A stretch of 64,000 bases of DNA from an uncultured Clostridia bacterium (lineage in GTDB: Bacteria; Bacillota; Clostridia; Lachnospirales; Lachnospiraceae). The notes beneath the pieces are model-generated. The model was not told the origin of the DNA and did no database searches. It was given only the letters and a program-made list of their open reading frames with translations. Where the stretch lies: assembly GCA_947303805.1 (NCBI GenBank), contig CAMYZE010000004.1, positions 1-64,000 on the forward strand, given 5' to 3'. Below are positions 1 to 64,000 of this stretch, one piece after another; positions within the stretch are counted from its first letter, which is position 1; every line of letters starts with the position of its first letter. The translations under genes were made by a program, and so were the position numbers.

Positions 1-48
1 GAGGTTGTTCTTGTAGTAATCTTCTACTATCTTAGCATTGTTACTCAT
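1..48 (-). CDS. possible 5' end of a gene leaving the window
   Basis: An open frame reads leftward from an ATG at 48 to the window edge, giving 16 codons (MSNNAKIVEDYYKNNL). An in-frame TAG lies a few codons upstream, so the frame cannot begin much earlier. No Shine-Dalgarno motif is visible. Too short to assign a product; it may be chance. Confidence 0.3.
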   Translation of the reverse strand, partial: MSNNAKIVEDYYKNNL

Positions 49-141
49 AATAAATACTATCTATACAACTCTGATAATAGCTACGTTTGCAGGAACTATA
101 TGCTGTAATTATATTATTACATATTTATATTTATAATGCAA

Positions 142-165
142 TAAAAAATCGGGCTTACGCCCGAT
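142..165 (-). terminator. intrinsic terminator after secreted paralog 1
   Basis: Perfect hairpin ATCGGGC..GCCCGAT (148-165) followed on the minus strand by a T run (148-143). It lies 22 bases beyond the stop codon of the gene at 187-1698. Confidence 0.8.
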
Positions 166-186
166 CTGAATTTTATCTTGATTATT

Positions 187-1698
187 CTATCCTACATAAT
201 TGTAATAACATCTTTCAAACTTAGCGATTTTTGCCTTTTTGCCCGATTCAGGAACAAGTGAAAAGAAAAGCAATTCATCCTTCTTTAAATTTTTAATTTT
301 CACTGTAACTTTCTTTCCTTTTTCTAATGCAATACTTTCTAATTCAGCGGTTTCATTATTTTTATACATTTTAACTATATCAGCGTCAGCTGGTTTTGAA
401 TTATCATTTGCCCAAGTTTTCTTGCTAAAGTACAATGTTGCCCCATCATAGCCGGTCTCATCAGAAAGTGTAATATCAAATTGCAATACTTCAGTATCTT
501 TTTCCACTCTATCAAACAAAGGTGCATCCCAAAGAGTTTGTTTAATAGGATCTTTTAAACCACTTTCAATTACATATTTTACTTCAGATGGTTTTAAACG
601 TGTCTTTCTCTTTAACACATTATAGGAGCTATTTCCTTCCCAGCCATGAAATGATACAGCATATACAGTTTTCCATGTGAATGAACCTTTGTCATATTTA
701 GGATCAGAATAAACACCATAAACATTAGATGTTGCTGCAGGTGCATTTACCTTAAGAGGATCTGCTGAATTAACCTGCAAATAATGAGCTTCATCAGACG
801 TCAAATCGAACTTTCTTTCAATAGCTCTATTTTCATTTGTTACCCACAGATGTTTTATTTTTGTATCCCATTCGGAAGCATCTATTTCTGTCCACAATCC
901 TTCGTTACATTTCAAAGGATGATTCCAAGATCCGGTAGACCATGATGGCTGTGTACTTGTGTTAATGCTACTGTAACTTCTTGTTCCCGCACTACTAGAT
1001 TCTGACCAACCATTGAATGTATCACCACGAGTTCCAAGGCTTATTTCACTTTTTGGTTTTATACCGTAAAAATTATACTCACGATTCCACGCCCAATTAA
1101 TATACACATTCTCTCCCGATCTCTTATTATAACTCTCCCTTATATCAACCCATGACCATCTCACATCAGCATCATCAGCGTTTTGTGAAAATAACCATTC
1201 TTCATTCTCATTATTCCATTTTAATTTATGCAAAACATTAAATGTTGATTTTGGAAAAACCCACTTCGATGATATCATAACATAACCATTTCGTTGACTT
1301 GGCCAACCTGTTGGTGCATAAAAGCTTATATTTAATCCATATGAGCCTTTTATTTCATTTTTTGTGCTATCTACTGTAGTTTTATTAAATTCATCTGCAT
1401 GATGAAATGTAGGTTTGTCTCCATATATATTTACGAATAATGGTGTCTTTTCCGTAGATGTAGATATTCTTATTCCTGCAAGATATGCTGCTATTGCACC
1501 GTCAATTTTAGAGTCAATGCTTGTATTATAATTATCAATTTGTGCTTGGAAGTCATTTTTTAGCGAGTCAAATTCGGCTTTTGTAATAAAGGCAGAACCG
1601 TCATTATCACTTACTATTGCAGCAAAACTTTCTATACTAAAAAGAAGCACTAAAAATAGTGCTGCCACTCTCTTTATCAATCTTGTCCCTTTGCTCAT
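187..1698 (-). CDS. secreted protein with EF-hand-like N-terminal segment (paralog 1)
   Basis: 503 residues. Residues 1-27 look like a Sec signal peptide (KR-rich start, hydrophobic core, cleavage near SFA-A). Residues 31-42 read DNDGSAFITKAE, which fits an EF-hand calcium loop (D1, D3, S5, I8, E12) except for Ala at position 6. An amphipathic, probably coiled-coil helix follows to about residue 76 and ends in AAYLAGI. This 50-residue segment recurs in the genes at 4112-5473 and 5466-6851. The rest (many Trp, Tyr and Asn) is not recognised. A REP-like repeat lies just upstream and no clear Shine-Dalgarno motif precedes the ATG. Probably extracellular or surface-associated; the molecular function is unknown. 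Confidence 0.85.
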   Translation of the reverse strand: MSKGTRLIKRVAALFLVLLFSIESFAAIVSDNDGSAFITKAEFDSLKNDFQAQIDNYNTSIDSKIDGAIAAYLAGIRISTSTEKTPLFVNIYGDKPTFHHADEFNKTTVDSTKNEIKGSYGLNISFYAPTGWPSQRNGYVMISSKWVFPKSTFNVLHKLKWNNENEEWLFSQNADDADVRWSWVDIRESYNKRSGENVYINWAWNREYNFYGIKPKSEISLGTRGDTFNGWSESSSAGTRSYSSINTSTQPSWSTGSWNHPLKCNEGLWTEIDASEWDTKIKHLWVTNENRAIERKFDLTSDEAHYLQVNSADPLKVNAPAATSNVYGVYSDPKYDKGSFTWKTVYAVSFHGWEGNSSYNVLKRKTRLKPSEVKYVIESGLKDPIKQTLWDAPLFDRVEKDTEVLQFDITLSDETGYDGATLYFSKKTWANDNSKPADADIVKMYKNNETAELESIALEKGKKVTVKIKNLKKDELLFFSLVPESGKKAKIAKFERCYYNYVG

Positions 1699-1711
1699 TT
1701 TATTTATCTAC

Positions 1712-1744
1712 GACCCGTGCTCGCTGAGCTCGCCCCTACAATTC
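1712..1744. repeat. REP-like dispersed repeat, copy 1
   Basis: Minus-strand core TGTAGGGGCGAGC followed by an imperfect inverted GCGAGCACGGG. Related copies occur at about 41270-41350, 44053-44082, 52880-52907 and 53964-54024. Always between genes, never inside one. Confidence 0.6.
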
Positions 1745-2200
1745 AAGCTATACTATGTCCCCCTATGGTTTAGGGGGTCTCCCCAGGGGAATTGTCCCCA
1801 TATTATGTACACTTAATCAAGAGGGTATTGTAGTTTTCAAAGGTCGTCATCAACCGCTTAAATTTACATACGGCAAGTCCCGCATGCAACGTTTGACGCA
1901 TCCTGTATTGTCAATATTTTATAAAAAAAAGTCATTTTTGTCAATAAAATCAAGTAAAAAAGTATTAAAAAAGTATTAAGTTTTTTAAAAAATTATAACT
2001 GAAAATTTTGTTTTCTAACCCAGGAACTTTTGGCTAAACATTTTTAGGTGATTTTGTAGACACTTTTTAGCCATATTTTGAACATATAATTCTTGGATAT
2101 TATTGGGGTATTTTTTAAAAATTTTTTTGATATTTACCCCCACAAAACTGCAATTTGACCCCCGATGAAGAGTAAACAACTATGTCGACTTTCCCCCGGT
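1745..2200. other. AT-rich intergenic stretch with no convincing gene
   Basis: 1757-1787 holds a C-rich/G-rich inverted repeat (CCCCCTATGG..TAGGGGG then CTCCCC) that resembles the core of the 68-bp repeats at 3911 and 6978. A 74-codon plus-strand frame (1755-1979) starts inside this repeat and has no family features, so I do not call it. The rest is low-complexity A/T. Confidence 0.5.
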
Positions 2201-2204
2201 GGCA

Positions 2205-2242
2205 ATATTTAGTATAGTAGGAAAACTACATATACTAAATAT
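2205..2242. repeat. AT-rich perfect-type hairpin upstream of the antisense RNA promoter
   Basis: Arms ATATTTAGTATAGTAG and CTACATATACTAAATAT pair almost completely around a 5-base loop. It lies about 37 bases upstream of the -35 box of the putative antitoxin RNA. Could be a terminator insulating the locus or a protein-binding palindrome. Confidence 0.5.
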
Positions 2243-2278
2243 ATTTTGTAAGTTGAACTTTTAAGAATATTGCATATG

Positions 2279-2306
2279 TTGACATTTTAATAATTTATGA
2301 TATAAT
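2279..2306 (+). promoter_or_regulatory. strong promoter of the putative antitoxin RNA
   Basis: -35 TTGACA (2279-2284), 16-base spacer, extended -10 TGATATAAT with TATAAT at 2301-2306. Both hexamers are perfect sigma-A consensus. The predicted start is about 2313. No protein gene follows on this strand: only about 52 bases lie between the start and a terminator. Confidence 0.75.
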
Positions 2307-2312
2307 TAAAGT

Positions 2313-2364
2313 ACAACAATGAGAATATCATAAAAAAAGCACTCGGTTGCACGAGTGCTTTTTT
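2313..2364 (+). ncRNA. putative antisense antitoxin RNA, par RNA II-like
   Basis: Inferred from the consensus promoter at 2279-2306 and the bidirectional terminator at 2332-2364, giving a ~52-nt RNA. It converges on the toxin mRNA and shares its terminator, so the 3' parts are fully complementary. Its 5' end (2314-2331) is a near-copy of 2444-2462, the plus strand opposite the toxin start codon. It could therefore pair with the toxin initiation region through about 17-18 base pairs, with one G-U pair and one bulge. This matches the layout of par of plasmid pAD1 (Fst/RNA II). Not shown experimentally. Confidence 0.6.
2332..2364. terminator. bidirectional terminator shared by toxin mRNA and antisense RNA
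   Basis: Stem GCACTCG (2339-2345) pairs with CGAGTGC (2352-2358). Seven A lie on the left and six T on the right, so it works on both strands. Confidence 0.85.
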
Positions 2365-2369
2365 GATAC

Positions 2370-2462
2370 CTAGTTAAAGTGGTTATCAAGCCACTTGCAA
2401 ATGAAATATAACATTAATCCTGCTATAACACTTGCAACTATTTCAACAATGAAAAATATCAT
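2370..2462 (-). CDS. 30-residue Fst-like membrane toxin peptide
   Basis: ATG at 2462, TAG at 2370-2372, preceded by the Shine-Dalgarno AGGAGGTGG. The peptide is one hydrophobic helix with a charged tail. Its second half reads GLMLYFICKWLDN, which matches the pattern GLxLxxIxx(R/K)xLD of the Fst toxin (GLVLEMISRVLDE). The toxin has its own promoter (2508-2536) and a terminator 5 bases past the stop. Start-codon bases can pair with TCATTG downstream (CAATGA..TCATTG), so translation may be restrained. By analogy the product would insert in the cytoplasmic membrane and be toxic if translated freely. The family match is by eye. Confidence 0.7.
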   Translation of the reverse strand: MIFFIVEIVASVIAGLMLYFICKWLDNHFN

Positions 2463-2507
2463 TGCCACCTCCTTTCAATGTTACTCTACTTAGAAGTAGG
2501 CAAGAAA

Positions 2508-2536
2508 AGTATAACAAAGTATTTGTTAGATTACAA
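2508..2536 (-). promoter_or_regulatory. promoter of the putative toxin mRNA
   Basis: Minus-strand -35 TTGTAA (2536-2531), 17-base spacer, -10 TATACT (2513-2508); start near 2501. The leader begins with the small hairpin CTACTTCTAAGTAG (2499-2486), a feature also seen at the 5' end of stable type I toxin mRNAs. The -35 box abuts the transposase terminator. Confidence 0.65.
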
Positions 2537-2570
2537 TAAAAATAACCCCGGGTGGTAGGGGTTATTTTTT
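2537..2570 (-). terminator. terminator after the IS3-family transposase
   Basis: Hairpin AAATAACCCC / GGGGTTATTT around GGGTGGTA, flanked by A and T runs. It lies 7 bases past the orfB stop and separates transposase transcription from the toxin promoter. Confidence 0.75.
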
Positions 2571-2576
2571 TGCGAC

Positions 2577-3573
2577 TTAATTTTCTATTTTTGTTTCATC
2601 AGTAATGTCAATAATGTTTTCAGGATCATTTTCAGCAGCATCTTCAATCAATGACATTTTCTTAAGTTTCAAATCTCTTTCAAACATATCAGGTGATCTG
2701 TATCCAAGTGTGGAGTGTAGCCTTCTAGGATTATAAAACCCTTCAATGTATCTAAATATAAGTGCCTTGGTCTCTTCAAATGACTGAGGTTTCCTTTGGT
2801 ATAAACACTCCTTTTTAAACGAAGCATGGAATGACTCCTGACTCGCATTGTCAGCACAAGAGAAAACTATTCTTGTATAAGAACATCTAGCTTTATGGTG
2901 AAATGCAAAATCTTTATATCTATCAGACCTATATTGAGCACCCTTGTCGCTATGAAGTATGAGCCCTTTATGAGGGTGTCTCGTTTCATAAGCTCTGTGA
3001 AGCACTCTCAAAATCAAATCAGTTGTCATATTTCTTGAGAGTTCATATGCTATCACCTTCCTCGAATAGTAATCCATAACTGATGCCAGATATGCGTTAC
3101 TTCCATCGCTTAATTTAATATATGTAACATCTTGAGTCCATACTTGATTTACATCATTTACATTTGTATCCTTTGCAATATTTTTAAGCCGCAAATATTC
3201 ATGATCTTTAAAGCAAGTTCTTTTATATCTAAACTTCTTGTGAACTATGGAACATATGTTCAGTTCTTTCATATAATTATGAATGGTTTTTCTCGCAACC
3301 ACATAGCCTTCTTCACGAAGTGCGCAAGTAATTCTTGGGGACCCGTAAGTACCATAAGATCTGTCATATATGTCAAGCATAGCTTTTATAATCTTGATTT
3401 TTCTTGTGTTTTCTTTAGGAATATAGTACTTATAATGATAATAACTTGACCTTGAATATCCAAATAATTTTGCCAATCTATTGATAGAGGTATTTTTGCT
3501 AATTAATTTTATGTTAATGAATACTTTTTCAATTACTTCCCGCTTTCCGTAAAGAAGGCATATGCTTTTTTTA
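2577..3573 (-). CDS. IS3-family transposase OrfB, made as OrfAB by -1 frameshift
   Basis: DDE integrase-type transposase. After an HTH_21-like start (KIIKAMLDIYDRSYGTYGSP), the rve core shows the first Asp in VWTQDVTYIK, the second in LILHSDKGAQYRS, and the Glu in NASQESFHASFKKE: the D,D(35)E triad. The frame downstream of M-like TTG 3476 is open upstream without a stop to the A7G run at 3567-3573, and no ATG with a ribosome site exists. Reading CTA AAA AAA, then slipping back one base, joins OrfA residue ~EMLKK to the orfB frame (SICLLYGKREV). The catalytic residues are intact, so the element may still be active. Confidence 0.85.
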
Positions 3574-3811
3574 GCATTTCAATAGTTTCTTCTCTCTCTT
3601 TAATTTGTTTTCTAAGTGCCTTATTTTCAATCTCATAATTATAACTCTCTTCGTCAAATGAATGCGGATTTTTTCTAAACACAGAAACCCACTTTTCATA
3701 TGTCTTGACTGGGATTGACAATTCGCTCGCCACCCTGTTGGGCGAATTGTCAAACTTTGAAAGTAGCTCGCAGGCCATTTTTTTAAACTCAAGCCTGTAT
3801 CTCCTTTTCAT
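3533..3811 (-). CDS. IS3-family OrfA, helix-turn-helix subunit
   Basis: 92 residues of the HTH_Tnp_1 type. The N-terminal helix-turn-helix (YRLEFKKMACELL..NRVASELSIP..TYEKWV) recognises the IS ends. A leucine-zipper-like coiled coil follows (ENKALRKQIKEREETIEMLKKAY), which dimerises with OrfAB. The ATG at 3811 has the Shine-Dalgarno AAGGAGG. Its last codons overlap the orfB frame, and the AAAAAAAG slippery site sits at 3567-3574. In this family OrfA alone acts as a regulator, and the fusion is the transposase. Confidence 0.85.
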   Translation of the reverse strand: MKRRYRLEFKKMACELLSKFDNSPNRVASELSIPVKTYEKWVSVFRKNPHSFDEESYNYEIENKALRKQIKEREETIEMLKKAYAFFTESGK

Positions 3812-3910
3812 ATATTCCTCCTTATCCCTCCACGCCTTTAAATTATATCAAATTTTCGGGCGAATTTTTTAACCCCCTAACCCCCTCTCCTTCCTGTACA
3901 CTTGCTTTAC

Positions 3911-3978
3911 CATCTCCCCAGTACCACCCCCTACAAAATGAAAAAGATAGGGGGTCAAATCCCCCTATGATAGGGGGT
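3911..3978. repeat. 68-bp direct repeat, copy A
   Basis: 66 of 68 bases are identical to 6978-7045. It contains the nested inverted repeats CCCCCTA..TAGGGGG and CCCCCTATGATAGGGGG. Copies A and B bracket the two overlapping paralog genes at 4112-6851. Confidence 0.85.
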
Positions 3979-4015
3979 GCTAGTTAATGCCTTTTGTGTT
4001 ATAAATGGTCGAACT

Positions 4016-4051
4016 CATAAAAAAAACTTGAGAAGTTCTCAAGTTTTTTTA
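4016..4051. terminator. bidirectional terminator after paralog 2
   Basis: Hairpin AAACTTGAGAA..TTCTCAAGTTT with A and T runs on both sides, about 60 bases past the stop of the 4112-5473 gene. Confidence 0.85.
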
Positions 4052-4111
4052 TTGCTAATCAAAGTAAGGCTAATAACTTTTTCCTCATATATAGAGTTTT
4101 TATTTATTACA

Positions 4112-5473
4112 CTATTCCCAAGTTGCAGTAATTTGTGCACCATCACTAATAGTTACATACTTTTTATTGTCTTTTGTAATAGTTCTATCATATTGACATT
4201 TAATATAATAAGTCTTATTCGTATTACATCTAAATTCGACTGTCATTTCTTTTCTACTTGGAAGTTTATACTTGAATTTTTTTCCATCAGAAGTTTTGTA
4301 TTCTGTACTCTCATCAGAAAGACTATTAGATATTAGTTTTACATTTCCATAAAAATCATCTTGATTACTAAACGGCTCATCTGATATTGCAACATATACT
4401 GAACCCGTTGATTCTATAGCATTGTTACTATATCTATTAAAGCTTAATTTTTCAATTTTTACTTTACCATATCTAGCTGTGCTACATAATTGCACTCCGC
4501 CAAATAAAGTATTTTTGTATTGTGTTCCATAGTAAAAACCGGGAGTAAGTTGGTCATACTTACGGCTTGTCTCAGTATTCCAGCTATATACATCTATATT
4601 TTTTATTCTTATATATCTTGCAGTTCCACCAGATGAAGTATACCCTTCTTGGTTCGACTCTGTTCTTTTCCTTGCATTCACTTTTTTATAATTATCTGTT
4701 GACAAAAACACTTTGTTTGCGGTTGTGTCTATTGCACCAGATGAAGTCCACCAATCTAGCATCAGCTCTGATTCCTTATACTCTCTATAAATTGATACAT
4801 ATGAGTCAATCTTTGTTCTTGTACTTGATGGAAGTATTATTGCTGCACCAAGTTCCTGCCCTCCATTACCAAAAGGATAAGTTTGAATACTTTCTACAGT
4901 TGAACCACCCGTCCACCAGGCACCACTGTAGCAAGCCTCAACTGAGCCAACCTCGTATGACTCTAAATACTTATTTCCATCATTAATATATTTTATAAAT
5001 TGCCCTTTAGTTCCTTTTCCCCCCGAAGAACTCCAAAAATTAGATCTGTTATCACCCATAATTGCAGCTCTCTTGGCGTAGGCATCTAAAACAGAATAAC
5101 CCTGCTGATCACCATTTTGAAAAAATAATGCAAGTCCCGTTACAGGATTAACAGTCGGAGCTATATTCGGTTTTCCGAATTTTATGGCACTTCCGCCAAG
5201 GTTTTGATATATGTTAGTTAATTTTTCAATTCTATCTATTCTAATTCCTGCAAGATAAGAAGCTATGCTAGTATCAATTTTATTATCTATAGATGAATAA
5301 AAATTATCGATTTGAGCTTGAAAATTGTTTTTTAGGCTATCAAACTCAGCTTTTGAAATGAAAGCTGAACCATCATTATCAGCAACTGTTACCGCAAAAG
5401 CATTACAACTGATAATTATGACTGCAAAAGTTATACACAATACTTTAAATATTTTATTTCTCTTTTTACTCAT
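4112..5473 (-). CDS. secreted protein with EF-hand-like N-terminal segment (paralog 2)
   Basis: 453 residues. The signal peptide is about residues 1-27 (ending CNAFA). The EF-hand-like loop DNDGSAFISKAE is at 32-43, followed by the shared amphipathic helix to SYLAGI. The body is clearly homologous to the next gene upstream (5466-6851) along its length: both have FGKPNIAPTVNP, YPFG, GQFIKY and a C-terminal YYIKCQ.DRTIT block. The pair is therefore a tandem duplication. Its ATG overlaps the stop of the upstream paralog by 8 bases, so the two are translationally coupled. No enzyme motif is recognised; a beta-rich extracellular protein is likely. Function unknown. Confidence 0.85.
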   Translation of the reverse strand: MSKKRNKIFKVLCITFAVIIISCNAFAVTVADNDGSAFISKAEFDSLKNNFQAQIDNFYSSIDNKIDTSIASYLAGIRIDRIEKLTNIYQNLGGSAIKFGKPNIAPTVNPVTGLALFFQNGDQQGYSVLDAYAKRAAIMGDNRSNFWSSSGGKGTKGQFIKYINDGNKYLESYEVGSVEACYSGAWWTGGSTVESIQTYPFGNGGQELGAAIILPSSTRTKIDSYVSIYREYKESELMLDWWTSSGAIDTTANKVFLSTDNYKKVNARKRTESNQEGYTSSGGTARYIRIKNIDVYSWNTETSRKYDQLTPGFYYGTQYKNTLFGGVQLCSTARYGKVKIEKLSFNRYSNNAIESTGSVYVAISDEPFSNQDDFYGNVKLISNSLSDESTEYKTSDGKKFKYKLPSRKEMTVEFRCNTNKTYYIKCQYDRTITKDNKKYVTISDGAQITATWE

Positions 5474-6851
5474 ACTTTGCTATAATCTCCATTCCATCTT
5501 TTATACACACATATCTGAAATTGTTTGCCGTTATTGTTCTATCAACTTGACACTTAATATAATATGTCTTATTAACCTTGCAGTTAAACTTTATATTTAT
5601 ATCTTCACTGGATGGAATATAGTATTTATATGTTTTACCATCGCTAGATGCAATTTCGGTTGTTTTTGCTTCTGCACTGTTCTCTGTTATTTTCACATTA
5701 CCAAAGAAATCGTCCGTATTTGTAAACGGCTCATCACTAATCGCAAAATATATTTTCCCTGTAGACAGTTTAGCTTTTTCAGCTGCTGTGTCCTTTTCAT
5801 ATCTCAAAAAATTTAACTTGTTTAGTGTTATCTCACCATTCTTATCTGATTCACAAAGTTGAACTCCTCCATATAAATTATTTTCATACTTTTTCCTATT
5901 ATAGAACCCCGGAACCAATTGATTATAATTACGACCAGTTTCAGTGTTCCAACTATATATTCTAATATCCGTAATTTGTATGTGGTTTGCTGAGTGACTA
6001 CCATAATTTGTAGTCCCTGTAGCATTGGGTGCAGTCCACATTCTACTATTTAATTTCTTAAAATTGTCTGTTGATAAAAAAATTTTATTGTTTGAAGTGT
6101 TTATAGATCCAGAACTAGTCCAATATTCTAAATTCAACTCACTATACTTAACTTCCCTATATATAGATATATAAGAGTCAACATTCGATCGATAACTAGA
6201 ACTTAAAATGATTGCTTCTCCAAGATTCTGTGCACCAGTTCCAAAAGGATATCTCTGCTTACAATATTGTACTTCACTTTTACCCGTCCACCACCCTCCA
6301 CTATAACAAGCTGCTGCACTACCTATATAATATGAGTATAGATATTTCTTTCCACTATTTGCAGTATATTTAATAAATTGGCCTTTTTTGCCACCCCCAG
6401 TAGAATTCCAAAATAGATCATTATTCTCTCCCATAATTGCACGGCGTTGTCTATCAACAACATTTACACCAAATCGATCGCTATTTTCAAAGAATAAAGC
6501 ATGACCTGTCAGTGGGTTAACTGTAGGTGCTATATTTGGCTTTCCAAATTTTATCTTACTGCCACCAAGCAATTGATATATATTGTCTATTCTTTTTTCT
6601 TCTTGTAACTTTATACCTGCAAGATATGCAGCTATAGCACCGTCAATTTTACCATCAATACTCTCTTTATATGAGTCAATTTGTTCAGCAAAATTATTTT
6701 TAAGAGCTTCAAATTCGGCTTTTGTCACAAAAGCCGAGCCATCATTATCACTTACAACTGCCGCAAAACTATTTATACTCAATAACAATACAAAAATAAG
6801 GCACAAAGCCTTCTTTGCCATTTTCAATCTATTTACTATCATCCATGTCAT
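5466..6851 (-). CDS. secreted protein with EF-hand-like N-terminal segment (paralog 3)
   Basis: 461 residues from the ATG at 6851; an ATG at 6821 (MAKKALC) would give a cleaner signal peptide. The EF-hand-like loop DNDGSAFVTKAE and helix to AAYLAGI match the other two paralogs. The body pairs closely with paralog 2. The leader upstream holds a 114-bp imperfect palindrome (6864-6977) and repeat copy B. Start choice is uncertain: GGTAGGT lies 7 bases before the first ATG, and no good site precedes the third. Secreted; function unknown. Confidence 0.8.
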   Translation of the reverse strand: MTWMIVNRLKMAKKALCLIFVLLLSINSFAAVVSDNDGSAFVTKAEFEALKNNFAEQIDSYKESIDGKIDGAIAAYLAGIKLQEEKRIDNIYQLLGGSKIKFGKPNIAPTVNPLTGHALFFENSDRFGVNVVDRQRRAIMGENNDLFWNSTGGGKKGQFIKYTANSGKKYLYSYYIGSAAACYSGGWWTGKSEVQYCKQRYPFGTGAQNLGEAIILSSSYRSNVDSYISIYREVKYSELNLEYWTSSGSINTSNNKIFLSTDNFKKLNSRMWTAPNATGTTNYGSHSANHIQITDIRIYSWNTETGRNYNQLVPGFYNRKKYENNLYGGVQLCESDKNGEITLNKLNFLRYEKDTAAEKAKLSTGKIYFAISDEPFTNTDDFFGNVKITENSAEAKTTEIASSDGKTYKYYIPSSEDINIKFNCKVNKTYYIKCQVDRTITANNFRYVCIKDGMEIIAKYE

Positions 6852-6863
6852 AACGACCTACCA

Positions 6864-6977
6864 ACATTAATCACCATTTAGCCGCAGCATTAGCATAAGA
6901 AAATGCTTCGGTTCTATCCATAGGTTACCCACCGGCATTTTCGGTGCTAATAGCTGCGGCGGGATTGCAATTAATGT
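6864..6977. repeat. 114-bp imperfect palindrome in the leader of paralog 3
   Basis: Outer arms ACATTAAT / ATTAATGT (6864-6871, 6970-6977) and inner arms GCCGCAGCATTAGCA / TGCTAATAGCTGCGGC (6881-6895, 6945-6960). Smaller hairpins sit inside, such as CACCG/CGGTG. It abuts repeat copy B at 6978. No known riboswitch core was recognised. Confidence 0.7.
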
Positions 6978-7045
6978 CATCTCCCCAGCACCACCCCCTA
7001 CAAAATGAAAAAGATAGGGGGTCAAAACCCCCTATGATAGGGGGT
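6978..7045. repeat. 68-bp direct repeat, copy B
   Basis: Two mismatches to copy A at 3911-3978, same orientation, 3,067 bases apart. Confidence 0.85.
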
Positions 7046-7055
7046 CATAGGGGTC

Positions 7056-7084
7056 AAAAAAATAAGGGTCTTCACCCTTATTTT
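7056..7084. terminator. terminator after polC
   Basis: Hairpin AAATAAGGGT..ACCCTTATTT with A/T runs, 38 bases past the polC stop. Confidence 0.8.
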
Positions 7085-7121
7085 AAAATTTCTATTAACT
7101 ATATGCTATATATTTTCTAGA

Positions 7122-10100
7122 CTATCCCAAATAATCAAATATCGTATTTTGCTCTTTTTCTTTCATACCTTTAAAGAATCCTAGTTCTTTCATAATTTCA
7201 AGTATAGTTTTGTTAACACCTGTTCTCTTACTAAAGTTTTCTATGGAACTATACTCTCCTCTCTTTCCTTCTATCTCACACTTCATAGCTGTACTCTTAT
7301 CTAACTCTTGTACTTCATCATTATAGTCTATATTTATATCTTTAGTTCCAACTCCTGGTATAGAATCAAATGATGGCATAATCTTCCCATCGATTACTTG
7401 AAAATCACTTCTCTTAGCCTTATATATGTCTATAGGACAAAAATCTATACCTCGCGCCTTCATCTCTTCAACCACCCTATACACCATATATAAATCATAT
7501 AAGTTCTTCGCAGACATGCTCTCGTATTTTTTTGTTATATTGGCCTCGTCATCGGCATTTCCTTCCGTATCTATAGTATCAACTGAAACTAAAGTATCTA
7601 ATTTGTCTAATACTTCTTTTTTTTCTTGCTCTTTTAATTTTGCACTGAAATCTTTATCATTACTTTTTTCATTAATAATTCTCTTTATCTTAGCTATATG
7701 ATAAGTTATGTCTTCTTTATCTTGCATAATAAGTCTATAATCAATCCCATCTTTTCTCACTGAAAAATAGGTAGCATAATATTCTTTTGGGTAATGAACC
7801 TTATAGTAAGCAATCCTAAGCGATGCAAGGACATATGCTGCAGCATGCGCCTTAGGGAACATATACTTAATTTTCTTACAACAACCTATATACCAATCAG
7901 GCACATCGTGAGCTTTCATTTCATCAATCCATTCATCCTTTAAACCTTTTCCTTTTCTCACGCTCTCCATTATATTAAATGCAAGACCCTTATCTAGTCC
8001 CTTATCTATTAGGTAAATCATAATATCATCTCTACAACAAATAGCAGAACTAAGAGTGCAATCGCCATTTTTAATTAGTTCTTGAACATTACCCTGCCAC
8101 ACATCTGTACCATGGGCAAGTCCTGCAATCCTAATCAAATCAGCAACTGTATTTGGCTTAGCATCCTCACACATATTCATTGCAAAGTCAGTTCCAAATT
8201 CTGGTATAGATAGGCAGCCTAATTTAGTATTGCTAATATCTTTTGAAGTAATTCCTAAACTAGTTGGATCTTTAAAGAGTCTTAAAACTTCTTCTTCGTA
8301 AAATGGCACTTCTAAAAAATTTGTTCCGGTAATCTCTCCAAGTTTTTTTAAGATTAGTGGGGCATCATGTCCAAGTATATCAAGCTTAAGTAAATTTTTA
8401 TCTATCTTGTGATAGTCATAATGGGTTGTTTTTTCATTTCCAATCTTATCAGCAGCAAGCTGTATAGGAGTAAATGTATATATCTCCTCACCCTTAGGAA
8501 GCACAACCATACCGCCAGGGTGTTGACCTGTGTTATTTTTACAATCTAAAATCTGTGTGACAAAATAATTAACTTGTTCCTTTGTCAAAGTCCTTTTTTC
8601 CTGCTCAGCAAACTTATTTACAAATCCATAGGCAGTCTTTGCAGCCACAGTTCCTACAGTCCCCGCTTTAAAAGTGTTCTCTTCACCAAACATATCTATA
8701 GTCTTTTTATGAATATTTGACTGAAATACTGAGCAAAAATTTAAATCTATATCGGGTTCCTTCTGTGCAGCCTTATCACCTGGGATACCAAGAAAAGTTT
8801 CAAATGGAATATTTACTCCATCCTTTGTCATTTTTGTCCCGCAATTTGGACAATTCTTATCTGGCATATCAAAGCCAGTGTCGTTATCATACTTTCTTGT
8901 CTCCTCTGTGTCATATTCTATGTGGTGACATTTTGGGCAGATGTAATATGGTCTAAGTGGATTAACTTCTGACACGCCAAGAAGAGTTGCTGCAAAACTT
9001 GAACCTACCGAACCTCTTGAACCTACTGGGTACCCATTCTCATTTGAGAAATCTATCAGCTTCTTCGCAGCTATATACATAACTGAATATCCATTATCAA
9101 CTATGTATTGTAATTCATTATCAAGGCGATTCCTAACTTCTGGAATGTCATTGTCGCCAAAAATATTCTTATACCTTTCATGGCATACATCTTTAAGCTC
9201 ATCATCGCTTCCCTCAATATGAGGAGGACATTTATCAAGTCTTAGAGGGATAATCTCTTCTATCATATCATTAATCTTATTAGTATTTGTAATTACAACT
9301 TCTTTAGCCTTATCTATGCCGAGATATGTAAACTCATCAAGCATTTCTTTTGTGGTCCTAAAATATAATTCCTCATCACTAGTGCTCTCAAGCCCTTCTG
9401 CAACTTCAGTCTTAAGTTTTCCTTCTGCGTCTGTATTAGACTTTTTATATGTAGTTCCTATTCTGAGGATGTTTCTGTAAATCTTGTCGCCTTTTTCTAC
9501 ATAATGGCAATCGCAGGTAGCAACTACAGGTTTACCTAGACTATCCGCAATCTCTACAACTTTTTTATTTAAATCTTCTAAATCTTTTATGCTCTTAAAA
9601 TTTTCCTTATCTTCTACAAGTAAAAATGAATTGTTGAGCACCGGTTGTATCTCAAGATAGTCATAATACATTGCTATACTCTTTAAGTTTTCATCGCTTG
9701 CACCATTTCTTATAGCATTCATAAACTCGCCGATTATACAGGCAGAACCAATGATTAATCCTTCTCGATATTTATTTATAAGCGATCTCGGCATTCTTGG
9801 TCTCTTATTGTACATATATTTTATGCTTGAATCAGACACTAGTTTATAGAGGTTGACTCTACCAACATCATTTTTTGCAAGTAAAATTATATGATAATAT
9901 GGTTGTCTTCTTATAAATTCATCAGTGATTTTAAGTTTGTCTCTTAACTCTGATAAACTTTTTACCTCATAATCTATCTGGAGCATACGAAGAAGTGAGC
10001 AGAATATTGGTCCTTCAAGTTGTAATTTTTCCTTTGCTTTAAGGTTCCGCCTCATCTCATTCTTTTTTCTATCAGTAAGACCTTCTATCTTAATCTTTAA

Positions 10101-11903
10101 TTCTTTTGCAACTGAAATCAAATCACTTCTTTTTAATTTTGGTAGAAGAAGCCTTGCAAGTGTCATAAGCTCAAGTACATCTATACTACAATTTAATCCA
10201 TTCTCTTTAAGAATATCGGTTATCATCCAATTTGGATTAAACTTTGAAGTCACAAGCACAGAATCTTTTGCAAAATCAATAAGACCTTTAAGCGCCTCTT
10301 TCAAACCTTCTGCATTTATTATATCGCTTTCTTTTACACCCGTATTATCCCTTATAGTGACGTTTATTGGCTTATCACTATGAACAAACTTTACATAACT
10401 ATCAGTGACTGCAAAATCACTTACCTTTATAGCCTCTATCTTTATTATGTCGTCATTTTTCTTGTTTAGACCAGTTGCTGCTATCTCAAATATTACAAAA
10501 TCTCCACTAAGATTATGTTCGCGAGTAGAAAAACTATTATTTTCATCTACATAGTAATTTTCAAAATCTTCAACTAAATATCCTTCTACTCCATAAATCA
10601 ATTTAAACTTTTGATTTTTTCTTGGTCTATTCTTGTTGCCTAGATATTCATAGGCATCTGCCAAAGCATTTACACAGCCGTGGTCAGTTATAGCCATAGC
10701 TGACATGCCAAATTTTGTAGCAGTATCTATATATGACTTTACTTCCCCAACGCCATCTTGAGCACTTGATTTTGTGTGAAGATGAAGTTCCACTCTCTTC
10801 ACTGGCTCATCATCAGTTCGACTAGTTATAAATATATTGTGATAATCTTCTTCCCCCACATGACCAAATTCAATAACCTCTCTTGATGACACCACTTCAA
10901 TACAAGAAAGGCCCATAGGGCCGATTGTCATACCACCTGAAAATGAATCATACTTAGCATTACCACAAACCCTCACCTCTGAACCAATTTTAAATCTCAA
11001 ATTAAATAATGCCTCATCCTCGACATTTCCAAAGAACTTTACTTCTATACAACCTTCGCCATCGTAAATGAATAGTGAATATATTATGGAGTCTCTTTTT
11101 GTCTTGTTGCTATGTTTTATATTGTAAATTACTCCAATAGTTTCTATGTTGTCCATGTCATAAAGAATGTTGGATATGGCTACAAACTTAAATCTGCCTT
11201 TAGCTTTTTTACCATATAAAATATTGCCTTCTGCAAGTATACCATTTTTCTTCTTTCTATATGATAAATTAGTACTTTCAATTGGTGATACATCATTTTG
11301 TGTATCACCTGTAACTTCAGTATTTATACTCTGGATATACTGGTCTTCTCTCTTATTTTTCAAATCATTAGTGTAATCAATTAAGTTGACTCTAATTTCA
11401 AATGGCTGATTGTATCTATTTACGAAAACATCTTTAATGCTATCTATCAACTCATCTTGAGAACCCGATAGTTCTTTTGATTTTACAAAAGTAATCTCCA
11501 TGGTGTCATCATTTATAAATTTTATGTTGTCATTTCTAAAAAGTGCTGCATAGATCAGTTTCTTTTCTTTTAATTCATCAAAAAGACTTCGTCTAATCTC
11601 ATCATATATCTGTTTTGATCTATATTTTTCTGATAACTTGTACCTAATATTGAGCCTAATAGGGTTCTCAAAATATATGTTTTTTCTCTTTTCATCCTCT
11701 AGATTTATATTTAATAACTTTTTTGCCATTATTTCTCTTAGAGCTTTCAAATTATCATAGGGAATTAAATTATATGATACAAGATAAAAATTGAGAGTAT
11801 TTAAAGCCTTGTTCGTTTTAATACTCTCAACTTCTACATCGTTAAAATATTTTACGATGTTTTCATCTAAATCAATTTTTACTACATCAAAGAACCTATC
11901 CAT
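7122..11903 (-). CDS. polC: DNA polymerase III alpha subunit, PolC type
   Basis: 1593 residues from the ATG at 11903, which directly follows the rseP stop; a longer frame to 11951 would overlap rseP. Order: N-terminal region, OB fold (~240-350), PHP domain (ELHLHTKSSAQDG), inserted DEDD-type exonuclease region (~465-640), rest of PHP (VVATCDCHYVEKGDKIYR), polymerase core (PVGSRGSVGSSF; Zn-type CPKC..CPNC; EPDIDLNF with catalytic Asp), helix-hairpin-helix tail. It replicates the chromosome as the Gram-positive replicase. The exonuclease motifs are degenerate: motif I is EIA at 473-475 instead of DxE, and neither HNxxFD nor the final H..D can be found. Proofreading by this subunit is therefore doubtful. 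Confidence 0.95.
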   Translation of the reverse strand: MDRFFDVVKIDLDENIVKYFNDVEVESIKTNKALNTLNFYLVSYNLIPYDNLKALREIMAKKLLNINLEDEKRKNIYFENPIRLNIRYKLSEKYRSKQIYDEIRRSLFDELKEKKLIYAALFRNDNIKFINDDTMEITFVKSKELSGSQDELIDSIKDVFVNRYNQPFEIRVNLIDYTNDLKNKREDQYIQSINTEVTGDTQNDVSPIESTNLSYRKKKNGILAEGNILYGKKAKGRFKFVAISNILYDMDNIETIGVIYNIKHSNKTKRDSIIYSLFIYDGEGCIEVKFFGNVEDEALFNLRFKIGSEVRVCGNAKYDSFSGGMTIGPMGLSCIEVVSSREVIEFGHVGEEDYHNIFITSRTDDEPVKRVELHLHTKSSAQDGVGEVKSYIDTATKFGMSAMAITDHGCVNALADAYEYLGNKNRPRKNQKFKLIYGVEGYLVEDFENYYVDENNSFSTREHNLSGDFVIFEIAATGLNKKNDDIIKIEAIKVSDFAVTDSYVKFVHSDKPINVTIRDNTGVKESDIINAEGLKEALKGLIDFAKDSVLVTSKFNPNWMITDILKENGLNCSIDVLELMTLARLLLPKLKRSDLISVAKELKIKIEGLTDRKKNEMRRNLKAKEKLQLEGPIFCSLLRMLQIDYEVKSLSELRDKLKITDEFIRRQPYYHIILLAKNDVGRVNLYKLVSDSSIKYMYNKRPRMPRSLINKYREGLIIGSACIIGEFMNAIRNGASDENLKSIAMYYDYLEIQPVLNNSFLLVEDKENFKSIKDLEDLNKKVVEIADSLGKPVVATCDCHYVEKGDKIYRNILRIGTTYKKSNTDAEGKLKTEVAEGLESTSDEELYFRTTKEMLDEFTYLGIDKAKEVVITNTNKINDMIEEIIPLRLDKCPPHIEGSDDELKDVCHERYKNIFGDNDIPEVRNRLDNELQYIVDNGYSVMYIAAKKLIDFSNENGYPVGSRGSVGSSFAATLLGVSEVNPLRPYYICPKCHHIEYDTEETRKYDNDTGFDMPDKNCPNCGTKMTKDGVNIPFETFLGIPGDKAAQKEPDIDLNFCSVFQSNIHKKTIDMFGEENTFKAGTVGTVAAKTAYGFVNKFAEQEKRTLTKEQVNYFVTQILDCKNNTGQHPGGMVVLPKGEEIYTFTPIQLAADKIGNEKTTHYDYHKIDKNLLKLDILGHDAPLILKKLGEITGTNFLEVPFYEEEVLRLFKDPTSLGITSKDISNTKLGCLSIPEFGTDFAMNMCEDAKPNTVADLIRIAGLAHGTDVWQGNVQELIKNGDCTLSSAICCRDDIMIYLIDKGLDKGLAFNIMESVRKGKGLKDEWIDEMKAHDVPDWYIGCCKKIKYMFPKAHAAAYVLASLRIAYYKVHYPKEYYATYFSVRKDGIDYRLIMQDKEDITYHIAKIKRIINEKSNDKDFSAKLKEQEKKEVLDKLDTLVSVDTIDTEGNADDEANITKKYESMSAKNLYDLYMVYRVVEEMKARGIDFCPIDIYKAKRSDFQVIDGKIMPSFDSIPGVGTKDINIDYNDEVQELDKSTAMKCEIEGKRGEYSSIENFSKRTGVNKTILEIMKELGFFKGMKEKEQNTIFDYLG

Positions 11904-11904
11904 C

Positions 11905-13083
11905 TTAATTAAACAAATTTCCTGACAATAATTTATATATGTCCATTCCAAAAATCCAAATCATAAATATCAATAATAAAAGCATCGTAACTGTGTTTGC
12001 AAATCCCTCTACATCTTTATTTATAGGTTTACCTGTAATCATCTCAATGGCAGCAAATACTATTCTTCCACCATCAAGAGCAGGTATAGGAAGTAGATTC
12101 ATAACTCCAAGATTTGCTGATATCAGTACTATCATAGTTAAAAGTGTATATATCATAGAAGTAAAACTTATGGCATTTGCCTCACTAATTGCAGTTCCCA
12201 TGACGGCCACTGTCCCAACCGGTCCCGAGATATCCTTGGCACCAAGTTTACCCCTTACTAGCATTCTTAAACTCATAATGGTAGTCTTAATATAGAAGTA
12301 AAACTCTCTTGCAGCAAACTTACATGTGTCGATAAAACTTTTCGGCATTTGATACATGTCTTCAAATGATATTCCTATCATTGCCTTATTATATGTCTCA
12401 TCGTATGTAGGATATACCACTGTCTTTAAAATTTTTCCATCCCTCTTAAAAGTAATGGCAAGTGGATATTTTTTATCTAAAATATCATCATTATTTAATT
12501 GCATGAAAATAGCTAAGTCTCTATAACTTATGATTGTTTCTTTCTCACCTGGGATTTCAAACTCAATTATCTCATCACCTTTTTCAAGTACTACCGGAGT
12601 GGCATTTGCTGCCGCACCATCATTTGAAACACTCGAAATAATAGGAATGTCAAATCCAATCCGTGACACTAGTATAAATGCAAGTAAAAAAGCGAGTAAA
12701 AAATTCATAAAAGGTCCCGCAAGACAGATTAAAAATTTTTTCATTGGAGAAATTGACTGAAAGTTATACTTTTCCAAATCTTCTTTACTAAACTTCACAC
12801 CTTCAAAGTCATAGAGCCCATTTTCATCCACCTTGACATCCTCGTACTCTATCATATCTCCGCTACCGGCTGCATCCTCACCTATCATGGCACAACTACC
12901 TCCAAAAGGAAGGGCTTTAAGACTATATCTAGTATTATTCACTACTTTCGACAAAAGCCTTGGTCCCATACCTATAGAGAACTCTCTCACAGGCACTTTA
13001 AAGGTTTTAGCCATAATAAAGTGACCAAACTCATGAACCGTTATAATTAGTCCTAAGACTAAAATTGCTATAATTATACTCAT
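11905..13083 (-). CDS. rseP: site-2 (RIP) zinc metalloprotease RseP/RasP
   Basis: 392 residues, peptidase M50B. HEFGH at residues 17-21 binds zinc. AGPFMNFLLAF marks the second conserved helix, a PDZ domain lies in the middle (~165-250), and LLPIPALDGG (ending ~339) supplies the third zinc ligand Asp. It cuts membrane-spanning segments of anti-sigma factors and signal-peptide remnants. The gene reads directly into polC, an arrangement seen in many Firmicutes, though ispG is missing between them. The -10 box lies only 7 bases before the ATG, so the mRNA is probably leaderless. Confidence 0.92.
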   Translation of the reverse strand: MSIIIAILVLGLIITVHEFGHFIMAKTFKVPVREFSIGMGPRLLSKVVNNTRYSLKALPFGGSCAMIGEDAAGSGDMIEYEDVKVDENGLYDFEGVKFSKEDLEKYNFQSISPMKKFLICLAGPFMNFLLAFLLAFILVSRIGFDIPIISSVSNDGAAANATPVVLEKGDEIIEFEIPGEKETIISYRDLAIFMQLNNDDILDKKYPLAITFKRDGKILKTVVYPTYDETYNKAMIGISFEDMYQMPKSFIDTCKFAAREFYFYIKTTIMSLRMLVRGKLGAKDISGPVGTVAVMGTAISEANAISFTSMIYTLLTMIVLISANLGVMNLLPIPALDGGRIVFAAIEMITGKPINKDVEGFANTVTMLLLLIFMIWIFGMDIYKLLSGNLFN

Positions 13084-13090
13084 ACAATAT

Positions 13091-13119
13091 ATTATACAAA
13101 ACTTTGCAATTTATCGCAA
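13091..13119 (-). promoter_or_regulatory. rseP promoter, predicted leaderless start
   Basis: -35 TTGCGA (13119-13114), 17-base spacer, -10 TATAAT (13096-13091). Predicted +1 at 13084, next to the ATG at 13083. It overlaps the divergent folA promoter. Confidence 0.65.
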
Positions 13120-13132
13120 CATAGTGTAAAAT
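13104..13132 (+). promoter_or_regulatory. folA promoter, predicted leaderless start
   Basis: -35 TTGCAA (13104-13109), 17-base spacer, -10 TAAAAT (13127-13132). Predicted +1 at 13139, next to the ATG at 13140. No Shine-Dalgarno motif. Confidence 0.55.
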
Positions 13133-13139
13133 GTCATAT

Positions 13140-13640
13140 ATGATTGCAATAGCGTGTCTAGACGCAAAAAATGGAATAGGTAAAGACGGCAAACTTCTCA
13201 TCTCGATACCTGAAGATATGCAGTTTTTTAGAGACAATACCAAAGACTCAGTGATCGTTATGGGTAGAAAAACTCTATTTAGTTTCAAAGATAAAAAGCC
13301 TCTAAAAAATAGAATTAATATAGTCTTTACACATAATGAGAATCTAAAGAACGAGTATAAAGACTTCGACAATATTTTTTTTGTGAAAAATGAGCTTGAA
13401 CTTGACAAAGAACTAAAAAAATATAGTGACAAAAAAGTCTTTCTAATTGGTGGAGCTAAAATATATAACGACTTAATAGATAAATGTGACTCCTGTCTAA
13501 TTACGAAACTTGATAAATCCTTTGATGCCGATACATACTTTCCTGATTTAGAAAAGCATGGCTTTATAATAGAAAGCGAATCAGAAAATCACAACTACGA
13601 AAATATAAATTATAAATTTGTAAAATATATAAGAGGTTAA
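13140..13640 (+). CDS. folA: dihydrofolate reductase
   Basis: 166 residues if started at 13140 (MIAIACLDAKNGIGKDG), the usual start of this family; an ATG at 13131 would add three residues but lies in the -10 box. Reduces dihydrofolate to tetrahydrofolate with NADPH. Visible motifs: NGIGKDGKLL near the nicotinamide site, IPEDMQFFR with the active-site acidic residue, VMGRKT, and the NADPH-binding VFLIGGAKIYNDLI. Length is typical for bacterial DHFR. It is divergent from rseP and followed after 5 bases by the YitT gene, probably one operon. Confidence 0.92.
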   Translation: MIAIACLDAKNGIGKDGKLLISIPEDMQFFRDNTKDSVIVMGRKTLFSFKDKKPLKNRINIVFTHNENLKNEYKDFDNIFFVKNELELDKELKKYSDKKVFLIGGAKIYNDLIDKCDSCLITKLDKSFDADTYFPDLEKHGFIIESESENHNYENINYKFVKYIRG

Positions 13641-13645
13641 TAATT

Positions 13646-14548
13646 ATGCTAAATGTAATGAATAAACCAATTAACGTTAGAAAGCTTTTTATCAAAATAA
13701 CTCTAATCATATTTGGAGTATTTTGCTACTCTTTTGGTCTTAAGTGGTTCGTATATTCTGCGAATATATTACCAGCAGGTTTTACTGGTTTAAGTTTACT
13801 CATGCAAAAACTCATTTTTAATGCCACTGGAACAATGCTCCCTATAACAGTCTATAACATTGCATGGAATATCGTGCCAGCTGCATTCTCATATAAATTT
13901 GTTGGTAAAAAATTCACCATTATATCTTTTATCATACTTTTCCTTTTCAACTTTATAGCAGATGCTGTACCAACTATAGATTTAACTCACGACCCATTTG
14001 TGGCCTCTATTTTCGGAGGTATTCTTTGTGGCTTTGGTGCATCACTTTGGTTTAAATGTGGAGTATCAGGAGGTGGTAGCGACTTTGTGGCCATGACCCT
14101 TTCTGCAAAATATCATATCTCTGCTTTTGGATATATAATGGCATTCAACATTGTGCTCATTATTATACAAGGCATACTCTTCGGTTGGGATTTTGCATTT
14201 TATTCTATAATATACCAATATGTGAGCACTCAAGCAATAAACATTTTCTATAGACACTATGAGGCAAGAACTATTTTTATCATCACTACTAAACCAGAAG
14301 AAGTTGCGAAAGCAATGATTGAAAAATCTGGTCACTCGTCAACTAAATTTGATGGCATAGGAAGTTATTCAAAAAATGCCAAATCAATGTTATATACAGT
14401 TGTCACTCAACCAGAAGTAAGGCAGATAACTCTCATAATAAAAAAATGTGATCCTGCAGCTTTTATAAATGTTATCAAGTCAAATGAAATACAAGGAAAT
14501 TTCAACTACCTATCCGTTGAAAAAGATGACATAGATCTAAATTATTAA
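13646..14548 (+). CDS. YitT family membrane protein (DUF161/DUF2179)
   Basis: 300 residues. Five or so hydrophobic segments cover residues ~15-185 with the family motif SGFTGLS-like PAGFTGLSLLMQK and GCGVSGGGSDFVA-type repeat. A cytoplasmic DUF2179 domain follows (residues ~200-290; YTVVTQPEVRQITLIIKKCDPAAFINV). The substrate or role of YitT proteins is not established. It follows folA closely and is ended by a strong terminator. Confidence 0.85.
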   Translation: MLNVMNKPINVRKLFIKITLIIFGVFCYSFGLKWFVYSANILPAGFTGLSLLMQKLIFNATGTMLPITVYNIAWNIVPAAFSYKFVGKKFTIISFIILFLFNFIADAVPTIDLTHDPFVASIFGGILCGFGASLWFKCGVSGGGSDFVAMTLSAKYHISAFGYIMAFNIVLIIIQGILFGWDFAFYSIIYQYVSTQAINIFYRHYEARTIFIITTKPEEVAKAMIEKSGHSSTKFDGIGSYSKNAKSMLYTVVTQPEVRQITLIIKKCDPAAFINVIKSNEIQGNFNYLSVEKDDIDLNY

Positions 14549-14573
14549 AAAAAGCCACATATGTGGCTTTTTT
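14546..14573. terminator. bidirectional terminator between convergent genes
   Basis: AAAAAGCCACATATGTGGCTTTTT, a near-perfect palindrome with A and T runs, between the YitT gene and the lipoprotein gene. Confidence 0.9.
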
Positions 14574-14574
14574 C

Positions 14575-15669
14575 TTACTTATTTAATTCTTCATAATATT
14601 GATTGTCTATTCGCAAATTATCATAATGATAAAGAGCTGTTATATATCCTTTTAAATTAGTAGTTATAGAATTGGCATAAACATAATCCTTATATTCATA
14701 TGCATAGTAACCACCACTAAGTGCTCTTACAGCGAGTTTATCAAAATCATAAGCTACTATACTGTCATTGGCAATTGCAGTCATAAGTCTCTGTGGTTCA
14801 TTAGCTCTCGCAACTTCAGCAAACTTCATAAATTGGAGTGGTTTCTTTTCTACAAAGGTTTCCAATGACTTACCGTTGTTGTCAGTTATTCTTCTACAAA
14901 AATCATTTAACCCATCAATGTCCGCTATAAAATAATAATCATCATTTCCATCGTCATTTTTAAATAACAACGAATCTGTAGCAATGTATGTACACTTAAC
15001 TTTTTTTGTTTCTTTTTTATCAAATGTACTATTCGTAACTGGTACTACTAATTCTATCTCATCACCAATTTTTAGTTTCTCATACTTTTTTTCATCTATA
15101 ACTACTGGCTTATATATTTCACACTCCGCCTCACTATAGATTCCACCCAAATCAGACATTGTTGCTGTTGACATATCTACCCTTATACTCATAAGAGGCA
15201 TGCCTTGAAGTTTTCCGCTGTTATACTGTTTAATAATATTACCACTTTTTGCATTTGACAATTTATAGTACTCATCGTACTCTTTCTGTCTTTCTCTTTC
15301 TTTATCTTCTTGAGTACTAAATTCGTCTTCAACATACATGGCAATTCTATTTCTTAAAAGTTTATAATTGGCATTCCTATATCTCAATTCTTTATAAAAA
15401 TCATTTTTTTGTTTTTCTGTAATTCTTTTTGCTTCAGCCACAGTAGAAGTGTTGTCGTAAAAGAACTTTGTAAGCTCTGTACCATATAGTGCTTGTGCAT
15501 TTCTGAGTTCCTTATAACTATATGGTATCAAATCAGCTATACTATACATCCTCTTATTGTAATCTGGTAAAATGTTGTCTATGACTTTTTGAGAAGTAGA
15601 ACATGCTGTAGCTATCATGCCTATCAAAATTACAGAAGCTAGTATTCTTTTATTCTTTTGAAAAAACAT
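14575..15669 (-). CDS. lipoprotein of unknown function
   Basis: 364 residues. The N-terminus carries a lipoprotein signal ending in MIATAC, with the acylated Cys at about residue 23. A charged helical stretch (~80-130, rich in E, K and R) follows, then a mixed region. AGGAGA precedes the ATG. The gene lies 20 bases downstream of the RluA-type synthase gene. No family recognised; membrane-anchored on the outer face. Confidence 0.8.
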   Translation of the reverse strand: MFFQKNKRILASVILIGMIATACSTSQKVIDNILPDYNKRMYSIADLIPYSYKELRNAQALYGTELTKFFYDNTSTVAEAKRITEKQKNDFYKELRYRNANYKLLRNRIAMYVEDEFSTQEDKERERQKEYDEYYKLSNAKSGNIIKQYNSGKLQGMPLMSIRVDMSTATMSDLGGIYSEAECEIYKPVVIDEKKYEKLKIGDEIELVVPVTNSTFDKKETKKVKCTYIATDSLLFKNDDGNDDYYFIADIDGLNDFCRRITDNNGKSLETFVEKKPLQFMKFAEVARANEPQRLMTAIANDSIVAYDFDKLAVRALSGGYYAYEYKDYVYANSITTNLKGYITALYHYDNLRIDNQYYEELNK

Positions 15670-15689
15670 TGTTTATCTCCTAATACATC

Positions 15690-16628
15690 TTATATTTTAA
15701 AAATTTTATTTGATAAATTATTTAGTGATTCCTCATCAAACTTCCCAAACTTAATCTTATAACAAATTAACTTTTGAGATTTTAACCCAGATTCTTTTAC
15801 ATTCTTTCTATATAGGTCTAAATCCATATATTTCTTATCAGAAATAAGAGGATGTCCTATGTAAGAAAACTGTGCTCTTATCTGATGCGACTTACCAGTG
15901 ATTAAATCTATGTCTATGTCTTCAGTAGACTTGGTTTTTTTAATCACTTTATATTTTAATTTTATTAAAGTATAGCCATTTATTATCTTGCCGTTATATT
16001 CTTTAATGATTGCTTTATTATCTCTCTCATCTTTTTTAAATAAATTAACTAATTCTCCGCTATCTTCTTCCAATATACCATTTACAGTTGCTTTATATCT
16101 TTTCTCCATCAACCCATTCTTTATCATCTTAGATATTTCTCTTGCAGCGACATAAGTTTTAGCAAATATTATAAGCCCTTCTGTATTTCTATCTAGACGA
16201 TTTACTACTGAAGCTTTAAATGCAGTATTTTGAACACCAAGATATTTATTTAAAACTGTGTTGACTGATTCATCGCCACTTTTATCTCCCTGAGATAACA
16301 TACCAACTGGCTTATTAAAAATAATTACATTATCATCTTCGTATACAATTCTGTCAGATATATCGGGTAAACTATTTGTCGGCTTCTCACTACTATCTAA
16401 ACTTAGCTTATCGTAAAACTTCTCAAATGTTTCATCCGATAAATATATAGACACCACATCACCAGCATGAAGTATTTCGTTGCCACCTGCTTTTTTGTCG
16501 TTTATCTCAAAATACTTTTTTCGTAGTAGTTTTTGAAATAGACTATTTGGCATAGTTTTAAATACTTTTTTTAAATATTTAACAAGTGTTATGCCTTCTT
16601 CACTTTTAGTGAGTTTAAGACTCTTCAT
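15690..16628 (-). CDS. RluA-family pseudouridine synthase
   Basis: 312 residues. An S4-like RNA-binding segment is at residues 1-75. The catalytic domain follows with IVYEDDNVIIFNKPVGMLSQGD and the signature VVNRLDRNTEGLIIFAK, whose Asp (RLDRNT) is the catalytic nucleophile. ITGKSHQIRAQFSYIGHPL is the second RluA motif. It converts uridine to pseudouridine in RNA, most likely 23S rRNA. Specificity (RluC, RluD or another) cannot be told. The start abuts the end of the upstream coiled-coil gene. Confidence 0.9.
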   Translation of the reverse strand: MKSLKLTKSEEGITLVKYLKKVFKTMPNSLFQKLLRKKYFEINDKKAGGNEILHAGDVVSIYLSDETFEKFYDKLSLDSSEKPTNSLPDISDRIVYEDDNVIIFNKPVGMLSQGDKSGDESVNTVLNKYLGVQNTAFKASVVNRLDRNTEGLIIFAKTYVAAREISKMIKNGLMEKRYKATVNGILEEDSGELVNLFKKDERDNKAIIKEYNGKIINGYTLIKLKYKVIKKTKSTEDIDIDLITGKSHQIRAQFSYIGHPLISDKKYMDLDLYRKNVKESGLKSQKLICYKIKFGKFDEESLNNLSNKIFKI

Positions 16629-17228
16629 CTATCCCCAAGCTGGTCGACTGAAACTATTATCTTGGACGTTTGACAGGGCGATGCTTTTTTGAAATTCATT
16701 TCTCATATTTACAACTTCGTTCAGTTTATTGCTTAAATTTTGTAGTTGATTATTCATTATATTAGATACATCTGTCCCAAGTGTCTGCATAAAGTTCATC
16801 ATAAATACAAGTGAGTCGTCATATTCCTTTAAAGACCTCTCATGAAGCTGTCTGGCATTTGCCTCTGCATTTGCAACTAACTCATTTGCTCTTCTAACGG
16901 CGTCATCCATAATTTCCTTAGATCTTTGCTCAGCAAGTTTTATTTGTTCACTCTCATTTAGCATTCTATCCTTCATGTCATTTGCCTCAATCATAATTCT
17001 CTCGGCATTCTTTCTGGCAAGCTCTAACTCTCTATTTTTAGACTGCTCTAACTCTCTTGTTTTTTCGTTATACTTTTTTATCTCATCTGGAATAGAAGTC
17101 TTTAATTCTCCTATAAGTTGGCGAAGTGTGTCCTTAGGGAGCATTACTCTTCCCCTTGTATCCGGCCTCACATTTTCAATCATTTGCTCAATATTATCAA
17201 TAATTGTCTCTAAATTACTAATTGCCAT
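16629..17228 (-). CDS. coiled-coil protein, ATP synthase B/DivIVA-like
   Basis: 199 residues. Residues ~50-140 form a long charged helix rich in E, K, R and A (repeats like AERIMIEANDMKDRM), typical of a coiled coil. The tail is hydrophilic with a methionine-rich segment. Proteins of this kind are commonly found next to coaD and rsmD in Clostridia, often labelled ATPase, but no nucleotide-binding motif is present here. Function unknown; a cell-envelope or scaffold role is only a guess. Confidence 0.8.
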   Translation of the reverse strand: MAISNLETIIDNIEQMIENVRPDTRGRVMLPKDTLRQLIGELKTSIPDEIKKYNEKTRELEQSKNRELELARKNAERIMIEANDMKDRMLNESEQIKLAEQRSKEIMDDAVRRANELVANAEANARQLHERSLKEYDDSLVFMMNFMQTLGTDVSNIMNNQLQNLSNKLNEVVNMRNEFQKSIALSNVQDNSFSRPAWG

Positions 17229-17308
17229 CTCTTCTCCTTAAGCTATCTTTATACATTAAAATATCAACTACTTATTATAACACTTTTTATAAAATATTTC
17301 TATAAATG

Positions 17309-17797
17309 TCACACATTATATCTATTGAATTTACCTTTTAGTTTCTCGGCTACATATGGTGTCACAAACTTGCTTATATCACCTTCATATGAAGCAACTT
17401 GCTTCACTACACTTGACGATAGATATGAGTATTTGAGATTTGTGAGTAAAAACATGGTATCTATATCACTATATAGTTCCCTATTTGTCTGTGCCATTTG
17501 TAATTCATATTCGAAGTCCGTCACCGCTCTTAGACCCCTTATGATTATTCTGGCTCCTTTGCTTTTTGCATAGTCAACAAGTAAGCCCTCAAAACTTTCA
17601 ACCTCTATGTTGTCATATTTTTTTATAGACTCTCTAATCATCTCAAGCCTCTCTTCTACCGTAAAAAGTGAACTCTTATCAAAATTATTTAATACTGCAA
17701 CTATAAGTTTGTCAGCAATCTTAGATGCCCTTTCTATAATATCTATATGACCATATGTAATTGGATCAAATGACCCTGGATAAATACAAATCTTCAT
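17309..17797 (-). CDS. coaD: phosphopantetheine adenylyltransferase
   Basis: 162 residues, usual length. Transfers AMP from ATP to 4'-phosphopantetheine, giving dephospho-CoA. YPGSFDPITYGH at 6-17 carries the TxGH nucleotidyltransferase motif. RGLRAVTDFEYELQMAQ and YSYLSSSVVKQVA complete the active site. It starts 7 bases after rsmD, the usual Firmicute pair. Confidence 0.95.
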   Translation of the reverse strand: MKICIYPGSFDPITYGHIDIIERASKIADKLIVAVLNNFDKSSLFTVEERLEMIRESIKKYDNIEVESFEGLLVDYAKSKGARIIIRGLRAVTDFEYELQMAQTNRELYSDIDTMFLLTNLKYSYLSSSVVKQVASYEGDISKFVTPYVAEKLKGKFNRYNV

Positions 17798-17804
17798 ATA
17801 TCAC

Positions 17805-18359
17805 CTATGCCTTCTTATAAAATATGTGCTTATTGCTTTTATATTTTTTTATTTTTGTTTTTACAAAGCCCAGTTCTTCTATACCATCTGCATCATCTTT
17901 AAGTCCAACTTCTAAAATAACGATGCTTTCTTCATCTATCAAATTGCTTTTTGAAAGTTTTTCAAAGACCGGTCTATATAGTCCTTTATCATAAGGCGGA
18001 TCCATAAAAACTATTCCATAGGATTCATTCTCTCTTGATAAATTTTCAAGTGACAAAGCGGCATCACCTTTTATTACCTTGGCTCTATCCATAAGTCCAG
18101 TATGTTCTAGATTTTCATTTATAACTCTTATTGCCTTATCATTATTGTCAACAAAAGTTGCCTTGCTCGCCCCTCTGCTTAACGCCTCTATACCTATGGC
18201 TCCAGACCCAGCAAATAAATCAAGGAAGTTTTTACCTGGTATCTCAAAATGTATCATATTAAATAATGTCTCTTTAATTTTATCCGTAGTGGGTCTTATA
18301 GACAAATCATTAAGTGTTTTAAGCACTAAATGCCTTTTTTCTCCGGCTATAACTCTCAT
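17805..18359 (-). CDS. rsmD: 16S rRNA (guanine966-N2)-methyltransferase
   Basis: 184 residues from the ATG at 18359 (MRVIAGEKRH); an ATG at 18365 lies before the predicted transcript start. The SAM-binding motif is DLFAGSGAIGIEALSRGA, and the catalytic motif for N2-guanine methylation reads FMDPPYDKG. RPTTDKIKETLFNML-like sequence near the start is a family hallmark. It methylates G966 of 16S rRNA during 30S assembly. First gene of the operon with coaD. Confidence 0.93.
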   Translation of the reverse strand: MRVIAGEKRHLVLKTLNDLSIRPTTDKIKETLFNMIHFEIPGKNFLDLFAGSGAIGIEALSRGASKATFVDNNDKAIRVINENLEHTGLMDRAKVIKGDAALSLENLSRENESYGIVFMDPPYDKGLYRPVFEKLSKSNLIDEESIVILEVGLKDDADGIEELGFVKTKIKKYKSNKHIFYKKA

Positions 18360-18367
18360 AATCATTA

Positions 18368-18396
18368 ATTATATTAAATGAAACTAGTATAGTCAA
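18368..18396 (-). promoter_or_regulatory. rsmD promoter, predicted near-leaderless start
   Basis: -35 TTGACT (18396-18391), 17-base spacer, -10 TATAAT (18373-18368). Predicted +1 about 18361, two bases before the ATG at 18359. No Shine-Dalgarno motif. Confidence 0.7.
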
Positions 18397-18455
18397 GAAT
18401 AGCGATTTTGCCGATAATGTGCTATAATTATAATGCTTTTTAGGAGGACGATTTG

Positions 18456-19355
18456 ATGAACCAATTTATGAAAAAAAACATATGCATATCACTTGTCATA
18501 TTGATGAGTTTCTCTTTGATTTTCACTTCACATTCTGAAAATAATACAAATATTTCTTATAATATAAACCCATACTACAACTATTGGAAAAACAAATTCA
18601 TAGTATATGTTGATAATTATTTGGGAGATATAAATGATGTAAGTATAAAAGACTTACAAGGAAATAAGGGCTCTAGTAATATATATATTTTTTCTAAACT
18701 CACCGATGGGAACTATGACTATGATTCTTTGATGAAAGATATAAAAAACTCCGATGTCACAACTAATCTACATGATAAAAAACCAATATTAGTGCATCTA
18801 CCAAAAAATGCAAAAAATAATGAGTCACATGCTTTATTAAAAAATGATGATGAAAAAGGCAAGCTCGTAACAGGTGGCCCCTATTCCAAATATGAAAAAT
18901 ACTCAAATGGATTTTACTATAAAGACGAAAAATTAGATAAAAATAAGTTGAACGAACTACTAACTACATATAAAAAAGAAGCAAAAAAAATATCTGAGAA
19001 CCTAAATAAAATTAAAAGCTTTAGTATAAAGGATATTTACAGTAATGTTTTCGTAGCATATATGACAAATGGTGCTACAAATGTATCTGGCACTCCTGAT
19101 GCTAAAATATATTTACTTGATGTTGACAAAAAAATTAATCCATATAATTTAGTAATTAAGGATCTAAATTCAAAAGATGTCATCACTGGATCTTCCACAA
19201 AAGATTACTTGCCTGATTGGCAGGCTGAAACTCTTTACATCTATGGCGTGGGCAATCGCTTAATTGACAAGGTTACCTTTTATGAGTTTAAACAAGCTCT
19301 GTGGAATAAACAGGAAGCTTCTACGCTTGATTGGATTAAATCACTAAATAATTAA
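18456..19355 (+). CDS. secreted protein of unknown function
   Basis: 299 residues from the ATG at 18456, eight bases after AGGAGG. A signal peptide covers about residues 1-28 (MKKN then ISLVILMSFSLIFTSHS). The mature part is Lys-, Asn- and Tyr-rich and has no recognised motif. A TATAAT box lies at 18423-18428. It is convergent with recG, and their ends overlap by 12 bases with no terminator seen between them. Exported; function unknown. Confidence 0.75.
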   Translation: MNQFMKKNICISLVILMSFSLIFTSHSENNTNISYNINPYYNYWKNKFIVYVDNYLGDINDVSIKDLQGNKGSSNIYIFSKLTDGNYDYDSLMKDIKNSDVTTNLHDKKPILVHLPKNAKNNESHALLKNDDEKGKLVTGGPYSKYEKYSNGFYYKDEKLDKNKLNELLTTYKKEAKKISENLNKIKSFSIKDIYSNVFVAYMTNGATNVSGTPDAKIYLLDVDKKINPYNLVIKDLNSKDVITGSSTKDYLPDWQAETLYIYGVGNRLIDKVTFYEFKQALWNKQEASTLDWIKSLNN

Positions 19356-21395
19356 ACCAGTCTTTATATATTCATCTAACTTAATTTTGAGTTCCTTTGT
19401 GAGCTCAATTTTTTTATCTATAAACTCCTTAGCATCTACACTCGCAAATCTAAATAGTTGTATATCTGTATACATATCTGCAAGTTTAAAATCCATCTCA
19501 CCTGACTGTTTAACTCCAAATATATCTCCAGGCCCTCTTAATTTTAAATCCTCTTCAGCTATGTAAAAACCATCATTAGACTCTGATAATACTTTTAACC
19601 TTTTTTCTGATTTTTCTGTATGAGTAGTATCTACAAATAGCGCATAACTTTGAGCATTTCCTCTTCCTACTCTACCTCTTAATTGATGTAGCTCGGCAAG
19701 ACCATATGATCCTGCATCCTCTACCATGATAAATGTAGCATTTGGTACATCTACTCCAACTTCTATTACAGTAGTTGACACAAGAATGTCTATATCTCCT
19801 TCCTTAAAACTTTTCATTATGTCATATTTTTCACTTGGTTTCATCTTGCCGTGTAAAATTCCTATGCTCACATCATTTCCATAAAAACTCTTTAATCTCT
19901 CAGCATACTCTGTAACATTTTGATAGTTGGCGAAACTTCCTACATCTTCATCATCACTTCTATCTATAGCAGGGCAAATAACGTATGCCTGATGCCCCAA
20001 GTCAATTTGTTTTTTCATTGATCGAAAAGCTTTTTCTCTTTGATTTATGTTTGCTACATAGTTTTTTACAGCAAGTCTATTTTTTGGCTTTTCAATAATT
20101 CTACTTATATCCATATCAGCATAAAAAAGCATTGCAAGAGTTCTTGGGATAGGCGTCGCAGACATTATAAGAATATTTGCATTATTGGACTTATCTTCAA
20201 GTTGTTTTCGTTGACTGACTCCAAATCTATGCTGCTCATCAATAATACAGAGTCCTAGATCTTTATACTCTACATCTTTTGAAAACAAAGCGTGCGTGCC
20301 AATTATAATGTCGATCTCTCCAGATTTCAATTTTTCTAAAATAGATTTTCGATCTTTTGCTTTAGTGCTACCTGTTAATAATGCAACATTTACCCCATCG
20401 CCAAACAGTTCAACTATTGTTTTATAATGCTGCTCAGCAAGTATCTCAGTTGGTGCCATAAAAGCCGTCTGTATTCTCTTGTCAGCTACAAGAAGTGATG
20501 CGAGGATTGCTACCACTGTCTTTCCCGATCCAACATCGCCCTCTAAAAGTCTATTCATCTTTTTACCCGATTTAAAATCATTCACTATATCTATAATAGC
20601 TGACCTTTGATCATTCGTTAGTTTAAAAGAAAGTTTTTTTATATATGATTCTAATACGGATTCTTGCACACCTTTTAACTCTACTCTTCCTTCTCTAACT
20701 TTCTTATCTTTATTTGAAAGCATAGCGAGTGAAAACAAAAAGAATTCGTCATACACCAGTCGCTTTCTCGCTTCCTGCATATCTTCCATCTTATTAGGAA
20801 AATGTATGTGGTTAAATGCAAATGATAAGTCGCAAAGTTTTCTTTGCTCGAGTATTTTATTAGGTAAATACTCTCTAAAACAATCTTTATTTAACTCGTT
20901 GTCATCAAGTAACGTTTTGATGGCCTTTTTAATAGAGTTGTTATTAAGTCCCTTAGTAAGCGGATAAACAGGACTTAAATTTCCCTTAAAACTTTCATAT
21001 ACTTCATTTTTAAATATTTTGCACTGTGAAAGACCTATACCATTTTTAAGTCGGCCAACCTTACCTCTAAAAATCCTACTTGTACCAAGTGATAACGACT
21101 TATTGATAAAAGGTATATTGAACCAATATGCTCTAATCCTCCCAGTGCCGTCGTCTAACCATAGTGACGTGATAGTAGTTCTACCCTTTCTAAACATACT
21201 TGGTTTAGTAACTACCATTGCGTTTATTGTGGCGACTTTTCCCGCCTCAAGATCTATTATATCAATTGGCTCTTCAAATTCTTCATAGTCTCTTGGAAAA
21301 AAATAAATTAAATCTTTGATAGTGTTAATACCAAGATTCATAAAATATTTTTCTATTTTGGGTCCTATGCCTTTTATTTTTGTAAGTTCTGACAT
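19344..21395 (-). CDS. recG: ATP-dependent DNA helicase RecG
   Basis: 683 residues, full length. The N-terminal wedge/OB domain (IKGIGPKIEKYFMNLGI.. then ~60-150) grips branched DNA. The helicase core has Walker A LEGDVGSGKT, DEQH (motif II), SATPIPRT (motif III) and the C-terminal motifs VVIEVGVDVPNA and LHQLRGRVGRG. RecG remodels stalled forks and Holliday junctions. It follows the fakA-like gene, as in other Firmicutes. No Shine-Dalgarno motif; a hairpin (21406-21425) sits just ahead of the ATG. Confidence 0.95.
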   Translation of the reverse strand: MSELTKIKGIGPKIEKYFMNLGINTIKDLIYFFPRDYEEFEEPIDIIDLEAGKVATINAMVVTKPSMFRKGRTTITSLWLDDGTGRIRAYWFNIPFINKSLSLGTSRIFRGKVGRLKNGIGLSQCKIFKNEVYESFKGNLSPVYPLTKGLNNNSIKKAIKTLLDDNELNKDCFREYLPNKILEQRKLCDLSFAFNHIHFPNKMEDMQEARKRLVYDEFFLFSLAMLSNKDKKVREGRVELKGVQESVLESYIKKLSFKLTNDQRSAIIDIVNDFKSGKKMNRLLEGDVGSGKTVVAILASLLVADKRIQTAFMAPTEILAEQHYKTIVELFGDGVNVALLTGSTKAKDRKSILEKLKSGEIDIIIGTHALFSKDVEYKDLGLCIIDEQHRFGVSQRKQLEDKSNNANILIMSATPIPRTLAMLFYADMDISRIIEKPKNRLAVKNYVANINQREKAFRSMKKQIDLGHQAYVICPAIDRSDDEDVGSFANYQNVTEYAERLKSFYGNDVSIGILHGKMKPSEKYDIMKSFKEGDIDILVSTTVIEVGVDVPNATFIMVEDAGSYGLAELHQLRGRVGRGNAQSYALFVDTTHTEKSEKRLKVLSESNDGFYIAEEDLKLRGPGDIFGVKQSGEMDFKLADMYTDIQLFRFASVDAKEFIDKKIELTKELKIKLDEYIKTGLII

Positions 21396-21405
21396 AATAT
21401 TAAAG

Positions 21406-21425
21406 GAGCGGACTTACGTCCGCTC
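21406..21425. other. hairpin between fakA-like gene and recG
   Basis: GAGCGGAC..GTCCGCTC, an 8-bp perfect stem 10 bases before the recG ATG. The following T tract is weak on either strand, so it may act as a processing site or partial attenuator. Confidence 0.5.
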
Positions 21426-21430
21426 AAAAT

Positions 21431-23095
21431 TTATTCTATTGATATATAATAGTAGTAAACTGGTTGATCGCCTCTATATACATTTACCTCTAGATTGCCA
21501 TATCGTTTTGAAAATTCATCCCTAATCTTATTTGCATCTTTCTCAGTCACAGAGTCTCCAAAGTAGATAGATACTTCAGAATCTTTATCTTCTTTTATTT
21601 TTTCATAAGCTCCAAATATACTGTTTATTATATCTGAATTTGTATATAGTAGTCCTTTATCTCCAAGAGATATATAGTCATTTTCCTTTATATCAATGCC
21701 ATCAATTACAGTATTTCTTATTGAGTAAGTTGTCTGTATGGTCTTTACATTTTTAATGCTCTCTTTAAACTGTTCAAGCATATCTTCTACTTTTTCTCTT
21801 TCTGTGAAATAAATCATACAGTTTATTCCCTGTAATACATTTTTAGTCTCTATAACGTATACTTCTTTATCTTTAACGATATCCTTTGCCTGCTTTGCAG
21901 CCATTATAATATTTGAATTATTTGGGAATATAAACACTTTTTTCGCGTGAACTTCTGCTATGGCATTTAAAAAATCTTCTGTAGATGGGTTCATGGTCTG
22001 ACCACCTGTTATAACCTTGTCGCATCCCAATTCATTAAAGAAAGTAGTTATTCCCTCGCCATTTGAAACCGCCACAAATCCAATCTCTTTAAGTTTTACT
22101 GGTGGTTTCTTTTCCTCATGTTGCTCTGCAAATTGTTTTGCCTTCTTTTCTGCATCTTTTATAACTTTTTCTTGATGCTCTAGTTTAAGGTTATCTACTT
22201 TAAGATTAGTTAAGAAACCATACTCAAGGCCTTTCTCAAAAACTTTTCCAGGATGATTTGTGTGGACATGAATTTTAATATACTGTTCATCACCAACTAC
22301 AACTAGAGAATCACCTATACCTTCTAGATATTTTATAATTTCTTCTGTTGCATTTGCTTTAAAACTTGTAGCAGTATTTATGATGCATTCTGTACAGTAT
22401 CCGAACTTTATATCTTGGTCTTCGACAACTTTTAAATTTATATTAGATGATTTGCCTGATGCTTTTTCATCAAAACTAATCTCTACTTTTTCACCCCTTA
22501 AAAATGCTAATACACCATGGGCAAAATACATGAGCCCCTGCCCGCCACTATCTACAACGCCTGCCTCTTTAAGTATAGGAAGCATATCAGGAGTCTTTTG
22601 AAGCATCTCATCACCATAGTCTATCACTTTTTCAAGTTTCTCTATACCGCTACTTGAACTGCCAGATACTTCTTCTGCCTTTTCAGCGAGCGCTCTTATG
22701 ACAGTGAGGATAGTCCCCTCTTTTGGTTTTACCACTGCCTTATATGCTGTGTCCTTTGCCTTTTGTATAGCTTCAAGAAGCAATTCAGTATCTATCTCTT
22801 TTGCATCTTTTAAATGGTTGGTAAAACCTCTCAAAATCTGTGACATGATAACTCCAGAGTTACCACGGGCACCACGAAGTGAACCACTTGCTATAGCTTT
22901 ACAAACTTCCTCTATGCTATCATCTGATACTGCATTCACTGCTTCACAGGCTGACTTAAGTGTCATAGACATATTTGTACCAGTATCACCATCTGGCACA
23001 GGGAAGACATTTAACTCATTGACATAATCTCTATTTTTATAAAGTAAAGATGCACCTGCAAGAAATGCACCTTTAAGATTGCTTGCATTTCCCAT
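21431..23095 (-). CDS. DAK-domain fatty-acid kinase-like protein (FakA/YloV)
   Basis: 554 residues. The DhaL/DAK-L domain (1-200) starts with the nucleotide-site motif LNVFPVPDGDTGTNMSMTL and contains RGARGNSGVIMSQ and GVVDSGGQGL. A middle linker and a DegV-like C-terminal domain follow (VAVSNGEGITTFFNELG, GGQTMNPSTEDFL). FakA phosphorylates fatty acids bound to a separate FakB (DegV) protein; no fakB lies nearby. One base separates it from the asp23 gene, so the two are coupled. Confidence 0.9.
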   Translation of the reverse strand: MGNASNLKGAFLAGASLLYKNRDYVNELNVFPVPDGDTGTNMSMTLKSACEAVNAVSDDSIEEVCKAIASGSLRGARGNSGVIMSQILRGFTNHLKDAKEIDTELLLEAIQKAKDTAYKAVVKPKEGTILTVIRALAEKAEEVSGSSSSGIEKLEKVIDYGDEMLQKTPDMLPILKEAGVVDSGGQGLMYFAHGVLAFLRGEKVEISFDEKASGKSSNINLKVVEDQDIKFGYCTECIINTATSFKANATEEIIKYLEGIGDSLVVVGDEQYIKIHVHTNHPGKVFEKGLEYGFLTNLKVDNLKLEHQEKVIKDAEKKAKQFAEQHEEKKPPVKLKEIGFVAVSNGEGITTFFNELGCDKVITGGQTMNPSTEDFLNAIAEVHAKKVFIFPNNSNIIMAAKQAKDIVKDKEVYVIETKNVLQGINCMIYFTEREKVEDMLEQFKESIKNVKTIQTTYSIRNTVIDGIDIKENDYISLGDKGLLYTNSDIINSIFGAYEKIKEDKDSEVSIYFGDSVTEKDANKIRDEFSKRYGNLEVNVYRGDQPVYYYYISIE

Positions 23096-23096
23096 T

Positions 23097-23468
23097 TTAA
23101 TCGATTACCCTCACACCTTCTACAAAAATATTAATCTCTTTTACTTTTAAGTCGGTAAGTTCTTCAACTTTATATTTTACATTTTCTATCACATTGTCAG
23201 AACATGCTTTGACATTTACTGAAAAAGCAATGATGACATGTAGATCTATTTTAATCTCATTATCAATGATCTCTACGACTACTCCCTTTGCCAAATCTTC
23301 CCCTGTAAGTAAAGTTGTAAGACCATTTGCGATATTTACTGCGGCCATACCAACAACACCAAAACTCTCGCAAGCAGCAAGACCTGCTGTCTTAGCGATT
23401 ACTTTTGGACTTATAAAAATCTCACCATATTTTGTCTCGTGATGACCATCTTGAACCTTGTTAGCCAT
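23097..23468 (-). CDS. Asp23/Gls24 family protein (YloU)
   Basis: 123 residues, the family's usual size. Visible: GEIFISPKVIAKTAGLAACESFGVVGMA and the C-terminal VKEINIFVEGVRVID. Shine-Dalgarno AGGAGG lies before the ATG. These small proteins act in envelope stress or lipid homeostasis with the fakA neighbour; the biochemical role is not settled. First gene of the asp23-fakA-recG set. Confidence 0.92.
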   Translation of the reverse strand: MANKVQDGHHETKYGEIFISPKVIAKTAGLAACESFGVVGMAAVNIANGLTTLLTGEDLAKGVVVEIIDNEIKIDLHVIIAFSVNVKACSDNVIENVKYKVEELTDLKVKEINIFVEGVRVID

Positions 23469-23568
23469 GATACCTCCTATAAAAATCCGTAAATACTATA
23501 ATCTACCTAACTATTAATTTTACCACAATGTCGATTATTTGGCAAATATATTCCGTCACTTCAATTTA

Positions 23569-23898
23569 TCAATCTAACTTTTTTAATATTTCCTCAAAGT
23601 CCATTCCACTATAAGCTACTTTTATGACTTTTACTATTAAGTCTTTATCAAAAACATAATAAAATATAGTATAATTGTTAGCAAAAATCATTCGCAATTC
23701 TTTTGATTTCCACGGTTCATTTGGATAAATCATTCCTCTCTTTGGAACTTTAGTTAGACTTATAATAGTGTTCTGAATTGCATCAATAGTATTATCAGCA
23801 CTATCTACGGATTCTAACTCATTTGCTATGTACTCATAGATCAGTTGCATGTCATTATCAGCACTTGGCATAACTTCTACTTCATAATTATTTAGCAT
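23569..23898 (-). CDS. RelE/ParE-superfamily toxin
   Basis: 109 residues. MPSADNDMQLIYEYIANEL matches the ParE start, and RMIFANNYTIFYYVFDKDLIVKVIKVAYSGMDFEE the beta-strand end of the fold. Enzyme target (ribosome-bound mRNA or gyrase) cannot be told from sequence. The start overlaps the antitoxin gene by 11 bases, the usual coupling. Sits between housekeeping genes and the MITE-bracketed segment. Confidence 0.88.
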   Translation of the reverse strand: MLNNYEVEVMPSADNDMQLIYEYIANELESVDSADNTIDAIQNTIISLTKVPKRGMIYPNEPWKSKELRMIFANNYTIFYYVFDKDLIVKVIKVAYSGMDFEEILKKLD

Positions 23899-24199
23899 TT
23901 TTCTTCATCCTTGTCTTAAATTGCTTAAAGTATTTATTTGCCTCTACACCTTTTTCGTTTAATGCTTCGTTGTATCTATTTTCCATATCAGTATCAAATT
24001 CTTCTTTTGACATTAATCCAATATTAATTTGTTTTGGCATACCATTAATCACTTTAAATGGTATCCCATTTGAAATAATTATTTGCTTATAATACATGTT
24101 AATTGCAACTGATGCCGGTATTCCAATATCATTAAGTATTGCTTCAGCTTTTTCTTTTACATCTGGTTCGATACGTGCATAAACATTTGATGTTTTCAT
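23888..24199 (-). CDS. RelB/DinJ-family antitoxin
   Basis: 103 residues from the ATG at 24199, ten bases after GGAGG; the frame is open further upstream without another ribosome site. The start MKTSNVYARIEPDVKEKAE and GIPASVAINMYYKQII is the ribbon-helix-helix domain of DinJ/RelB. The C-terminal half is charged and would wrap the toxin. It should repress its own operon. Confidence 0.9.
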   Translation of the reverse strand: MKTSNVYARIEPDVKEKAEAILNDIGIPASVAINMYYKQIIISNGIPFKVINGMPKQINIGLMSKEEFDTDMENRYNEALNEKGVEANKYFKQFKTRMKKNAK

Positions 24200-24316
24200 G
24201 TATATTTTACCTCCAAAGTTATTTACAAGTATTATATAACAATGTAAGCACAAAAGCAATACATTTTTAATCGTCAAAATTGTCCCCCTTTTATTTCTCC
24301 CTCTTTTATTTTACAC

Positions 24317-24343
24317 AAAAAAAGAGCCTTTAGGCTCTTTTAA
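24317..24343. terminator. terminator-like hairpin upstream of the antitoxin gene
   Basis: AAAGAGCC..GGCTCTTT flanked by A and T runs (24321-24340). It would end transcription arriving from the hydrolase gene at 24490. Confidence 0.75.
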
Positions 24344-24377
24344 GTAATAAACTTACAAACTATGTATAAATATCAAA

Positions 24378-24479
24378 AAATAAATGGAACGGAGATAATT
24401 ATTGTCGCTTGATGATTAATTTTTAAGTTTTTTGAAAAAAACAAAAAACTTAACAATAATATTCTCCGTCCCTTTTATT
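24378..24479. mobile_element. MITE-like element, copy 1
   Basis: ~102 bp, about 90% identical to 25378-25485. Its ends are imperfect inverted repeats: AATAAATGGAACGGAG on the left, CTCCGTCCCTTTTATT on the right. The centre is the hairpin TTAAGTTTTTT / AAAAAACTTAA. It begins just past the stop of the hydrolase gene. No coding capacity. Confidence 0.75.
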
Positions 24480-24489
24480 CTTATCTTTA

Positions 24490-25338
24490 TCAAAACTCAA
24501 TAACATGTGGCACTATATCCGGATCATGGTTAGCAAGTGATTCTACACAATTTTTATCAAGACTCTGTTCTCTTATCCACTCAAGAGATTGTTTCTGAAG
24601 TTTTTTATCAGCAGCAATTCCTGATGTAATCATTTCTTCCCAACTTTTTCTTGCATATCCTCCATCAGAAAACAATAATACAAACTTCCCTTCATCATTT
24701 TTCACTTTAACTGCATATAATCCATCTGCATGTCCTGGAATATTTATTAACTCAATTGAACCATCACCTAAAAGATTATATGACTTACCTACAGGTCCTT
24801 CTGTATCATTCCAATCGAACTCAGTTAGATTAATATCGTCCCACCAACCTTTATAATAACGAACCTTATTTGTTAATTTATTTGCAAATTTAACTTCATC
24901 AGCTGAAACTAAAAACTTTTTTGCATTCTTAACTTGTTTTAAGCCATTAGCATGGTCACAATCTAAATGAGTAAGAAGAACAGCATCAATGTCAGTGTCT
25001 TTTATTCCAAGTTTCAGAAGTTGTTCATCTATACATTCGCCAAATTTGATCTCACCTTGATTAACTTCATAAAGTAACATAGAACCAAGAGATTTAATCT
25101 GAGCCTTTTTGTCAAACTCACCATTTGGACTCATATCCCTTGACCAACCTGTGTCTACAAGAAATTTCCCCTTAGGGTGTTCTATTAGATATGCAGAAAC
25201 TGGAAGCCAAAGTCTATCTTCTTTTTTGCCAAAAATCCCTGACGCTTTAATTGCATTGCTACGATCACCGCCAAATGGAAGGTCAGGTGCCACACATACT
25301 TTTCCAGTATGAAATACATGAATCTTTATATTTCCCAT
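24490..25338 (-). CDS. metallo-beta-lactamase-fold hydrolase, AHL lactonase-like
   Basis: 282 residues. The metal motif reads THLDCDHANG, so HxDxDH instead of the common HxHxDH. Further ligands: IPGHADGLY and the late SLANHDPDIVPH. The start (HVFHTGKVCVAPDLPFGG) and the KFLVDTGWS strand fit the N-acyl-homoserine-lactonase-like subfamily (AiiA/AttM type). The true substrate is unknown; many clostridial members are not lactonases. GAGGATTAAT precedes the ATG. The gene is flanked closely by two copies of the same MITE-like element. Confidence 0.85.
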   Translation of the reverse strand: MGNIKIHVFHTGKVCVAPDLPFGGDRSNAIKASGIFGKKEDRLWLPVSAYLIEHPKGKFLVDTGWSRDMSPNGEFDKKAQIKSLGSMLLYEVNQGEIKFGECIDEQLLKLGIKDTDIDAVLLTHLDCDHANGLKQVKNAKKFLVSADEVKFANKLTNKVRYYKGWWDDINLTEFDWNDTEGPVGKSYNLLGDGSIELINIPGHADGLYAVKVKNDEGKFVLLFSDGGYARKSWEEMITSGIAADKKLQKQSLEWIREQSLDKNCVESLANHDPDIVPHVIEF

Positions 25339-25377
25339 AATTAATCCTCCTCAAATCAAAAATTATATACATTAATT

Positions 25378-25485
25378 AAAAATAAATGGGACGGAGATAA
25401 TTATTGTCGCTTGATGATTAATTGTTAAGTTTTTTAAAAAAAAACCCAAAAAACTTAACAATAATATTCTCCGTCCCTTTTATTT
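25378..25485. mobile_element. MITE-like element, copy 2
   Basis: ~106 bp, same orientation as copy 1, starting 40 bases upstream of the hydrolase ATG. The central loop is slightly longer. A duplicated scrap (GCGTCCCTTTTATTT) follows its right end at 25487-25501. Confidence 0.75.
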
Positions 25486-25533
25486 GCGTCCCTTTTATTT
25501 GTTACATCAATACTAACTCTCATTAATATGTAA

Positions 25534-26022
25534 TTACAATAAATATTGCTTACCAAAAACTCTCTCCATCACGGTTACTGCTGAATCGTGCTGTTTTTTT
25601 CCGCCACATGATGCACAACAATCAAGATAAACTTTATAATTGTATCCTGCATCAAATGCATCAAACAAGCTTCCAAGAACACAGCAATCTGTATCAATTC
25701 CTACGAAGTGTAAATCAGTGATGTTTTCTTTTTTTAAGTATTCCTTAAATTCATCAGTAAAACAAGAATATGTGTCTTTTTCAAAAACTCTCTCGCTTAT
25801 TGACTCTACATACTTATCTAAAGACTGTGATTCTTTTGTCACTAATGATGTCCAGTTTAGTTGCTTATAACACGGACTTCCTTCATGATTCATGTATTTT
25901 GTCGCAACTATATGGTCAAATTTTTTACGACTTAATAGTTCTTTTATTCTATCAGGAACATAATTTGTTTCATTTGTCAAAAAACCATTTTGTACATCAA
26001 TAATTACTAAACAACTAATCAT
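25534..26022 (-). CDS. isochorismatase-like cysteine hydrolase
   Basis: 162 residues. LVIIDVQNGFLT gives the catalytic Asp (DVQ), VATKYMNHEGSP the middle region, and FVGIDTDCCVLGSLFDAFDAGY the catalytic Cys segment (TDCCV). This fits the nicotinamidase/isochorismatase superfamily. The substrate cannot be told. The ATG overlaps the stop of the upstream 410-residue protein (ATGA), so they are probably made together. Confidence 0.88.
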   Translation of the reverse strand: MISCLVIIDVQNGFLTNETNYVPDRIKELLSRKKFDHIVATKYMNHEGSPCYKQLNWTSLVTKESQSLDKYVESISERVFEKDTYSCFTDEFKEYLKKENITDLHFVGIDTDCCVLGSLFDAFDAGYNYKVYLDCCASCGGKKQHDSAVTVMERVFGKQYLL

Positions 26023-27251
26023 AACTTATCCTTTCGCACTATTAGAATAATTCCCACCAAACCTAACAATGCTAATATTATTACTTGTGGAATACCTATA
26101 TTCTTAAACTCTCCCATCAGTAAACCATAAAGTGATGGTACAATTTGTATGTATGCAATTACAAAAAGTAAAATCTCACTAAGCACATTAAACTTCTGCT
26201 GCTCTTCTATGTTTTTACTTTCAGTTTCTTCTATCCTAAATTGCAAATAGTCAGTATACCTTTGGTATTGCTCATCTATAAAACTTGTTTTAATCAACTC
26301 ATTTCTTATGTTAAAAATGTACTCAGGTAAGTTGCTATCTGCATTAACTCTGAACTCAGTGAACATTTTTTTATATTTAAATAACTCGTTTTTCAATGCC
26401 GATACTTTTGAGTTCTTTGATTCCATTTCACTTGCATCGTTATACAAACAATACGAATAGAGCCACATTGCTTGCAAGTCAATCTCCATACAATTTATGT
26501 GCTCAATGATTCCTTCATCAAGTTTATCCATCAAAACAACTACTGCCGACCAACTTATGTAAACTGCACTATTACTCTTCTTCAGCCAGTTTTTATAATC
26601 ATAGTCTTCAGTGCTAAAATTAAATGGGTCATTATTTGCTGTAACACTTAACTTATTTGACTCTTCCAAATTAGCAATTGCAGGTTCTAAAATTATCAAT
26701 AAATTCTTTTTATAATCCTCGTTTAAATTCTTAAACTCAAAGTTCTTTGTTTCGCCATCCACAATAAATGATGTAGACATTATATATGAGAATCCTGCAC
26801 ACTCCCAATCGCTGTTTGCCGATGTCCTAATATGCTGTTTACTGTTTGAGTTCTCTTTTACAATGTTTCTTAAATCATTAGCTATTTTATCAAAAATTGG
26901 TGAGAATTTATGTGATGGTTTACTATTTAACTGACTCGCATATTTTTCTTTTCTTTCTTTACAGTAATCAAAGGCATATTTTTCATGATTGCAGACAAAC
27001 TCATCACCTTTAAATAGAAATACTCCTACTCCAAAACTATAAATGTAAACCGAAATATCATCACTAAGTTTATATCCGAATAGATAGTACTTAGAAAAAG
27101 CCATAAGTAGTTGTGTATCGTCTATCAATTTGTAACCATTGTCTTTAAAATACTTAATTAATTTATTCTCTAAAACACCACTAATAGAAGTGCCAATATC
27201 AAACGGCATATATCGATATGGAATTATTAATTTTTTATTCTCACTACCCAT
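26019..27251 (-). CDS. unknown protein with C-terminal membrane hairpin
   Basis: 410 residues, family not recognised. The first ~340 residues are soluble: a mixed N-terminal domain, then helices with charged coiled-coil features (~280-350, ESKNIEEQQKF). Two membrane segments end the protein (about 352-372 and 384-404) with a basic tail RKDKL. Topology resembles CorA- or RMD1-type proteins, but no signature motif such as GMN is present, so this is no more than a shape match. It overlaps the isochorismatase-like gene by 4 bases and is preceded by a chain of micro-ORFs that overlap one another. No clear Shine-Dalgarno motif: translation is probably coupled. Confidence 0.75.
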   Translation of the reverse strand: MGSENKKLIIPYRYMPFDIGTSISGVLENKLIKYFKDNGYKLIDDTQLLMAFSKYYLFGYKLSDDISVYIYSFGVGVFLFKGDEFVCNHEKYAFDYCKERKEKYASQLNSKPSHKFSPIFDKIANDLRNIVKENSNSKQHIRTSANSDWECAGFSYIMSTSFIVDGETKNFEFKNLNEDYKKNLLIILEPAIANLEESNKLSVTANNDPFNFSTEDYDYKNWLKKSNSAVYISWSAVVVLMDKLDEGIIEHINCMEIDLQAMWLYSYCLYNDASEMESKNSKVSALKNELFKYKKMFTEFRVNADSNLPEYIFNIRNELIKTSFIDEQYQRYTDYLQFRIEETESKNIEEQQKFNVLSEILLFVIAYIQIVPSLYGLLMGEFKNIGIPQVIILALLGLVGIILIVRKDKL

Positions 27252-27357
27252 ATTGTTCCATTATTTTCTTTTTATATTTTACTTTTCGCCTTTTATCCTC
27301 AAATACAACTGGTCTACAATTATCTTTGTAAACCCTCAGGTCACTACTCTTCATCAT
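27244..27357 (-). CDS. 37-residue basic micro-ORF
   Basis: Starts with two ATGs (27357, 27354) inside the end of the acidic micro-ORF and overlaps the start of the 410-residue gene by 8 bases. The product is strongly basic (FEDKRRKVKYKKK). It may be a real peptide or just a coupling leader; no family known. Confidence 0.4.
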   Translation of the reverse strand: MMKSSDLRVYKDNCRPVVFEDKRRKVKYKKKIMEQYG

Positions 27358-27442
27358 CTTCGCTATCTTCATCTTCATCATCTTCCAATCCATATAAATC
27401 AGGATTTAAAATCATGTCATTCATAAATTCATCATCAAACAT
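27344..27442 (-). CDS. 32-residue acidic micro-ORF
   Basis: ATG at 27442, TAG at 27344. The last 13 residues are nearly all Asp and Glu (DDEDEDSEDDEE). Its ATG overlaps the stop of the membrane micro-ORF, and its end overlaps the basic micro-ORF. Opposite charges of these two peptides are striking. Confidence 0.45.
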   Translation of the reverse strand: MFDDEFMNDMILNPDLYGLEDDEDEDSEDDEE

Positions 27443-27509
27443 AAATCCTCACAACCATAACACCTACTACGATAAGCAGAATAAAAACTACTATTGCTCC
27501 GCCACCCAC
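27435..27509 (-). CDS. 24-residue hydrophobic micro-ORF
   Basis: GTG start at 27509, TGA at 27435. The product is a single hydrophobic helix (GGGAIVVFILLIVVGVMVV) with a short basic end. The start is weakly supported: no clear Shine-Dalgarno. First member of the micro-ORF chain. Confidence 0.35.
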   Translation of the reverse strand: MGGGAIVVFILLIVVGVMVVRIYV

Positions 27510-27691
27510 CCCATTGGTGTTAATTCATTAAATTTACTATTATAATTTCTTCTCATAACACAAATTCTAACAAATGCAATGTCTAATATTTGTCGTATCA
27601 TTAACCCAGTCCACCACGGACTCACATTGCCTATATTATACCATTTTTCGCCTTTTTAATTAAGATAAATTTTTAAATAAATTTTTTTCAA
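27510..27691. other. intergenic region upstream of the micro-ORF chain
   Basis: Contains minus-strand TATAAT boxes (near 27553 and 27640) without clear -35 partners, and a hairpin AGTCC/GGACT near 27610-27625. No gene seen. Confidence 0.4.
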
Positions 27692-27719
27692 TAAAAAATG
27701 AACAGCCATGTTGACTGTT
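27692..27719 (-). terminator. terminator after the flavoprotein gene
   Basis: GAACAG..CTGTTC stem with a T run on the minus strand, 20 bases past the stop at 27739. Confidence 0.7.
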
Positions 27720-27738
27720 CCTGCCCTCTTAATTTTAA

Positions 27739-28254
27739 TTACTTTATGCTACTTCCAAACTCAACCATCATTTTATGGTTTCCTTCAGTTTTCTGCTCAG
27801 CACCATTTATGCATTTCATTCCAACATCCGTAGCATTTGAATAATCAACTATATGTTTATATGTTTCTACAATACCGCTATAAACATCAGGTGAGTAAGA
27901 ACTTACTATCAATGCATACTTCTTTGCTGGCATTGTTCCTTTGCAATAAAATCTGCTGATTACATTTTGCAACTGACCAGTAAAATTGAAATAATAAACA
28001 GCTGATGCAAATACTATCATTTCAGCATCATTAAGTTTCTTATAAACATCTTGCATTTCATCCTTTTGAACACACTCGCCATTACCTTTTGTGTGACAAT
28101 ATTCGCAAGCAAGACACGGTGCTATTTTCATATTTCCAACATTTACTATTTCAACATCATGTCCTGCTTTTTCAGCACCTTCTTTAAATCCCTCAACTAA
28201 AAATTGTGTGTTTCCATTTTTTCTTGGGCTTCCTTGTAATACTACTATTTTCAT
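27739..28254 (-). CDS. iron-sulfur flavoprotein / NADPH-dependent FMN reductase family
   Basis: 171 residues. VVLQGSPRKNGNTQFLVEGF is the FMN phosphate loop at the start. APCLACEYCHTKGNGECVQKDEM gives the Cx2Cx2Cx5C-like cysteine set of iron-sulfur flavoproteins that bind a 4Fe-4S cluster. VFASAVYYFNFTGQLQNVISR is the second flavin segment. It probably moves electrons in the cytoplasm; the partner is unknown. AAGGAG lies before the ATG. Confidence 0.9.
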   Translation of the reverse strand: MKIVVLQGSPRKNGNTQFLVEGFKEGAEKAGHDVEIVNVGNMKIAPCLACEYCHTKGNGECVQKDEMQDVYKKLNDAEMIVFASAVYYFNFTGQLQNVISRFYCKGTMPAKKYALIVSSYSPDVYSGIVETYKHIVDYSNATDVGMKCINGAEQKTEGNHKMMVEFGSSIK

Positions 28255-28280
28255 TTTCGCTATCTCCTTTAATTTATTTA

Positions 28281-28778
28281 TTAATCATCATCGTTATCAT
28301 CGCTAATTCCATTTAGCAATGTTATTTCTTCAATTACTACCGCAAGCATTACTATTTCCATTTCATAATCTTCATCAATAATGTCCATTACATAAGTGTC
28401 CACTAATGATATAATTTTCTTTCTAACAGTAGCTACTAAATTTCCGCTATTATTATAAACATCATAGTTCCAGCTAAAAAAATCCCCATCAACATTCAAA
28501 TCAGCAAACTGGATATCATAAACTGGATGAAACAATGAAAGGCACTTTTTTATATAGCCTCGTTTTTCGCCACCTACAAAAATATAATAGCACGGAAGTA
28601 TTTTTATTAATTTCTCTCTTATAGTCCCGACTTCATTGTTACACTGGTCATAAACTCTAAATACCCTGCCAATTGAAATCAATGCTGCCTTTACTGTATA
28701 TTTTTTATTACCAGCTTCATCAAAAATATTAAAAGAATCAGTCCAAGCTATAATTTTCTTCTTTATTACTAATCGCAT
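28281..28778 (-). CDS. LURP-one-related / YxjI-type protein
   Basis: 165 residues in a tubby-like beta-barrel pattern: a run of short strands (LVIKKKIIAWTDSFNIFDEAGNKKY, VGTIREKLIKILPCYYIFV, DFFSWNYDVYNN) with the duplicated xVATVRKKI motif, then a helix and an Asp-rich end (SDDNDDD). Function unknown. It lies 8 bases downstream of the PIN/NYN-type gene. Confidence 0.8.
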   Translation of the reverse strand: MRLVIKKKIIAWTDSFNIFDEAGNKKYTVKAALISIGRVFRVYDQCNNEVGTIREKLIKILPCYYIFVGGEKRGYIKKCLSLFHPVYDIQFADLNVDGDFFSWNYDVYNNSGNLVATVRKKIISLVDTYVMDIIDEDYEMEIVMLAVVIEEITLLNGISDDNDDD

Positions 28779-28786
28779 ATGAATTA

Positions 28787-29398
28787 CTATTTTTTATCAG
28801 CTATTAGTTTTGTAAGTTTTGTATAAATATTATTTGCTTTTGTTTTATCCTTTACAATTTGTTTTATTGAATTTTGCACTGCTTTTTTTGATTTGCATTT
28901 AATTATTATGTCTACAATATGAGCTTTCAAATTCTTTGTTTCGCCTTTTAGTACTGTGCCAACCTTTGATGTCAAACTTTGTTTTAACTTATCAGCTTCA
29001 CTCTGAGTTTGTGTGTTCTTAGTGATTTTTTTCTTTGCTGGAATTTGTGTTAGAGAAGTTATTACTTTTACTGTCACTTTATTGCCTTTCCAGTAATCAA
29101 CTAAAACATCAAATCCTTTATCCTTTGAAACTATATAAAAAGTATCTTCTTGGAATCGTTCTTTGATTACAAATCCAAGCACTGATGCTAAAGTGAAATC
29201 AAGTGCATTCTTACCTACTTTTGTTAAAATATATCTCATTTCTGCTTTAGTGCTATTAAGTGTAGCAACCGTTGTCATTGGTAAGTGAGCAGTGTTCTCA
29301 GAGTAAAATAAATAAACTATCGAGTCATCGCCGAGATTTTCAATTCCACTTAATCCTTTTATTGATACATTTTCATAATCCACAAATATTAAATTCAT
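28787..29398 (-). CDS. PIN/NYN-like nuclease-domain protein
   Basis: 203 residues. The start MNLIFVDYENVS has the first acidic residue of the PIN fold, ALDFTLASVLGF the second, and FYIVSKDKGFDVLVDYWK the third, so the acidic site is present and may bind a metal for RNA cleavage. The C-terminal third is Lys-rich (KAKKKITKN.. to LIADKK), possibly for nucleic-acid binding. No cognate antitoxin of the VapB type is adjacent. Weak ribosome site. Confidence 0.75.
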   Translation of the reverse strand: MNLIFVDYENVSIKGLSGIENLGDDSIVYLFYSENTAHLPMTTVATLNSTKAEMRYILTKVGKNALDFTLASVLGFVIKERFQEDTFYIVSKDKGFDVLVDYWKGNKVTVKVITSLTQIPAKKKITKNTQTQSEADKLKQSLTSKVGTVLKGETKNLKAHIVDIIIKCKSKKAVQNSIKQIVKDKTKANNIYTKLTKLIADKK

Positions 29399-29465
29399 AC
29401 TTATTTCTTTTTCCCTTTTATTCTTCCTTTTATTCTTTACACCTTTTAAAAATATTTTTTTATGG

Positions 29466-29471
29466 TATAAT
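29466..29471 (+). promoter_or_regulatory. -10 box 7 bases before the permease ATG
   Basis: TATAAT at 29466-29471 predicts +1 at 29478, next to the ATG at 29479. The -35 region is poor. Confidence 0.45.
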
Positions 29472-29478
29472 ATTTTTT

Positions 29479-30585
29479 ATGTTTACTAATATCAAAATTT
29501 TCATTTTAAATAACATGGTCGCTATCATTGCTTGTATACTTGCTATAGTCACTATGTTTTTTGTCCCTATAGATAAGGAGTATCTTTACTATATAGATTT
29601 TAAAACTATCTCCTGCCTCTTTCTTATATCCTGCATAATAAGTGCATTTAAAGACATAAATTTCTTTTATGCTATAGCTAGGCACATAATCATAAGATTT
29701 AATACACTTAGAAAATCTTACATAGCATTACTTACTATCACATTTGTAGGTTCTATGATTATAGCTAACGATATGGCACTAATAACTTTTCTTCCACTCG
29801 GTTATCTTATTTTGAAAGAAACAAACAATGAAGATAAAGAAGCTTTTGTATTTATTATGCAAAATGTGGCAGCTAATCTTGGCGGTATGCTTACACCATT
29901 TGGCAATCCACAAAACCTTTACATATATACAAAATATAATATCAGCAATGCAGATTTCATCCACATAATGATTATACCTTTTATAGTCGCTATCTTTTTA
30001 CTTTATCTAAGTGTGATTTTTATCAAAGACAATAAACTAATTCTCAATAGACAGGATATGAAAACGAGTCCTATAAAAGAAAAAGTTTACATTTTCCTTT
30101 TTGTGATTGCTATATTTGTAGTTTTTAGATATGTCCCACTGATTGTCGGTCTTATAATTATTCCAATTATTATTTTGATACTTGATAGATATGCATTTAG
30201 AAATATAGATTATAGTCTTCTTATGACTTTTGTTTTCTTTTTTATATTCTCATCAAACTTGGCAAGGATTGATGCAGTAAATGTTTTCTTTTCAAAACTT
30301 CTTGAAAGAAATGTTTACTTTACCACTTTACTTTCTTGTCAGTTTATGTCTAATGTTCCTACAAGTATTCTTTTATCAAAATTTACTAATAATTATATCC
30401 CTCTACTCTATGGGGTAAATATTGGAGGTCTTGGGACACTTATAGCATCGCTTGCTTCTCTTATAACTTTTAGGAACTATGTGGCTCTTAACCCAAATAA
30501 AACTTGCCACTATCTTGCACTATTCACATTTATAAATGTTACATTTATAGCTATTGAATCATCTATCATAATATTCTTATTATAA
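29479..30585 (+). CDS. SLC13/ArsB-NhaD-type permease
   Basis: 368 residues from the ATG at 29479; the frame is open further back into the neighbouring gene on the other strand, but that part is not protein-like. About 10 membrane segments. The diagnostic motifs are MIANDMALITFLPLG and ANLGGMLTPFGNPQNLYIY in the first half and SCQFMSNVPTSILLSKF plus NIGGLGTLIASLASLI in the second: the inverted-repeat hairpins of the ion-transporter superfamily. Likely exports or imports an anion or Na+/H+. Substrate unknown. Confidence 0.85.
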   Translation: MFTNIKIFILNNMVAIIACILAIVTMFFVPIDKEYLYYIDFKTISCLFLISCIISAFKDINFFYAIARHIIIRFNTLRKSYIALLTITFVGSMIIANDMALITFLPLGYLILKETNNEDKEAFVFIMQNVAANLGGMLTPFGNPQNLYIYTKYNISNADFIHIMIIPFIVAIFLLYLSVIFIKDNKLILNRQDMKTSPIKEKVYIFLFVIAIFVVFRYVPLIVGLIIIPIIILILDRYAFRNIDYSLLMTFVFFFIFSSNLARIDAVNVFFSKLLERNVYFTTLLSCQFMSNVPTSILLSKFTNNYIPLLYGVNIGGLGTLIASLASLITFRNYVALNPNKTCHYLALFTFINVTFIAIESSIIIFLL

Positions 30586-30589
30586 TTCT

Positions 30590-31948
30590 TTATACCGCTC
30601 CAGGTTTTAACATCTTCTTTCCTATAATCATATATGCCACAAACATAAATACTATAAGGATAGACCATGAAATAGGGTAGACTGCACATATAGTTACATA
30701 ACTTGGATAAATTGGAAATACAGTGAAAACCCATAGCATTCTAAAAATAATTATACCAAAAATAACTGCAACGGTCTGAATATATGGATGTCTCAAAACC
30801 CTAAGTGCAGAACCATAAATTTCATAGATTGGTTGTATAAACGAGAGTGCTGTTACTATACTAAGTCGTGTTATAGCTATTTTTATAACTTCTTCATCAT
30901 TTGTAAATATTGATAAGAATTGATTTGTAAATAATTTGATAATAAGGATTATTATTCCTACAAAAAGCATAGCGATAAGTATGCAACTATTAACAATCTT
31001 TTTACATCTATCATACTTCTCAGCACCATAGTTTTGACTAAGTATAGTGAGACAGGCTTGACTAAATGAAGTAGTTACATAATATGTAAATGATTCAACA
31101 TTAAGTGCTGCAGTATTTGCTGCAATAGTTTTTGTCCCAAGTGAATTTATAGCCGACTGCACACAGAGATTAGATGTTGAAAAGACCATACCTGATATTG
31201 CGCTTGGTATTCCTATCCTCATTATTTTAAATAATGAATCTGGGACTATTATCCACTCTTTTATATTATATTTTATTTCACTATTCTCTTTTATCAATAA
31301 ATATGTGACAACTATGGCATTTACAACATTTGAAATAGCTGTGGCTATCGCAACTCCTGTCACTCCCAATCCAAATGCAACTACAAATATAACATTTAAT
31401 ATTACATTTAAAACACCTGTTGCTGTCAAAATTATAAGTGGTCTTTTTGTATCACCTATACTTCTCAGTATCGCTGCTCCAAAGTTATATACTACAATAA
31501 ATGGAATAGCCATAAATATAATCTGCAAATAGGTCGTTGCTGGTCTCAATATCTCATCCGGCGTTCCGAGAAAAACTAACACATTCCTTGAAAGAAAAAG
31601 TCCTATTATCATAAGTATCACACCAAATACATATGCAAATGTCATCGAAGTGTGGACTACATTATGAATCTTTTGAGTTTTGCCAGCACCTATGTAATTT
31701 GCAATCATTACATTTGCACCAATAGCAAGCCCAGTGAATGAGTTGATGAATAAGTTTATTATCTGAGTATTTGCACCTACTGCCGCAAGTGCTACACTTC
31801 CGACAAACTTTCCACACACAATTATGTCCGCTGCATTAAATAGTTGTTGCAGTGAGCTTGTAAGAAAAATTGGTATGGCAAAAAAGATAATATTTTGTAT
31901 TATCGGTCCATTCAAGATATCCAATTTTTTAGAAATTATTTTTTGCAT
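30590..31948 (-). CDS. MATE-family efflux transporter
   Basis: 452 residues, about 12 membrane segments in two homologous halves (PIFLTSSLQQLFNAADIIVCGKFVG in the first, RIGIPSAISGMVFSTSNLCVQ in the second). This matches the DinF/NorM-like MATE family, which extrudes drugs or organic cations using Na+ or H+. It is convergent with the permease gene, with only 4 bases between them. AAGGAAA lies before the ATG. Confidence 0.92.
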   Translation of the reverse strand: MQKIISKKLDILNGPIIQNIIFFAIPIFLTSSLQQLFNAADIIVCGKFVGSVALAAVGANTQIINLFINSFTGLAIGANVMIANYIGAGKTQKIHNVVHTSMTFAYVFGVILMIIGLFLSRNVLVFLGTPDEILRPATTYLQIIFMAIPFIVVYNFGAAILRSIGDTKRPLIILTATGVLNVILNVIFVVAFGLGVTGVAIATAISNVVNAIVVTYLLIKENSEIKYNIKEWIIVPDSLFKIMRIGIPSAISGMVFSTSNLCVQSAINSLGTKTIAANTAALNVESFTYYVTTSFSQACLTILSQNYGAEKYDRCKKIVNSCILIAMLFVGIIILIIKLFTNQFLSIFTNDEEVIKIAITRLSIVTALSFIQPIYEIYGSALRVLRHPYIQTVAVIFGIIIFRMLWVFTVFPIYPSYVTICAVYPISWSILIVFMFVAYMIIGKKMLKPGAV

Positions 31949-31972
31949 ACTTTCCTTTTATTTTTGTATGGG

Positions 31973-32566
31973 CTAGTTATACGAACCCGGTTTTTTTACA
32001 TAATTTGGTATTACTTTATCAATCTCATCTTTATAATCTTTCGTAAGGAAAGCTTCAACTTCACCGTCAATGCGAATGCGTTTTCTCTCGTTTGTTATGT
32101 CGCCTATATAAGTTAGCTGAGTCTCACATAGTTCGCCCGCACTAGCCACAATAAGTTTATCATTGCTATTATTTTGTTCATCTTTGATCGCAACTATAAA
32201 TGAATTTTTGGTGAGTAATCTATATGGGTTAATATCAAAATAATTTGCTATCTCAACTGTACCTTGCAAAATTGGTATTCTCCTTAGACTATATTTAAGT
32301 CCCCATTTATTTCTTTCGCAAAGTTTCCAGAGTGACGCGAGGACCCCACCTTTACCGATAATTTCACAATCTAATATATGGGGCTCGCAAGATGACATAA
32401 TTAAAGACGGAATAAATCCGTCTTTAGATAAAGATTCCTCTATTTGATTTTTTAAATGTGTTATAAACTCTTGGTTAAATTGCCTTACTAAATCTTCTTG
32501 CTTTTTGTCAATCAAAACTTTTGTGCCAAGATTACCTGCAAAACCTGATACATACAATTTAATCAT
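31973..32566 (-). CDS. HypE-like AIR-synthase C-terminal domain protein
   Basis: 197 residues. The clear part is the AIRS_C segment: EIIGKGGVLASLWKLCERNKWGL, then IPILQGTVEIANYFDINPYRLLTKNSFIVAI, as in hydrogenase maturation factor HypE-like proteins. Those are about 330 residues; here the N-terminal ATP-binding AIRS half is missing and replaced by ~60 unrelated residues. It may be a truncated relative or a distinct short family. Other hyp genes are absent. Confidence 0.75.
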   Translation of the reverse strand: MIKLYVSGFAGNLGTKVLIDKKQEDLVRQFNQEFITHLKNQIEESLSKDGFIPSLIMSSCEPHILDCEIIGKGGVLASLWKLCERNKWGLKYSLRRIPILQGTVEIANYFDINPYRLLTKNSFIVAIKDEQNNSNDKLIVASAGELCETQLTYIGDITNERKRIRIDGEVEAFLTKDYKDEIDKVIPNYVKKPGSYN

Positions 32567-32572
32567 CTTAAA

Positions 32573-32674
32573 TTAAAGATGAAAATAAGCAAGGCACATA
32601 CTAAGCACCATTGCAACTACCAATATAATAGCAATAATCGCTGCTACCTTCTTTGTTTGTTTTGGATTCATCAT
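32573..32674 (-). CDS. 33-residue membrane micro-protein
   Basis: Starts with tandem ATG (32674, 32671) three bases from the end of tRNA-Glu and ends TAA at 32573. A polar, basic N-terminus (NPKQTKK) precedes one hydrophobic helix (VAAIIAIILVVAMVLSM). The layout resembles small Firmicute membrane proteins such as Prli42 or DUF4044, but I cannot confirm a family. No Shine-Dalgarno: its ribosome site would lie in the tRNA. Confidence 0.55.
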   Translation of the reverse strand: MMNPKQTKKVAAIIAIILVVAMVLSMCLAYFHL

Positions 32675-32676
32675 AT

Positions 32677-32748
32677 TGACGCCAACGGGAATCGAACCCG
32701 TGATACCACCGTGAAAGGGTGATGTCTTAACCGCTTGACCATGGCGCC
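32677..32748 (-). tRNA. tRNA-Glu (TTC)
   Basis: 72 nt cloverleaf. Acceptor GGCGCCA / TGGCGTC, anticodon loop CTTTCAC with TTC, T-loop GGTTCGATTCC. The 3' CCA is not encoded. 12 bases from tRNA-Cys, same strand, probably one transcript. Confidence 0.95.
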
Positions 32749-32760
32749 ACGATATATGAA

Positions 32761-32831
32761 AGGCGACGATCGGATTTGAACCGATGATCAGGGTGTTGCA
32801 GACCCACGCCTTACCACTTGGCTACATCGCC
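32761..32831 (-). tRNA. tRNA-Cys (GCA)
   Basis: 71 nt cloverleaf. Acceptor GGCGATG / CGTCGCC, anticodon loop CTGCAAC with GCA, T-loop GGTTCAAATCC, discriminator T. No encoded CCA. Upstream of tRNA-Glu. Confidence 0.94.
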
Positions 32832-32909
32832 TTAACATAGCCTATTTATAATATCTTAAAATGCCTCTTTTGTCAAGCAAAAGCGGCATAATAATACTAT
32901 GTAAACTAT

Positions 32910-33923
32910 TTAATCGCCAAAAATATCATTAAATACAGTCAAGTAATCATTGCCGTTTTTTCTTAAATCTTCCAAGTCAACTGGATTACTCTTTTCAATT
33001 ACTGATTTAGTATCAAGTACATTTTTAACATCCTTTCTTGCTGAAACTAAACCATTTGCAACCAATACCTGTTGTCCCTTTTTAGATAATATGTAATCTA
33101 TAAGTAGCTTGCCATTTACAGGGTTCACTGCACCTTTAACTAATGCAACTCCATTTAACATAGTGATGTTGTCCGAATCCGCATACTTAAATCCAAAATT
33201 TTCATATTCTTTTGTGTAGTTTGCGCTAATCTCATCATAGCAAATGCCTACTTTATAAGTATTACTTACTATATTGTCAACTACATCAATCTCCCTCGAT
33301 TTAATTACTACGCCGTAATCTCTCAATCGTCTAAAATATGCATCACCATAATTTTTATTTTGCATCATAGCCATGACCCAGTATTTAACATAGTTGTCTT
33401 TATTGGGATCTGCAATAGCCATTACATTTTTATAGTCATTATTTAAAAAATCATTCCATGTCTTAGGAGCACTTTTTTCATCAACTCCAGTTTCACTATC
33501 TTTACTAAACCCAATGCCCATGGTAGTCACAGAGGCTGCATAGTAATAATTCTCTAAATCTTTATATTCTTTTGGTATTCTTCTCGCTTCTCTAGTTTCA
33601 TAGGCTTCAATCCTTGATTTTGCTTTCATATCTTCAAGACTAAGAACGTCCGTTATAAAAACTACATCAGCATTAGGTTGACCTGACTCAAACTCTACAT
33701 CTATTTTTTTATTAACTCTATCTACAGTTCCATAGTAGTAATCGAGTACTACACCAGGATATTCTTTCTCAAAACTTTGTTTTAATGCTGAAGCTGCAGT
33801 TTCATCAATCGTAGTATAAAGCATAACTGATCCATTGTATGTCGAGTTATCTTTTTTTGTGCAAGATACAAATAGAATAAAGTTTAAAGATATAATTAAC
33901 GCTATTGATATAAACTTCTTCAT
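32910..33923 (-). CDS. extracellular solute-binding lipoprotein, iron/phosphonate type
   Basis: 337 residues. Lipoprotein signal with Cys at 21 (ILFVSC). The fold of family-1 binding proteins is suggested by VMLYTTIDETAASALKQSFEKEYPGV, DVVFITDVLSLEDMK, APKTWNDFLNNDYKNVMAIADP and the late YILSKKGQQVLVANGLV. These resemble ferric-iron or 2-aminoethylphosphonate binding proteins, not sugar binders. Yet it is the last gene of the mglBAC operon, 2 bases after mglC, and has no permease or ATPase of its own type here. It might serve as a sensor subunit. Confidence 0.82.
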   Translation of the reverse strand: MKKFISIALIISLNFILFVSCTKKDNSTYNGSVMLYTTIDETAASALKQSFEKEYPGVVLDYYYGTVDRVNKKIDVEFESGQPNADVVFITDVLSLEDMKAKSRIEAYETREARRIPKEYKDLENYYYAASVTTMGIGFSKDSETGVDEKSAPKTWNDFLNNDYKNVMAIADPNKDNYVKYWVMAMMQNKNYGDAYFRRLRDYGVVIKSREIDVVDNIVSNTYKVGICYDEISANYTKEYENFGFKYADSDNITMLNGVALVKGAVNPVNGKLLIDYILSKKGQQVLVANGLVSARKDVKNVLDTKSVIEKSNPVDLEDLRKNGNDYLTVFNDIFGD

Positions 33924-33925
33924 AA

Positions 33926-35011
33926 TTATGTTCTCTTTAAATATTTTCTTACATCAAATGCAACTGCTATGATTATAACTGCACCTTGAACAATTTGTTG
34001 CCAGTCTGAATTGATACCAAGGAACTGCATAGATGTCTTTAAAAGTTCAAACACGAGTACGCCAAGAAGTATACCAGAAACTTTACCAACACCACCACCA
34101 GTAGAAACGCCACCGATAGTACAAGCAGCAATTGCTTCAAGTTCGTAACCTAGTCCAAGGTTTACAGAGGCTCCTCCTGATTTGGCTGCAAGTATGAAAC
34201 CTGCAAGACCATACATACAACCAGCAAGTGCATATATCTTTATTATTGATTTCTTAACATTTACACCTGATACTTCAGCAGCATTTTCATTGCCACCAAT
34301 AGCATACATATATTTACCATACCGGGTCATATTATATAGGAACCAAAACACTGCGCCACCTATAATAGCAAATAGAAACAACCACTTAAAGTTAAATGTA
34401 CCTATCTGGAATAGTGGGGCTGTAGCTATACTTGTGTAATCAGAACGAAGACCACCTATTGGTTTTGCATTTGAATACACACGAGCGATACCGTAGATAA
34501 CTGTCTGCATACCAAGAGTTGCAAGAAATGGTGGAACTTTTAATTGTGAAATTATGAGACCATCTGCAAGTCCAAAGCACATAGAGAGGAATACTACAAA
34601 GAGTGCTATACCAAGAACATACCACCAAGTATCTGGTGCTGTAAAGTCCGCACCAAAAAACTTATCCGCGTAATCATTTCTTTGTAGAAGTGTACATGCT
34701 ACAACTCCTGCAAGACCTACTGCACGACCTGCTGAAAGATCAGTGCCTCTTATGATAAGACAACCACTAACTCCAAGAGCTATAATAAATCTTGGTGTTA
34801 CATTTGAAACTGTATTTACAAGATTTGCAAAAGTAAAGAAATTTTGTTGAGTAAAACCAACGAAAAGCACTAAGAGTACAAGGAATAGTGCAATAATATT
34901 ATCTTTAACCAAATGAATAAATTGTCTCTTTCGTACAAAAGAAGGATTCATTGGAGATTGCTCTCGCATCACCTTCTTGCCTTCTTTTTCTGTCAAATTT
35001 TGATTTGCCAT
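33926..35011 (-). CDS. mglC: galactose/methyl-galactoside ABC permease
   Basis: 361 residues. A hydrophilic 30-residue start, then about 9-10 membrane segments. ALGVSGCLIIRGTDLSAGRAVGL and the EEA-like TRYGKYMYAIGGNENAAEVSGVNV (the ATPase-contact loop) are hallmarks of the sugar permease family of MglC/RbsC. It passes galactose through the membrane with MglA energy. Lies 12 bases after mglA. GGAGGAAAAT ribosome site. Confidence 0.92.
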   Translation of the reverse strand: MANQNLTEKEGKKVMREQSPMNPSFVRKRQFIHLVKDNIIALFLVLLVLFVGFTQQNFFTFANLVNTVSNVTPRFIIALGVSGCLIIRGTDLSAGRAVGLAGVVACTLLQRNDYADKFFGADFTAPDTWWYVLGIALFVVFLSMCFGLADGLIISQLKVPPFLATLGMQTVIYGIARVYSNAKPIGGLRSDYTSIATAPLFQIGTFNFKWLFLFAIIGGAVFWFLYNMTRYGKYMYAIGGNENAAEVSGVNVKKSIIKIYALAGCMYGLAGFILAAKSGGASVNLGLGYELEAIAACTIGGVSTGGGVGKVSGILLGVLVFELLKTSMQFLGINSDWQQIVQGAVIIIAVAFDVRKYLKRT

Positions 35012-35023
35012 ATTTTCCTCCTA

Positions 35024-36532
35024 TTACATAAACTTAGTAGCAAGTTCCATTACTTTCTCTTGTGTGGCTTCTTTACCATCAAGTATTCCTGTAAGTCTTC
35101 CTTCACACATTACCATTACTCTATCAGACATACCTAAGAGTTCTGGCATCTCACTACTAATCATAATTATTGATTTGCCCTGTTTAGCAAGATCTGCAAT
35201 TATACAGTATATCTCATATTTTGCACCAACATCTATACCACGAGTTGGTTCATCAAGTATAAGTACATCTGGGGCATTTGCCAACCATCTTCCGATGATA
35301 ACCTTTTGTTGATTTCCACCAGACAAATATTGAATAGGAGTTTCGTTATTTGGAGTCTTAATATTCATCTTCCTAATATTTTCATCAACAACAACTTTTA
35401 GTTTTTTATGATTTAAAACAAATCCATAGTCAAGATACTTATCAAGAGAGGCAATTCCTACATTATCAGATACAGAAAGAACTCCAAATATTCCAGTTGC
35501 TCTTCTATCCTCTGTAAGAAGTGCAAGTCCTTTAACTATAGCATCCCTTGGACGTTTGACAACAAGTTCTGCACCTTCAAAACTCATAGTACCAGCAACC
35601 TTGTCTCTTATACCAAAGATGCCTTCCATAAGTTCTGTTCTCTGAGCACCCACAAGTCCGCCAATACCAAGTATCTCTCCCTTTCTAAGTTCAAAACTTA
35701 CATCTTGGAAACTTCTCTTATTTGGAGAAGTATAGTGTTCAACCTTAAATATAACCTCACCAGGTTTGTTTTCCCTCTTAGGGAAGCGGTTAGTAAGTTC
35801 ACGACCTACCATGTTTTTTATAATCAAATCCGTAGTGAGCTCTGATGACTTCCATGTACCTACATAAGTTCCATCTCTCATGATAGTAACTTCATCGGAT
35901 ATTTTTAGGATTTCTTCCATCTTATGTGAAATGTAGATGAATGCCACACCTTTTTTTCTTAATTTATTTATTATACTAAATAACAATTCAACTTCATTCT
36001 CAGTCAATGATGATGTAGGCTCATCAAGAATTATCAGTTTTGCATCTGCAGATACTGCCTTTGCAATTTCAACTGACTGCATCTGTGAGACAGAAAGATC
36101 TCCAAGTTTCTTAGTAGAGTCAAATGGAAGACCTACTTCTCTAAGATACTTATTTGCCTCCTCATGCATTACTTTATGATCAATAATTTTTATCGGACCA
36201 ACTTGCTTTAATGGATATCTACCACAGAAAATATTTTCAGCTATATCTCTTTCAGGAATTGGCTGAAGTTCTTGGTGAACCATAGCTATACCTTTTTCAA
36301 GAGCATCTTTAGCATTTTTTATCTCTACATGCTCATCATTATAGATGACTTCTCCAGAATCTCTTGTATAGATTCCAAACAAGCATTTCATAAGTGTAGA
36401 TTTACCTGCACCATTTTCGCCCATAAGAGCGTGAACTGTGCCAGGGCGAATATTGAGCGATACACCTTTAAGAACATAAATATGATTGAAGCTCTTGTAG
36501 ATATCCTTCATCTGTAACAAATACTCGCTCAT
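35024..36532 (-). CDS. mglA: galactose/methyl-galactoside ABC ATPase
   Basis: 502 residues, two ABC domains in one chain. The first has Walker A GENGAGKST, signature LSVSQMQS and Walker B LIILDEPTSSL. The second has an unusual Walker A (GLVGAQRTE), as normal for this sugar family, signature YLSGGNQQK and Walker B VLILDEPTRGID. It drives the MglC permease. Separated from mglB by an attenuating terminator. Confidence 0.95.
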   Translation of the reverse strand: MSEYLLQMKDIYKSFNHIYVLKGVSLNIRPGTVHALMGENGAGKSTLMKCLFGIYTRDSGEVIYNDEHVEIKNAKDALEKGIAMVHQELQPIPERDIAENIFCGRYPLKQVGPIKIIDHKVMHEEANKYLREVGLPFDSTKKLGDLSVSQMQSVEIAKAVSADAKLIILDEPTSSLTENEVELLFSIINKLRKKGVAFIYISHKMEEILKISDEVTIMRDGTYVGTWKSSELTTDLIIKNMVGRELTNRFPKRENKPGEVIFKVEHYTSPNKRSFQDVSFELRKGEILGIGGLVGAQRTELMEGIFGIRDKVAGTMSFEGAELVVKRPRDAIVKGLALLTEDRRATGIFGVLSVSDNVGIASLDKYLDYGFVLNHKKLKVVVDENIRKMNIKTPNNETPIQYLSGGNQQKVIIGRWLANAPDVLILDEPTRGIDVGAKYEIYCIIADLAKQGKSIIMISSEMPELLGMSDRVMVMCEGRLTGILDGKEATQEKVMELATKFM

Positions 36533-36570
36533 GCATTTCCCTCCTCACCAAATTATATATACTTATATAT

Positions 36571-36606
36571 AAAAAAACTGAGCAAGTTAAAATGCTCAGT
36601 CTTTTT
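36571..36606 (-). terminator. attenuating terminator between mglB and mglA
   Basis: Stem ACTGAGCA / TGCTCAGT (36577-36584, 36593-36600) with a T7 run on the minus strand. It likely lets mglB be made in excess over mglAC, a common arrangement for binding-protein transporters. Confidence 0.8.
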
Positions 36607-36628
36607 ATTTAATTCATATCATTCTAAA

Positions 36629-37669
36629 TTATTTGTATTGACTAGCATTTTCTGGAGTTACCTTTACATAGTCTACCCAGTTATAAAGATCTAATTTCTT
36701 TCCATCTACTGCATCAATTGCACATTCTACTGCTTTGTGTGATTGTCCAATATGGTCATTTAATACAGTACCAGTCATGTCACCAGCTATAACAGCATCT
36801 ACTGCCTCTGCAAGTGCGTCAACACCTACAAGATAAATATTATCGTTGATCTTTCTGCCTGCTGCTTCTATAGACACCTTAGCACCCATAGCCATATCAT
36901 CGTTGTTGCAGAAGATAACTTCTATCTTGTCACCATATTGAGTAAGAGCATTTGCTGCAAGTCTTTGACCTTCAGCTCTTTGCCAGTTACCAACTTGGTC
37001 ATCTAAGCACTCAACATCAAGTCCAGCTTTTGCTTTATATTGAGAAATAGAGAACTCTGTTCTATATTGAGCATCAACATTCTCTGGATCACCTTCGATC
37101 ATAACATATTGAAGTTTTCCATCACCATTTAAATCTCCCTTGTTTGGAAGGTCAGCAATTAATTCGCCTTGGAATCTTCCTGATTGACGAGCATCAGCAC
37201 CTACATAAGTAAACTTTCCTGCAAAATCTCCAGTATTGTGTGAACTCATATCAGACTCAGATGGCTCTCTGTTGATGAATACTACAGGTATACCAGCTGC
37301 TGCACACTTATCCATAACAGTTGATGCTGCAGTAGCTTGAACAAGATTTAAAACAAGAACATCATAACCTTGAGTAATAAAGTTATCAATTTGGTTAGTT
37401 TGCTCTGCTTGATCACTCTTTCCGTCTTGGATAGTTACATCATACTTAACTTGGTCGTTACTCTTTGAGTCAAAATATTTCTTTAACTCATTTCTGTAAA
37501 GTGTCATGAATGCATCATCAAATGCATAGATACATACACCAACTTTTACTGTCTTAGCTCCTGAAGCACTTGCTCCTGCATCTGCAGATGTAGAAGCTGC
37601 GTTTTTACCACAAGCAGCAAGTGAAATCACCATAACTGCTGCAAGTAAAACAGATAATAATTTTTTCAT
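36629..37669 (-). CDS. mglB: galactose/methyl-galactoside-binding lipoprotein
   Basis: 346 residues. Lipobox ISLAAC with Cys at 20. The periplasmic-binding-protein-1 fold is seen in VKVGVCIYAFDDAFMTLYRNELKKYF, TQGYDVLVLNLV, IPVVFINREPS, the calcium-loop-like NKGDLNGDGKLQYV and IFCNNDDMAMGA, all typical of MglB. Captures galactose or methyl galactosides outside the cell and delivers to MglAC. AGGAGGG precedes the ATG. Confidence 0.93.
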   Translation of the reverse strand: MKKLLSVLLAAVMVISLAACGKNAASTSADAGASASGAKTVKVGVCIYAFDDAFMTLYRNELKKYFDSKSNDQVKYDVTIQDGKSDQAEQTNQIDNFITQGYDVLVLNLVQATAASTVMDKCAAAGIPVVFINREPSESDMSSHNTGDFAGKFTYVGADARQSGRFQGELIADLPNKGDLNGDGKLQYVMIEGDPENVDAQYRTEFSISQYKAKAGLDVECLDDQVGNWQRAEGQRLAANALTQYGDKIEVIFCNNDDMAMGAKVSIEAAGRKINDNIYLVGVDALAEAVDAVIAGDMTGTVLNDHIGQSHKAVECAIDAVDGKKLDLYNWVDYVKVTPENASQYK

Positions 37670-37695
37670 GATTAAATCCCTCCTAGGATATTTTA

Positions 37696-37710
37696 GTCCG
37701 TTTCACGAAC
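37696..37710 (-). promoter_or_regulatory. candidate LacI/GalR-type operator of the mgl operon
   Basis: GTTCGTGAAACGGAC, a pseudo-palindrome (GTxCGTxxxACGxAC) just downstream of the predicted start. A repressor there would block elongation until sugar binds. No regulator gene is near. Confidence 0.45.
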
Positions 37711-37732
37711 ATTATTGATTTAAGCAATATAT

Positions 37733-37761
37733 ATCATAACCCTAAAAATATAAATAGTCAA
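37733..37761 (-). promoter_or_regulatory. mglB promoter
   Basis: -35 TTGACT (37761-37756), 17-base spacer, -10 TATGAT (37738-37733); start near 37726. Confidence 0.7.
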
Positions 37762-37917
37762 GCATTTTTTAAGAAAAAAGTAAGGATTTGTAAGTAATAT
37801 TTAATGACATTTTACTAAAATAGTGGATATATTTTATCATAATAAACTTTTTTATTGAAATAAAATCTTTTTTATACTAAAATATCATAAACTTGTATAA
37901 ATAAGGAGACTAGTTAT

Positions 37918-39261
37918 ATGAAAAAATCTTTATCATTAAAAGAAAGCATAATAATTGGCAGTATGCTCTTTGGCATGTTTTTTGGAGCTGGAAATCTCAT
38001 ATTTCCCGTTCACATGGGGCAACTTGCTGGTACTAATTCATTAAAAGCTGCAATCGGATTCATAATCACAGGCGTTGGTCTACCTCTTCTTGGTGTGGCC
38101 TGCCTCGGCGCTAGTAGAAAAGATAGTTTATTTGATTTAGCATCTCTAGTTGGTGATAAATACAAATACCTCTTTACCATTTTGCTTTATTTAACTATTG
38201 GACCATTCTTTGCAATTCCAAGATGTGCAACCACTTCATTTGGCATTATGACTTCTCTTCTAAGCGAAGGAAATATTGTGGGTCCAAGATTCATTTTTAC
38301 ATTGATTTTCTTTGCGATTGCACTTCTTCTAGCACTTAAACCAAGTGGAATAATGAACTACATTGGTAAAATAATCAATCCTATATTTTTAGTTTTTCTA
38401 TTCTTACTTATAATAATTTCATTTGCAAACCCAATGCTTAACGGCAATACCATTACTCCTCAAGAAGCATATGCTACACAACCATTCTTTAGAGGTTTTA
38501 TAGAGGGCTACAATACTATGGATGCCATTGCAAGTCTTGCCTTCGGTATTACTGTAATCACAGTTATAAGAAATCTTGGGGTGACTCGTGAGGCTGATGT
38601 TGCCATGAGTACAATAAAAGCCGGTGCAATTGGATGCGGCTTCATGGCAATAATATATTTGCTTACTACATATATGGGAACTATGAGTAGAGGTGTATAT
38701 GAGACATCATCAAATGGCACTATAGCACTTTCACAGATTAGTTCACACTATTTCGGAAGTTTCGGAGTATACATTTTATTAATTACTGTTACTCTCGCAT
38801 GTTTTAAAACTTCTGTGGCACTTATAGTAAGCTGTTCAGAGATGTTTAATAAAATGTTCCCTAAGGTTTCAATAGTAGCCTGGACTTTCATATTTACTAT
38901 ATTCTCATTTGTAGTCTCAAACTTCGGTCTTGATGCTATAATTACCTATGCTGTTCCTGTACTAATGTTCTTATATCCTTTAACCATCACAATAATTTTA
39001 CTAGCATTATTTGGGAAGGCATTTAACTATGATAAAAGAGTATTTGCAACCACCACAATCTTTGCTTTTATATCAGCAATTTTTGATTTCATAGTTTCAT
39101 TTCCAAAAGATAGCTTTATACCAGCTAGCTTTATAGATAATGTTGCGGCATTTGTTGAAAAATCACTTCCATTCTTTAGCCTTGGGCTTGGATGGTTAGT
39201 TCCTTCTATTATAGGTCTTATAGTCGGACTTATAATTCATATAACAAATAAAAAAGCCTGA
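37918..39261 (+). CDS. brnQ: branched-chain amino-acid transporter, LIVCS (BrnQ)
   Basis: 447 residues, about 12 membrane segments. The start IIIGSMLFGMFFGAGNLIFPVHMGQLAG is the family signature, followed by RCATTSFGIMT and the DAIASLAFGITV helix. It takes up Leu, Ile and Val with Na+ or H+. AAGGAG lies before the ATG. Divergent from mglB and closed by a strong terminator. Together with the liv ABC genes at the right end, branched-chain uptake is served twice. Confidence 0.93.
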   Translation: MKKSLSLKESIIIGSMLFGMFFGAGNLIFPVHMGQLAGTNSLKAAIGFIITGVGLPLLGVACLGASRKDSLFDLASLVGDKYKYLFTILLYLTIGPFFAIPRCATTSFGIMTSLLSEGNIVGPRFIFTLIFFAIALLLALKPSGIMNYIGKIINPIFLVFLFLLIIISFANPMLNGNTITPQEAYATQPFFRGFIEGYNTMDAIASLAFGITVITVIRNLGVTREADVAMSTIKAGAIGCGFMAIIYLLTTYMGTMSRGVYETSSNGTIALSQISSHYFGSFGVYILLITVTLACFKTSVALIVSCSEMFNKMFPKVSIVAWTFIFTIFSFVVSNFGLDAIITYAVPVLMFLYPLTITIILLALFGKAFNYDKRVFATTTIFAFISAIFDFIVSFPKDSFIPASFIDNVAAFVEKSLPFFSLGLGWLVPSIIGLIVGLIIHITNKKA

Positions 39262-39275
39262 TTATATTTACAAAA

Positions 39276-39307
39276 ATAAAAACCGCCATCTCTGGCGGTT
39301 TTTTTAT
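39276..39307. terminator. bidirectional terminator between brnQ and the DAACS gene
   Basis: AAAACCGCCATCTCTGGCGGTTTT with A and T runs on both sides. Confidence 0.9.
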
Positions 39308-39323
39308 TGATCATTTATAAATA

Positions 39324-40607
39324 TTATTTATGTCTCTTAACTACTTTTTTCACAGCACCTGCAACTTTCTTAGTTGCTTTAGCTGCCTTCACTGCCACTG
39401 CACCAACTTTGCCATTTCCTATATTATGCATCTCAGCATATCCAGTCAAGAATAATGTAAGTGCTCCATCACCAGTTACATTACATGCTGTACCAAATGA
39501 ATCCTGAAGTGCAAATATTGCAAGAAGGAAACCTGGCAACTTGTCAACTAGTACTGGGTTTCCTGCACAGATTACTGATGTAACTATACCAAGAGATGCT
39601 ACGACTGTTCCTCCTGGAACTCCAGGCGCACCTACAGCAAAAATACCAAGTAACACTATGAATAATACCATAGTAGATACTGATGGAAGTGTTCCAATCA
39701 ATACTTTATGAATTAACATTACAAAAAATGTCTCAGTTAATACAGAACCACAGAGGTGGATATTTGCAAAAAGTGGTATACCAAAGTTTACTAAATCTTT
39801 TCTAAGTACCTTACTCTTTCTTGCACACTCAAGCGCTACAGATAAAGTAGCTGCTGATGACATAGTTCCAACTGCAGTAATATATGCAGGACCATAGTGC
39901 TTAAACACTTCAGCAGGATTCTTTTTTGCATATGCTCCAGCAATTACATAAAGAACAGTCATCCAAATAAAATGTCCCACAAGCACTACAATGATTGCAA
40001 TTATAAATGCTGGGAAGTTAGAAAGTGTTCCATCAAATCCTAAAGTAACAAATGTTGTTCCTATATAGAAAGGAAGCATAGGTATAACTGCCTTCTCAAC
40101 TATGGCAAGCACGATTTCTTGAAACTCTGCAAGTAACTTCTTTGTTGTCTCTGCCTTAGTCCATACTGCTGCAAGGCCTATTACTATTGATAAAACAAGT
40201 GCAGTAATTACAGGCATAATTTGTGGAATGTCGAGTTTAAAAACAGCATCTGGAAGTTCTGCTCCACCAGTTACTTCTTTAATGTGTAGCATTGGCACAA
40301 TGATATAACCTGCTATTGCTGACATAGTTGCAGCAAGCACACTACTTAAGTAAGCAATAATAAGTGCTATACCAAGAAATCTTCCAGCGTTGCTACCAAG
40401 TTTTGTGATAGATGGGCAAATGAATCCAAGAACTATAAGTGGTACACAAAATGAAATAAACTGTCCCATCAGTCTGTGCACACACACTAGTACTTGCATA
40501 AGTCCTGCTGTACTCTCTACATTTGCCTTGCAGCCAAGTCCTACTAATGCTCCAATCACAATACCGAGAACAAGTCTGAAAGGTAAACTACTAAAAATTT
40601 TTTTCAT
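39324..40607 (-). CDS. dicarboxylate/amino acid:cation symporter (DAACS)
   Basis: 427 residues, about 8 membrane helices plus two re-entrant loops. The first serine-rich-type hairpin reads TAVGTMSSAATLSVAL, and the second GAPGVPGGTVVASLGIV. LEDSFGTACNVTGDGALTLFLT-like sequence marks the cation-binding TM8 region (DSFGTACNVTGD). Probably imports glutamate, aspartate, serine/threonine or a C4 acid with Na+/H+. The tail is basic (KKVAGAVKKVVKRHK). GGGGGA before the ATG. Confidence 0.9.
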   Translation of the reverse strand: MKKIFSSLPFRLVLGIVIGALVGLGCKANVESTAGLMQVLVCVHRLMGQFISFCVPLIVLGFICPSITKLGSNAGRFLGIALIIAYLSSVLAATMSAIAGYIIVPMLHIKEVTGGAELPDAVFKLDIPQIMPVITALVLSIVIGLAAVWTKAETTKKLLAEFQEIVLAIVEKAVIPMLPFYIGTTFVTLGFDGTLSNFPAFIIAIIVVLVGHFIWMTVLYVIAGAYAKKNPAEVFKHYGPAYITAVGTMSSAATLSVALECARKSKVLRKDLVNFGIPLFANIHLCGSVLTETFFVMLIHKVLIGTLPSVSTMVLFIVLLGIFAVGAPGVPGGTVVASLGIVTSVICAGNPVLVDKLPGFLLAIFALQDSFGTACNVTGDGALTLFLTGYAEMHNIGNGKVGAVAVKAAKATKKVAGAVKKVVKRHK

Positions 40608-40632
40608 ATAATCCCCCTTGAAGTTTATATAA

Positions 40633-41211
40633 TTATTTTTTTATTACTTCCTCAAGATATTCTCTAAACTGATCTTCTTCCCTAGCACCAATTACATAAT
40701 TCTTTAACACTTTATCTTTTCCTATGATATAAGTTGTAGGTATACCAACTATGCTAAACTTCGTACCATAACTTTCCTTCTCATCATAGCCGATAGGGAA
40801 AGTATACACTTCATTCTCTACAAGAAAATCTTGAATTGTTTCTTTTGTCTCACCTAGATTTATCATTACAAAATCGACCTTATCACCAAACTCTTCATAC
40901 AAATTTTGAAGTCCTGGCATCTCCATTCTACAAGGTGGACACCAAGTTGCCCAGAAATTAATAAGAGCAGGTTTTTTACTTTTACTCAAATCAAAAGTGA
41001 CCCCTTTATTCGTCTCAACCTTTATATTTGGCATAGTCATGCCTTGAGACAAGTTATATACTGCCTTTTCATCAGTGTCACTTATTACTGTGCCAGTACC
41101 TGTCTCACTAATTTCATCCGCCATCACATCTACGCTCTTATCTTTTTTAGAGCATGAAAATAATGATACTACCAAAACAAATATAGTTATAAACATTAAT
41201 AATCTTTTCAT
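40633..41211 (-). CDS. thioredoxin-like lipoprotein, TlpA/ResA type
   Basis: 192 residues. Lipobox SLFSC with Cys at 20. The redox site is NFWATWCPPCRMEMPGL (WCPPC), and GIPTTYIIGKDK has the cis-proline loop. It acts outside the membrane, reducing disulfides or haem-site cysteines in c-type cytochrome maturation or spore/envelope proteins. The partner CcdA-type reductase is not nearby. Confidence 0.92.
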   Translation of the reverse strand: MKRLLMFITIFVLVVSLFSCSKKDKSVDVMADEISETGTGTVISDTDEKAVYNLSQGMTMPNIKVETNKGVTFDLSKSKKPALINFWATWCPPCRMEMPGLQNLYEEFGDKVDFVMINLGETKETIQDFLVENEVYTFPIGYDEKESYGTKFSIVGIPTTYIIGKDKVLKNYVIGAREEDQFREYLEEVIKK

Positions 41212-41269
41212 AATAATCGCCTCTTAGTTATTATTCTATCATAAATACAAATATTACTCAAACAAAAAT

Positions 41270-41350
41270 TTTGGGACTCGCAAAGCTCGCCACACAAAAA
41301 ATCGCAAAAACTTGCTCTTATCGTAGGCACGAGTTTTACGAGCGCCAAAG
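41270..41350. repeat. REP-like dispersed repeat, degenerate copy
   Basis: Contains GGGACTCGCAAAGCTCGCC and TATCGTAGGCACGAG..ACGAGCGCC, related to the other REP-like copies. It fills the gap between the TlpA-like gene and darA. Confidence 0.55.
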
Positions 41351-41371
41351 CATAAATTAGTTTTACTATTA

Positions 41372-41400
41372 TTGAAATGTTGATTTAATTGGTGTATAAT
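41372..41400 (+). promoter_or_regulatory. darA promoter
   Basis: -35 TTGAAA (41372-41377), 17-base spacer, -10 TATAAT (41395-41400), then GGAGGTG (41411-41417) before the ATG at 41422. Confidence 0.75.
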
Positions 41401-41421
41401 ACAAAAAAACGGAGGTGAACT

Positions 41422-41754
41422 ATGAAACTAATGTATATAATAGTTAGGCAAGATAATGAAGCAGATGTGGTAGATGCCCTTATAAATAAAGGCTTTCGCA
41501 TAACTAAACTTGCTACTTCTGGCGGTTTTTTGAGGAAGGGCAACACAACTTTATTTAGCTGCCTTGAAGATAAGGATGTCGATACTGCAATAGAGATAAT
41601 AAAAAATGAGTGTGGACACACTCAAAAAATACAGGTCGATATGCCTATAAATCTCCCTTCAACAGCCATCAATTATACTACTTTGCCTACAACCATAGAA
41701 GTTGGCGGTGCTACCATAATAGTAACTGATGTATATAAATTTGAAAGATTCTAA
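41422..41754 (+). CDS. darA: c-di-AMP-binding PII-like protein
   Basis: 110 residues, normal for DarA/PstA. MYIIVRQDNEADVVDALINKGFRITKLATSGGFLRKGNTTLFSCLED holds the ligand loop (ATSGGFLRKGNTT). The C-terminal strand IEVGGATIIVTDVYKFERF completes the fold. It binds cyclic di-AMP in the cytoplasm; targets are unknown. Monocistronic with a clean promoter. Its last bases overlap the convergent pbpC stop by 4. Confidence 0.93.
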   Translation: MKLMYIIVRQDNEADVVDALINKGFRITKLATSGGFLRKGNTTLFSCLEDKDVDTAIEIIKNECGHTQKIQVDMPINLPSTAINYTTLPTTIEVGGATIIVTDVYKFERF

Positions 41755-44042
41755 GAAGTCTTTTCTATAGAGAACTTAGTTTTTACCACCTCACCATCCT
41801 CTGCCATGATGGTGAGTGTATGTTCTCCAATACCAAGTTCTATTTCTTTTTCAAATGACTTATCTATACCTATAAACTCTTTATCTAAATACCAATAAAT
41901 ATCTTGATTTTTTAGATTTGCAATCTTAACTATCAATTTTTGTTCCTTATCCAAATCTTTTGGCAACAAAATTTTTAAATTTGGTGTAGGATATAAAATC
42001 TTAAGACTCTTCTCTTTTGAATTTGTGTGATATATCTCTGACACATCCCGATTTTCTCTTATGAAGTAATTTACAACTTCAAGTGGGTAGTTCATAATAA
42101 CTTTTTCATGACTATTTGCAAAGTCTGGACTTCTTGAATCTATCTCAACGTCATTGTCATCAACATATATTTTTTTATAAAATGGTGATATTTTTAATGG
42201 CTTCGCTTTGACTGGAAACTTTATAGTCTTAGTTTCAATCCCATCAATATCGATACGATAACCTGTAATTTTATCGACTTTAATGTTTTCCAATTCATAA
42301 TAAGGCTCTTCAAATCTCTTATTACTATTCTCTAGTTCCTCGAAAACATTGAAAAGAAGTCTTCCTCCACTTATTACACCTGATAAGTTTTCGTTACTCT
42401 TACCAGAAAAATTTCCAACCCACACTATGACAGTGTAATCTGGGGTCATACCACAAGCCCAAGCATCTCTTTTGCCATAACTAGTGCCTGTCTTCCATGA
42501 TATAGGGTCTTTCCATCTATATAGATTATTAAGTCCTGGTCGGACCAGTTCTTTGAGTGTATCTAGAGTTAAGTAACTAGCGCCCTTAGAGAACATCGTT
42601 TTACTTCTGCCATTATTGTTACTATCTTTTTTCATAAGATAATTAAGACTAGTTAGACTGCCATAATTTGCAAGTCCCGAATAGAGCATAGCAATCTCTT
42701 CAACCGAAAACTCTTTTGTCCCTAAGATAAGAGATAAGCCATACTTTTCTGGATCATTTTCATCAAAGCCAAGCATATCCTTTAAGAAATAATAAAACTT
42801 ATACTCACCATACTGATCTAGTAAATGTACAAATGGTATATTGAGCGACGAAATAAGTGCCTGCCTCGCCTCGACCATCCCAGTGTATTTTTTGTTTGCA
42901 TTTTGAGGACTGAAATTTGCAAAAAACATTGGCACATCTTGAACAAGTGACTCAGGAGCTATCATCCCCTCATCAATTGAAAGAGCGTATAAAAATGGCT
43001 TAAGTATAGAACCCGGTGACCTTTTTGCTATAACTCCATCTACCTGTCCTTCATTCTCCATATCCATAAAATCTTGCGATCCAATGTATGCTTTTACATT
43101 TCTTGTTTTATTTTCAACTATAAGCATAGCAGCATTGGTGATGCCTTCAGAATGTGTATAACCAACATAGGATTTAACTATTTCCTGCATCCTTTTTTGC
43201 AAATCATAATCAATAGTTGTCTTTATCACCTTATCTTTTTCAGTATTAAAGAGGCGACGAGCTAGGTGTGGCGCCACTCTCTCAAAAGGATATCTATTAT
43301 CTGGAAGTGGCTCTTCTTTTGCAAGACTAAGTTGTTGCTCTGTTAGTTTACCCTTTTCATATAGTTTATCTAGTAAATTATTTCTTTTACTAATTAGTCT
43401 CTCATGATTTTTTTCTACATTCATAGCACCAGGTGAATTTGGTAATACTGCTAGTAGTGCACATTCTGACCAAGAAAGATTTTGAGGCTCTTTTCTAAAA
43501 TACATTCTAGCTGCTGTCCCATAACCAACTATATTCCCGCCATAAGGTGCATTATTTAGATAAAGTTTAAGTATTGTGTCTTTATCAAGTTTTGTTTCAA
43601 TTTTAAGTGCTTGAATGATTTCTATAAACTTATTTATATAAGTTCTTTTTTTAGGAGCTGAAAGTTTTGCAACCTGCATAGTGATAGTGCTTGCTCCACT
43701 TCTCTTTCTACCTATAAAGTTATTTTTAAATGCTCTAACTATAGCAAGAAGGTCTACGCCATGATGAGTATTGAAATTTTTATCTTCATAAGTCAAGACG
43801 GCTTCTTTTAAATTCTCACTTACATCACCTTCAACTTTTAGATGCCACTGTTCATCGCTAGTTAAGAATACATCCATAAGTTTTCCATTTGCATCTAGTA
43901 TTGATGTGCTGTATCTTTTTTCTATGTCCTCTTGCATTTTATATACATCGAAACTTATGAAAATTGCCAAAGAAAATACAATGAGCATTAAAAACAATGC
44001 GGCAATGACTATTATTAGTTTTTTTAATAATTTATTCTTGAT
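41751..44042 (-). CDS. pbpC: penicillin-binding protein 1C, apparent ATC start
   Basis: 763 residues from ATC at 44042. AGGAG lies six bases upstream (44053-44049) and the frame then reads KNKLLKKLIIVIAALFLML, a normal basic start plus membrane anchor. The next possible start, TTG at 43997, lacks a ribosome site and cuts into the anchor. Glycosyltransferase 51: EDKNFNTHHGVD and RSGASTITMQVAKL. Transpeptidase: SILK (SxxK), SLN, and KTGTSYG. A C-terminal BiPBP_C-type domain ends the protein. It polymerises and cross-links peptidoglycan. Lies just downstream of the alpha-2-macroglobulin gene, its usual partner. Confidence 0.88.
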   Translation of the reverse strand: MKNKLLKKLIIVIAALFLMLIVFSLAIFISFDVYKMQEDIEKRYSTSILDANGKLMDVFLTSDEQWHLKVEGDVSENLKEAVLTYEDKNFNTHHGVDLLAIVRAFKNNFIGRKRSGASTITMQVAKLSAPKKRTYINKFIEIIQALKIETKLDKDTILKLYLNNAPYGGNIVGYGTAARMYFRKEPQNLSWSECALLAVLPNSPGAMNVEKNHERLISKRNNLLDKLYEKGKLTEQQLSLAKEEPLPDNRYPFERVAPHLARRLFNTEKDKVIKTTIDYDLQKRMQEIVKSYVGYTHSEGITNAAMLIVENKTRNVKAYIGSQDFMDMENEGQVDGVIAKRSPGSILKPFLYALSIDEGMIAPESLVQDVPMFFANFSPQNANKKYTGMVEARQALISSLNIPFVHLLDQYGEYKFYYFLKDMLGFDENDPEKYGLSLILGTKEFSVEEIAMLYSGLANYGSLTSLNYLMKKDSNNNGRSKTMFSKGASYLTLDTLKELVRPGLNNLYRWKDPISWKTGTSYGKRDAWACGMTPDYTVIVWVGNFSGKSNENLSGVISGGRLLFNVFEELENSNKRFEEPYYELENIKVDKITGYRIDIDGIETKTIKFPVKAKPLKISPFYKKIYVDDNDVEIDSRSPDFANSHEKVIMNYPLEVVNYFIRENRDVSEIYHTNSKEKSLKILYPTPNLKILLPKDLDKEQKLIVKIANLKNQDIYWYLDKEFIGIDKSFEKEIELGIGEHTLTIMAEDGEVVKTKFSIEKTS

Positions 44043-44052
44043 TGTTATCTCC

Positions 44053-44082
44053 TGCGGGCTCGCATAGCTCGCCCCTACGATA
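44053..44082. repeat. REP-like dispersed repeat, copy between the A2M gene and pbpC
   Basis: Minus strand ATCGTAGGGGCGAGC then TATGCGAGCCCGC. Its TAG forms the stop codon of the alpha-2-macroglobulin gene, and its other end runs into the pbpC Shine-Dalgarno. Confidence 0.65.
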
Positions 44083-47000
44083 CTGTAACTTTTCCACCTT
44101 TCTTATATGCGCGGTAGTTGTTGTCATACATAGCTTCAAGAACTGTGCCAGGGAAATCATATTCTCCCTTCGTCACAGCATTAATTTTTACAAAGAATCT
44201 ATGTTCTTCTTTACTGCCATTGTAGTTAAAGAACCACATAACTCTATCATCTCTTATATCTGTATAAGTTGGGTTTGTGCCTTTTGTCTTCTCTTCTATC
44301 CACTTAGGCGCCTTAGAGTCAGTAACTCTCAAGTTCTCTATCTCCCAACCAGTTGGAAGTATTTGGTTTATTGCTATATTTTCAAGTCTATCCATGTTTC
44401 TCTTAGTTGGTTTAACTACTACTTCTAACCAGAACACATCCCCAGATTTTACACTCTTTGCATCCATAGACTTTCCTTCATCATTATAGAAATGTCTATC
44501 TATGCTAAATCCTTCTGAATAGTCTTTTACTTCACTATTTACTGGCACACCTTCCCAATAATAGTTTACATATGTCATAGCGTCAGTACTTGGCTCAACC
44601 TTTATTTTCTTTGCACCCTCTTTAATTTCTAATTTGTATTGACTTGATGTAGTATATGCAGTCTCTACTCCATCAATATTTATAACACCTTGTATAGTTT
44701 CTGCTGCATTTTCTGATGCAATATTTGAAAGTGCAAGTAATGAATAGGCCGTAGTTTGAGTAGAGTACCAGTTCTTAGTTCTCATGGCACTAACTATCTC
44801 ATCAAATGCTTCTTGGTCTCTCTTACCATTTATCGTGTAGTAACAATCAAGATAAACTGCAAGTTCTCTAAGAAGTGAACCATAACTATAACTATAATAA
44901 TATCTATCTCGATTATATAGATTGTCATACATTGTCTTTATACTATTCATATTGATATTAGATGATATGTTTTTAGCAACTGCGTCCTGCCCAATCAACT
45001 TATATGCTGCAGCAAGATACATTCGTGATGTATCATTCATTCTTGAAGCATAGTAGTTCTCATACATATAATTCATCTCACTAACATTTTGCTTTCCAGC
45101 AAGTGCAAGAAGATAAAGTGCATATGACTTCCAGCTAATATCATAATCTGATTGTAAGTTAGTTCCTCGTACCGTCCTCTCTGTATAACCAATCCATTTG
45201 TCATACATTGAATCAGGTAAATAATAGCCATTCTTCTTTGCATATATTAAGAAATGCCCTACATAGTTTGTAGCCCAGTCAGATTTTTGTAGCTCACCAG
45301 GCCAATATGAGAATGCTCCACTTGAAAGTTGGAAGAGTTTGAGTCTTGATATTCCAGCATTTATATTGTCAACTACTTTTTGCTTATCATAATTCTTTGT
45401 CGTAGAAAGTTTATCTATAAATAGTTGTGGGAATATTGAAGAAGTAGTCTGCTCAACACATCCATAAGGATATCTAATCAAATATTTAAGTCTCTGATCA
45501 AGTCCAAGCATCATGGTATTTGAAATTGTTATTACACTGTCAACAGTACCCTTTACATACTCTAAATCCTGAGAGTATTCTGCTACCTGCTTCCCTTTTA
45601 ATTCACTATTTTCACTTATCTCAATAGGAGTGTTGTTGCTATTTATAGCCATTCCCACAGTTTCGTCATAATTGTAAGCATTTGACTTAACTCCAACTGT
45701 GAGCTTCTCATTTCCAATCTCATTTCCAATCTCTTCATCAAAGTAGACTAGCTCTTTATCTCCCTTTGCCAATGTCAAACTTTTAGTTTGAGTTTTACCT
45801 TTAAATGTATAATAGACATCCACATTTCCTATTCCTTCTTCAAGAGCGAATACTGATACAGGTATACTCATCTTGTCACCTATCTTCATGCTACGAGGTA
45901 ATGTAGGTTGCACTATGAGTGGTGCTTTTACAATCATATCTTTTTCTGCCGAACCATAACTATTGCCAGATGCTGCAACTACCATTATACGAACCTGACC
46001 CATGTAATTTGGCATTTCAAAATCGACACTGGCCTCACCCATCTCATTTGTAGTTAGAACTCCCTTAAACATAGAAACTGGTTTAAATCTATCAGCATCT
46101 TCAAGCCCAAGTTCTTTTAATCTTCTTCTCCTTGCCATCTCATCAAGTAGAGATTCGTCCCCTCCAACTTTTAATATCTGATGAACTGCACCATATGGTC
46201 TATCTATCACTTCTGAATAATTATCATAGAGTGTAAGCTTCGCTGCAAGTTTTTGGAAGAAATGTTGCCAAGGATTTGGAGTTTTAAATGCGGTGATATC
46301 AAGTAAGCCTTCATCAACTACAGCAATAGTAAAATCGACTTGCTTTAATTTTTTGTTTTTAACTTTAACAGTAAAGTTTTCATTTGGTCTTATATTATCA
46401 GGTGCTTCTATCTCTAAATCTATCTTTGTATCTTCATCTTCTACAGATAGAGGTATTATTCCATAAAGTCTTAGTGGTCTATCATTTTCTTTTGTCTTAT
46501 AATCCTGTAAAAGTGTTACATAGACGTATACATTTGGAGCCATATCCTTAGTAATATTTATAGACTCTAGCACTTCTGTTTCATTAGCATCTCTATACAA
46601 TTGATCTATTATTTTTCCTGCCTTTTCAATTGTAATTATTGCTTTAGATCCCTTGGCTGCCTTATATCTTATCTGAGCGGTGTCTCCTACAAAATATTTC
46701 TTTTTGTCTGATATCACATTTAAAGTCTCGACCTTTTTTGTGACACTTGGATCCACCCATTCACTTGACTGGAGATTTACACCTGTCACTTGACCTGTAG
46801 TCTCATCTTCAACTTCTACATAGAGATATTCTGCATTTGGTATTATATCTTCAAGTAAAGTTGGTACATCCTGTGTTGTGAACTCGCCTTCATATATAAG
46901 TGTAGTATTTTTATCGCTCTTAAATGAACGAATGAAATCACTATAATCAGAATAATCCCACCACCAATAGTGATCATTGCTATAAAGTCTATATTTTAAT

Positions 47001-49057
47001 TTTTTTCCAGCAACTAATGTCTCTCCATCTTCAGTGACACAGATTGCTTTCAAATCAAGTTTTGACCCTGGTCTCTTATATGTGCTCGTATTTTCAATTC
47101 CTATATAAGTGTCATACTTTTTAAGTTTAATATATTTTTTTGAAGTGACATTTCTTCCTCCGTCTTCTGTGACACGGCCAGATACATCTACAAGCATATT
47201 AATCGAACCAAAACTTACATTGCCAAAATCAGGCATTATGTGCGCAAAACCACTTTTATCCAATGTACCTTCTAAATATTTTGAATCCGAATATCCATAT
47301 GATGACGGAGCTTTAAATGCATAGTCTTTATACTTTTCAAAATTCACTGGCTCTTCTCTTATATCAAATCCAACACCATATTTAAGATTACCCGCAGGCT
47401 CTCCAAATAAATAATTTGCATTTATTGTCCAGTCTGTAATCCCTTGATTAAAATTTACTACTTCAGGTATATTTAGATTAACTTTTATTCGATTTGGAAC
47501 TACAGTCTCTACAGATATATCTTTCCTAAAAGTCTCATCTCCTATCACTGCCTCTAATTTCCATATACCTGTCCTTGATGAAGTTTCAGTTTTAAATGTA
47601 TAAGTATAAAAACCATTCTTGCCACTATTTATTACATCATTTTCAATCATCTTAACACCAGTTGGATCATATATGGTAATTTTTACAGGCTGTTTATTCT
47701 CAAGTTGCTCATCGTTATTCCTTGCTATTATAGATACATATACTGGATCACCTGGTCTATATACACCTCTTTCAGTGTAAATAAATCCTCTTATACCATT
47801 AGTAGCATAGGCACCATCAACTGCAAAGCCATTGGTGTTTAGTGCATTTTTTAACATGAGTATTGACTTACTTTGTACTGTGTCTACTAAGATATAAAAA
47901 GCATTTTTATGATGAGCAAAGTCCACTGTGCCATCAGTATCTGTTGTCTTTTCTTCAAGTACTTGATTATTTCTTGACATGAGATATACTTTCGCACCAC
48001 GCATAAGTCTATTTTCAACTATATCTAGTACATTTACCCTTAAGCCATCATCATTTTTTTGAGCGAGAATTCCAATATCAGTTAAAAGAATAGTTTTACG
48101 AATTCTACCATTGGATCTCAGATAATCTCTATCATCCCAGCTAAGACCTCCATCTTCTCTACGTGCAAACTTATATGAAGTTCCATTCTCATCAAACTTA
48201 ACAAACACTTGGTAGAGCCCATTGGAATCAATTACATCCGAAAGATCTATAGCAGTTTGAACCCAAGTATCAATTTCATTCTCTATGTCAAAGTTAACAT
48301 CATAAAGTTTATCTCCCACATTGTCAAAAGAGTCATAATACATTGAGTAACCATAGTCATCTTCATCATAATAGTCATTATCATAGTAAGAATCGTTGCT
48401 ATAATACCCATTGCCAGAAAAATCAAAGTTCTGCAAGAACTGAGTCATATTATTAGCATAAACCTTTCTTACAACTATATTAACTTTTTTAACATTCATA
48501 CTTCTTATATATACTTTCTTTTCATTAACAGATGGAAGTATGATTCCTTCGCTTGAAAATACAATTTTTGGCTTCTTCTGATCAAAGGCAATTTCTTCTG
48601 TCTTTTCTTCAGTTGAAACTACTCCATCATAAGACCTTACGCCACTTAGGACAGTAACTTTATAAGTCTGAGTTGGGTTAAACTCACCTCGTACCAATAA
48701 TTTTCTATCCACCTTAGAGACTGTAAATGCAATATTAGGATCAATCTTGATATAAGATGAGGCATCAAACTTATCCTGAATTTCTTTTGAAAACTGCACT
48801 TCAACATAAGTGGACTTGTCAGTATCCCTGAAACCTGCAATATTTTGAATTTCCATAGGATCTTTGACTTCATGAACTTCTCTTACAACACTTTCCTTTT
48901 CCACATCATCGTTTTCATCAAATTCACTACTTTCCTCAACCTTAGCAGTCTCATTCCCATTTGTATTATCAATAGTCACTTTTTTTTTGCAAGAACTAAT
49001 TATTAAAATCATAAGTCCTAAGCACAATATTGATAATACTCTCAAAACTCTTTTCAT
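44075..49057 (-). CDS. bacterial alpha-2-macroglobulin lipoprotein (YfhM-like)
   Basis: 1660 residues. Lipobox IISSC with Cys at 23. Repeated macroglobulin beta domains cover ~100-1100 (for instance NGIRGFIYTERGVYRPGDPVY and IKVNLNIPEVVNFNQG). The thioester motif is at C1200-V-E-Q1203 within YPYGCVEQTTSSIFPQL, and the bait region lies just before. After it comes the thioester alpha-helical domain (~1200-1450) and the receptor-like end. It traps attacking proteases covalently outside the cell. Paired with pbpC downstream, which in E. coli is the standard arrangement. Unusual in a Firmicute. The stop TAG is provided by a REP-like repeat. Confidence 0.92.
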   Translation of the reverse strand: MKRVLRVLSILCLGLMILIISSCKKKVTIDNTNGNETAKVEESSEFDENDDVEKESVVREVHEVKDPMEIQNIAGFRDTDKSTYVEVQFSKEIQDKFDASSYIKIDPNIAFTVSKVDRKLLVRGEFNPTQTYKVTVLSGVRSYDGVVSTEEKTEEIAFDQKKPKIVFSSEGIILPSVNEKKVYIRSMNVKKVNIVVRKVYANNMTQFLQNFDFSGNGYYSNDSYYDNDYYDEDDYGYSMYYDSFDNVGDKLYDVNFDIENEIDTWVQTAIDLSDVIDSNGLYQVFVKFDENGTSYKFARREDGGLSWDDRDYLRSNGRIRKTILLTDIGILAQKNDDGLRVNVLDIVENRLMRGAKVYLMSRNNQVLEEKTTDTDGTVDFAHHKNAFYILVDTVQSKSILMLKNALNTNGFAVDGAYATNGIRGFIYTERGVYRPGDPVYVSIIARNNDEQLENKQPVKITIYDPTGVKMIENDVINSGKNGFYTYTFKTETSSRTGIWKLEAVIGDETFRKDISVETVVPNRIKVNLNIPEVVNFNQGITDWTINANYLFGEPAGNLKYGVGFDIREEPVNFEKYKDYAFKAPSSYGYSDSKYLEGTLDKSGFAHIMPDFGNVSFGSINMLVDVSGRVTEDGGRNVTSKKYIKLKKYDTYIGIENTSTYKRPGSKLDLKAICVTEDGETLVAGKKLKYRLYSNDHYWWWDYSDYSDFIRSFKSDKNTTLIYEGEFTTQDVPTLLEDIIPNAEYLYVEVEDETTGQVTGVNLQSSEWVDPSVTKKVETLNVISDKKKYFVGDTAQIRYKAAKGSKAIITIEKAGKIIDQLYRDANETEVLESINITKDMAPNVYVYVTLLQDYKTKENDRPLRLYGIIPLSVEDEDTKIDLEIEAPDNIRPNENFTVKVKNKKLKQVDFTIAVVDEGLLDITAFKTPNPWQHFFQKLAAKLTLYDNYSEVIDRPYGAVHQILKVGGDESLLDEMARRRRLKELGLEDADRFKPVSMFKGVLTTNEMGEASVDFEMPNYMGQVRIMVVAASGNSYGSAEKDMIVKAPLIVQPTLPRSMKIGDKMSIPVSVFALEEGIGNVDVYYTFKGKTQTKSLTLAKGDKELVYFDEEIGNEIGNEKLTVGVKSNAYNYDETVGMAINSNNTPIEISENSELKGKQVAEYSQDLEYVKGTVDSVITISNTMMLGLDQRLKYLIRYPYGCVEQTTSSIFPQLFIDKLSTTKNYDKQKVVDNINAGISRLKLFQLSSGAFSYWPGELQKSDWATNYVGHFLIYAKKNGYYLPDSMYDKWIGYTERTVRGTNLQSDYDISWKSYALYLLALAGKQNVSEMNYMYENYYASRMNDTSRMYLAAAYKLIGQDAVAKNISSNINMNSIKTMYDNLYNRDRYYYSYSYGSLLRELAVYLDCYYTINGKRDQEAFDEIVSAMRTKNWYSTQTTAYSLLALSNIASENAAETIQGVINIDGVETAYTTSSQYKLEIKEGAKKIKVEPSTDAMTYVNYYWEGVPVNSEVKDYSEGFSIDRHFYNDEGKSMDAKSVKSGDVFWLEVVVKPTKRNMDRLENIAINQILPTGWEIENLRVTDSKAPKWIEEKTKGTNPTYTDIRDDRVMWFFNYNGSKEEHRFFVKINAVTKGEYDFPGTVLEAMYDNNYRAYKKGGKVTVS

Positions 49058-49107
49058 ACTTCCTCCAAAAAAAAATAATTATCTTATTATACCATATTTC
49101 ATATTAA

Positions 49108-49137
49108 ATAAAAATAAGGGCCATAAGCCCTTATTTA
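49108..49137. terminator. terminator at the dnaJ end
   Basis: AATAAGGGC..GCCCTTATT hairpin (49113-49135) with A/T runs. The dnaJ stop TAA lies in the stem. Confidence 0.8.
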
Positions 49138-50249
49138 TTCAAAACTTTTCTATAATTTTCAAGTGCATCTTTTTGCTCTTTGTTGAGATTGGTTGGTACA
49201 TTTACTACTATTGTCACATACTGGTCACCTCTAGTCTTAGGACTTCTAAGAAGTGGCACTCCTTTTCCTTTAAGTCTCATCTTGGTATCACTTTGAGTTC
49301 CAGGTTTGATAGTAAGCATTACATCTCCATCTGCTGTTTTTACTTTTGTCTCTCCACCTAAAACTGCAGTTGGATAATCTATTGAAACTGTGGAGAAAAT
49401 ATTTACACCTTGTCTTTTTAAAATTGGGTGTTGTGCCACGGTTACATTTACTAGTAGATCTCCTCTTGGCCCTCCATTCTCACCAGGATTGCCTGCTCCA
49501 GTAAGTTTTACAGATTGACCATTGTCGATGCCAGCTGGAATATTTACTTCAAAAGTTTTTTGCACTCTATTATATCCTGTTCCGTTACAATCCGGACACC
49601 TATCTTTTATTACTTTACCTGTACCATTACATTCTGGACAAGTATTGACTGTCTGCATCATTCCAAATGGAGTTCTTTGTTGTGTCGCTACCTGACCTCT
49701 TCCACCGCACCTACTACAAGTTATAGGACTAGTTCCTGCCTTTGCTCCACTTCCGTGACATGATTTACATTCCTCTTGATAAGGAATTGTGACTTGTTTC
49801 TTAACTCCCTTCATCGCCTCATCAAAAGTTATAGACATACGAGTTCTAAGGCTCTCACCCTGTATTGGTCTATTACTTCTTCTGCAACCTCCACCAAATG
49901 AAGAGAAGCCACCAAAACCACCAAATGATCCGCCAAATAAATCAGAAAACAAATCTGAGAAATCCATTGAACCAAAATCAAATCCACCGAAACCTGATGC
50001 TGCACCCGCTGCAGAATTTGGATCAAATGCAGCATGACCATAAGTGTCATATGCTTTCTTTTTATCTGGATCAGAAAGAACGGCATAGGCCTCTGATGCC
50101 TCTTTGAATTTTGCCTCAGCAGTTTTATCACCAGGATTTGCATCTGGGTGATACTTTTTTGCTAAAACTCTATATGCTTTTTTAATTTCATCCGCACTTG
50201 CTGATTTTGAAACACCAAGTACTTCATAATAATCTCTTTTATCTGCCAT
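49131..50249 (-). CDS. dnaJ: chaperone DnaJ
   Basis: 372 residues, full type I DnaJ. J domain with HPD at 34-36. Gly/Phe-rich linker (~75-120). Four zinc motifs [32 protein letters not shown]. The two C-terminal peptide-binding domains end the protein. It delivers unfolded clients to DnaK and stimulates its ATPase. A CIRCE site controls the promoter. dnaK, grpE and hrcA are not next to it, unlike the usual operon. Confidence 0.96.
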
Positions 50250-50297
50250 AACTCCTCTTTTCGAGATCTAAAAAAATCCCTACACTATCATAATAAA

Positions 50298-50324
50298 ATA
50301 GCACTCACTAATTGTGAGTGCTAA
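50298..50324 (-). promoter_or_regulatory. CIRCE operator (HrcA site) of dnaJ
   Basis: 9-9-9 inverted repeat: TTAGCACTC, N9, GAGTGCTAT on the minus strand; one terminal mismatch from consensus. It covers the predicted start, so HrcA would block initiation until heat or misfolding. Confidence 0.92.
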
Positions 50325-50325
50325 T

Positions 50326-50354
50326 ATTTTACATCTTTATCAAGCTTTTGTCAA
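50326..50354 (-). promoter_or_regulatory. dnaJ promoter
   Basis: -35 TTGACA (50354-50349), 17-base spacer, -10 TAAAAT (50331-50326). Start near 50319, inside CIRCE. Confidence 0.85.
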
Positions 50355-50359
50355 GTTTA

Positions 50360-51151
50360 CTACTTCTTTATCCTAATTATTGGGCGAATTCCCACATATC
50401 CCTGTGTAGGCTCCATTATAGCAATATATCCCGTACCAGTTACAACATATGGTTCCCCTTCTTCACTTTGATCTAGCAACCAGTATGGTACCGACCCATT
50501 TGCAAAGTTATATCTCTTATCTACATCTTTTTGTTCTATCTCAGCAAATTCAACATTATTAAACGGATAGATATCATTATAAATTGCTGCTTCGGCAGGC
50601 TTTGCTATTATTTTTTCATTTGCAGCAAAGAAATCTTGATTTCCATAATAGCCGTCCTTCACATAATATATATCTCCATACATGTCAATCAAGTTATTAG
50701 TTGAAGCCATAGTTACTAGACAGTCATCTACATCATTTGTATAAACCATTCTTTTCCTCTCACCCGAAGAAAAATAGTCATTTACAAAATCCGTATTTAA
50801 ATATTCATAAAGAGTAGTTTTGTCCCATTCTGTTTTCTTATCAGTTGAATTGTATGGTTTAACATCTAAAACTTTTTCACTAAATAAAGTCAAATGTTTA
50901 TCATCATCACCAATTATATACCAAGACACTAACTTCCCATCTTGTCTTCCAAAATCCATTCTGCTAAAACTTGTAGTATTCACATCAAGGCTAAATAAAT
51001 TTGGGTCAGATGTATCAAATCCCGCTTTTGCATCAACAACATTCTCGCCATTTACATTGACATTTACTGTGCTTGTAGATGACACTGTGCAAGATGATAA
51101 AATAAATGTAGAGATAATACCAAGAATTAATAATTCTTTATATACTTTCAT
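50360..51151 (-). CDS. lipoprotein with DUF6273-like domain
   Basis: 263 residues. Lipobox FILSSC with Cys at 21. The mature part fits the DUF6273 pattern: LVSWYIIGDDDKHLTLFSEKVLDVKPYN, WDKTTLYEYLNTDFVNDYF and the closing GYVGIRPIIRIKK. Such domains are found on clostridial surface proteins; their role is unknown. It lies 19 bases after the superoxide reductase gene. Confidence 0.82.
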   Translation of the reverse strand: MKVYKELLILGIISTFILSSCTVSSTSTVNVNVNGENVVDAKAGFDTSDPNLFSLDVNTTSFSRMDFGRQDGKLVSWYIIGDDDKHLTLFSEKVLDVKPYNSTDKKTEWDKTTLYEYLNTDFVNDYFSSGERKRMVYTNDVDDCLVTMASTNNLIDMYGDIYYVKDGYYGNQDFFAANEKIIAKPAEAAIYNDIYPFNNVEFAEIEQKDVDKRYNFANGSVPYWLLDQSEEGEPYVVTGTGYIAIMEPTQGYVGIRPIIRIKK

Positions 51152-51170
51152 CGTATTGCCCCACTAAAAA

Positions 51171-51539
51171 TTACGCCTTCCAAAGGCCGTGCAAATTGCA
51201 GTATGCATATACCGCTTTTACTTTATCTCCTGGACATAATGCAAAACAAACTTTAGGTTCTTGACCTGCCTTTAATATCTTTCTTTGATTTCCTTGCTCT
51301 GTTTGTAAAGAAACCCACTCAATTAAATGTTCCTCAGTCATAGGATGTGCAACTGATCCAACTGTTACCTCTACGACATTTCCATCTACCTTATATACAG
51401 GTACATGTTTTTCTTGAGCTGCATCAGTAGTATTTGCTACCAATTCCTTCATTTCCTCTCCACAGCACATTGTTGGACATGGTTTCTCATTTACCAATGC
51501 AACAATCTTACCACACTTTTCACACTTAAAAAATCTCAT
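51171..51539 (-). CDS. dfx: desulfoferrodoxin (superoxide reductase)
   Basis: 122 residues. Desulforedoxin-type iron centre: C6, C9, C25, C26. Catalytic iron centre: H45, H65, H71, C114, H117, with the EKH motif at 43-45. It reduces superoxide to hydrogen peroxide without making oxygen, a hallmark of anaerobes. AAGGAGG ribosome site. Confidence 0.95.
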   Translation of the reverse strand: MRFFKCEKCGKIVALVNEKPCPTMCCGEEMKELVANTTDAAQEKHVPVYKVDGNVVEVTVGSVAHPMTEEHLIEWVSLQTEQGNQRKILKAGQEPKVCFALCPGDKVKAVYAYCNLHGLWKA

Positions 51540-51584
51540 ATCTTGTCCTCCTTTAAAGACTATTTATTTGAATTTTATCAAATA

Positions 51585-52871
51585 CTAAATTATAAATTTC
51601 GTTCCTGAATTTCTAATTTCCACAGGCAATATTGCATCTCTACCAAATACTTCACTCATATTATCGACGAACTCATTTACCACATTTTTCTCTATTATCA
51701 CCTGTATAGTTCCAGCGAACCCTCCGCCTTGTACTCTACAAATGCCATTATCGCCTACAAACTTTTTACTCATAGCAAGTGCTATTGCCACCGCTTGATT
51801 CTTTGTATCGCTTGCCGCATAGACATTTTGCAAATATTTATAACTTGAGTCGCCAGAATCACTCATAATTGCCAATATCTTATCTATATTATTATCTTTT
51901 AACGCCTGATTTATTTCTTTAACTCTATTATTTTCATTGAAATAATGATATGCTCTTAAAATCGATCTATCATTTTTTATTACATCTCTAAGTTTATGTA
52001 TATTTTTAAAGAAATCCTCTTCTTCAACCTGAGATAGTACTTCAGCACCAAAATATTTAGCTACTTCTTTCATCTCAGATGGTATTGCCGCATATTCATC
52101 TGTTAGATCAGCATGGTCAGCCTTTGTGTTGATAACTAATAGTTGATAATCATAATCCCCAAATGAAAAACTATGCTTTTGTATCTTTGGTTTATTTTTG
52201 TCATAAAAATCAATGCTTACAAAACTTCCAACTGATATTGCCATTTGATCCATAAGTCCACAGGGTTTTCCAAAGAAATTATTCTCAACCCATTGTGAAA
52301 TCTTAGCTCTTTCTACTGCTTCAACTTTGTCACCATTATAAAAATAATTATAAATTTCAGTAATCATTATTTCAAAGCATGCGCTTGACGACAGCCCCGA
52401 TCCAACCAGTACTCTCATATCTTGATATGCCTTAAATCCGCCTATTCCATATCCAAGTTCTTTATATCTTGAGGCGGTGCCTCTTAAAATCGACTTTGTA
52501 TTTCCCTTCTCGTCATCGTGAATTGATAAATCACTAATATCTATTTCATTTACACCAAAAACATTATCTGCAAATGAAACAATATTGTCATCACTTTTTT
52601 TCACAAAACAGAGATTATCTATATTTATACTTGCAGCCACGACACAGCCTCTCTGATGGTCAGTATGATTTCCACCAATCTCAACTCTACCAGGAGATGA
52701 TATTATATGATAGTCTCCATCTCCATAGAGTTTCACTGCCTCATCTAATGTATGCAAATATCTCTGCCTCTGATCATCTATTACTTTTTTTTTAGAACTA
52801 CAATATATATCTTGGACTATCTTTTCAAAATCTTTCGATTCTATATATTTTTTTAAATCACTACTTGTCAT
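51585..52871 (-). CDS. galK: galactokinase
   Basis: 428 residues. SSPGRVEIGGNHTDHQRGCVV is the galactose-binding signature, VLVGSGLSSSACFEI the GHMP ATP loop, and CRVQGGGFAGTIQVI the third motif. It phosphorylates alpha-galactose with ATP. Follows galM; with mglBAC it starts the Leloir route, but galT and galE are not in the window. A REP-like repeat lies just upstream, next to AGGAG. Confidence 0.95.
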   Translation of the reverse strand: MTSSDLKKYIESKDFEKIVQDIYCSSKKKVIDDQRQRYLHTLDEAVKLYGDGDYHIISSPGRVEIGGNHTDHQRGCVVAASINIDNLCFVKKSDDNIVSFADNVFGVNEIDISDLSIHDDEKGNTKSILRGTASRYKELGYGIGGFKAYQDMRVLVGSGLSSSACFEIMITEIYNYFYNGDKVEAVERAKISQWVENNFFGKPCGLMDQMAISVGSFVSIDFYDKNKPKIQKHSFSFGDYDYQLLVINTKADHADLTDEYAAIPSEMKEVAKYFGAEVLSQVEEEDFFKNIHKLRDVIKNDRSILRAYHYFNENNRVKEINQALKDNNIDKILAIMSDSGDSSYKYLQNVYAASDTKNQAVAIALAMSKKFVGDNGICRVQGGGFAGTIQVIIEKNVVNEFVDNMSEVFGRDAILPVEIRNSGTKFII

Positions 52872-52879
52872 TTTTCTCC

Positions 52880-52907
52880 TATGCGAGCTTACACAACTTG
52901 CCTATAC
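52880..52907. repeat. REP-like dispersed repeat, short copy between galM and galK
   Basis: Minus strand TATAGGCAAGTTGTGTAAGC then TCGCA, a weaker relative of the other copies. Confidence 0.4.
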
Positions 52908-52927
52908 TAAAAATTACTAATCTCTAT

Positions 52928-53953
52928 CTATATTTTATTCACTTTGTATCTTATGGTGTGCGCTACCTTTTCATTTGCTCTAAGTATTGGTTTCATAAAA
53001 TCACTATAATTTATAGCATTGGGACAAAACTGTGGTTCCATCGCTATGCCTGCATACATACCATAATGGCCATCTCGACCATCTATGTCAAGAGATTTTC
53101 CAGTATAGACTTGTACATCCGGCAAATCGCTCTTTATTTCCAATTGCAAAACATCGTTTCGCAATACACATAATACTTTTTCAACACTATTTTCATATAT
53201 ATAATTAGTATCTAGATTGTCTATTAATCTCTTATCGCTTCCGTCGGTTGAAACTATATTATCCATGATTCCTTGACAGTATTGATTTAGCACAACTCCA
53301 TTTGCAGATACTGCATCGCCAATCATTTTAAAATTTCTAAAATCAAATGGCGTTCCTTTTACATCTATCACCCTATCTGACGCCATACCATTTTCATCAT
53401 TTAAGTTAATTCTTTCAGCTGGTATCTTAAGTTCATGATTAAGAATATCCGTCTTTACTTGATTTAGATTAAAATACGCATGGTTTGTCATATTAAATAT
53501 TGTATCTTTATCAGATAAACCTGTATAAGTAAGTATTAATTCATTGTCATTCAATTCATATATTGCTTCTACGTGAAGATTTCCAGGGAAGCCAGATTCC
53601 ATATCTTCGCTATCATATGAAAAAACTACTTTGCTTATAGACTTCTCCTTTACTTGCCACTCTCTATCGCCAAATCTCACTTCGCCACCGTGAAGACAAT
53701 TAGGTCCATTGTTAGCCTGCAAATTATACTCTTTATTATTCAAATTAAATCTAGCATTACCTATTCTATTGGCGCATCTGCCTACAGATTTACCCATAGA
53801 TGCATTTCCTTTGGCAAGATATTTTTCTGGCTCATCAAAGCCAAGTACTATGTCTCTATCAAGTGATTTGATATAAAACGACATTAAAGTTGCACCTGTT
53901 GACAATAATTTTATAACTATTTTATCATTTTCTATAGCAATAATTTTACTCAT
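52928..53953 (-). CDS. galM: aldose 1-epimerase (mutarotase)
   Basis: 341 residues. GKSVGRCANRIGNARFNLNN and the catalytic FNMTNHAYFNLN (His) are typical, as is the late VQVYTGKSLDIDGRDG..GIAMEPQFCPNAIN with the catalytic Glu. It interconverts alpha- and beta-galactose ahead of GalK. GAGGAAA ribosome site. Two REP-like copies lie upstream. Confidence 0.93.
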   Translation of the reverse strand: MSKIIAIENDKIVIKLLSTGATLMSFYIKSLDRDIVLGFDEPEKYLAKGNASMGKSVGRCANRIGNARFNLNNKEYNLQANNGPNCLHGGEVRFGDREWQVKEKSISKVVFSYDSEDMESGFPGNLHVEAIYELNDNELILTYTGLSDKDTIFNMTNHAYFNLNQVKTDILNHELKIPAERINLNDENGMASDRVIDVKGTPFDFRNFKMIGDAVSANGVVLNQYCQGIMDNIVSTDGSDKRLIDNLDTNYIYENSVEKVLCVLRNDVLQLEIKSDLPDVQVYTGKSLDIDGRDGHYGMYAGIAMEPQFCPNAINYSDFMKPILRANEKVAHTIRYKVNKI

Positions 53954-53963
53954 AGTTTCCTCA

Positions 53964-54024
53964 AATGGTCTCGCAATGCTTAGCCCCTACGATATTGTCG
54001 GATGCTATTCGCTCCTACAATTAT
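53964..54024. repeat. REP-like dispersed repeat, two partial copies
   Basis: Minus strand ATTGTAGGAGCGAATAGCATCC then TATCGTAGGGGCTAAGCATT, back to back between the MAT-like gene and galM. Confidence 0.6.
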
Positions 54025-54848
54025 CGAATTAACCCCCACTCTGCAAGCTTTTCAAAACCACCTATTTTATTTTTTATATAGTCAAATGCTTCATCAGTAA
54101 TTTTTTTATAACTTATTTCTTTTCCATTGATAATTAAATTCTTATCTCCAATTGCGCACTTACAAGTCACCTCGCTTAAGTTTTCTTCATTTGCAATTTT
54201 ATGCAAATACACATTCACTGATACATCAGATTTACTTATATCTTTGAAATGTAATCCACCACCTGTCACAGCCCTACCCATATCAGAACCTAGTTTTCTG
54301 TTAGTAGCTCCTGTGTCTACATTTATTCCACCGGTCCAATCACCAAGAGGATTTACAATTATATTTTTTATTCCAGTTTTTGAAAGTTCATCCTTAAGTT
54401 TCTCTGTCTTTATATTACTTTGGCAAGCTATAAATGTGTCTGTTTGTTCATCAAAAATATATTTTCCATCTGTCGGATTTTCATCATAAAGTTTTTTTAC
54501 AATATCCGTAAGCCTAGTCTCTTCTTCGCTTATCTTGCAAGCTTTAAAAATGCCATTGTCACCACATTTAATTTCAATGCTTTGATTTGTGGCTAGATAA
54601 ATATCTTGTGGAACTATTTTTAAATCAAGCTCTACCTTACTATCTGCTATTCTATCTACTATTGCTTTTATGTCTTTTTCGTCATATTTTACAGAAGTTT
54701 CAATTATGATATGACAGATGCCGTGTCCTATAAGACACTCTCCAGCAATTTTAGGATTATCTTGCAACTTATAGCCAAGGTCTACTATTGCTCCACCTAT
54801 TCTATCAGCCAACTTATCAGGATGGCTTGGATTTACTTTTTCAAACAT
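54021..54848 (-). CDS. short S-adenosylmethionine synthetase-like protein
   Basis: 275 residues against about 390 in ordinary MetK. Kept: PSHPDKLADRIGGAIVD (ATP-binding HPDK, His ~9), GDNGIFKAC in place of GDQGxxFGYA, and GDWTGGINVDTGATNRKLGSDMGRAVTGGGLHFKDISKSDVS, matching the GxTGRK, GGGAFSGKD and DRS motifs. Loops, the middle hexapeptide region and much of the C-terminal domain are shorter. It may be a minimal but working MAT or a relative with another job. No second metK lies in the window. AAGGAG before the ATG. Confidence 0.8.
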   Translation of the reverse strand: MFEKVNPSHPDKLADRIGGAIVDLGYKLQDNPKIAGECLIGHGICHIIIETSVKYDEKDIKAIVDRIADSKVELDLKIVPQDIYLATNQSIEIKCGDNGIFKACKISEEETRLTDIVKKLYDENPTDGKYIFDEQTDTFIACQSNIKTEKLKDELSKTGIKNIIVNPLGDWTGGINVDTGATNRKLGSDMGRAVTGGGLHFKDISKSDVSVNVYLHKIANEENLSEVTCKCAIGDKNLIINGKEISYKKITDEAFDYIKNKIGGFEKLAEWGLIR

Positions 54849-54928
54849 TTCTACTCCTTAATTTCAATCTTTTATTTATATGTATTTTAAAAATCTATTT
54901 CTAAAACAAAACTTTATTCATTATTATA

Positions 54929-55522
54929 CTATTTGATTATTATTATCCTGCCATCATCATACTCATATTCATAATCGTCATCACATCTATTTGGCTTATC
55001 TTCGTAGACAGATCCGTCTGCATTTAATCTATGCCAAGTGTATCTGTTATTATATATGTCCACATTAATTCTAAACTCCATATAGCCACTTATGATTCCT
55101 ACTCTTTGAAAAGAACAATTCACATTTAATGCGATAGTTGACGATGTCTGACTAACTATTCTTGCATAGTTTAAATAATAATCTTGTATCCCTTCCTTAG
55201 TAAGCACATTGTTATTGCACCAAGTGGATATCGCTCCATAGGCATTGTAGATGATGCCATTTGCAATTCTTGCTGAGAAGTAATCGCTACCAGCAATTAT
55301 CGGAACTCGTGATATCATAGGAACGCCATTGTAGTATTTTGTAGTATTCCTATCATAACCGGCAATATAATAGTAGCTATTTGCGGGTATATTGTAAATA
55401 CTACCTTGATAATATGGATTAAAATATGAATTGTAGTTTTGACTAGGGTTAGGGAAATGGTAATAATTAAAAAGCAATACAAATACAAATGATACAATTA
55501 ATAATTTATTTTTGTATTTCAT
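54929..55522 (-). CDS. secreted protein of unknown function
   Basis: 197 residues. A signal peptide covers residues ~1-22. The mature part is Tyr- and Asn-rich (NPYYQGSIYNIPANSYYYIAGY) and the C-terminus is acidic (DDDYEYEYDDG). A beta-rich exported protein seems likely; no family recognised. GGGGGA precedes the ATG. No partner is evident. Confidence 0.75.
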   Translation of the reverse strand: MKYKNKLLIVSFVFVLLFNYYHFPNPSQNYNSYFNPYYQGSIYNIPANSYYYIAGYDRNTTKYYNGVPMISRVPIIAGSDYFSARIANGIIYNAYGAISTWCNNNVLTKEGIQDYYLNYARIVSQTSSTIALNVNCSFQRVGIISGYMEFRINVDIYNNRYTWHRLNADGSVYEDKPNRCDDDYEYEYDDGRIIIIK

Positions 55523-55554
55523 AATTTAATCCCCCTTTCTAGTAATAATACATA

Positions 55555-56877
55555 TTATTTTTTTCTCAATAACTTAGTTATGAATTCTTTTCTCTTTATC
55601 GCTTTAATTTTTTTATTTCTTCTATTTACAGCCTCTTTTGGTTTTTCCTTTATTTCGCCAGCTTTAGTCAATGCAATCTTAGTTAAAGTAGGTCCAATCA
55701 ATTCGTATATCAATACTCCGAAAAGAGTTATATTTCTTATGAGTAAACCATTAGTTCCAAGCGATCTTGCAACTATAGCACTCATCCCTAGTGCAACACC
55801 AGCTTGTGGTAAAAGTGTAATTCCTAGATATTTCTTTATAACCTCTTTACTTCCTACCGCATCAGCACTTATTCTTGCTCCTATATACTTTCCAAATGAC
55901 CTTGCCAAAATATAAATAATACCAACCATTATAACTATCGGATTATTAAAGACATATAAATCAAGTTCTGCACCACTCAAAACAAAAAACAAAACAAGTA
56001 TAGGTTGTGACCATTTATCAGATATATCCATAAGTTCATCAGATAGTGGACAAATATTACAAAACACTGTTCCAAGCATCATACATACAAGTAATGGTGA
56101 AAATGAACCACCAAATCTTCCAAATTGAAAGCTTGCTTTAGCAATGGCTACAGTGATAACAATAGAACCAATAATTAATATCAAACGATTTGTATTGGAA
56201 TAAAACTTACTTTCTAAATATGTAAGTATTAATGCCGCAACACTGCCTAGTAGCAATGACATAATTATTTCCAAAATAGGCTCAATTATTAAATTTAAAA
56301 TATTCGCATTTCCACTTATAATGGCTGAAGCTGTCCCAAATGATGCAGCAAATATAACAAGTCCAACTGCATCATCAAGGGCAACTACTGGAAGCAATAT
56401 ATCTGTGACAGGTCCCTTCGCCTTATATTGTTTTATAACCATAAGAGTTGCTGCTGGAGCGGTTGCTGCTGCTATAGCACCAAGAGTTATAGCCATAGGT
56501 ATTGTAACTACATCTGGCATTAAAGTGTGAAGTATAATAAGTGCTATATCAACAAATAGTGTTGCCACTACAGCTTGAAATACACCAATTACAAAAGCCT
56601 GCTTGCCAATATGCTTTAACTCATTAAGTTTAAACTCACTTCCTATTGCGAATGCAATAAATCCAAGAGCAACATCCGAAATAATTGATAGACTTTCTAC
56701 TTCTGCAAAACTAGTAAATCCAATTCCTTCTATGCCCAGTTTTCCCAAAACAGATGGACCAATTAGTACTCCTACAATTAAATATGCTGTCACATCAGGT
56801 AGTTTAAAAACATTTGTTATTCTAGTCATCAAAAGCCCTGCAAATAGCGCCCAAGCAATTAACAATAAAATTAACAT
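55555..56877 (-). CDS. cation:proton antiporter, CPA2/Kef type
   Basis: 440 residues, about 12 membrane segments. The first half has LPDVTAYLIVGVLIGPSVLG and GFIAFAIGSEF; AAATAPAATLMVIKQYK and LPVVALDDAVGLVIFA carry the two aspartates/polar residues of the ion site. The tail after ~415 is basic. It exchanges Na+ or K+ for protons across the membrane. No TrkA-N domain is fused. Follows the glycosyltransferase gene by 11 bases. Confidence 0.9.
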   Translation of the reverse strand: MLILLLIAWALFAGLLMTRITNVFKLPDVTAYLIVGVLIGPSVLGKLGIEGIGFTSFAEVESLSIISDVALGFIAFAIGSEFKLNELKHIGKQAFVIGVFQAVVATLFVDIALIILHTLMPDVVTIPMAITLGAIAAATAPAATLMVIKQYKAKGPVTDILLPVVALDDAVGLVIFAASFGTASAIISGNANILNLIIEPILEIIMSLLLGSVAALILTYLESKFYSNTNRLILIIGSIVITVAIAKASFQFGRFGGSFSPLLVCMMLGTVFCNICPLSDELMDISDKWSQPILVLFFVLSGAELDLYVFNNPIVIMVGIIYILARSFGKYIGARISADAVGSKEVIKKYLGITLLPQAGVALGMSAIVARSLGTNGLLIRNITLFGVLIYELIGPTLTKIALTKAGEIKEKPKEAVNRRNKKIKAIKRKEFITKLLRKK

Positions 56878-56888
56878 TTTACACCTTC

Positions 56889-57665
56889 TTACTTATAAAA
56901 ACTTTTTTTTCTATCAATAATATAGATAGGATTATCTTTTGTGGCCTTGTATCTATCTCTCAAAAACTTAGAACGAGATAGCTCTGAAGTTAAAGCTAGT
57001 TTTGTAAGTTTGACATAGTTATATCGTGATTCACCACTATATCTTACACCATTTTTATAATTAACAAACAAGGTGTTCTTCGCTTCTTTCTGAACAAAGC
57101 TTCTTATAAATCTCAATGTCGTTTTGTAATTAGCTTTAACTCTCTTTGCTACAGATTTATCTATAGCAAAAAAGTCTGACACATCTCTTGCATTTTTATT
57201 TCTTAAAATGTATTTGGAAAACCAGTAATAGCCTCTTGAAGTTACTCTCTTTAAAAAACTAGCAGTTTTATATTCAACTCTTCTAAGAAGCACACAGTCT
57301 GCCCCCTCCTCAAACTTTTCCATAATTTCAGGAATTTTTTTAGGTGGGTTTTGCAAATCAACATCTATAAAAATCATATAATCTGCTTTAGAAGTCTCAA
57401 GTCCTGCGCACATCGCTGCTTCGTGACCGAAGTTATGAACGAAACTTAGGCAAGACACCGCTGCAACCTTATTCTTCTCTTTGGCAATTTTCTTTTTTAA
57501 TTCAAAAACCTTATCATATGTCTTGTCAGAACTACCATCATTTATATAATAAATATTATAGTCATAAGTTTTATCTTTTAAATATTTTTTTGCCTCATTA
57601 TAAAACTGGAAGATATTATCTTCTTCATTGTAACATGATACAATTATATCTACTTTCTTCTTCAC
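56889..57665 (-). CDS. family 2 glycosyltransferase
   Basis: 258 residues from a GTG. VDIIVSCYNEEDNIFQFY is the nucleotide-sugar start, and DYMIFIDVDLQNPP holds the DxD metal motif. It resembles DPM1/GtrB-type polyprenyl-phosphate sugar transferases, but the two C-terminal membrane helices of GtrB are missing. Twelve bases after rfbH; probably builds a cell-surface glycan or glycolipid. Confidence 0.88.
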   Translation of the reverse strand: MKKKVDIIVSCYNEEDNIFQFYNEAKKYLKDKTYDYNIYYINDGSSDKTYDKVFELKKKIAKEKNKVAAVSCLSFVHNFGHEAAMCAGLETSKADYMIFIDVDLQNPPKKIPEIMEKFEEGADCVLLRRVEYKTASFLKRVTSRGYYWFSKYILRNKNARDVSDFFAIDKSVAKRVKANYKTTLRFIRSFVQKEAKNTLFVNYKNGVRYSGESRYNYVKLTKLALTSELSRSKFLRDRYKATKDNPIYIIDRKKSFYK

Positions 57666-57677
57666 TATACGAGTCCC

Positions 57678-59003
57678 TTACTTAACTGAATCAATTATTG
57701 TTTTTGCCATATATTTTATGCGGTCTTCGTCAAGCCCCGGATACACACCTACTAAAAATGTGTCATTCATTATTTTATCTGTATTTTTTAAATCTCCTAT
57801 CACACGGTATTTACTTTCATCATTTCTTATGTCATCAAAACAAGGTTGCTTAATTATATTTCCTGCAAATAACATTCTCGTCTGAACATTTTTGCTTTCT
57901 ATGTAACGAACAACTTTCTCTCTATCAATTCCATCCTTAACTGTAAGTATAAATGCAAACCAAGATGGTTTAGTTCCCTTTGTCGCCTTTGGCAATATGA
58001 AGTATTCTTCCATGCCTGCGTCTTCAAGCAATTTATATAATAAATCAAAATTTTTTCTTCTCTTCTCAACAAATGAGTCTATCTTATCAAGTTGAGATAC
58101 TCCTATAGCAGCTTGTAAATCTGTTGCCTTCAAATTATAACCGAAATGACTATACACATATTTGTGATCATATCCCTTTGGAAGTTCTCCATATGTTCCA
58201 TCATATCTATGATTGCAAGTGTTATCAACACCGCTTGGGCATACACAATCTCTGCCCCAATCGCGAAGTGAATTTATTATCTTATGTAGAAGTGAATCAT
58301 TAGTATATACCGCTCCACCTTCACCAGTAGTCATATGATGTGGTGGATAAAAAGACGATGTTCCGATGTGACCAATAGTACCCGTCTTTTTATAATGTCC
58401 ATCTATTTGAACTTCACACCCTAGTGCATCACAGTTATCTTCTACAAGCCATAAGTTGTATTTGTCGCAGAACTCTTTTACCTTCACTATGTCAAAAGCA
58501 TTTCCAAGAGTATGTGCAATAAAAATTGCTTTCGTCTTATCTGATTTTGCTTTTTCTAAATCTTCAACTTTAATATTATATGTGGGGATGTCTACATCGA
58601 CAAATACTGGCACTGCTCCAAATTGAATTATAGGGGCCACCGTGGTTGGAAATCCGCAGGCTACAGTTATAACTTCGTCGCCTTTTTTTATTCTTCTATC
58701 TTTAAGAAGTGGTGATGTCAAAGTTTCAAATGCCAAGAGATTTGCTGACGAGCCCGAGTTGACATATGAAACAAATTTTACTCCAAGATATTTTGCTAAT
58801 TTCTTTTCAAACTCATCATAATAATGACCTTGTGTGAGCCAAAACTCAAGTGCAGAGTCTACAAGATTTACAACTTCTTCTTCATCAAAAACTTTCGCAC
58901 TATAAGGAATGCGGTCACCTTCTTTAAAGGGTTTCGCATTGATATTTGAAAGATTTTCTTTCGCATAGTCGCGAACTAATTTTAATATTTCCTCTCTGTT
59001 CAT
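57678..59003 (-). CDS. rfbH: CDP-4-keto-6-deoxyglucose 3-dehydrase-like (RfbH/DdhC)
   Basis: 441 residues, aspartate-aminotransferase fold of the DegT family. SFYPPHHMTTGEGGAV has His where DegT aminotransferases have the PLP lysine, the mark of the DdhC/E1 dehydrases that keep PMP. DNCDALG and the Cys-bearing DCVCPSGVDNTCNHRY segment fit RfbH, which also carries a 2Fe-2S cluster. It removes the C-3 hydroxyl to make 3,6-dideoxyhexoses. ddhA, ddhB and ddhD are not in the window. Its ATG overlaps the plsY stop (TAATG). Confidence 0.9.
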   Translation of the reverse strand: MNREEILKLVRDYAKENLSNINAKPFKEGDRIPYSAKVFDEEEVVNLVDSALEFWLTQGHYYDEFEKKLAKYLGVKFVSYVNSGSSANLLAFETLTSPLLKDRRIKKGDEVITVACGFPTTVAPIIQFGAVPVFVDVDIPTYNIKVEDLEKAKSDKTKAIFIAHTLGNAFDIVKVKEFCDKYNLWLVEDNCDALGCEVQIDGHYKKTGTIGHIGTSSFYPPHHMTTGEGGAVYTNDSLLHKIINSLRDWGRDCVCPSGVDNTCNHRYDGTYGELPKGYDHKYVYSHFGYNLKATDLQAAIGVSQLDKIDSFVEKRRKNFDLLYKLLEDAGMEEYFILPKATKGTKPSWFAFILTVKDGIDREKVVRYIESKNVQTRMLFAGNIIKQPCFDDIRNDESKYRVIGDLKNTDKIMNDTFLVGVYPGLDEDRIKYMAKTIIDSVK

Positions 59004-59719
59004 TACAATTTATTCTCCGTGCCGTGCTCAAGCCTAACTATATTTTCTTTATGGCGGGCAATTCCCAAAATCATCATGATGAATATCTCCGGAAGCACAG
59101 CATATGCATAATCAAAATTAAATGGGTACACTTTAAAAATTGACATCATTAGTGATGATAAAAACATTATTATAAGTGCAATTATAGATGCAAGACTTAC
59201 ATATCCAGTGAGTTTGCCTATTATTTTATGAATAAAGAATAACACTACTGCAAATATCACATTGAAGTATGCAACCACTGCAACTGTACATGTTATGCCC
59301 TTGCCACCTTTAAACCCTGTAGTAAATGGGAAGTTATGACCAAATATTGCGCCAAGTCCTGTTATGAAAATTACAAATGGGTCCCTAAGTGAATTATAGT
59401 GTAGAACATTTAGATTTAGTGAAAAACCTTTGAAAAGCATTGACGAAAATCCTACACCATTTCGTGCTAAGTTCAACTTTATAATGACATAATGAGCAAT
59501 CAGAATTGGTAGTAATGTCTTAACTATGTCAAGCACGAAAACTATTCTTCCATGAGTTTTACCAAGCATTCTTCCTACATTGGTACTGCCTGGATTTCCT
59601 GAGCCTATGTCAAAAATATTTACCCCATGGGCTTTACAATATAGATATCCAATTGGGATTGAACCAAATAGATATCCGATTATCAACATCAAAAATATAT
59701 TAAATTCTAAACTATACAT
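59003..59719 (-). CDS. plsY: acyl phosphate:glycerol-3-phosphate acyltransferase
   Basis: 238 residues from the ATG at 59719, one base after the fba stop; a longer frame would run into fba. Motif 1 GYLFGSIPIGYLYCK, motif 2 DIGSGNPGSTNVGRMLGK, and motif 3 GHNFPFTTGFKGGKGI are all present. About five membrane helices. It acylates glycerol-3-phosphate, the first step of phospholipid making. Slightly longer than the usual ~200 because of an insert at ~95-125. Confidence 0.93.
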   Translation of the reverse strand: MYSLEFNIFLMLIIGYLFGSIPIGYLYCKAHGVNIFDIGSGNPGSTNVGRMLGKTHGRIVFVLDIVKTLLPILIAHYVIIKLNLARNGVGFSSMLFKGFSLNLNVLHYNSLRDPFVIFITGLGAIFGHNFPFTTGFKGGKGITCTVAVVAYFNVIFAVVLFFIHKIIGKLTGYVSLASIIALIIMFLSSLMMSIFKVYPFNFDYAYAVLPEIFIMMILGIARHKENIVRLEHGTENKL

Positions 59720-59720
59720 A

Positions 59721-60656
59721 TTAAATCTTACCAGCACTTCCAAGTACATCTTTAATTTTGTGTGCAACCATATCTTTAACTGCTGCACGAGCTGGCTTCA
59801 GATATTGTCTTGGATCAAAGTGGTCTGGGTGCTCTGCAAAATACTTTCTTATGTTACCAGTCATAGCAAGTCTTATATCACTATCAATATTTATCTTACA
59901 TACAGATAACTCTGCTGCATGACGAAGTTGGTCTTCAGGAACACCGATAGCATCTGGCATATGTCCGCCAAATTCATTTACCATCTTTACAAATTCTTGT
60001 GGCACACTTGATGCACCATGAAGAACTATTGGGAAACCTGGAATCCTCTTTGAGACTTCTTCAAGTATATCAAATCTAAGTTGTGGCTTTGTGCCTGGTT
60101 TAAACTTATATGCACCATGTGATGTGCCAATTGCAATTGCTAGTGAGTCACAATTTGTCTTGCTTACAAACTCTTCAACCATACTTGGGTCAGTATATGA
60201 CTGCTTTCCCTCTTCAACTTTTACATCATCTTCTATACCTGCAAGAGTTCCAAGTTCTGCTTCAACTACAACCCCATGAGCATGTGCATATTCAACAACT
60301 TTTTTTGTTCCTTCAACATTTTCTTCAAAACTCTTTGAAGATAAATCTATCATTACGGAAGTAAATCCACCATCGATACAACTTTTACAAAGTTCAAAAC
60401 TATCGCCATGGTCAAGATGAAGTGCTATAGGCATGTCTGGATAAAGTTTTAGTGCTGCCTCAACAAGTTTTACAAGATAGGTATGGTTTGCATACTCTCT
60501 TGCTCCCTTTGATACTTGAAGTATAACTGGACTTTTAAGTTCTGAAGCCGCCTCAGTGATACCCTGAATTATTTCCATGTTATTTACATTAAAAGCTCCA
60601 ATTGCATATCCTCCATCATAGGCTTTTTTAAACATTTCTTTTGTTGTAACTAACAT
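59721..60656 (-). CDS. fba: fructose-bisphosphate aldolase, class II
   Basis: 311 residues from the ATG at 60656, preceded by GGAGGT; four upstream codons (MEVN) precede it only as frame. Zinc ligands in ALHLDHGDSFELC and LGTLAGIEDDV, and IAIGTSHGAYKF, VLHGASSVPQE and INIDSDIRLAMTG for the phosphate and substrate. Cleaves fructose-1,6-bisphosphate in glycolysis. First gene of the fba-plsY-rfbH-GT run. Confidence 0.95.
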   Translation of the reverse strand: MLVTTKEMFKKAYDGGYAIGAFNVNNMEIIQGITEAASELKSPVILQVSKGAREYANHTYLVKLVEAALKLYPDMPIALHLDHGDSFELCKSCIDGGFTSVMIDLSSKSFEENVEGTKKVVEYAHAHGVVVEAELGTLAGIEDDVKVEEGKQSYTDPSMVEEFVSKTNCDSLAIAIGTSHGAYKFKPGTKPQLRFDILEEVSKRIPGFPIVLHGASSVPQEFVKMVNEFGGHMPDAIGVPEDQLRHAAELSVCKINIDSDIRLAMTGNIRKYFAEHPDHFDPRQYLKPARAAVKDMVAHKIKDVLGSAGKI

Positions 60657-60692
60657 ATTTACCTCCATACATATTTTTCATACTAAAAACCA

Positions 60693-60714
60693 GCACTCCC
60701 TATTTGGGAAATGC
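60693..60714 (-). other. leader hairpin of fba
   Basis: GCATTTCCC / GGGAGTGC around a 5-base loop, in the fba 5' leader between promoter and ribosome site. Could steady the mRNA. Confidence 0.45.
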
Positions 60715-60735
60715 TTCATTTGTATAATATACATA

Positions 60736-60763
60736 ATTATAGCATAAAATACTATAAACTCAA
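60736..60763 (-). promoter_or_regulatory. fba promoter
   Basis: -35 TTGAGT (60763-60758), 16-base spacer, -10 TATAAT (60741-60736). Confidence 0.65.
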
Positions 60764-60774
60764 CACTTTACTAT

Positions 60775-62091
60775 TTATTTCTTTCTGCCAATCTTTTTAA
60801 AATACTCTCTTATCTTTTCTTCATAGCCTATATCTGTAGGCTCATAAAATTTTACATCTTTTATCTCATTAGGCAAATACTGCTGGTCCACATAGTGATT
60901 TGGATAGTCGTGAGCATATTTATAGCCTATGCCTCGACCAAGATTTTCTGCTCCTTTGTGAGTTCCTCTTAAATAACTTGGTATAGTTAAATTTCCTTTT
61001 TCATTCACTATCCCCATCGCCTTTTCTAAACCAAGATAAGAAGCATTTGACTTTGGAGATGATGCTATATAAGTTGCAGCTTGAGCAAGGATGATTCTCG
61101 CCTCAGGTAGTCCAACTCTCTCTACCGCCTGCGCTACCGATGTTGCGACGCAGATTGCCATAGGATTTGCATTCCCAACATCTTCTGATGCAGATATCAT
61201 CATTCGTCTTGCGATAAATTTTATATCTTCTCCAGCTGATAGCATCTTCGCAAGATAGTAAAGTGCCGCATCAGGATCTGAACCACGAAGTGATTTTATA
61301 AATGCACTTATAGTATCGTAGTGATTGTCGCCATCTTTATCATATTTTATTGCTCTCTTCTGAATACACTGTTCTGCGACATTTAAATCTATATTTATAA
61401 TTCCATCTTTTCCTTTTTCAGTTGTGAGAACTGCAAGTTCAATAGCATTTAATGCTGCTCTCGCATCACCATCTGAAACTCTCGCCAAAAAATCTGCTGC
61501 ATCGTCAGTTATTTTTGCATTAAATGATTTTACTCCCTTGTCAGATTCAAATGTCCTATGTATCAAAGTTAAAATATTTTCTTTACTGAGTGGCTTTAAT
61601 TCAAATATTCTTGAACGAGATAAGAGCGCACTATTAACTTCAAAATATGGATTCTCAGTTGTGGCACCAATTAAAATTATCGTTCCATCTTCTACATATG
61701 GAAGTAAAAAATCTTGCTGCGATTTATTGAACCTATGTATCTCATCAATAAATAATATAGACTTACTTCCTTTGGTAGCAATATTTTGTTTAGCATCTTC
61801 AACAACTGCTTCCATATCTTTCTTACCAGCGGTCGTAGCATTTACTTGATAAAAATTTGCCTTCGTAGTATTTGCTATGACTTTAGCGAGTGTAGTCTTC
61901 CCAACACCAGGCGGCCCATACAATATTATAGAACTTAATTTATCAGCTTTTATCGCACGATAAAGAAGCTTGCCCTCGCCAATTATTTCTTCCTGACCGA
62001 CAACCTCTTCAAGTGTAGTTGGCCTCATACGAGATGCAAGCGGTGCTTCGTTATCTTTCCACTTTTCTTCCATGTAATCGAATACATTCAT
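60775..62091 (-). CDS. rarA: replication-associated recombination protein RarA (MgsA)
   Basis: 438 residues, full length AAA+ ATPase. Walker A LYGPPGVGKTTL (~59-66), Walker B SILFIDEIHRF, sensor GATTENPYFEVNSALLSR, then the MgsA tetramerisation tail (EDVGNANPMAICVATS..YLRGTHKGAENLGRG). Acts at stalled forks with RecA and SSB. -10 TATAAT at 62106-62101 lies 9 bases before the ATG, and no Shine-Dalgarno is present. Confidence 0.95.
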   Translation of the reverse strand: MNVFDYMEEKWKDNEAPLASRMRPTTLEEVVGQEEIIGEGKLLYRAIKADKLSSIILYGPPGVGKTTLAKVIANTTKANFYQVNATTAGKKDMEAVVEDAKQNIATKGSKSILFIDEIHRFNKSQQDFLLPYVEDGTIILIGATTENPYFEVNSALLSRSRIFELKPLSKENILTLIHRTFESDKGVKSFNAKITDDAADFLARVSDGDARAALNAIELAVLTTEKGKDGIINIDLNVAEQCIQKRAIKYDKDGDNHYDTISAFIKSLRGSDPDAALYYLAKMLSAGEDIKFIARRMMISASEDVGNANPMAICVATSVAQAVERVGLPEARIILAQAATYIASSPKSNASYLGLEKAMGIVNEKGNLTIPSYLRGTHKGAENLGRGIGYKYAHDYPNHYVDQQYLPNEIKDVKFYEPTDIGYEEKIREYFKKIGRKK

Positions 62092-62185
62092 AGGTTTATT
62101 ATTATAGCAAATATTTCAATATTTATATAGGTTAAGAGCATATAACTTTTTGCAATCGCTTGCTATAGCCATTTATCTGCATTTT

Positions 62186-62241
62186 ATGATATAACTTTTA
62201 GTTATACCTATATGATACTTTTAAACAAAAAGTTATATCAT
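62186..62241. promoter_or_regulatory. inverted repeat upstream of the liv promoter
   Basis: Arms ATGATATAACTTTT (62186-62199) and AAAAGTTATATCAT (62228-62241) are perfect complements. A third half-site ATATAACTTTTT lies at about 62140. The right arm ends four bases before the -35 box, so a regulator pair bound here could control liv. Confidence 0.5.
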
Positions 62242-62244
62242 GTA

Positions 62245-62273
62245 TTGTATTTTATCGCATTTTTTAGTATATT
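62245..62273 (+). promoter_or_regulatory. livJ promoter
   Basis: -35 TTGTAT (62245-62250), 17-base spacer, -10 TATATT (62268-62273); AGGAGG lies ahead of the ATG. Confidence 0.6.
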
Positions 62274-62306
62274 TAATCTACAACTTTTTAGGAGGATTTT
62301 ATTATT

Positions 62307-63491
62307 ATGAAAAAACTTTTATCTGTACTTCTTGCTTTAACACTTGCTACTACACTTTTCGCATGTGGACAAAAGCAAGCTACAAACACTACTGCAGAAA
62401 ATACTCCTGCAGCAACAGACGCACCACAAGTATTCAAAGTTGGTGGTATTGGACCTATAACTGGAGGTGCAGCCGTATATGGACAAGCTGTACAAAATGG
62501 AATTAAAATAGCTATAGATGAGATTAATGCAAATGGCGGTTTTAATGGTTATCAAGTTGAGTATCATTTTGCTGACGACGAGCACGATGCTGAAAAAGCT
62601 GTCAATGCTTACAACTCACTTAAAGACTGGGGTATGCAATTATTAATTGGAACTACTACTTCATCACCTTGTCTTGCAGTTGCAGACAAGACAAGTGCAG
62701 ACAACATGTTCCAAATTACTCCATCAGGTTCTGCAGTTGATTGTACTGCAAACCCAAATGTATTCAGAATGTGTTTCTCAGATCCTGACCAAGGTATTGC
62801 ATCAGCTCAATACATCGACAGCCACAACCTTGCAAAGAAAGTAGGAATCATCTACGACGCATCTGATGTATATTCTACTGGTATCTATGAGAAATTCGTA
62901 CAAGAAGCAGCTGGAAAGAATTTTGAAGTAGTTGCTGAAGAGCAATTCACTGCAGATTCTAAAACTGATTTCACTACTCAACTTACAAAACTTAAAGGCG
63001 CAGATGCTGACCTCGTATTCTTACCATTCTATTATTCAGAGGCTGCACTTGTATTAAATCAAGCTAAGCAAATGGGATATGCTCCAACATTCTTTGGATG
63101 TGATGGTATGGATGGTATCCTTACACTTGAGAACTTTGACAAATCGCTCGCAGAAGGACTTATGCTCCTTACACCATTCTCAGCAGATGCTACTGACGAT
63201 TTAACAGTAAACTTTGTTGGTGAATATCAAAAGAGACATGGCGAGATTCCTAACCAATTCGCAGCTGACTCTTATGACTGTGCATATGCACTTAAGCTCG
63301 CAATTGAGAAGGCAAATGTAACACCAGCAAGTTCTGTTTCAGACATTTGCAACGCTGTAAAATCAGCTATGACTTCTATCACACTTAAAGGTCTTACTGG
63401 CGATAGCATTAGCTGGAAATCAAACGGAGAACCAAATAAGACACCAAAGGCAGTTGTAATCAAAGATGGTGCTTATGCATTAGCAAATTAA
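62307..63491 (+). CDS. livJ: branched-chain amino-acid-binding lipoprotein
   Basis: 394 residues. Lipobox LFAC with Cys at 20. The Peripla_BP_6 fold: VFKVGGIGPITGGAAVYGQAVQNGIKIAIDEINANGGFNG, LLIGTTTSSPCLAVADKTSADNMFQITPSGS, KKVGIIYDASDVYSTGIYEKF and GMDGILTLENF. It captures Leu, Ile or Val (perhaps other amino acids) for the LivHMGF transporter. AGGAGG precedes the ATG. First gene of an operon that leaves the window. Confidence 0.93.
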   Translation: MKKLLSVLLALTLATTLFACGQKQATNTTAENTPAATDAPQVFKVGGIGPITGGAAVYGQAVQNGIKIAIDEINANGGFNGYQVEYHFADDEHDAEKAVNAYNSLKDWGMQLLIGTTTSSPCLAVADKTSADNMFQITPSGSAVDCTANPNVFRMCFSDPDQGIASAQYIDSHNLAKKVGIIYDASDVYSTGIYEKFVQEAAGKNFEVVAEEQFTADSKTDFTTQLTKLKGADADLVFLPFYYSEAALVLNQAKQMGYAPTFFGCDGMDGILTLENFDKSLAEGLMLLTPFSADATDDLTVNFVGEYQKRHGEIPNQFAADSYDCAYALKLAIEKANVTPASSVSDICNAVKSAMTSITLKGLTGDSISWKSNGEPNKTPKAVVIKDGAYALAN

Positions 63492-63493
63492 TT

Positions 63494-64000
63494 ATGGATT
63501 TTTTAACATATTTTGTAAACGGGCTTAGTCTCGGATCAATATATGCAATTATAGCACTTGGCTATACCATGGTATATGGTATAGCCAAAATGCTTAATTT
63601 TGCACATGGTGATGTGTTAATGATTGGATCATACATCACTTTTGTTTTTATGAGTCAAATGGGTATAAACCCAATAATAAGTGTTTTGCTTGCAGCAATA
63701 TGTTGCACATTTATAGGTGTTATTATAGAAAGAATTGCTTATAAACCACTAAGAGGTGCCAACTCACTTGCAGTTCTCATAACTGCAATTGGTGTTTCTT
63801 ATTTCTTACAGAATATTTCACTACTTATATTTGGAGCAAACACTAAAAGCTTTAAGAGTATTGTTACTATTCCTCCACTAAAACTTTTTGATGGACAACT
63901 TATGATATCTAGTGAAAGTATAGTAACTATAGCTCTTTGTATAATTATAATGCTTGCACTCACAACATTTATCAATAAAACAAAAATGGGTCAAGCGATG
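63494..64000 (+). CDS. livH: branched-chain amino-acid ABC permease, partial
   Basis: ATG at 63494, two bases after livJ, open to the window end (169 codons). The start has GLSLGSIYAIIALGYTMVYGIAKMLNFAHGDVLMIGSY, the LivH signature, and several membrane helices follow. The right end is cut by the window. Confidence 0.92.
   Translation, partial: MDFLTYFVNGLSLGSIYAIIALGYTMVYGIAKMLNFAHGDVLMIGSYITFVFMSQMGINPIISVLLAAICCTFIGVIIERIAYKPLRGANSLAVLITAIGVSYFLQNISLLIFGANTKSFKSIVTIPPLKLFDGQLMISSESIVTIALCIIIMLALTTFINKTKMGQAM

Follow-up and report, generated by a model that had tools for sequence, protein, structure and literature searches.

The stretch of DNA analysed here (the window, 64,000 nucleotides of an uncultured Clostridia bacterium of the Lachnospiraceae) carries a polC gene, the features of which are collected in Table 1 together with the loci elsewhere in the genus that bear on it. 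The ORF encodes PolC, as its product exceeds the cut-offs of both equivalog models, NF001688 (1268 bits versus 873) and TIGR01405 (1164 bits versus 1043). An in-frame TTG at 11951 gives an alternative ORF at 7122-11951(-) of 1609 aa. The genome contains one copy of PolC accompanied by one DnaE, and a second, intact PolC was ruled out, as none was found. From inspection of its sequence, the ORF upstream of polC is called an RseP/RIP-like candidate. Residues about 1419-1465 of the window PolC form a segment of ~45 residues between the fingers and the C-terminal HhH region; its identity in the genus core is only 27%, and it could not be aligned with sequences from outside the genus. Elsewhere in the window, two paralogous proteins in tandem (453 and 461 aa), with N termini that resemble signal sequences, are encoded at 4112-6851, and a Pfam search with the first of them gave no match. 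A transposase of the IS3 type (HTH_21 + rve) lies at 2577-3476, and at 41751-49057 a Penicillin-binding protein 1C-like gene adjoins a bacterial alpha-2-macroglobulin gene, an odd pairing for a Gram-positive relative.

Table 1. Features of the window polC and of related loci (window positions unless a contig or locus is named)
Feature	Position	Strand	Remarks
polC	7122..11903	-	1593 aa with ATG 11903 as start
ORF upstream of polC	11905..13083	-	N-terminal HExxH motif; overlaps TTG-start polC; homologues in relatives
PHP domain, first half	10575..10793	-	ligands H, H, D, H, E all present
DnaQ-type exonuclease (Exo) domain	9915..10556	-	inserted in PHP; catalytically degenerate, fold kept
Exo motif I, VIFEIAATGL	10467..10496	-	residues 470-479; D to E473, E to A475
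Exo motif II region, TSKFNPNWMI	10221..10250	-	residues 552-561; HNAxFD lost
Start of region in place of Exo motif III	10047..10082	-	HxxxxD absent
PHP domain, second half	9501..9899	-	ligands H, C, D, H all present
Polymerase catalytic region	8364..8762	-	PDIDLNF and LKLDILGHD; three Asp intact
C-terminal QNTIF of PolC	7137..7151	-	position read directly; putative beta-clamp-binding motif
Stand-alone exonuclease	G000:C1:373066-373869 = L001:1456-2259		267 aa; intact DEDDh
Genus MutS1 without tail	L188-L191, L193-L196; own copy L258 = G000:C2:199000-205000

The initial annotation had described this PolC as having a degenerate proofreading site, with motif I reading FEIAATGL (E473, A475), TSKFNPNW in place of HNASFD and no final HxxxxD, and all three observations hold. 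The numbering in motif I is exact from ATG 11903, and the alignment of motif II pairs the FD of relatives with FN in the window PolC (Asp to Asn). The motif III position reads GLTDRKKNEMRR and is unrelated to the HHRAVDDA of relatives; in the genus core this region (GLTDRKK...) is ~10 residues longer than in relatives. The Pfam RNase_T model did not report the Exo domain of the window PolC, and it scores 115-152 bits on the PolC Exo domains of family and order members outside the genus. The two positions altered in motif I correspond to D431 and E433 of Enterococcus faecium PolC, and the engineered D431A+E433A enzyme serves as an exonuclease-null form that still polymerises (PMC12592400). Judged by its residues, the Exo domain of the window PolC is confirmed to be without a DEDDh active site. 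The PHP and polymerase active sites are normal, as had been annotated, with nine metal ligands and three Asp residues intact. The PHP motif HHDHEHCDH is found in 30/30 aligned PolCs including those of the genus, the palm Asp residues (PDIDLNF, LKLDILG) are likewise conserved in all 30, and the alignment places the same nine PHP ligands (HHDHEH[C/H]DH) in the DnaE1 of the genus.

The loss is a property of the genus. The collection comprises 12 genomes of the genus, 11 of them with PolC, and 19 PolCs aligned from other genera. The motif I Glu and the motif III His and Asp are gone in every one of the 11 PolC-bearing genomes, which answers the question, raised with the initial annotation, of whether close relatives share the loss. 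A complete DxE / D / HxxxxD set occurs in 0/11 genus PolCs, and none of the 19 PolCs from other genera has degenerate Exo motifs. Chance or an error of assembly or sequencing was rejected because the loss recurs in 11 genomes, and an artefact is unlikely. Three members (L013, L015 and L016) still carry the motif I Asp (D1), and three others (L011, L012 and L014) that of motif II. Because these residues persist in different members, the shared loss consists of the motif I Glu and motif III, and the alignment suggests that the other Asp residues eroded separately among species. In the genome_contigs set, all readable domain-bearing PolCs outside the genus are DEDHD, and the only degenerate ones (L066-L068, the closest matches at 76-82% identity) belong to members of the genus, Lachnospiraceae MAGs from the foregut of ruminants (rumen, reticulum, omasum). 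The genus consists of gut bacteria with genomes of 1.2-2.1 Mb, and its named members are from ruminant foreguts. In genome G004 (92% complete, 1.2 Mb; L248, L249), neither polC nor an RNase_T-family protein was found; its only DnaE (1284 aa) has a complete PHP site, and it is possibly a DnaE1-only member of the genus. The homologue of the polC-upstream gene in G004 adjoins VanW-like and PFOR genes. In three genomes of the same order (G046, G052, G057) the PolC search yielded DnaE-level matches only, and these are possibly polC-less, or the assemblies are incomplete. In addition, L165:1875-3062 (G002:C14) holds a 395-aa fragment resembling PolC palm/fingers next to an AAA ATPase, with a separate exo-like remnant ~5 kb away; it looks like a mobile island or a decayed foreign polC.

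The Exo domain has retained its fold. The AlphaFold model of the 214-residue domain has a pLDDT of 93.4 and aligns with residues 413-614 of E. faecium PolC over 195 residues (Z 21.5, rmsd 2.5), a result that shows fold compatibility and not independent proof because intact homologues are present in the AlphaFold alignment. Identity within the genus core is 49% for Exo versus 79% for palm/thumb. No other domain declines as steeply in identity as Exo, from 64% among outgroups to 29% between the genus core and outgroups. Pairwise omega is about 0.09-0.18 for Exo versus 0.03-0.08 for palm/thumb (Pol), rough values as dS is near saturation. The fall in identity together with low omega indicates that the domain, without an active site, is under purifying selection that is relaxed and still constrains it. 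Intact DxE and HxxxxD residues elsewhere in the domain, which the initial annotation had named as evidence that would speak against the loss, were looked for in the alignment of the 11 members and no relocated catalytic set was seen; the invariant columns are V21, G29, N31, D35, A42, K62, P63, A82, F95, K142 and K151.

Several known systems resemble this one in part. Canonical PolC (E. faecium 9QPC/9QRN; Thermotoga maritima Exo 2P1J) shares the domain order, the Exo insertion in PHP, the Exo fold, the polymerase triad and the PHP ligands. The PolCs of the genus differ from it in having no DEDDh active site and, in the core, the extra residues at motif III, and the window PolC also in the unaligned segment before the C-terminal HhH region. 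Timinskas et al. (2014) have reported Exo-less PolC variants that make up 6% of PolC and occur almost entirely in Clostridia/Negativicutes (PMC3919608). Full-length examples were found in L103, L108, L110 and L115 (1236-1325 aa), each the sole PolC of its genome with DnaE alongside; L110 and L115 are ruminant Lachnospiraceae MAGs. As in the genus, a PolC without DnaQ-type proofreading is there accompanied by DnaE. However, in these variants the domain is deleted, whereas the genus retains a folded, constrained and inactive module, and the presence of the Exo domain places the window PolC outside the Exo-less class. Pol I enzymes with an inactivated 3'-5' exonuclease (PolA1/PolA2-APEX) likewise keep the DnaQ fold with a dead active site (PMC12926913), but the case described here concerns a replicative Pol III alpha subunit. 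The mycobacterial DnaE1 has the same nine-ligand PHP site and is a precedent for PHP over DnaQ; its activity has been demonstrated, whereas the PolC of the genus is a different polymerase with a PHP activity that is only presumed.

We put at about 0.5 the probability of the explanation that this is a PolC with a dead, retained Exo domain, and that mismatches are removed mainly by the PHP domain of PolC and/or DnaE1. In this reading the window PolC is genuine and replication-competent. Loss of the motif I Glu and of all of motif III would most likely be a single event in the common ancestor of those members that have PolC, with the remaining Asp residues then eroding species by species. The Exo domain would yield no proofreading, and its integration into the PHP domain would be the reason for its retention. 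Mismatches at the 3' end would be removed mainly by the trinuclear PHP metal sites of PolC and/or DnaE1, and MutS/MutL mismatch repair would stand behind PHP proofreading. The proposal in the initial annotation, that the replicase may be without proofreading of its own, stands as regards the integral DEDDh site, but a total lack exceeds the evidence, because the PHP site is intact in the same polypeptide and that of DnaE1 is also complete. A take-over by PHP is plausible by analogy with Mycobacterium tuberculosis, in which the PHP site of DnaE1 is the replicative exonuclease and a bona fide proofreader (PMC5636811). Clostridia mostly have three proofreaders, the PHP of PolC, the PHP of DnaE1 and the DnaQ of PolC (2026 survey, PMC12926913). 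Relatives with the DnaQ site still in place show the same degree of conservation in their PHP ligands, and this conservation is therefore not specific evidence for a take-over. Against it also stands the precedent of Bacillus subtilis, a mutator on loss of the PolC exonuclease: the mutation rate goes up when an exonuclease-deficient polC allele is induced, and by about 6000-fold in combination with deficient mutL (PMC11890065). However, B. subtilis is a PolC+DnaE3 system, with DnaE3 in place of DnaE1, in which PHP sites are often inactive (PMC12926913).

Alternatively, the DnaQ proofreader may have gone unreplaced, leaving a lineage with long-term elevated mutation and only mismatch repair as a buffer, a reading that we consider unlikely. 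It is favoured by the small genomes and by the RpoB tree, in which the genus is monophyletic (100/100) with a stem of 0.40 and long internal branches. However, members of the order with intact exo (G044, G047, G049) are also long-branched, so that RpoB rates neither support nor refute a mutator history; they are compatible with a raised rate and were rejected as proof of it. Loss of mismatch repair genes was ruled out, as the genus has kept MutS1, MutS2 and MutL throughout, and the DQHA endonuclease motif is found in all four genus MutL copies read; their retention speaks against an uncompensated loss, as do the intact PHP sites. In eight genus-core genomes MutS1 stops short of both the clamp-binding motif, which reads QMSLF in relatives, and the oligomerisation tail, and in the deeper branches G003 (L187) and G008 (L252) the tail is kept and QxxLF is absent. 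This truncation alters the fidelity apparatus a second time, independently of the Exo domain, and with clamp motif and tail gone this second layer looks weakened, which favours an uncompensated loss. In Pseudomonas aeruginosa, MutS is non-functional once its C-terminal oligomerisation residues are deleted, but a mutant in the clamp motif performs comparably to the wild type (PMC8744996), and the latter weighs against this reading; the effects of MutS truncation vary between species.

Another candidate is a proofreader acting in trans. A search for DnaQ-like proteins or DnaE, as proposed with the initial annotation, returned for the window's genome one DnaE and a stand-alone exonuclease with an intact DEDDh set. 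The latter, of 267 aa, is the only other RNase_T-family protein above the cut-off; a canonical DnaQ was sought as the second member of the family, and only this ERI1/KapD-like protein was found. The genome also yielded no 3'-5' exonuclease domain of the Pol I type, a situation common in Firmicutes (PMC12926913). That the 267-aa protein now proofreads in trans as epsilon does in Escherichia coli appears quite improbable, although several properties fit. DxE, D and HxxxxD are intact in 9/9 genus copies, the exo domain is followed by a conserved C-terminal tail of ~70 aa, and no close homologue was found in 149 family genomes of other genera. Its identity to the window's copy is 94-76% in the genus core and 48% in G008, as compared with 79-58% and 46% for whole PolC in the same genomes; in core pairs it exceeds whole PolC, DnaE and MutS. 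In addition, it is absent from G004, where polC is also missing. However, the protein is nearest to ERI1-type exonucleases, both in its best sequence matches in the PDB and in predicted fold, with epsilon nearly equal in fold (Z 18.4 versus 19.7 for ERI1). ERI1-type exonucleases have RNA as their substrate. No replication genes are linked within the 3.5 kb read, the model has a pLDDT of only 71, and DLNLLF in the tail, considered as a clamp motif, is unconvincing since it lies in a predicted helix of this modest model.

Less probable still, DnaE1 may perform bulk replication, with PolC restricted in its role and its proofreading no longer under selection. Timinskas et al. have raised this possibility for Clostridia on the grounds that Exo-less PolCs are confined to Clostridia and that some Clostridia are DnaE1-only (PMC3919608). 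The complete PHP site of DnaE1 and the lack of a detected PolC in G004, which is basal in the genus RpoB tree, agree with it. However, the polymerase and fingers domains of PolC share 75-92% identity within the genus core; they are under strong purifying selection, and their conservation is not below that of DnaE. That the Exo domain is still active with rearranged catalytic residues is highly improbable: the fold is preserved and acidic residues are scattered through the domain, but the members share no new set of acidic residues, and a single invariant one, D35, is too few for two-metal catalysis.

PolCs without a working DnaQ exonuclease were known before through deletion of the domain; what is new is the loss of the active site with the domain kept, throughout a genus. 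The genus thereby runs counter to the statement of the 2026 survey that the domain inactivated in Pol III alpha subunits is PHP rather than DnaQ (PMC12926913). Tentatively, replication fidelity may have been rebuilt across the whole genus: the PolC Exo would have lost its activity a single time and persisted as a scaffold, PHP or the genus-restricted DEDDh exonuclease would have taken over proofreading, and mismatch repair would work without the clamp-binding tail of MutS. The genus must correct copying errors in another way or tolerate more mutations. As a natural experiment it can show whether the PHP domains of PolC+DnaE1 (Clostridial) replisomes act as proofreaders, which polymerase performs the bulk of synthesis in them, and how a lineage survives in the long term without an exonuclease whose loss turns B. 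subtilis into a mutator.
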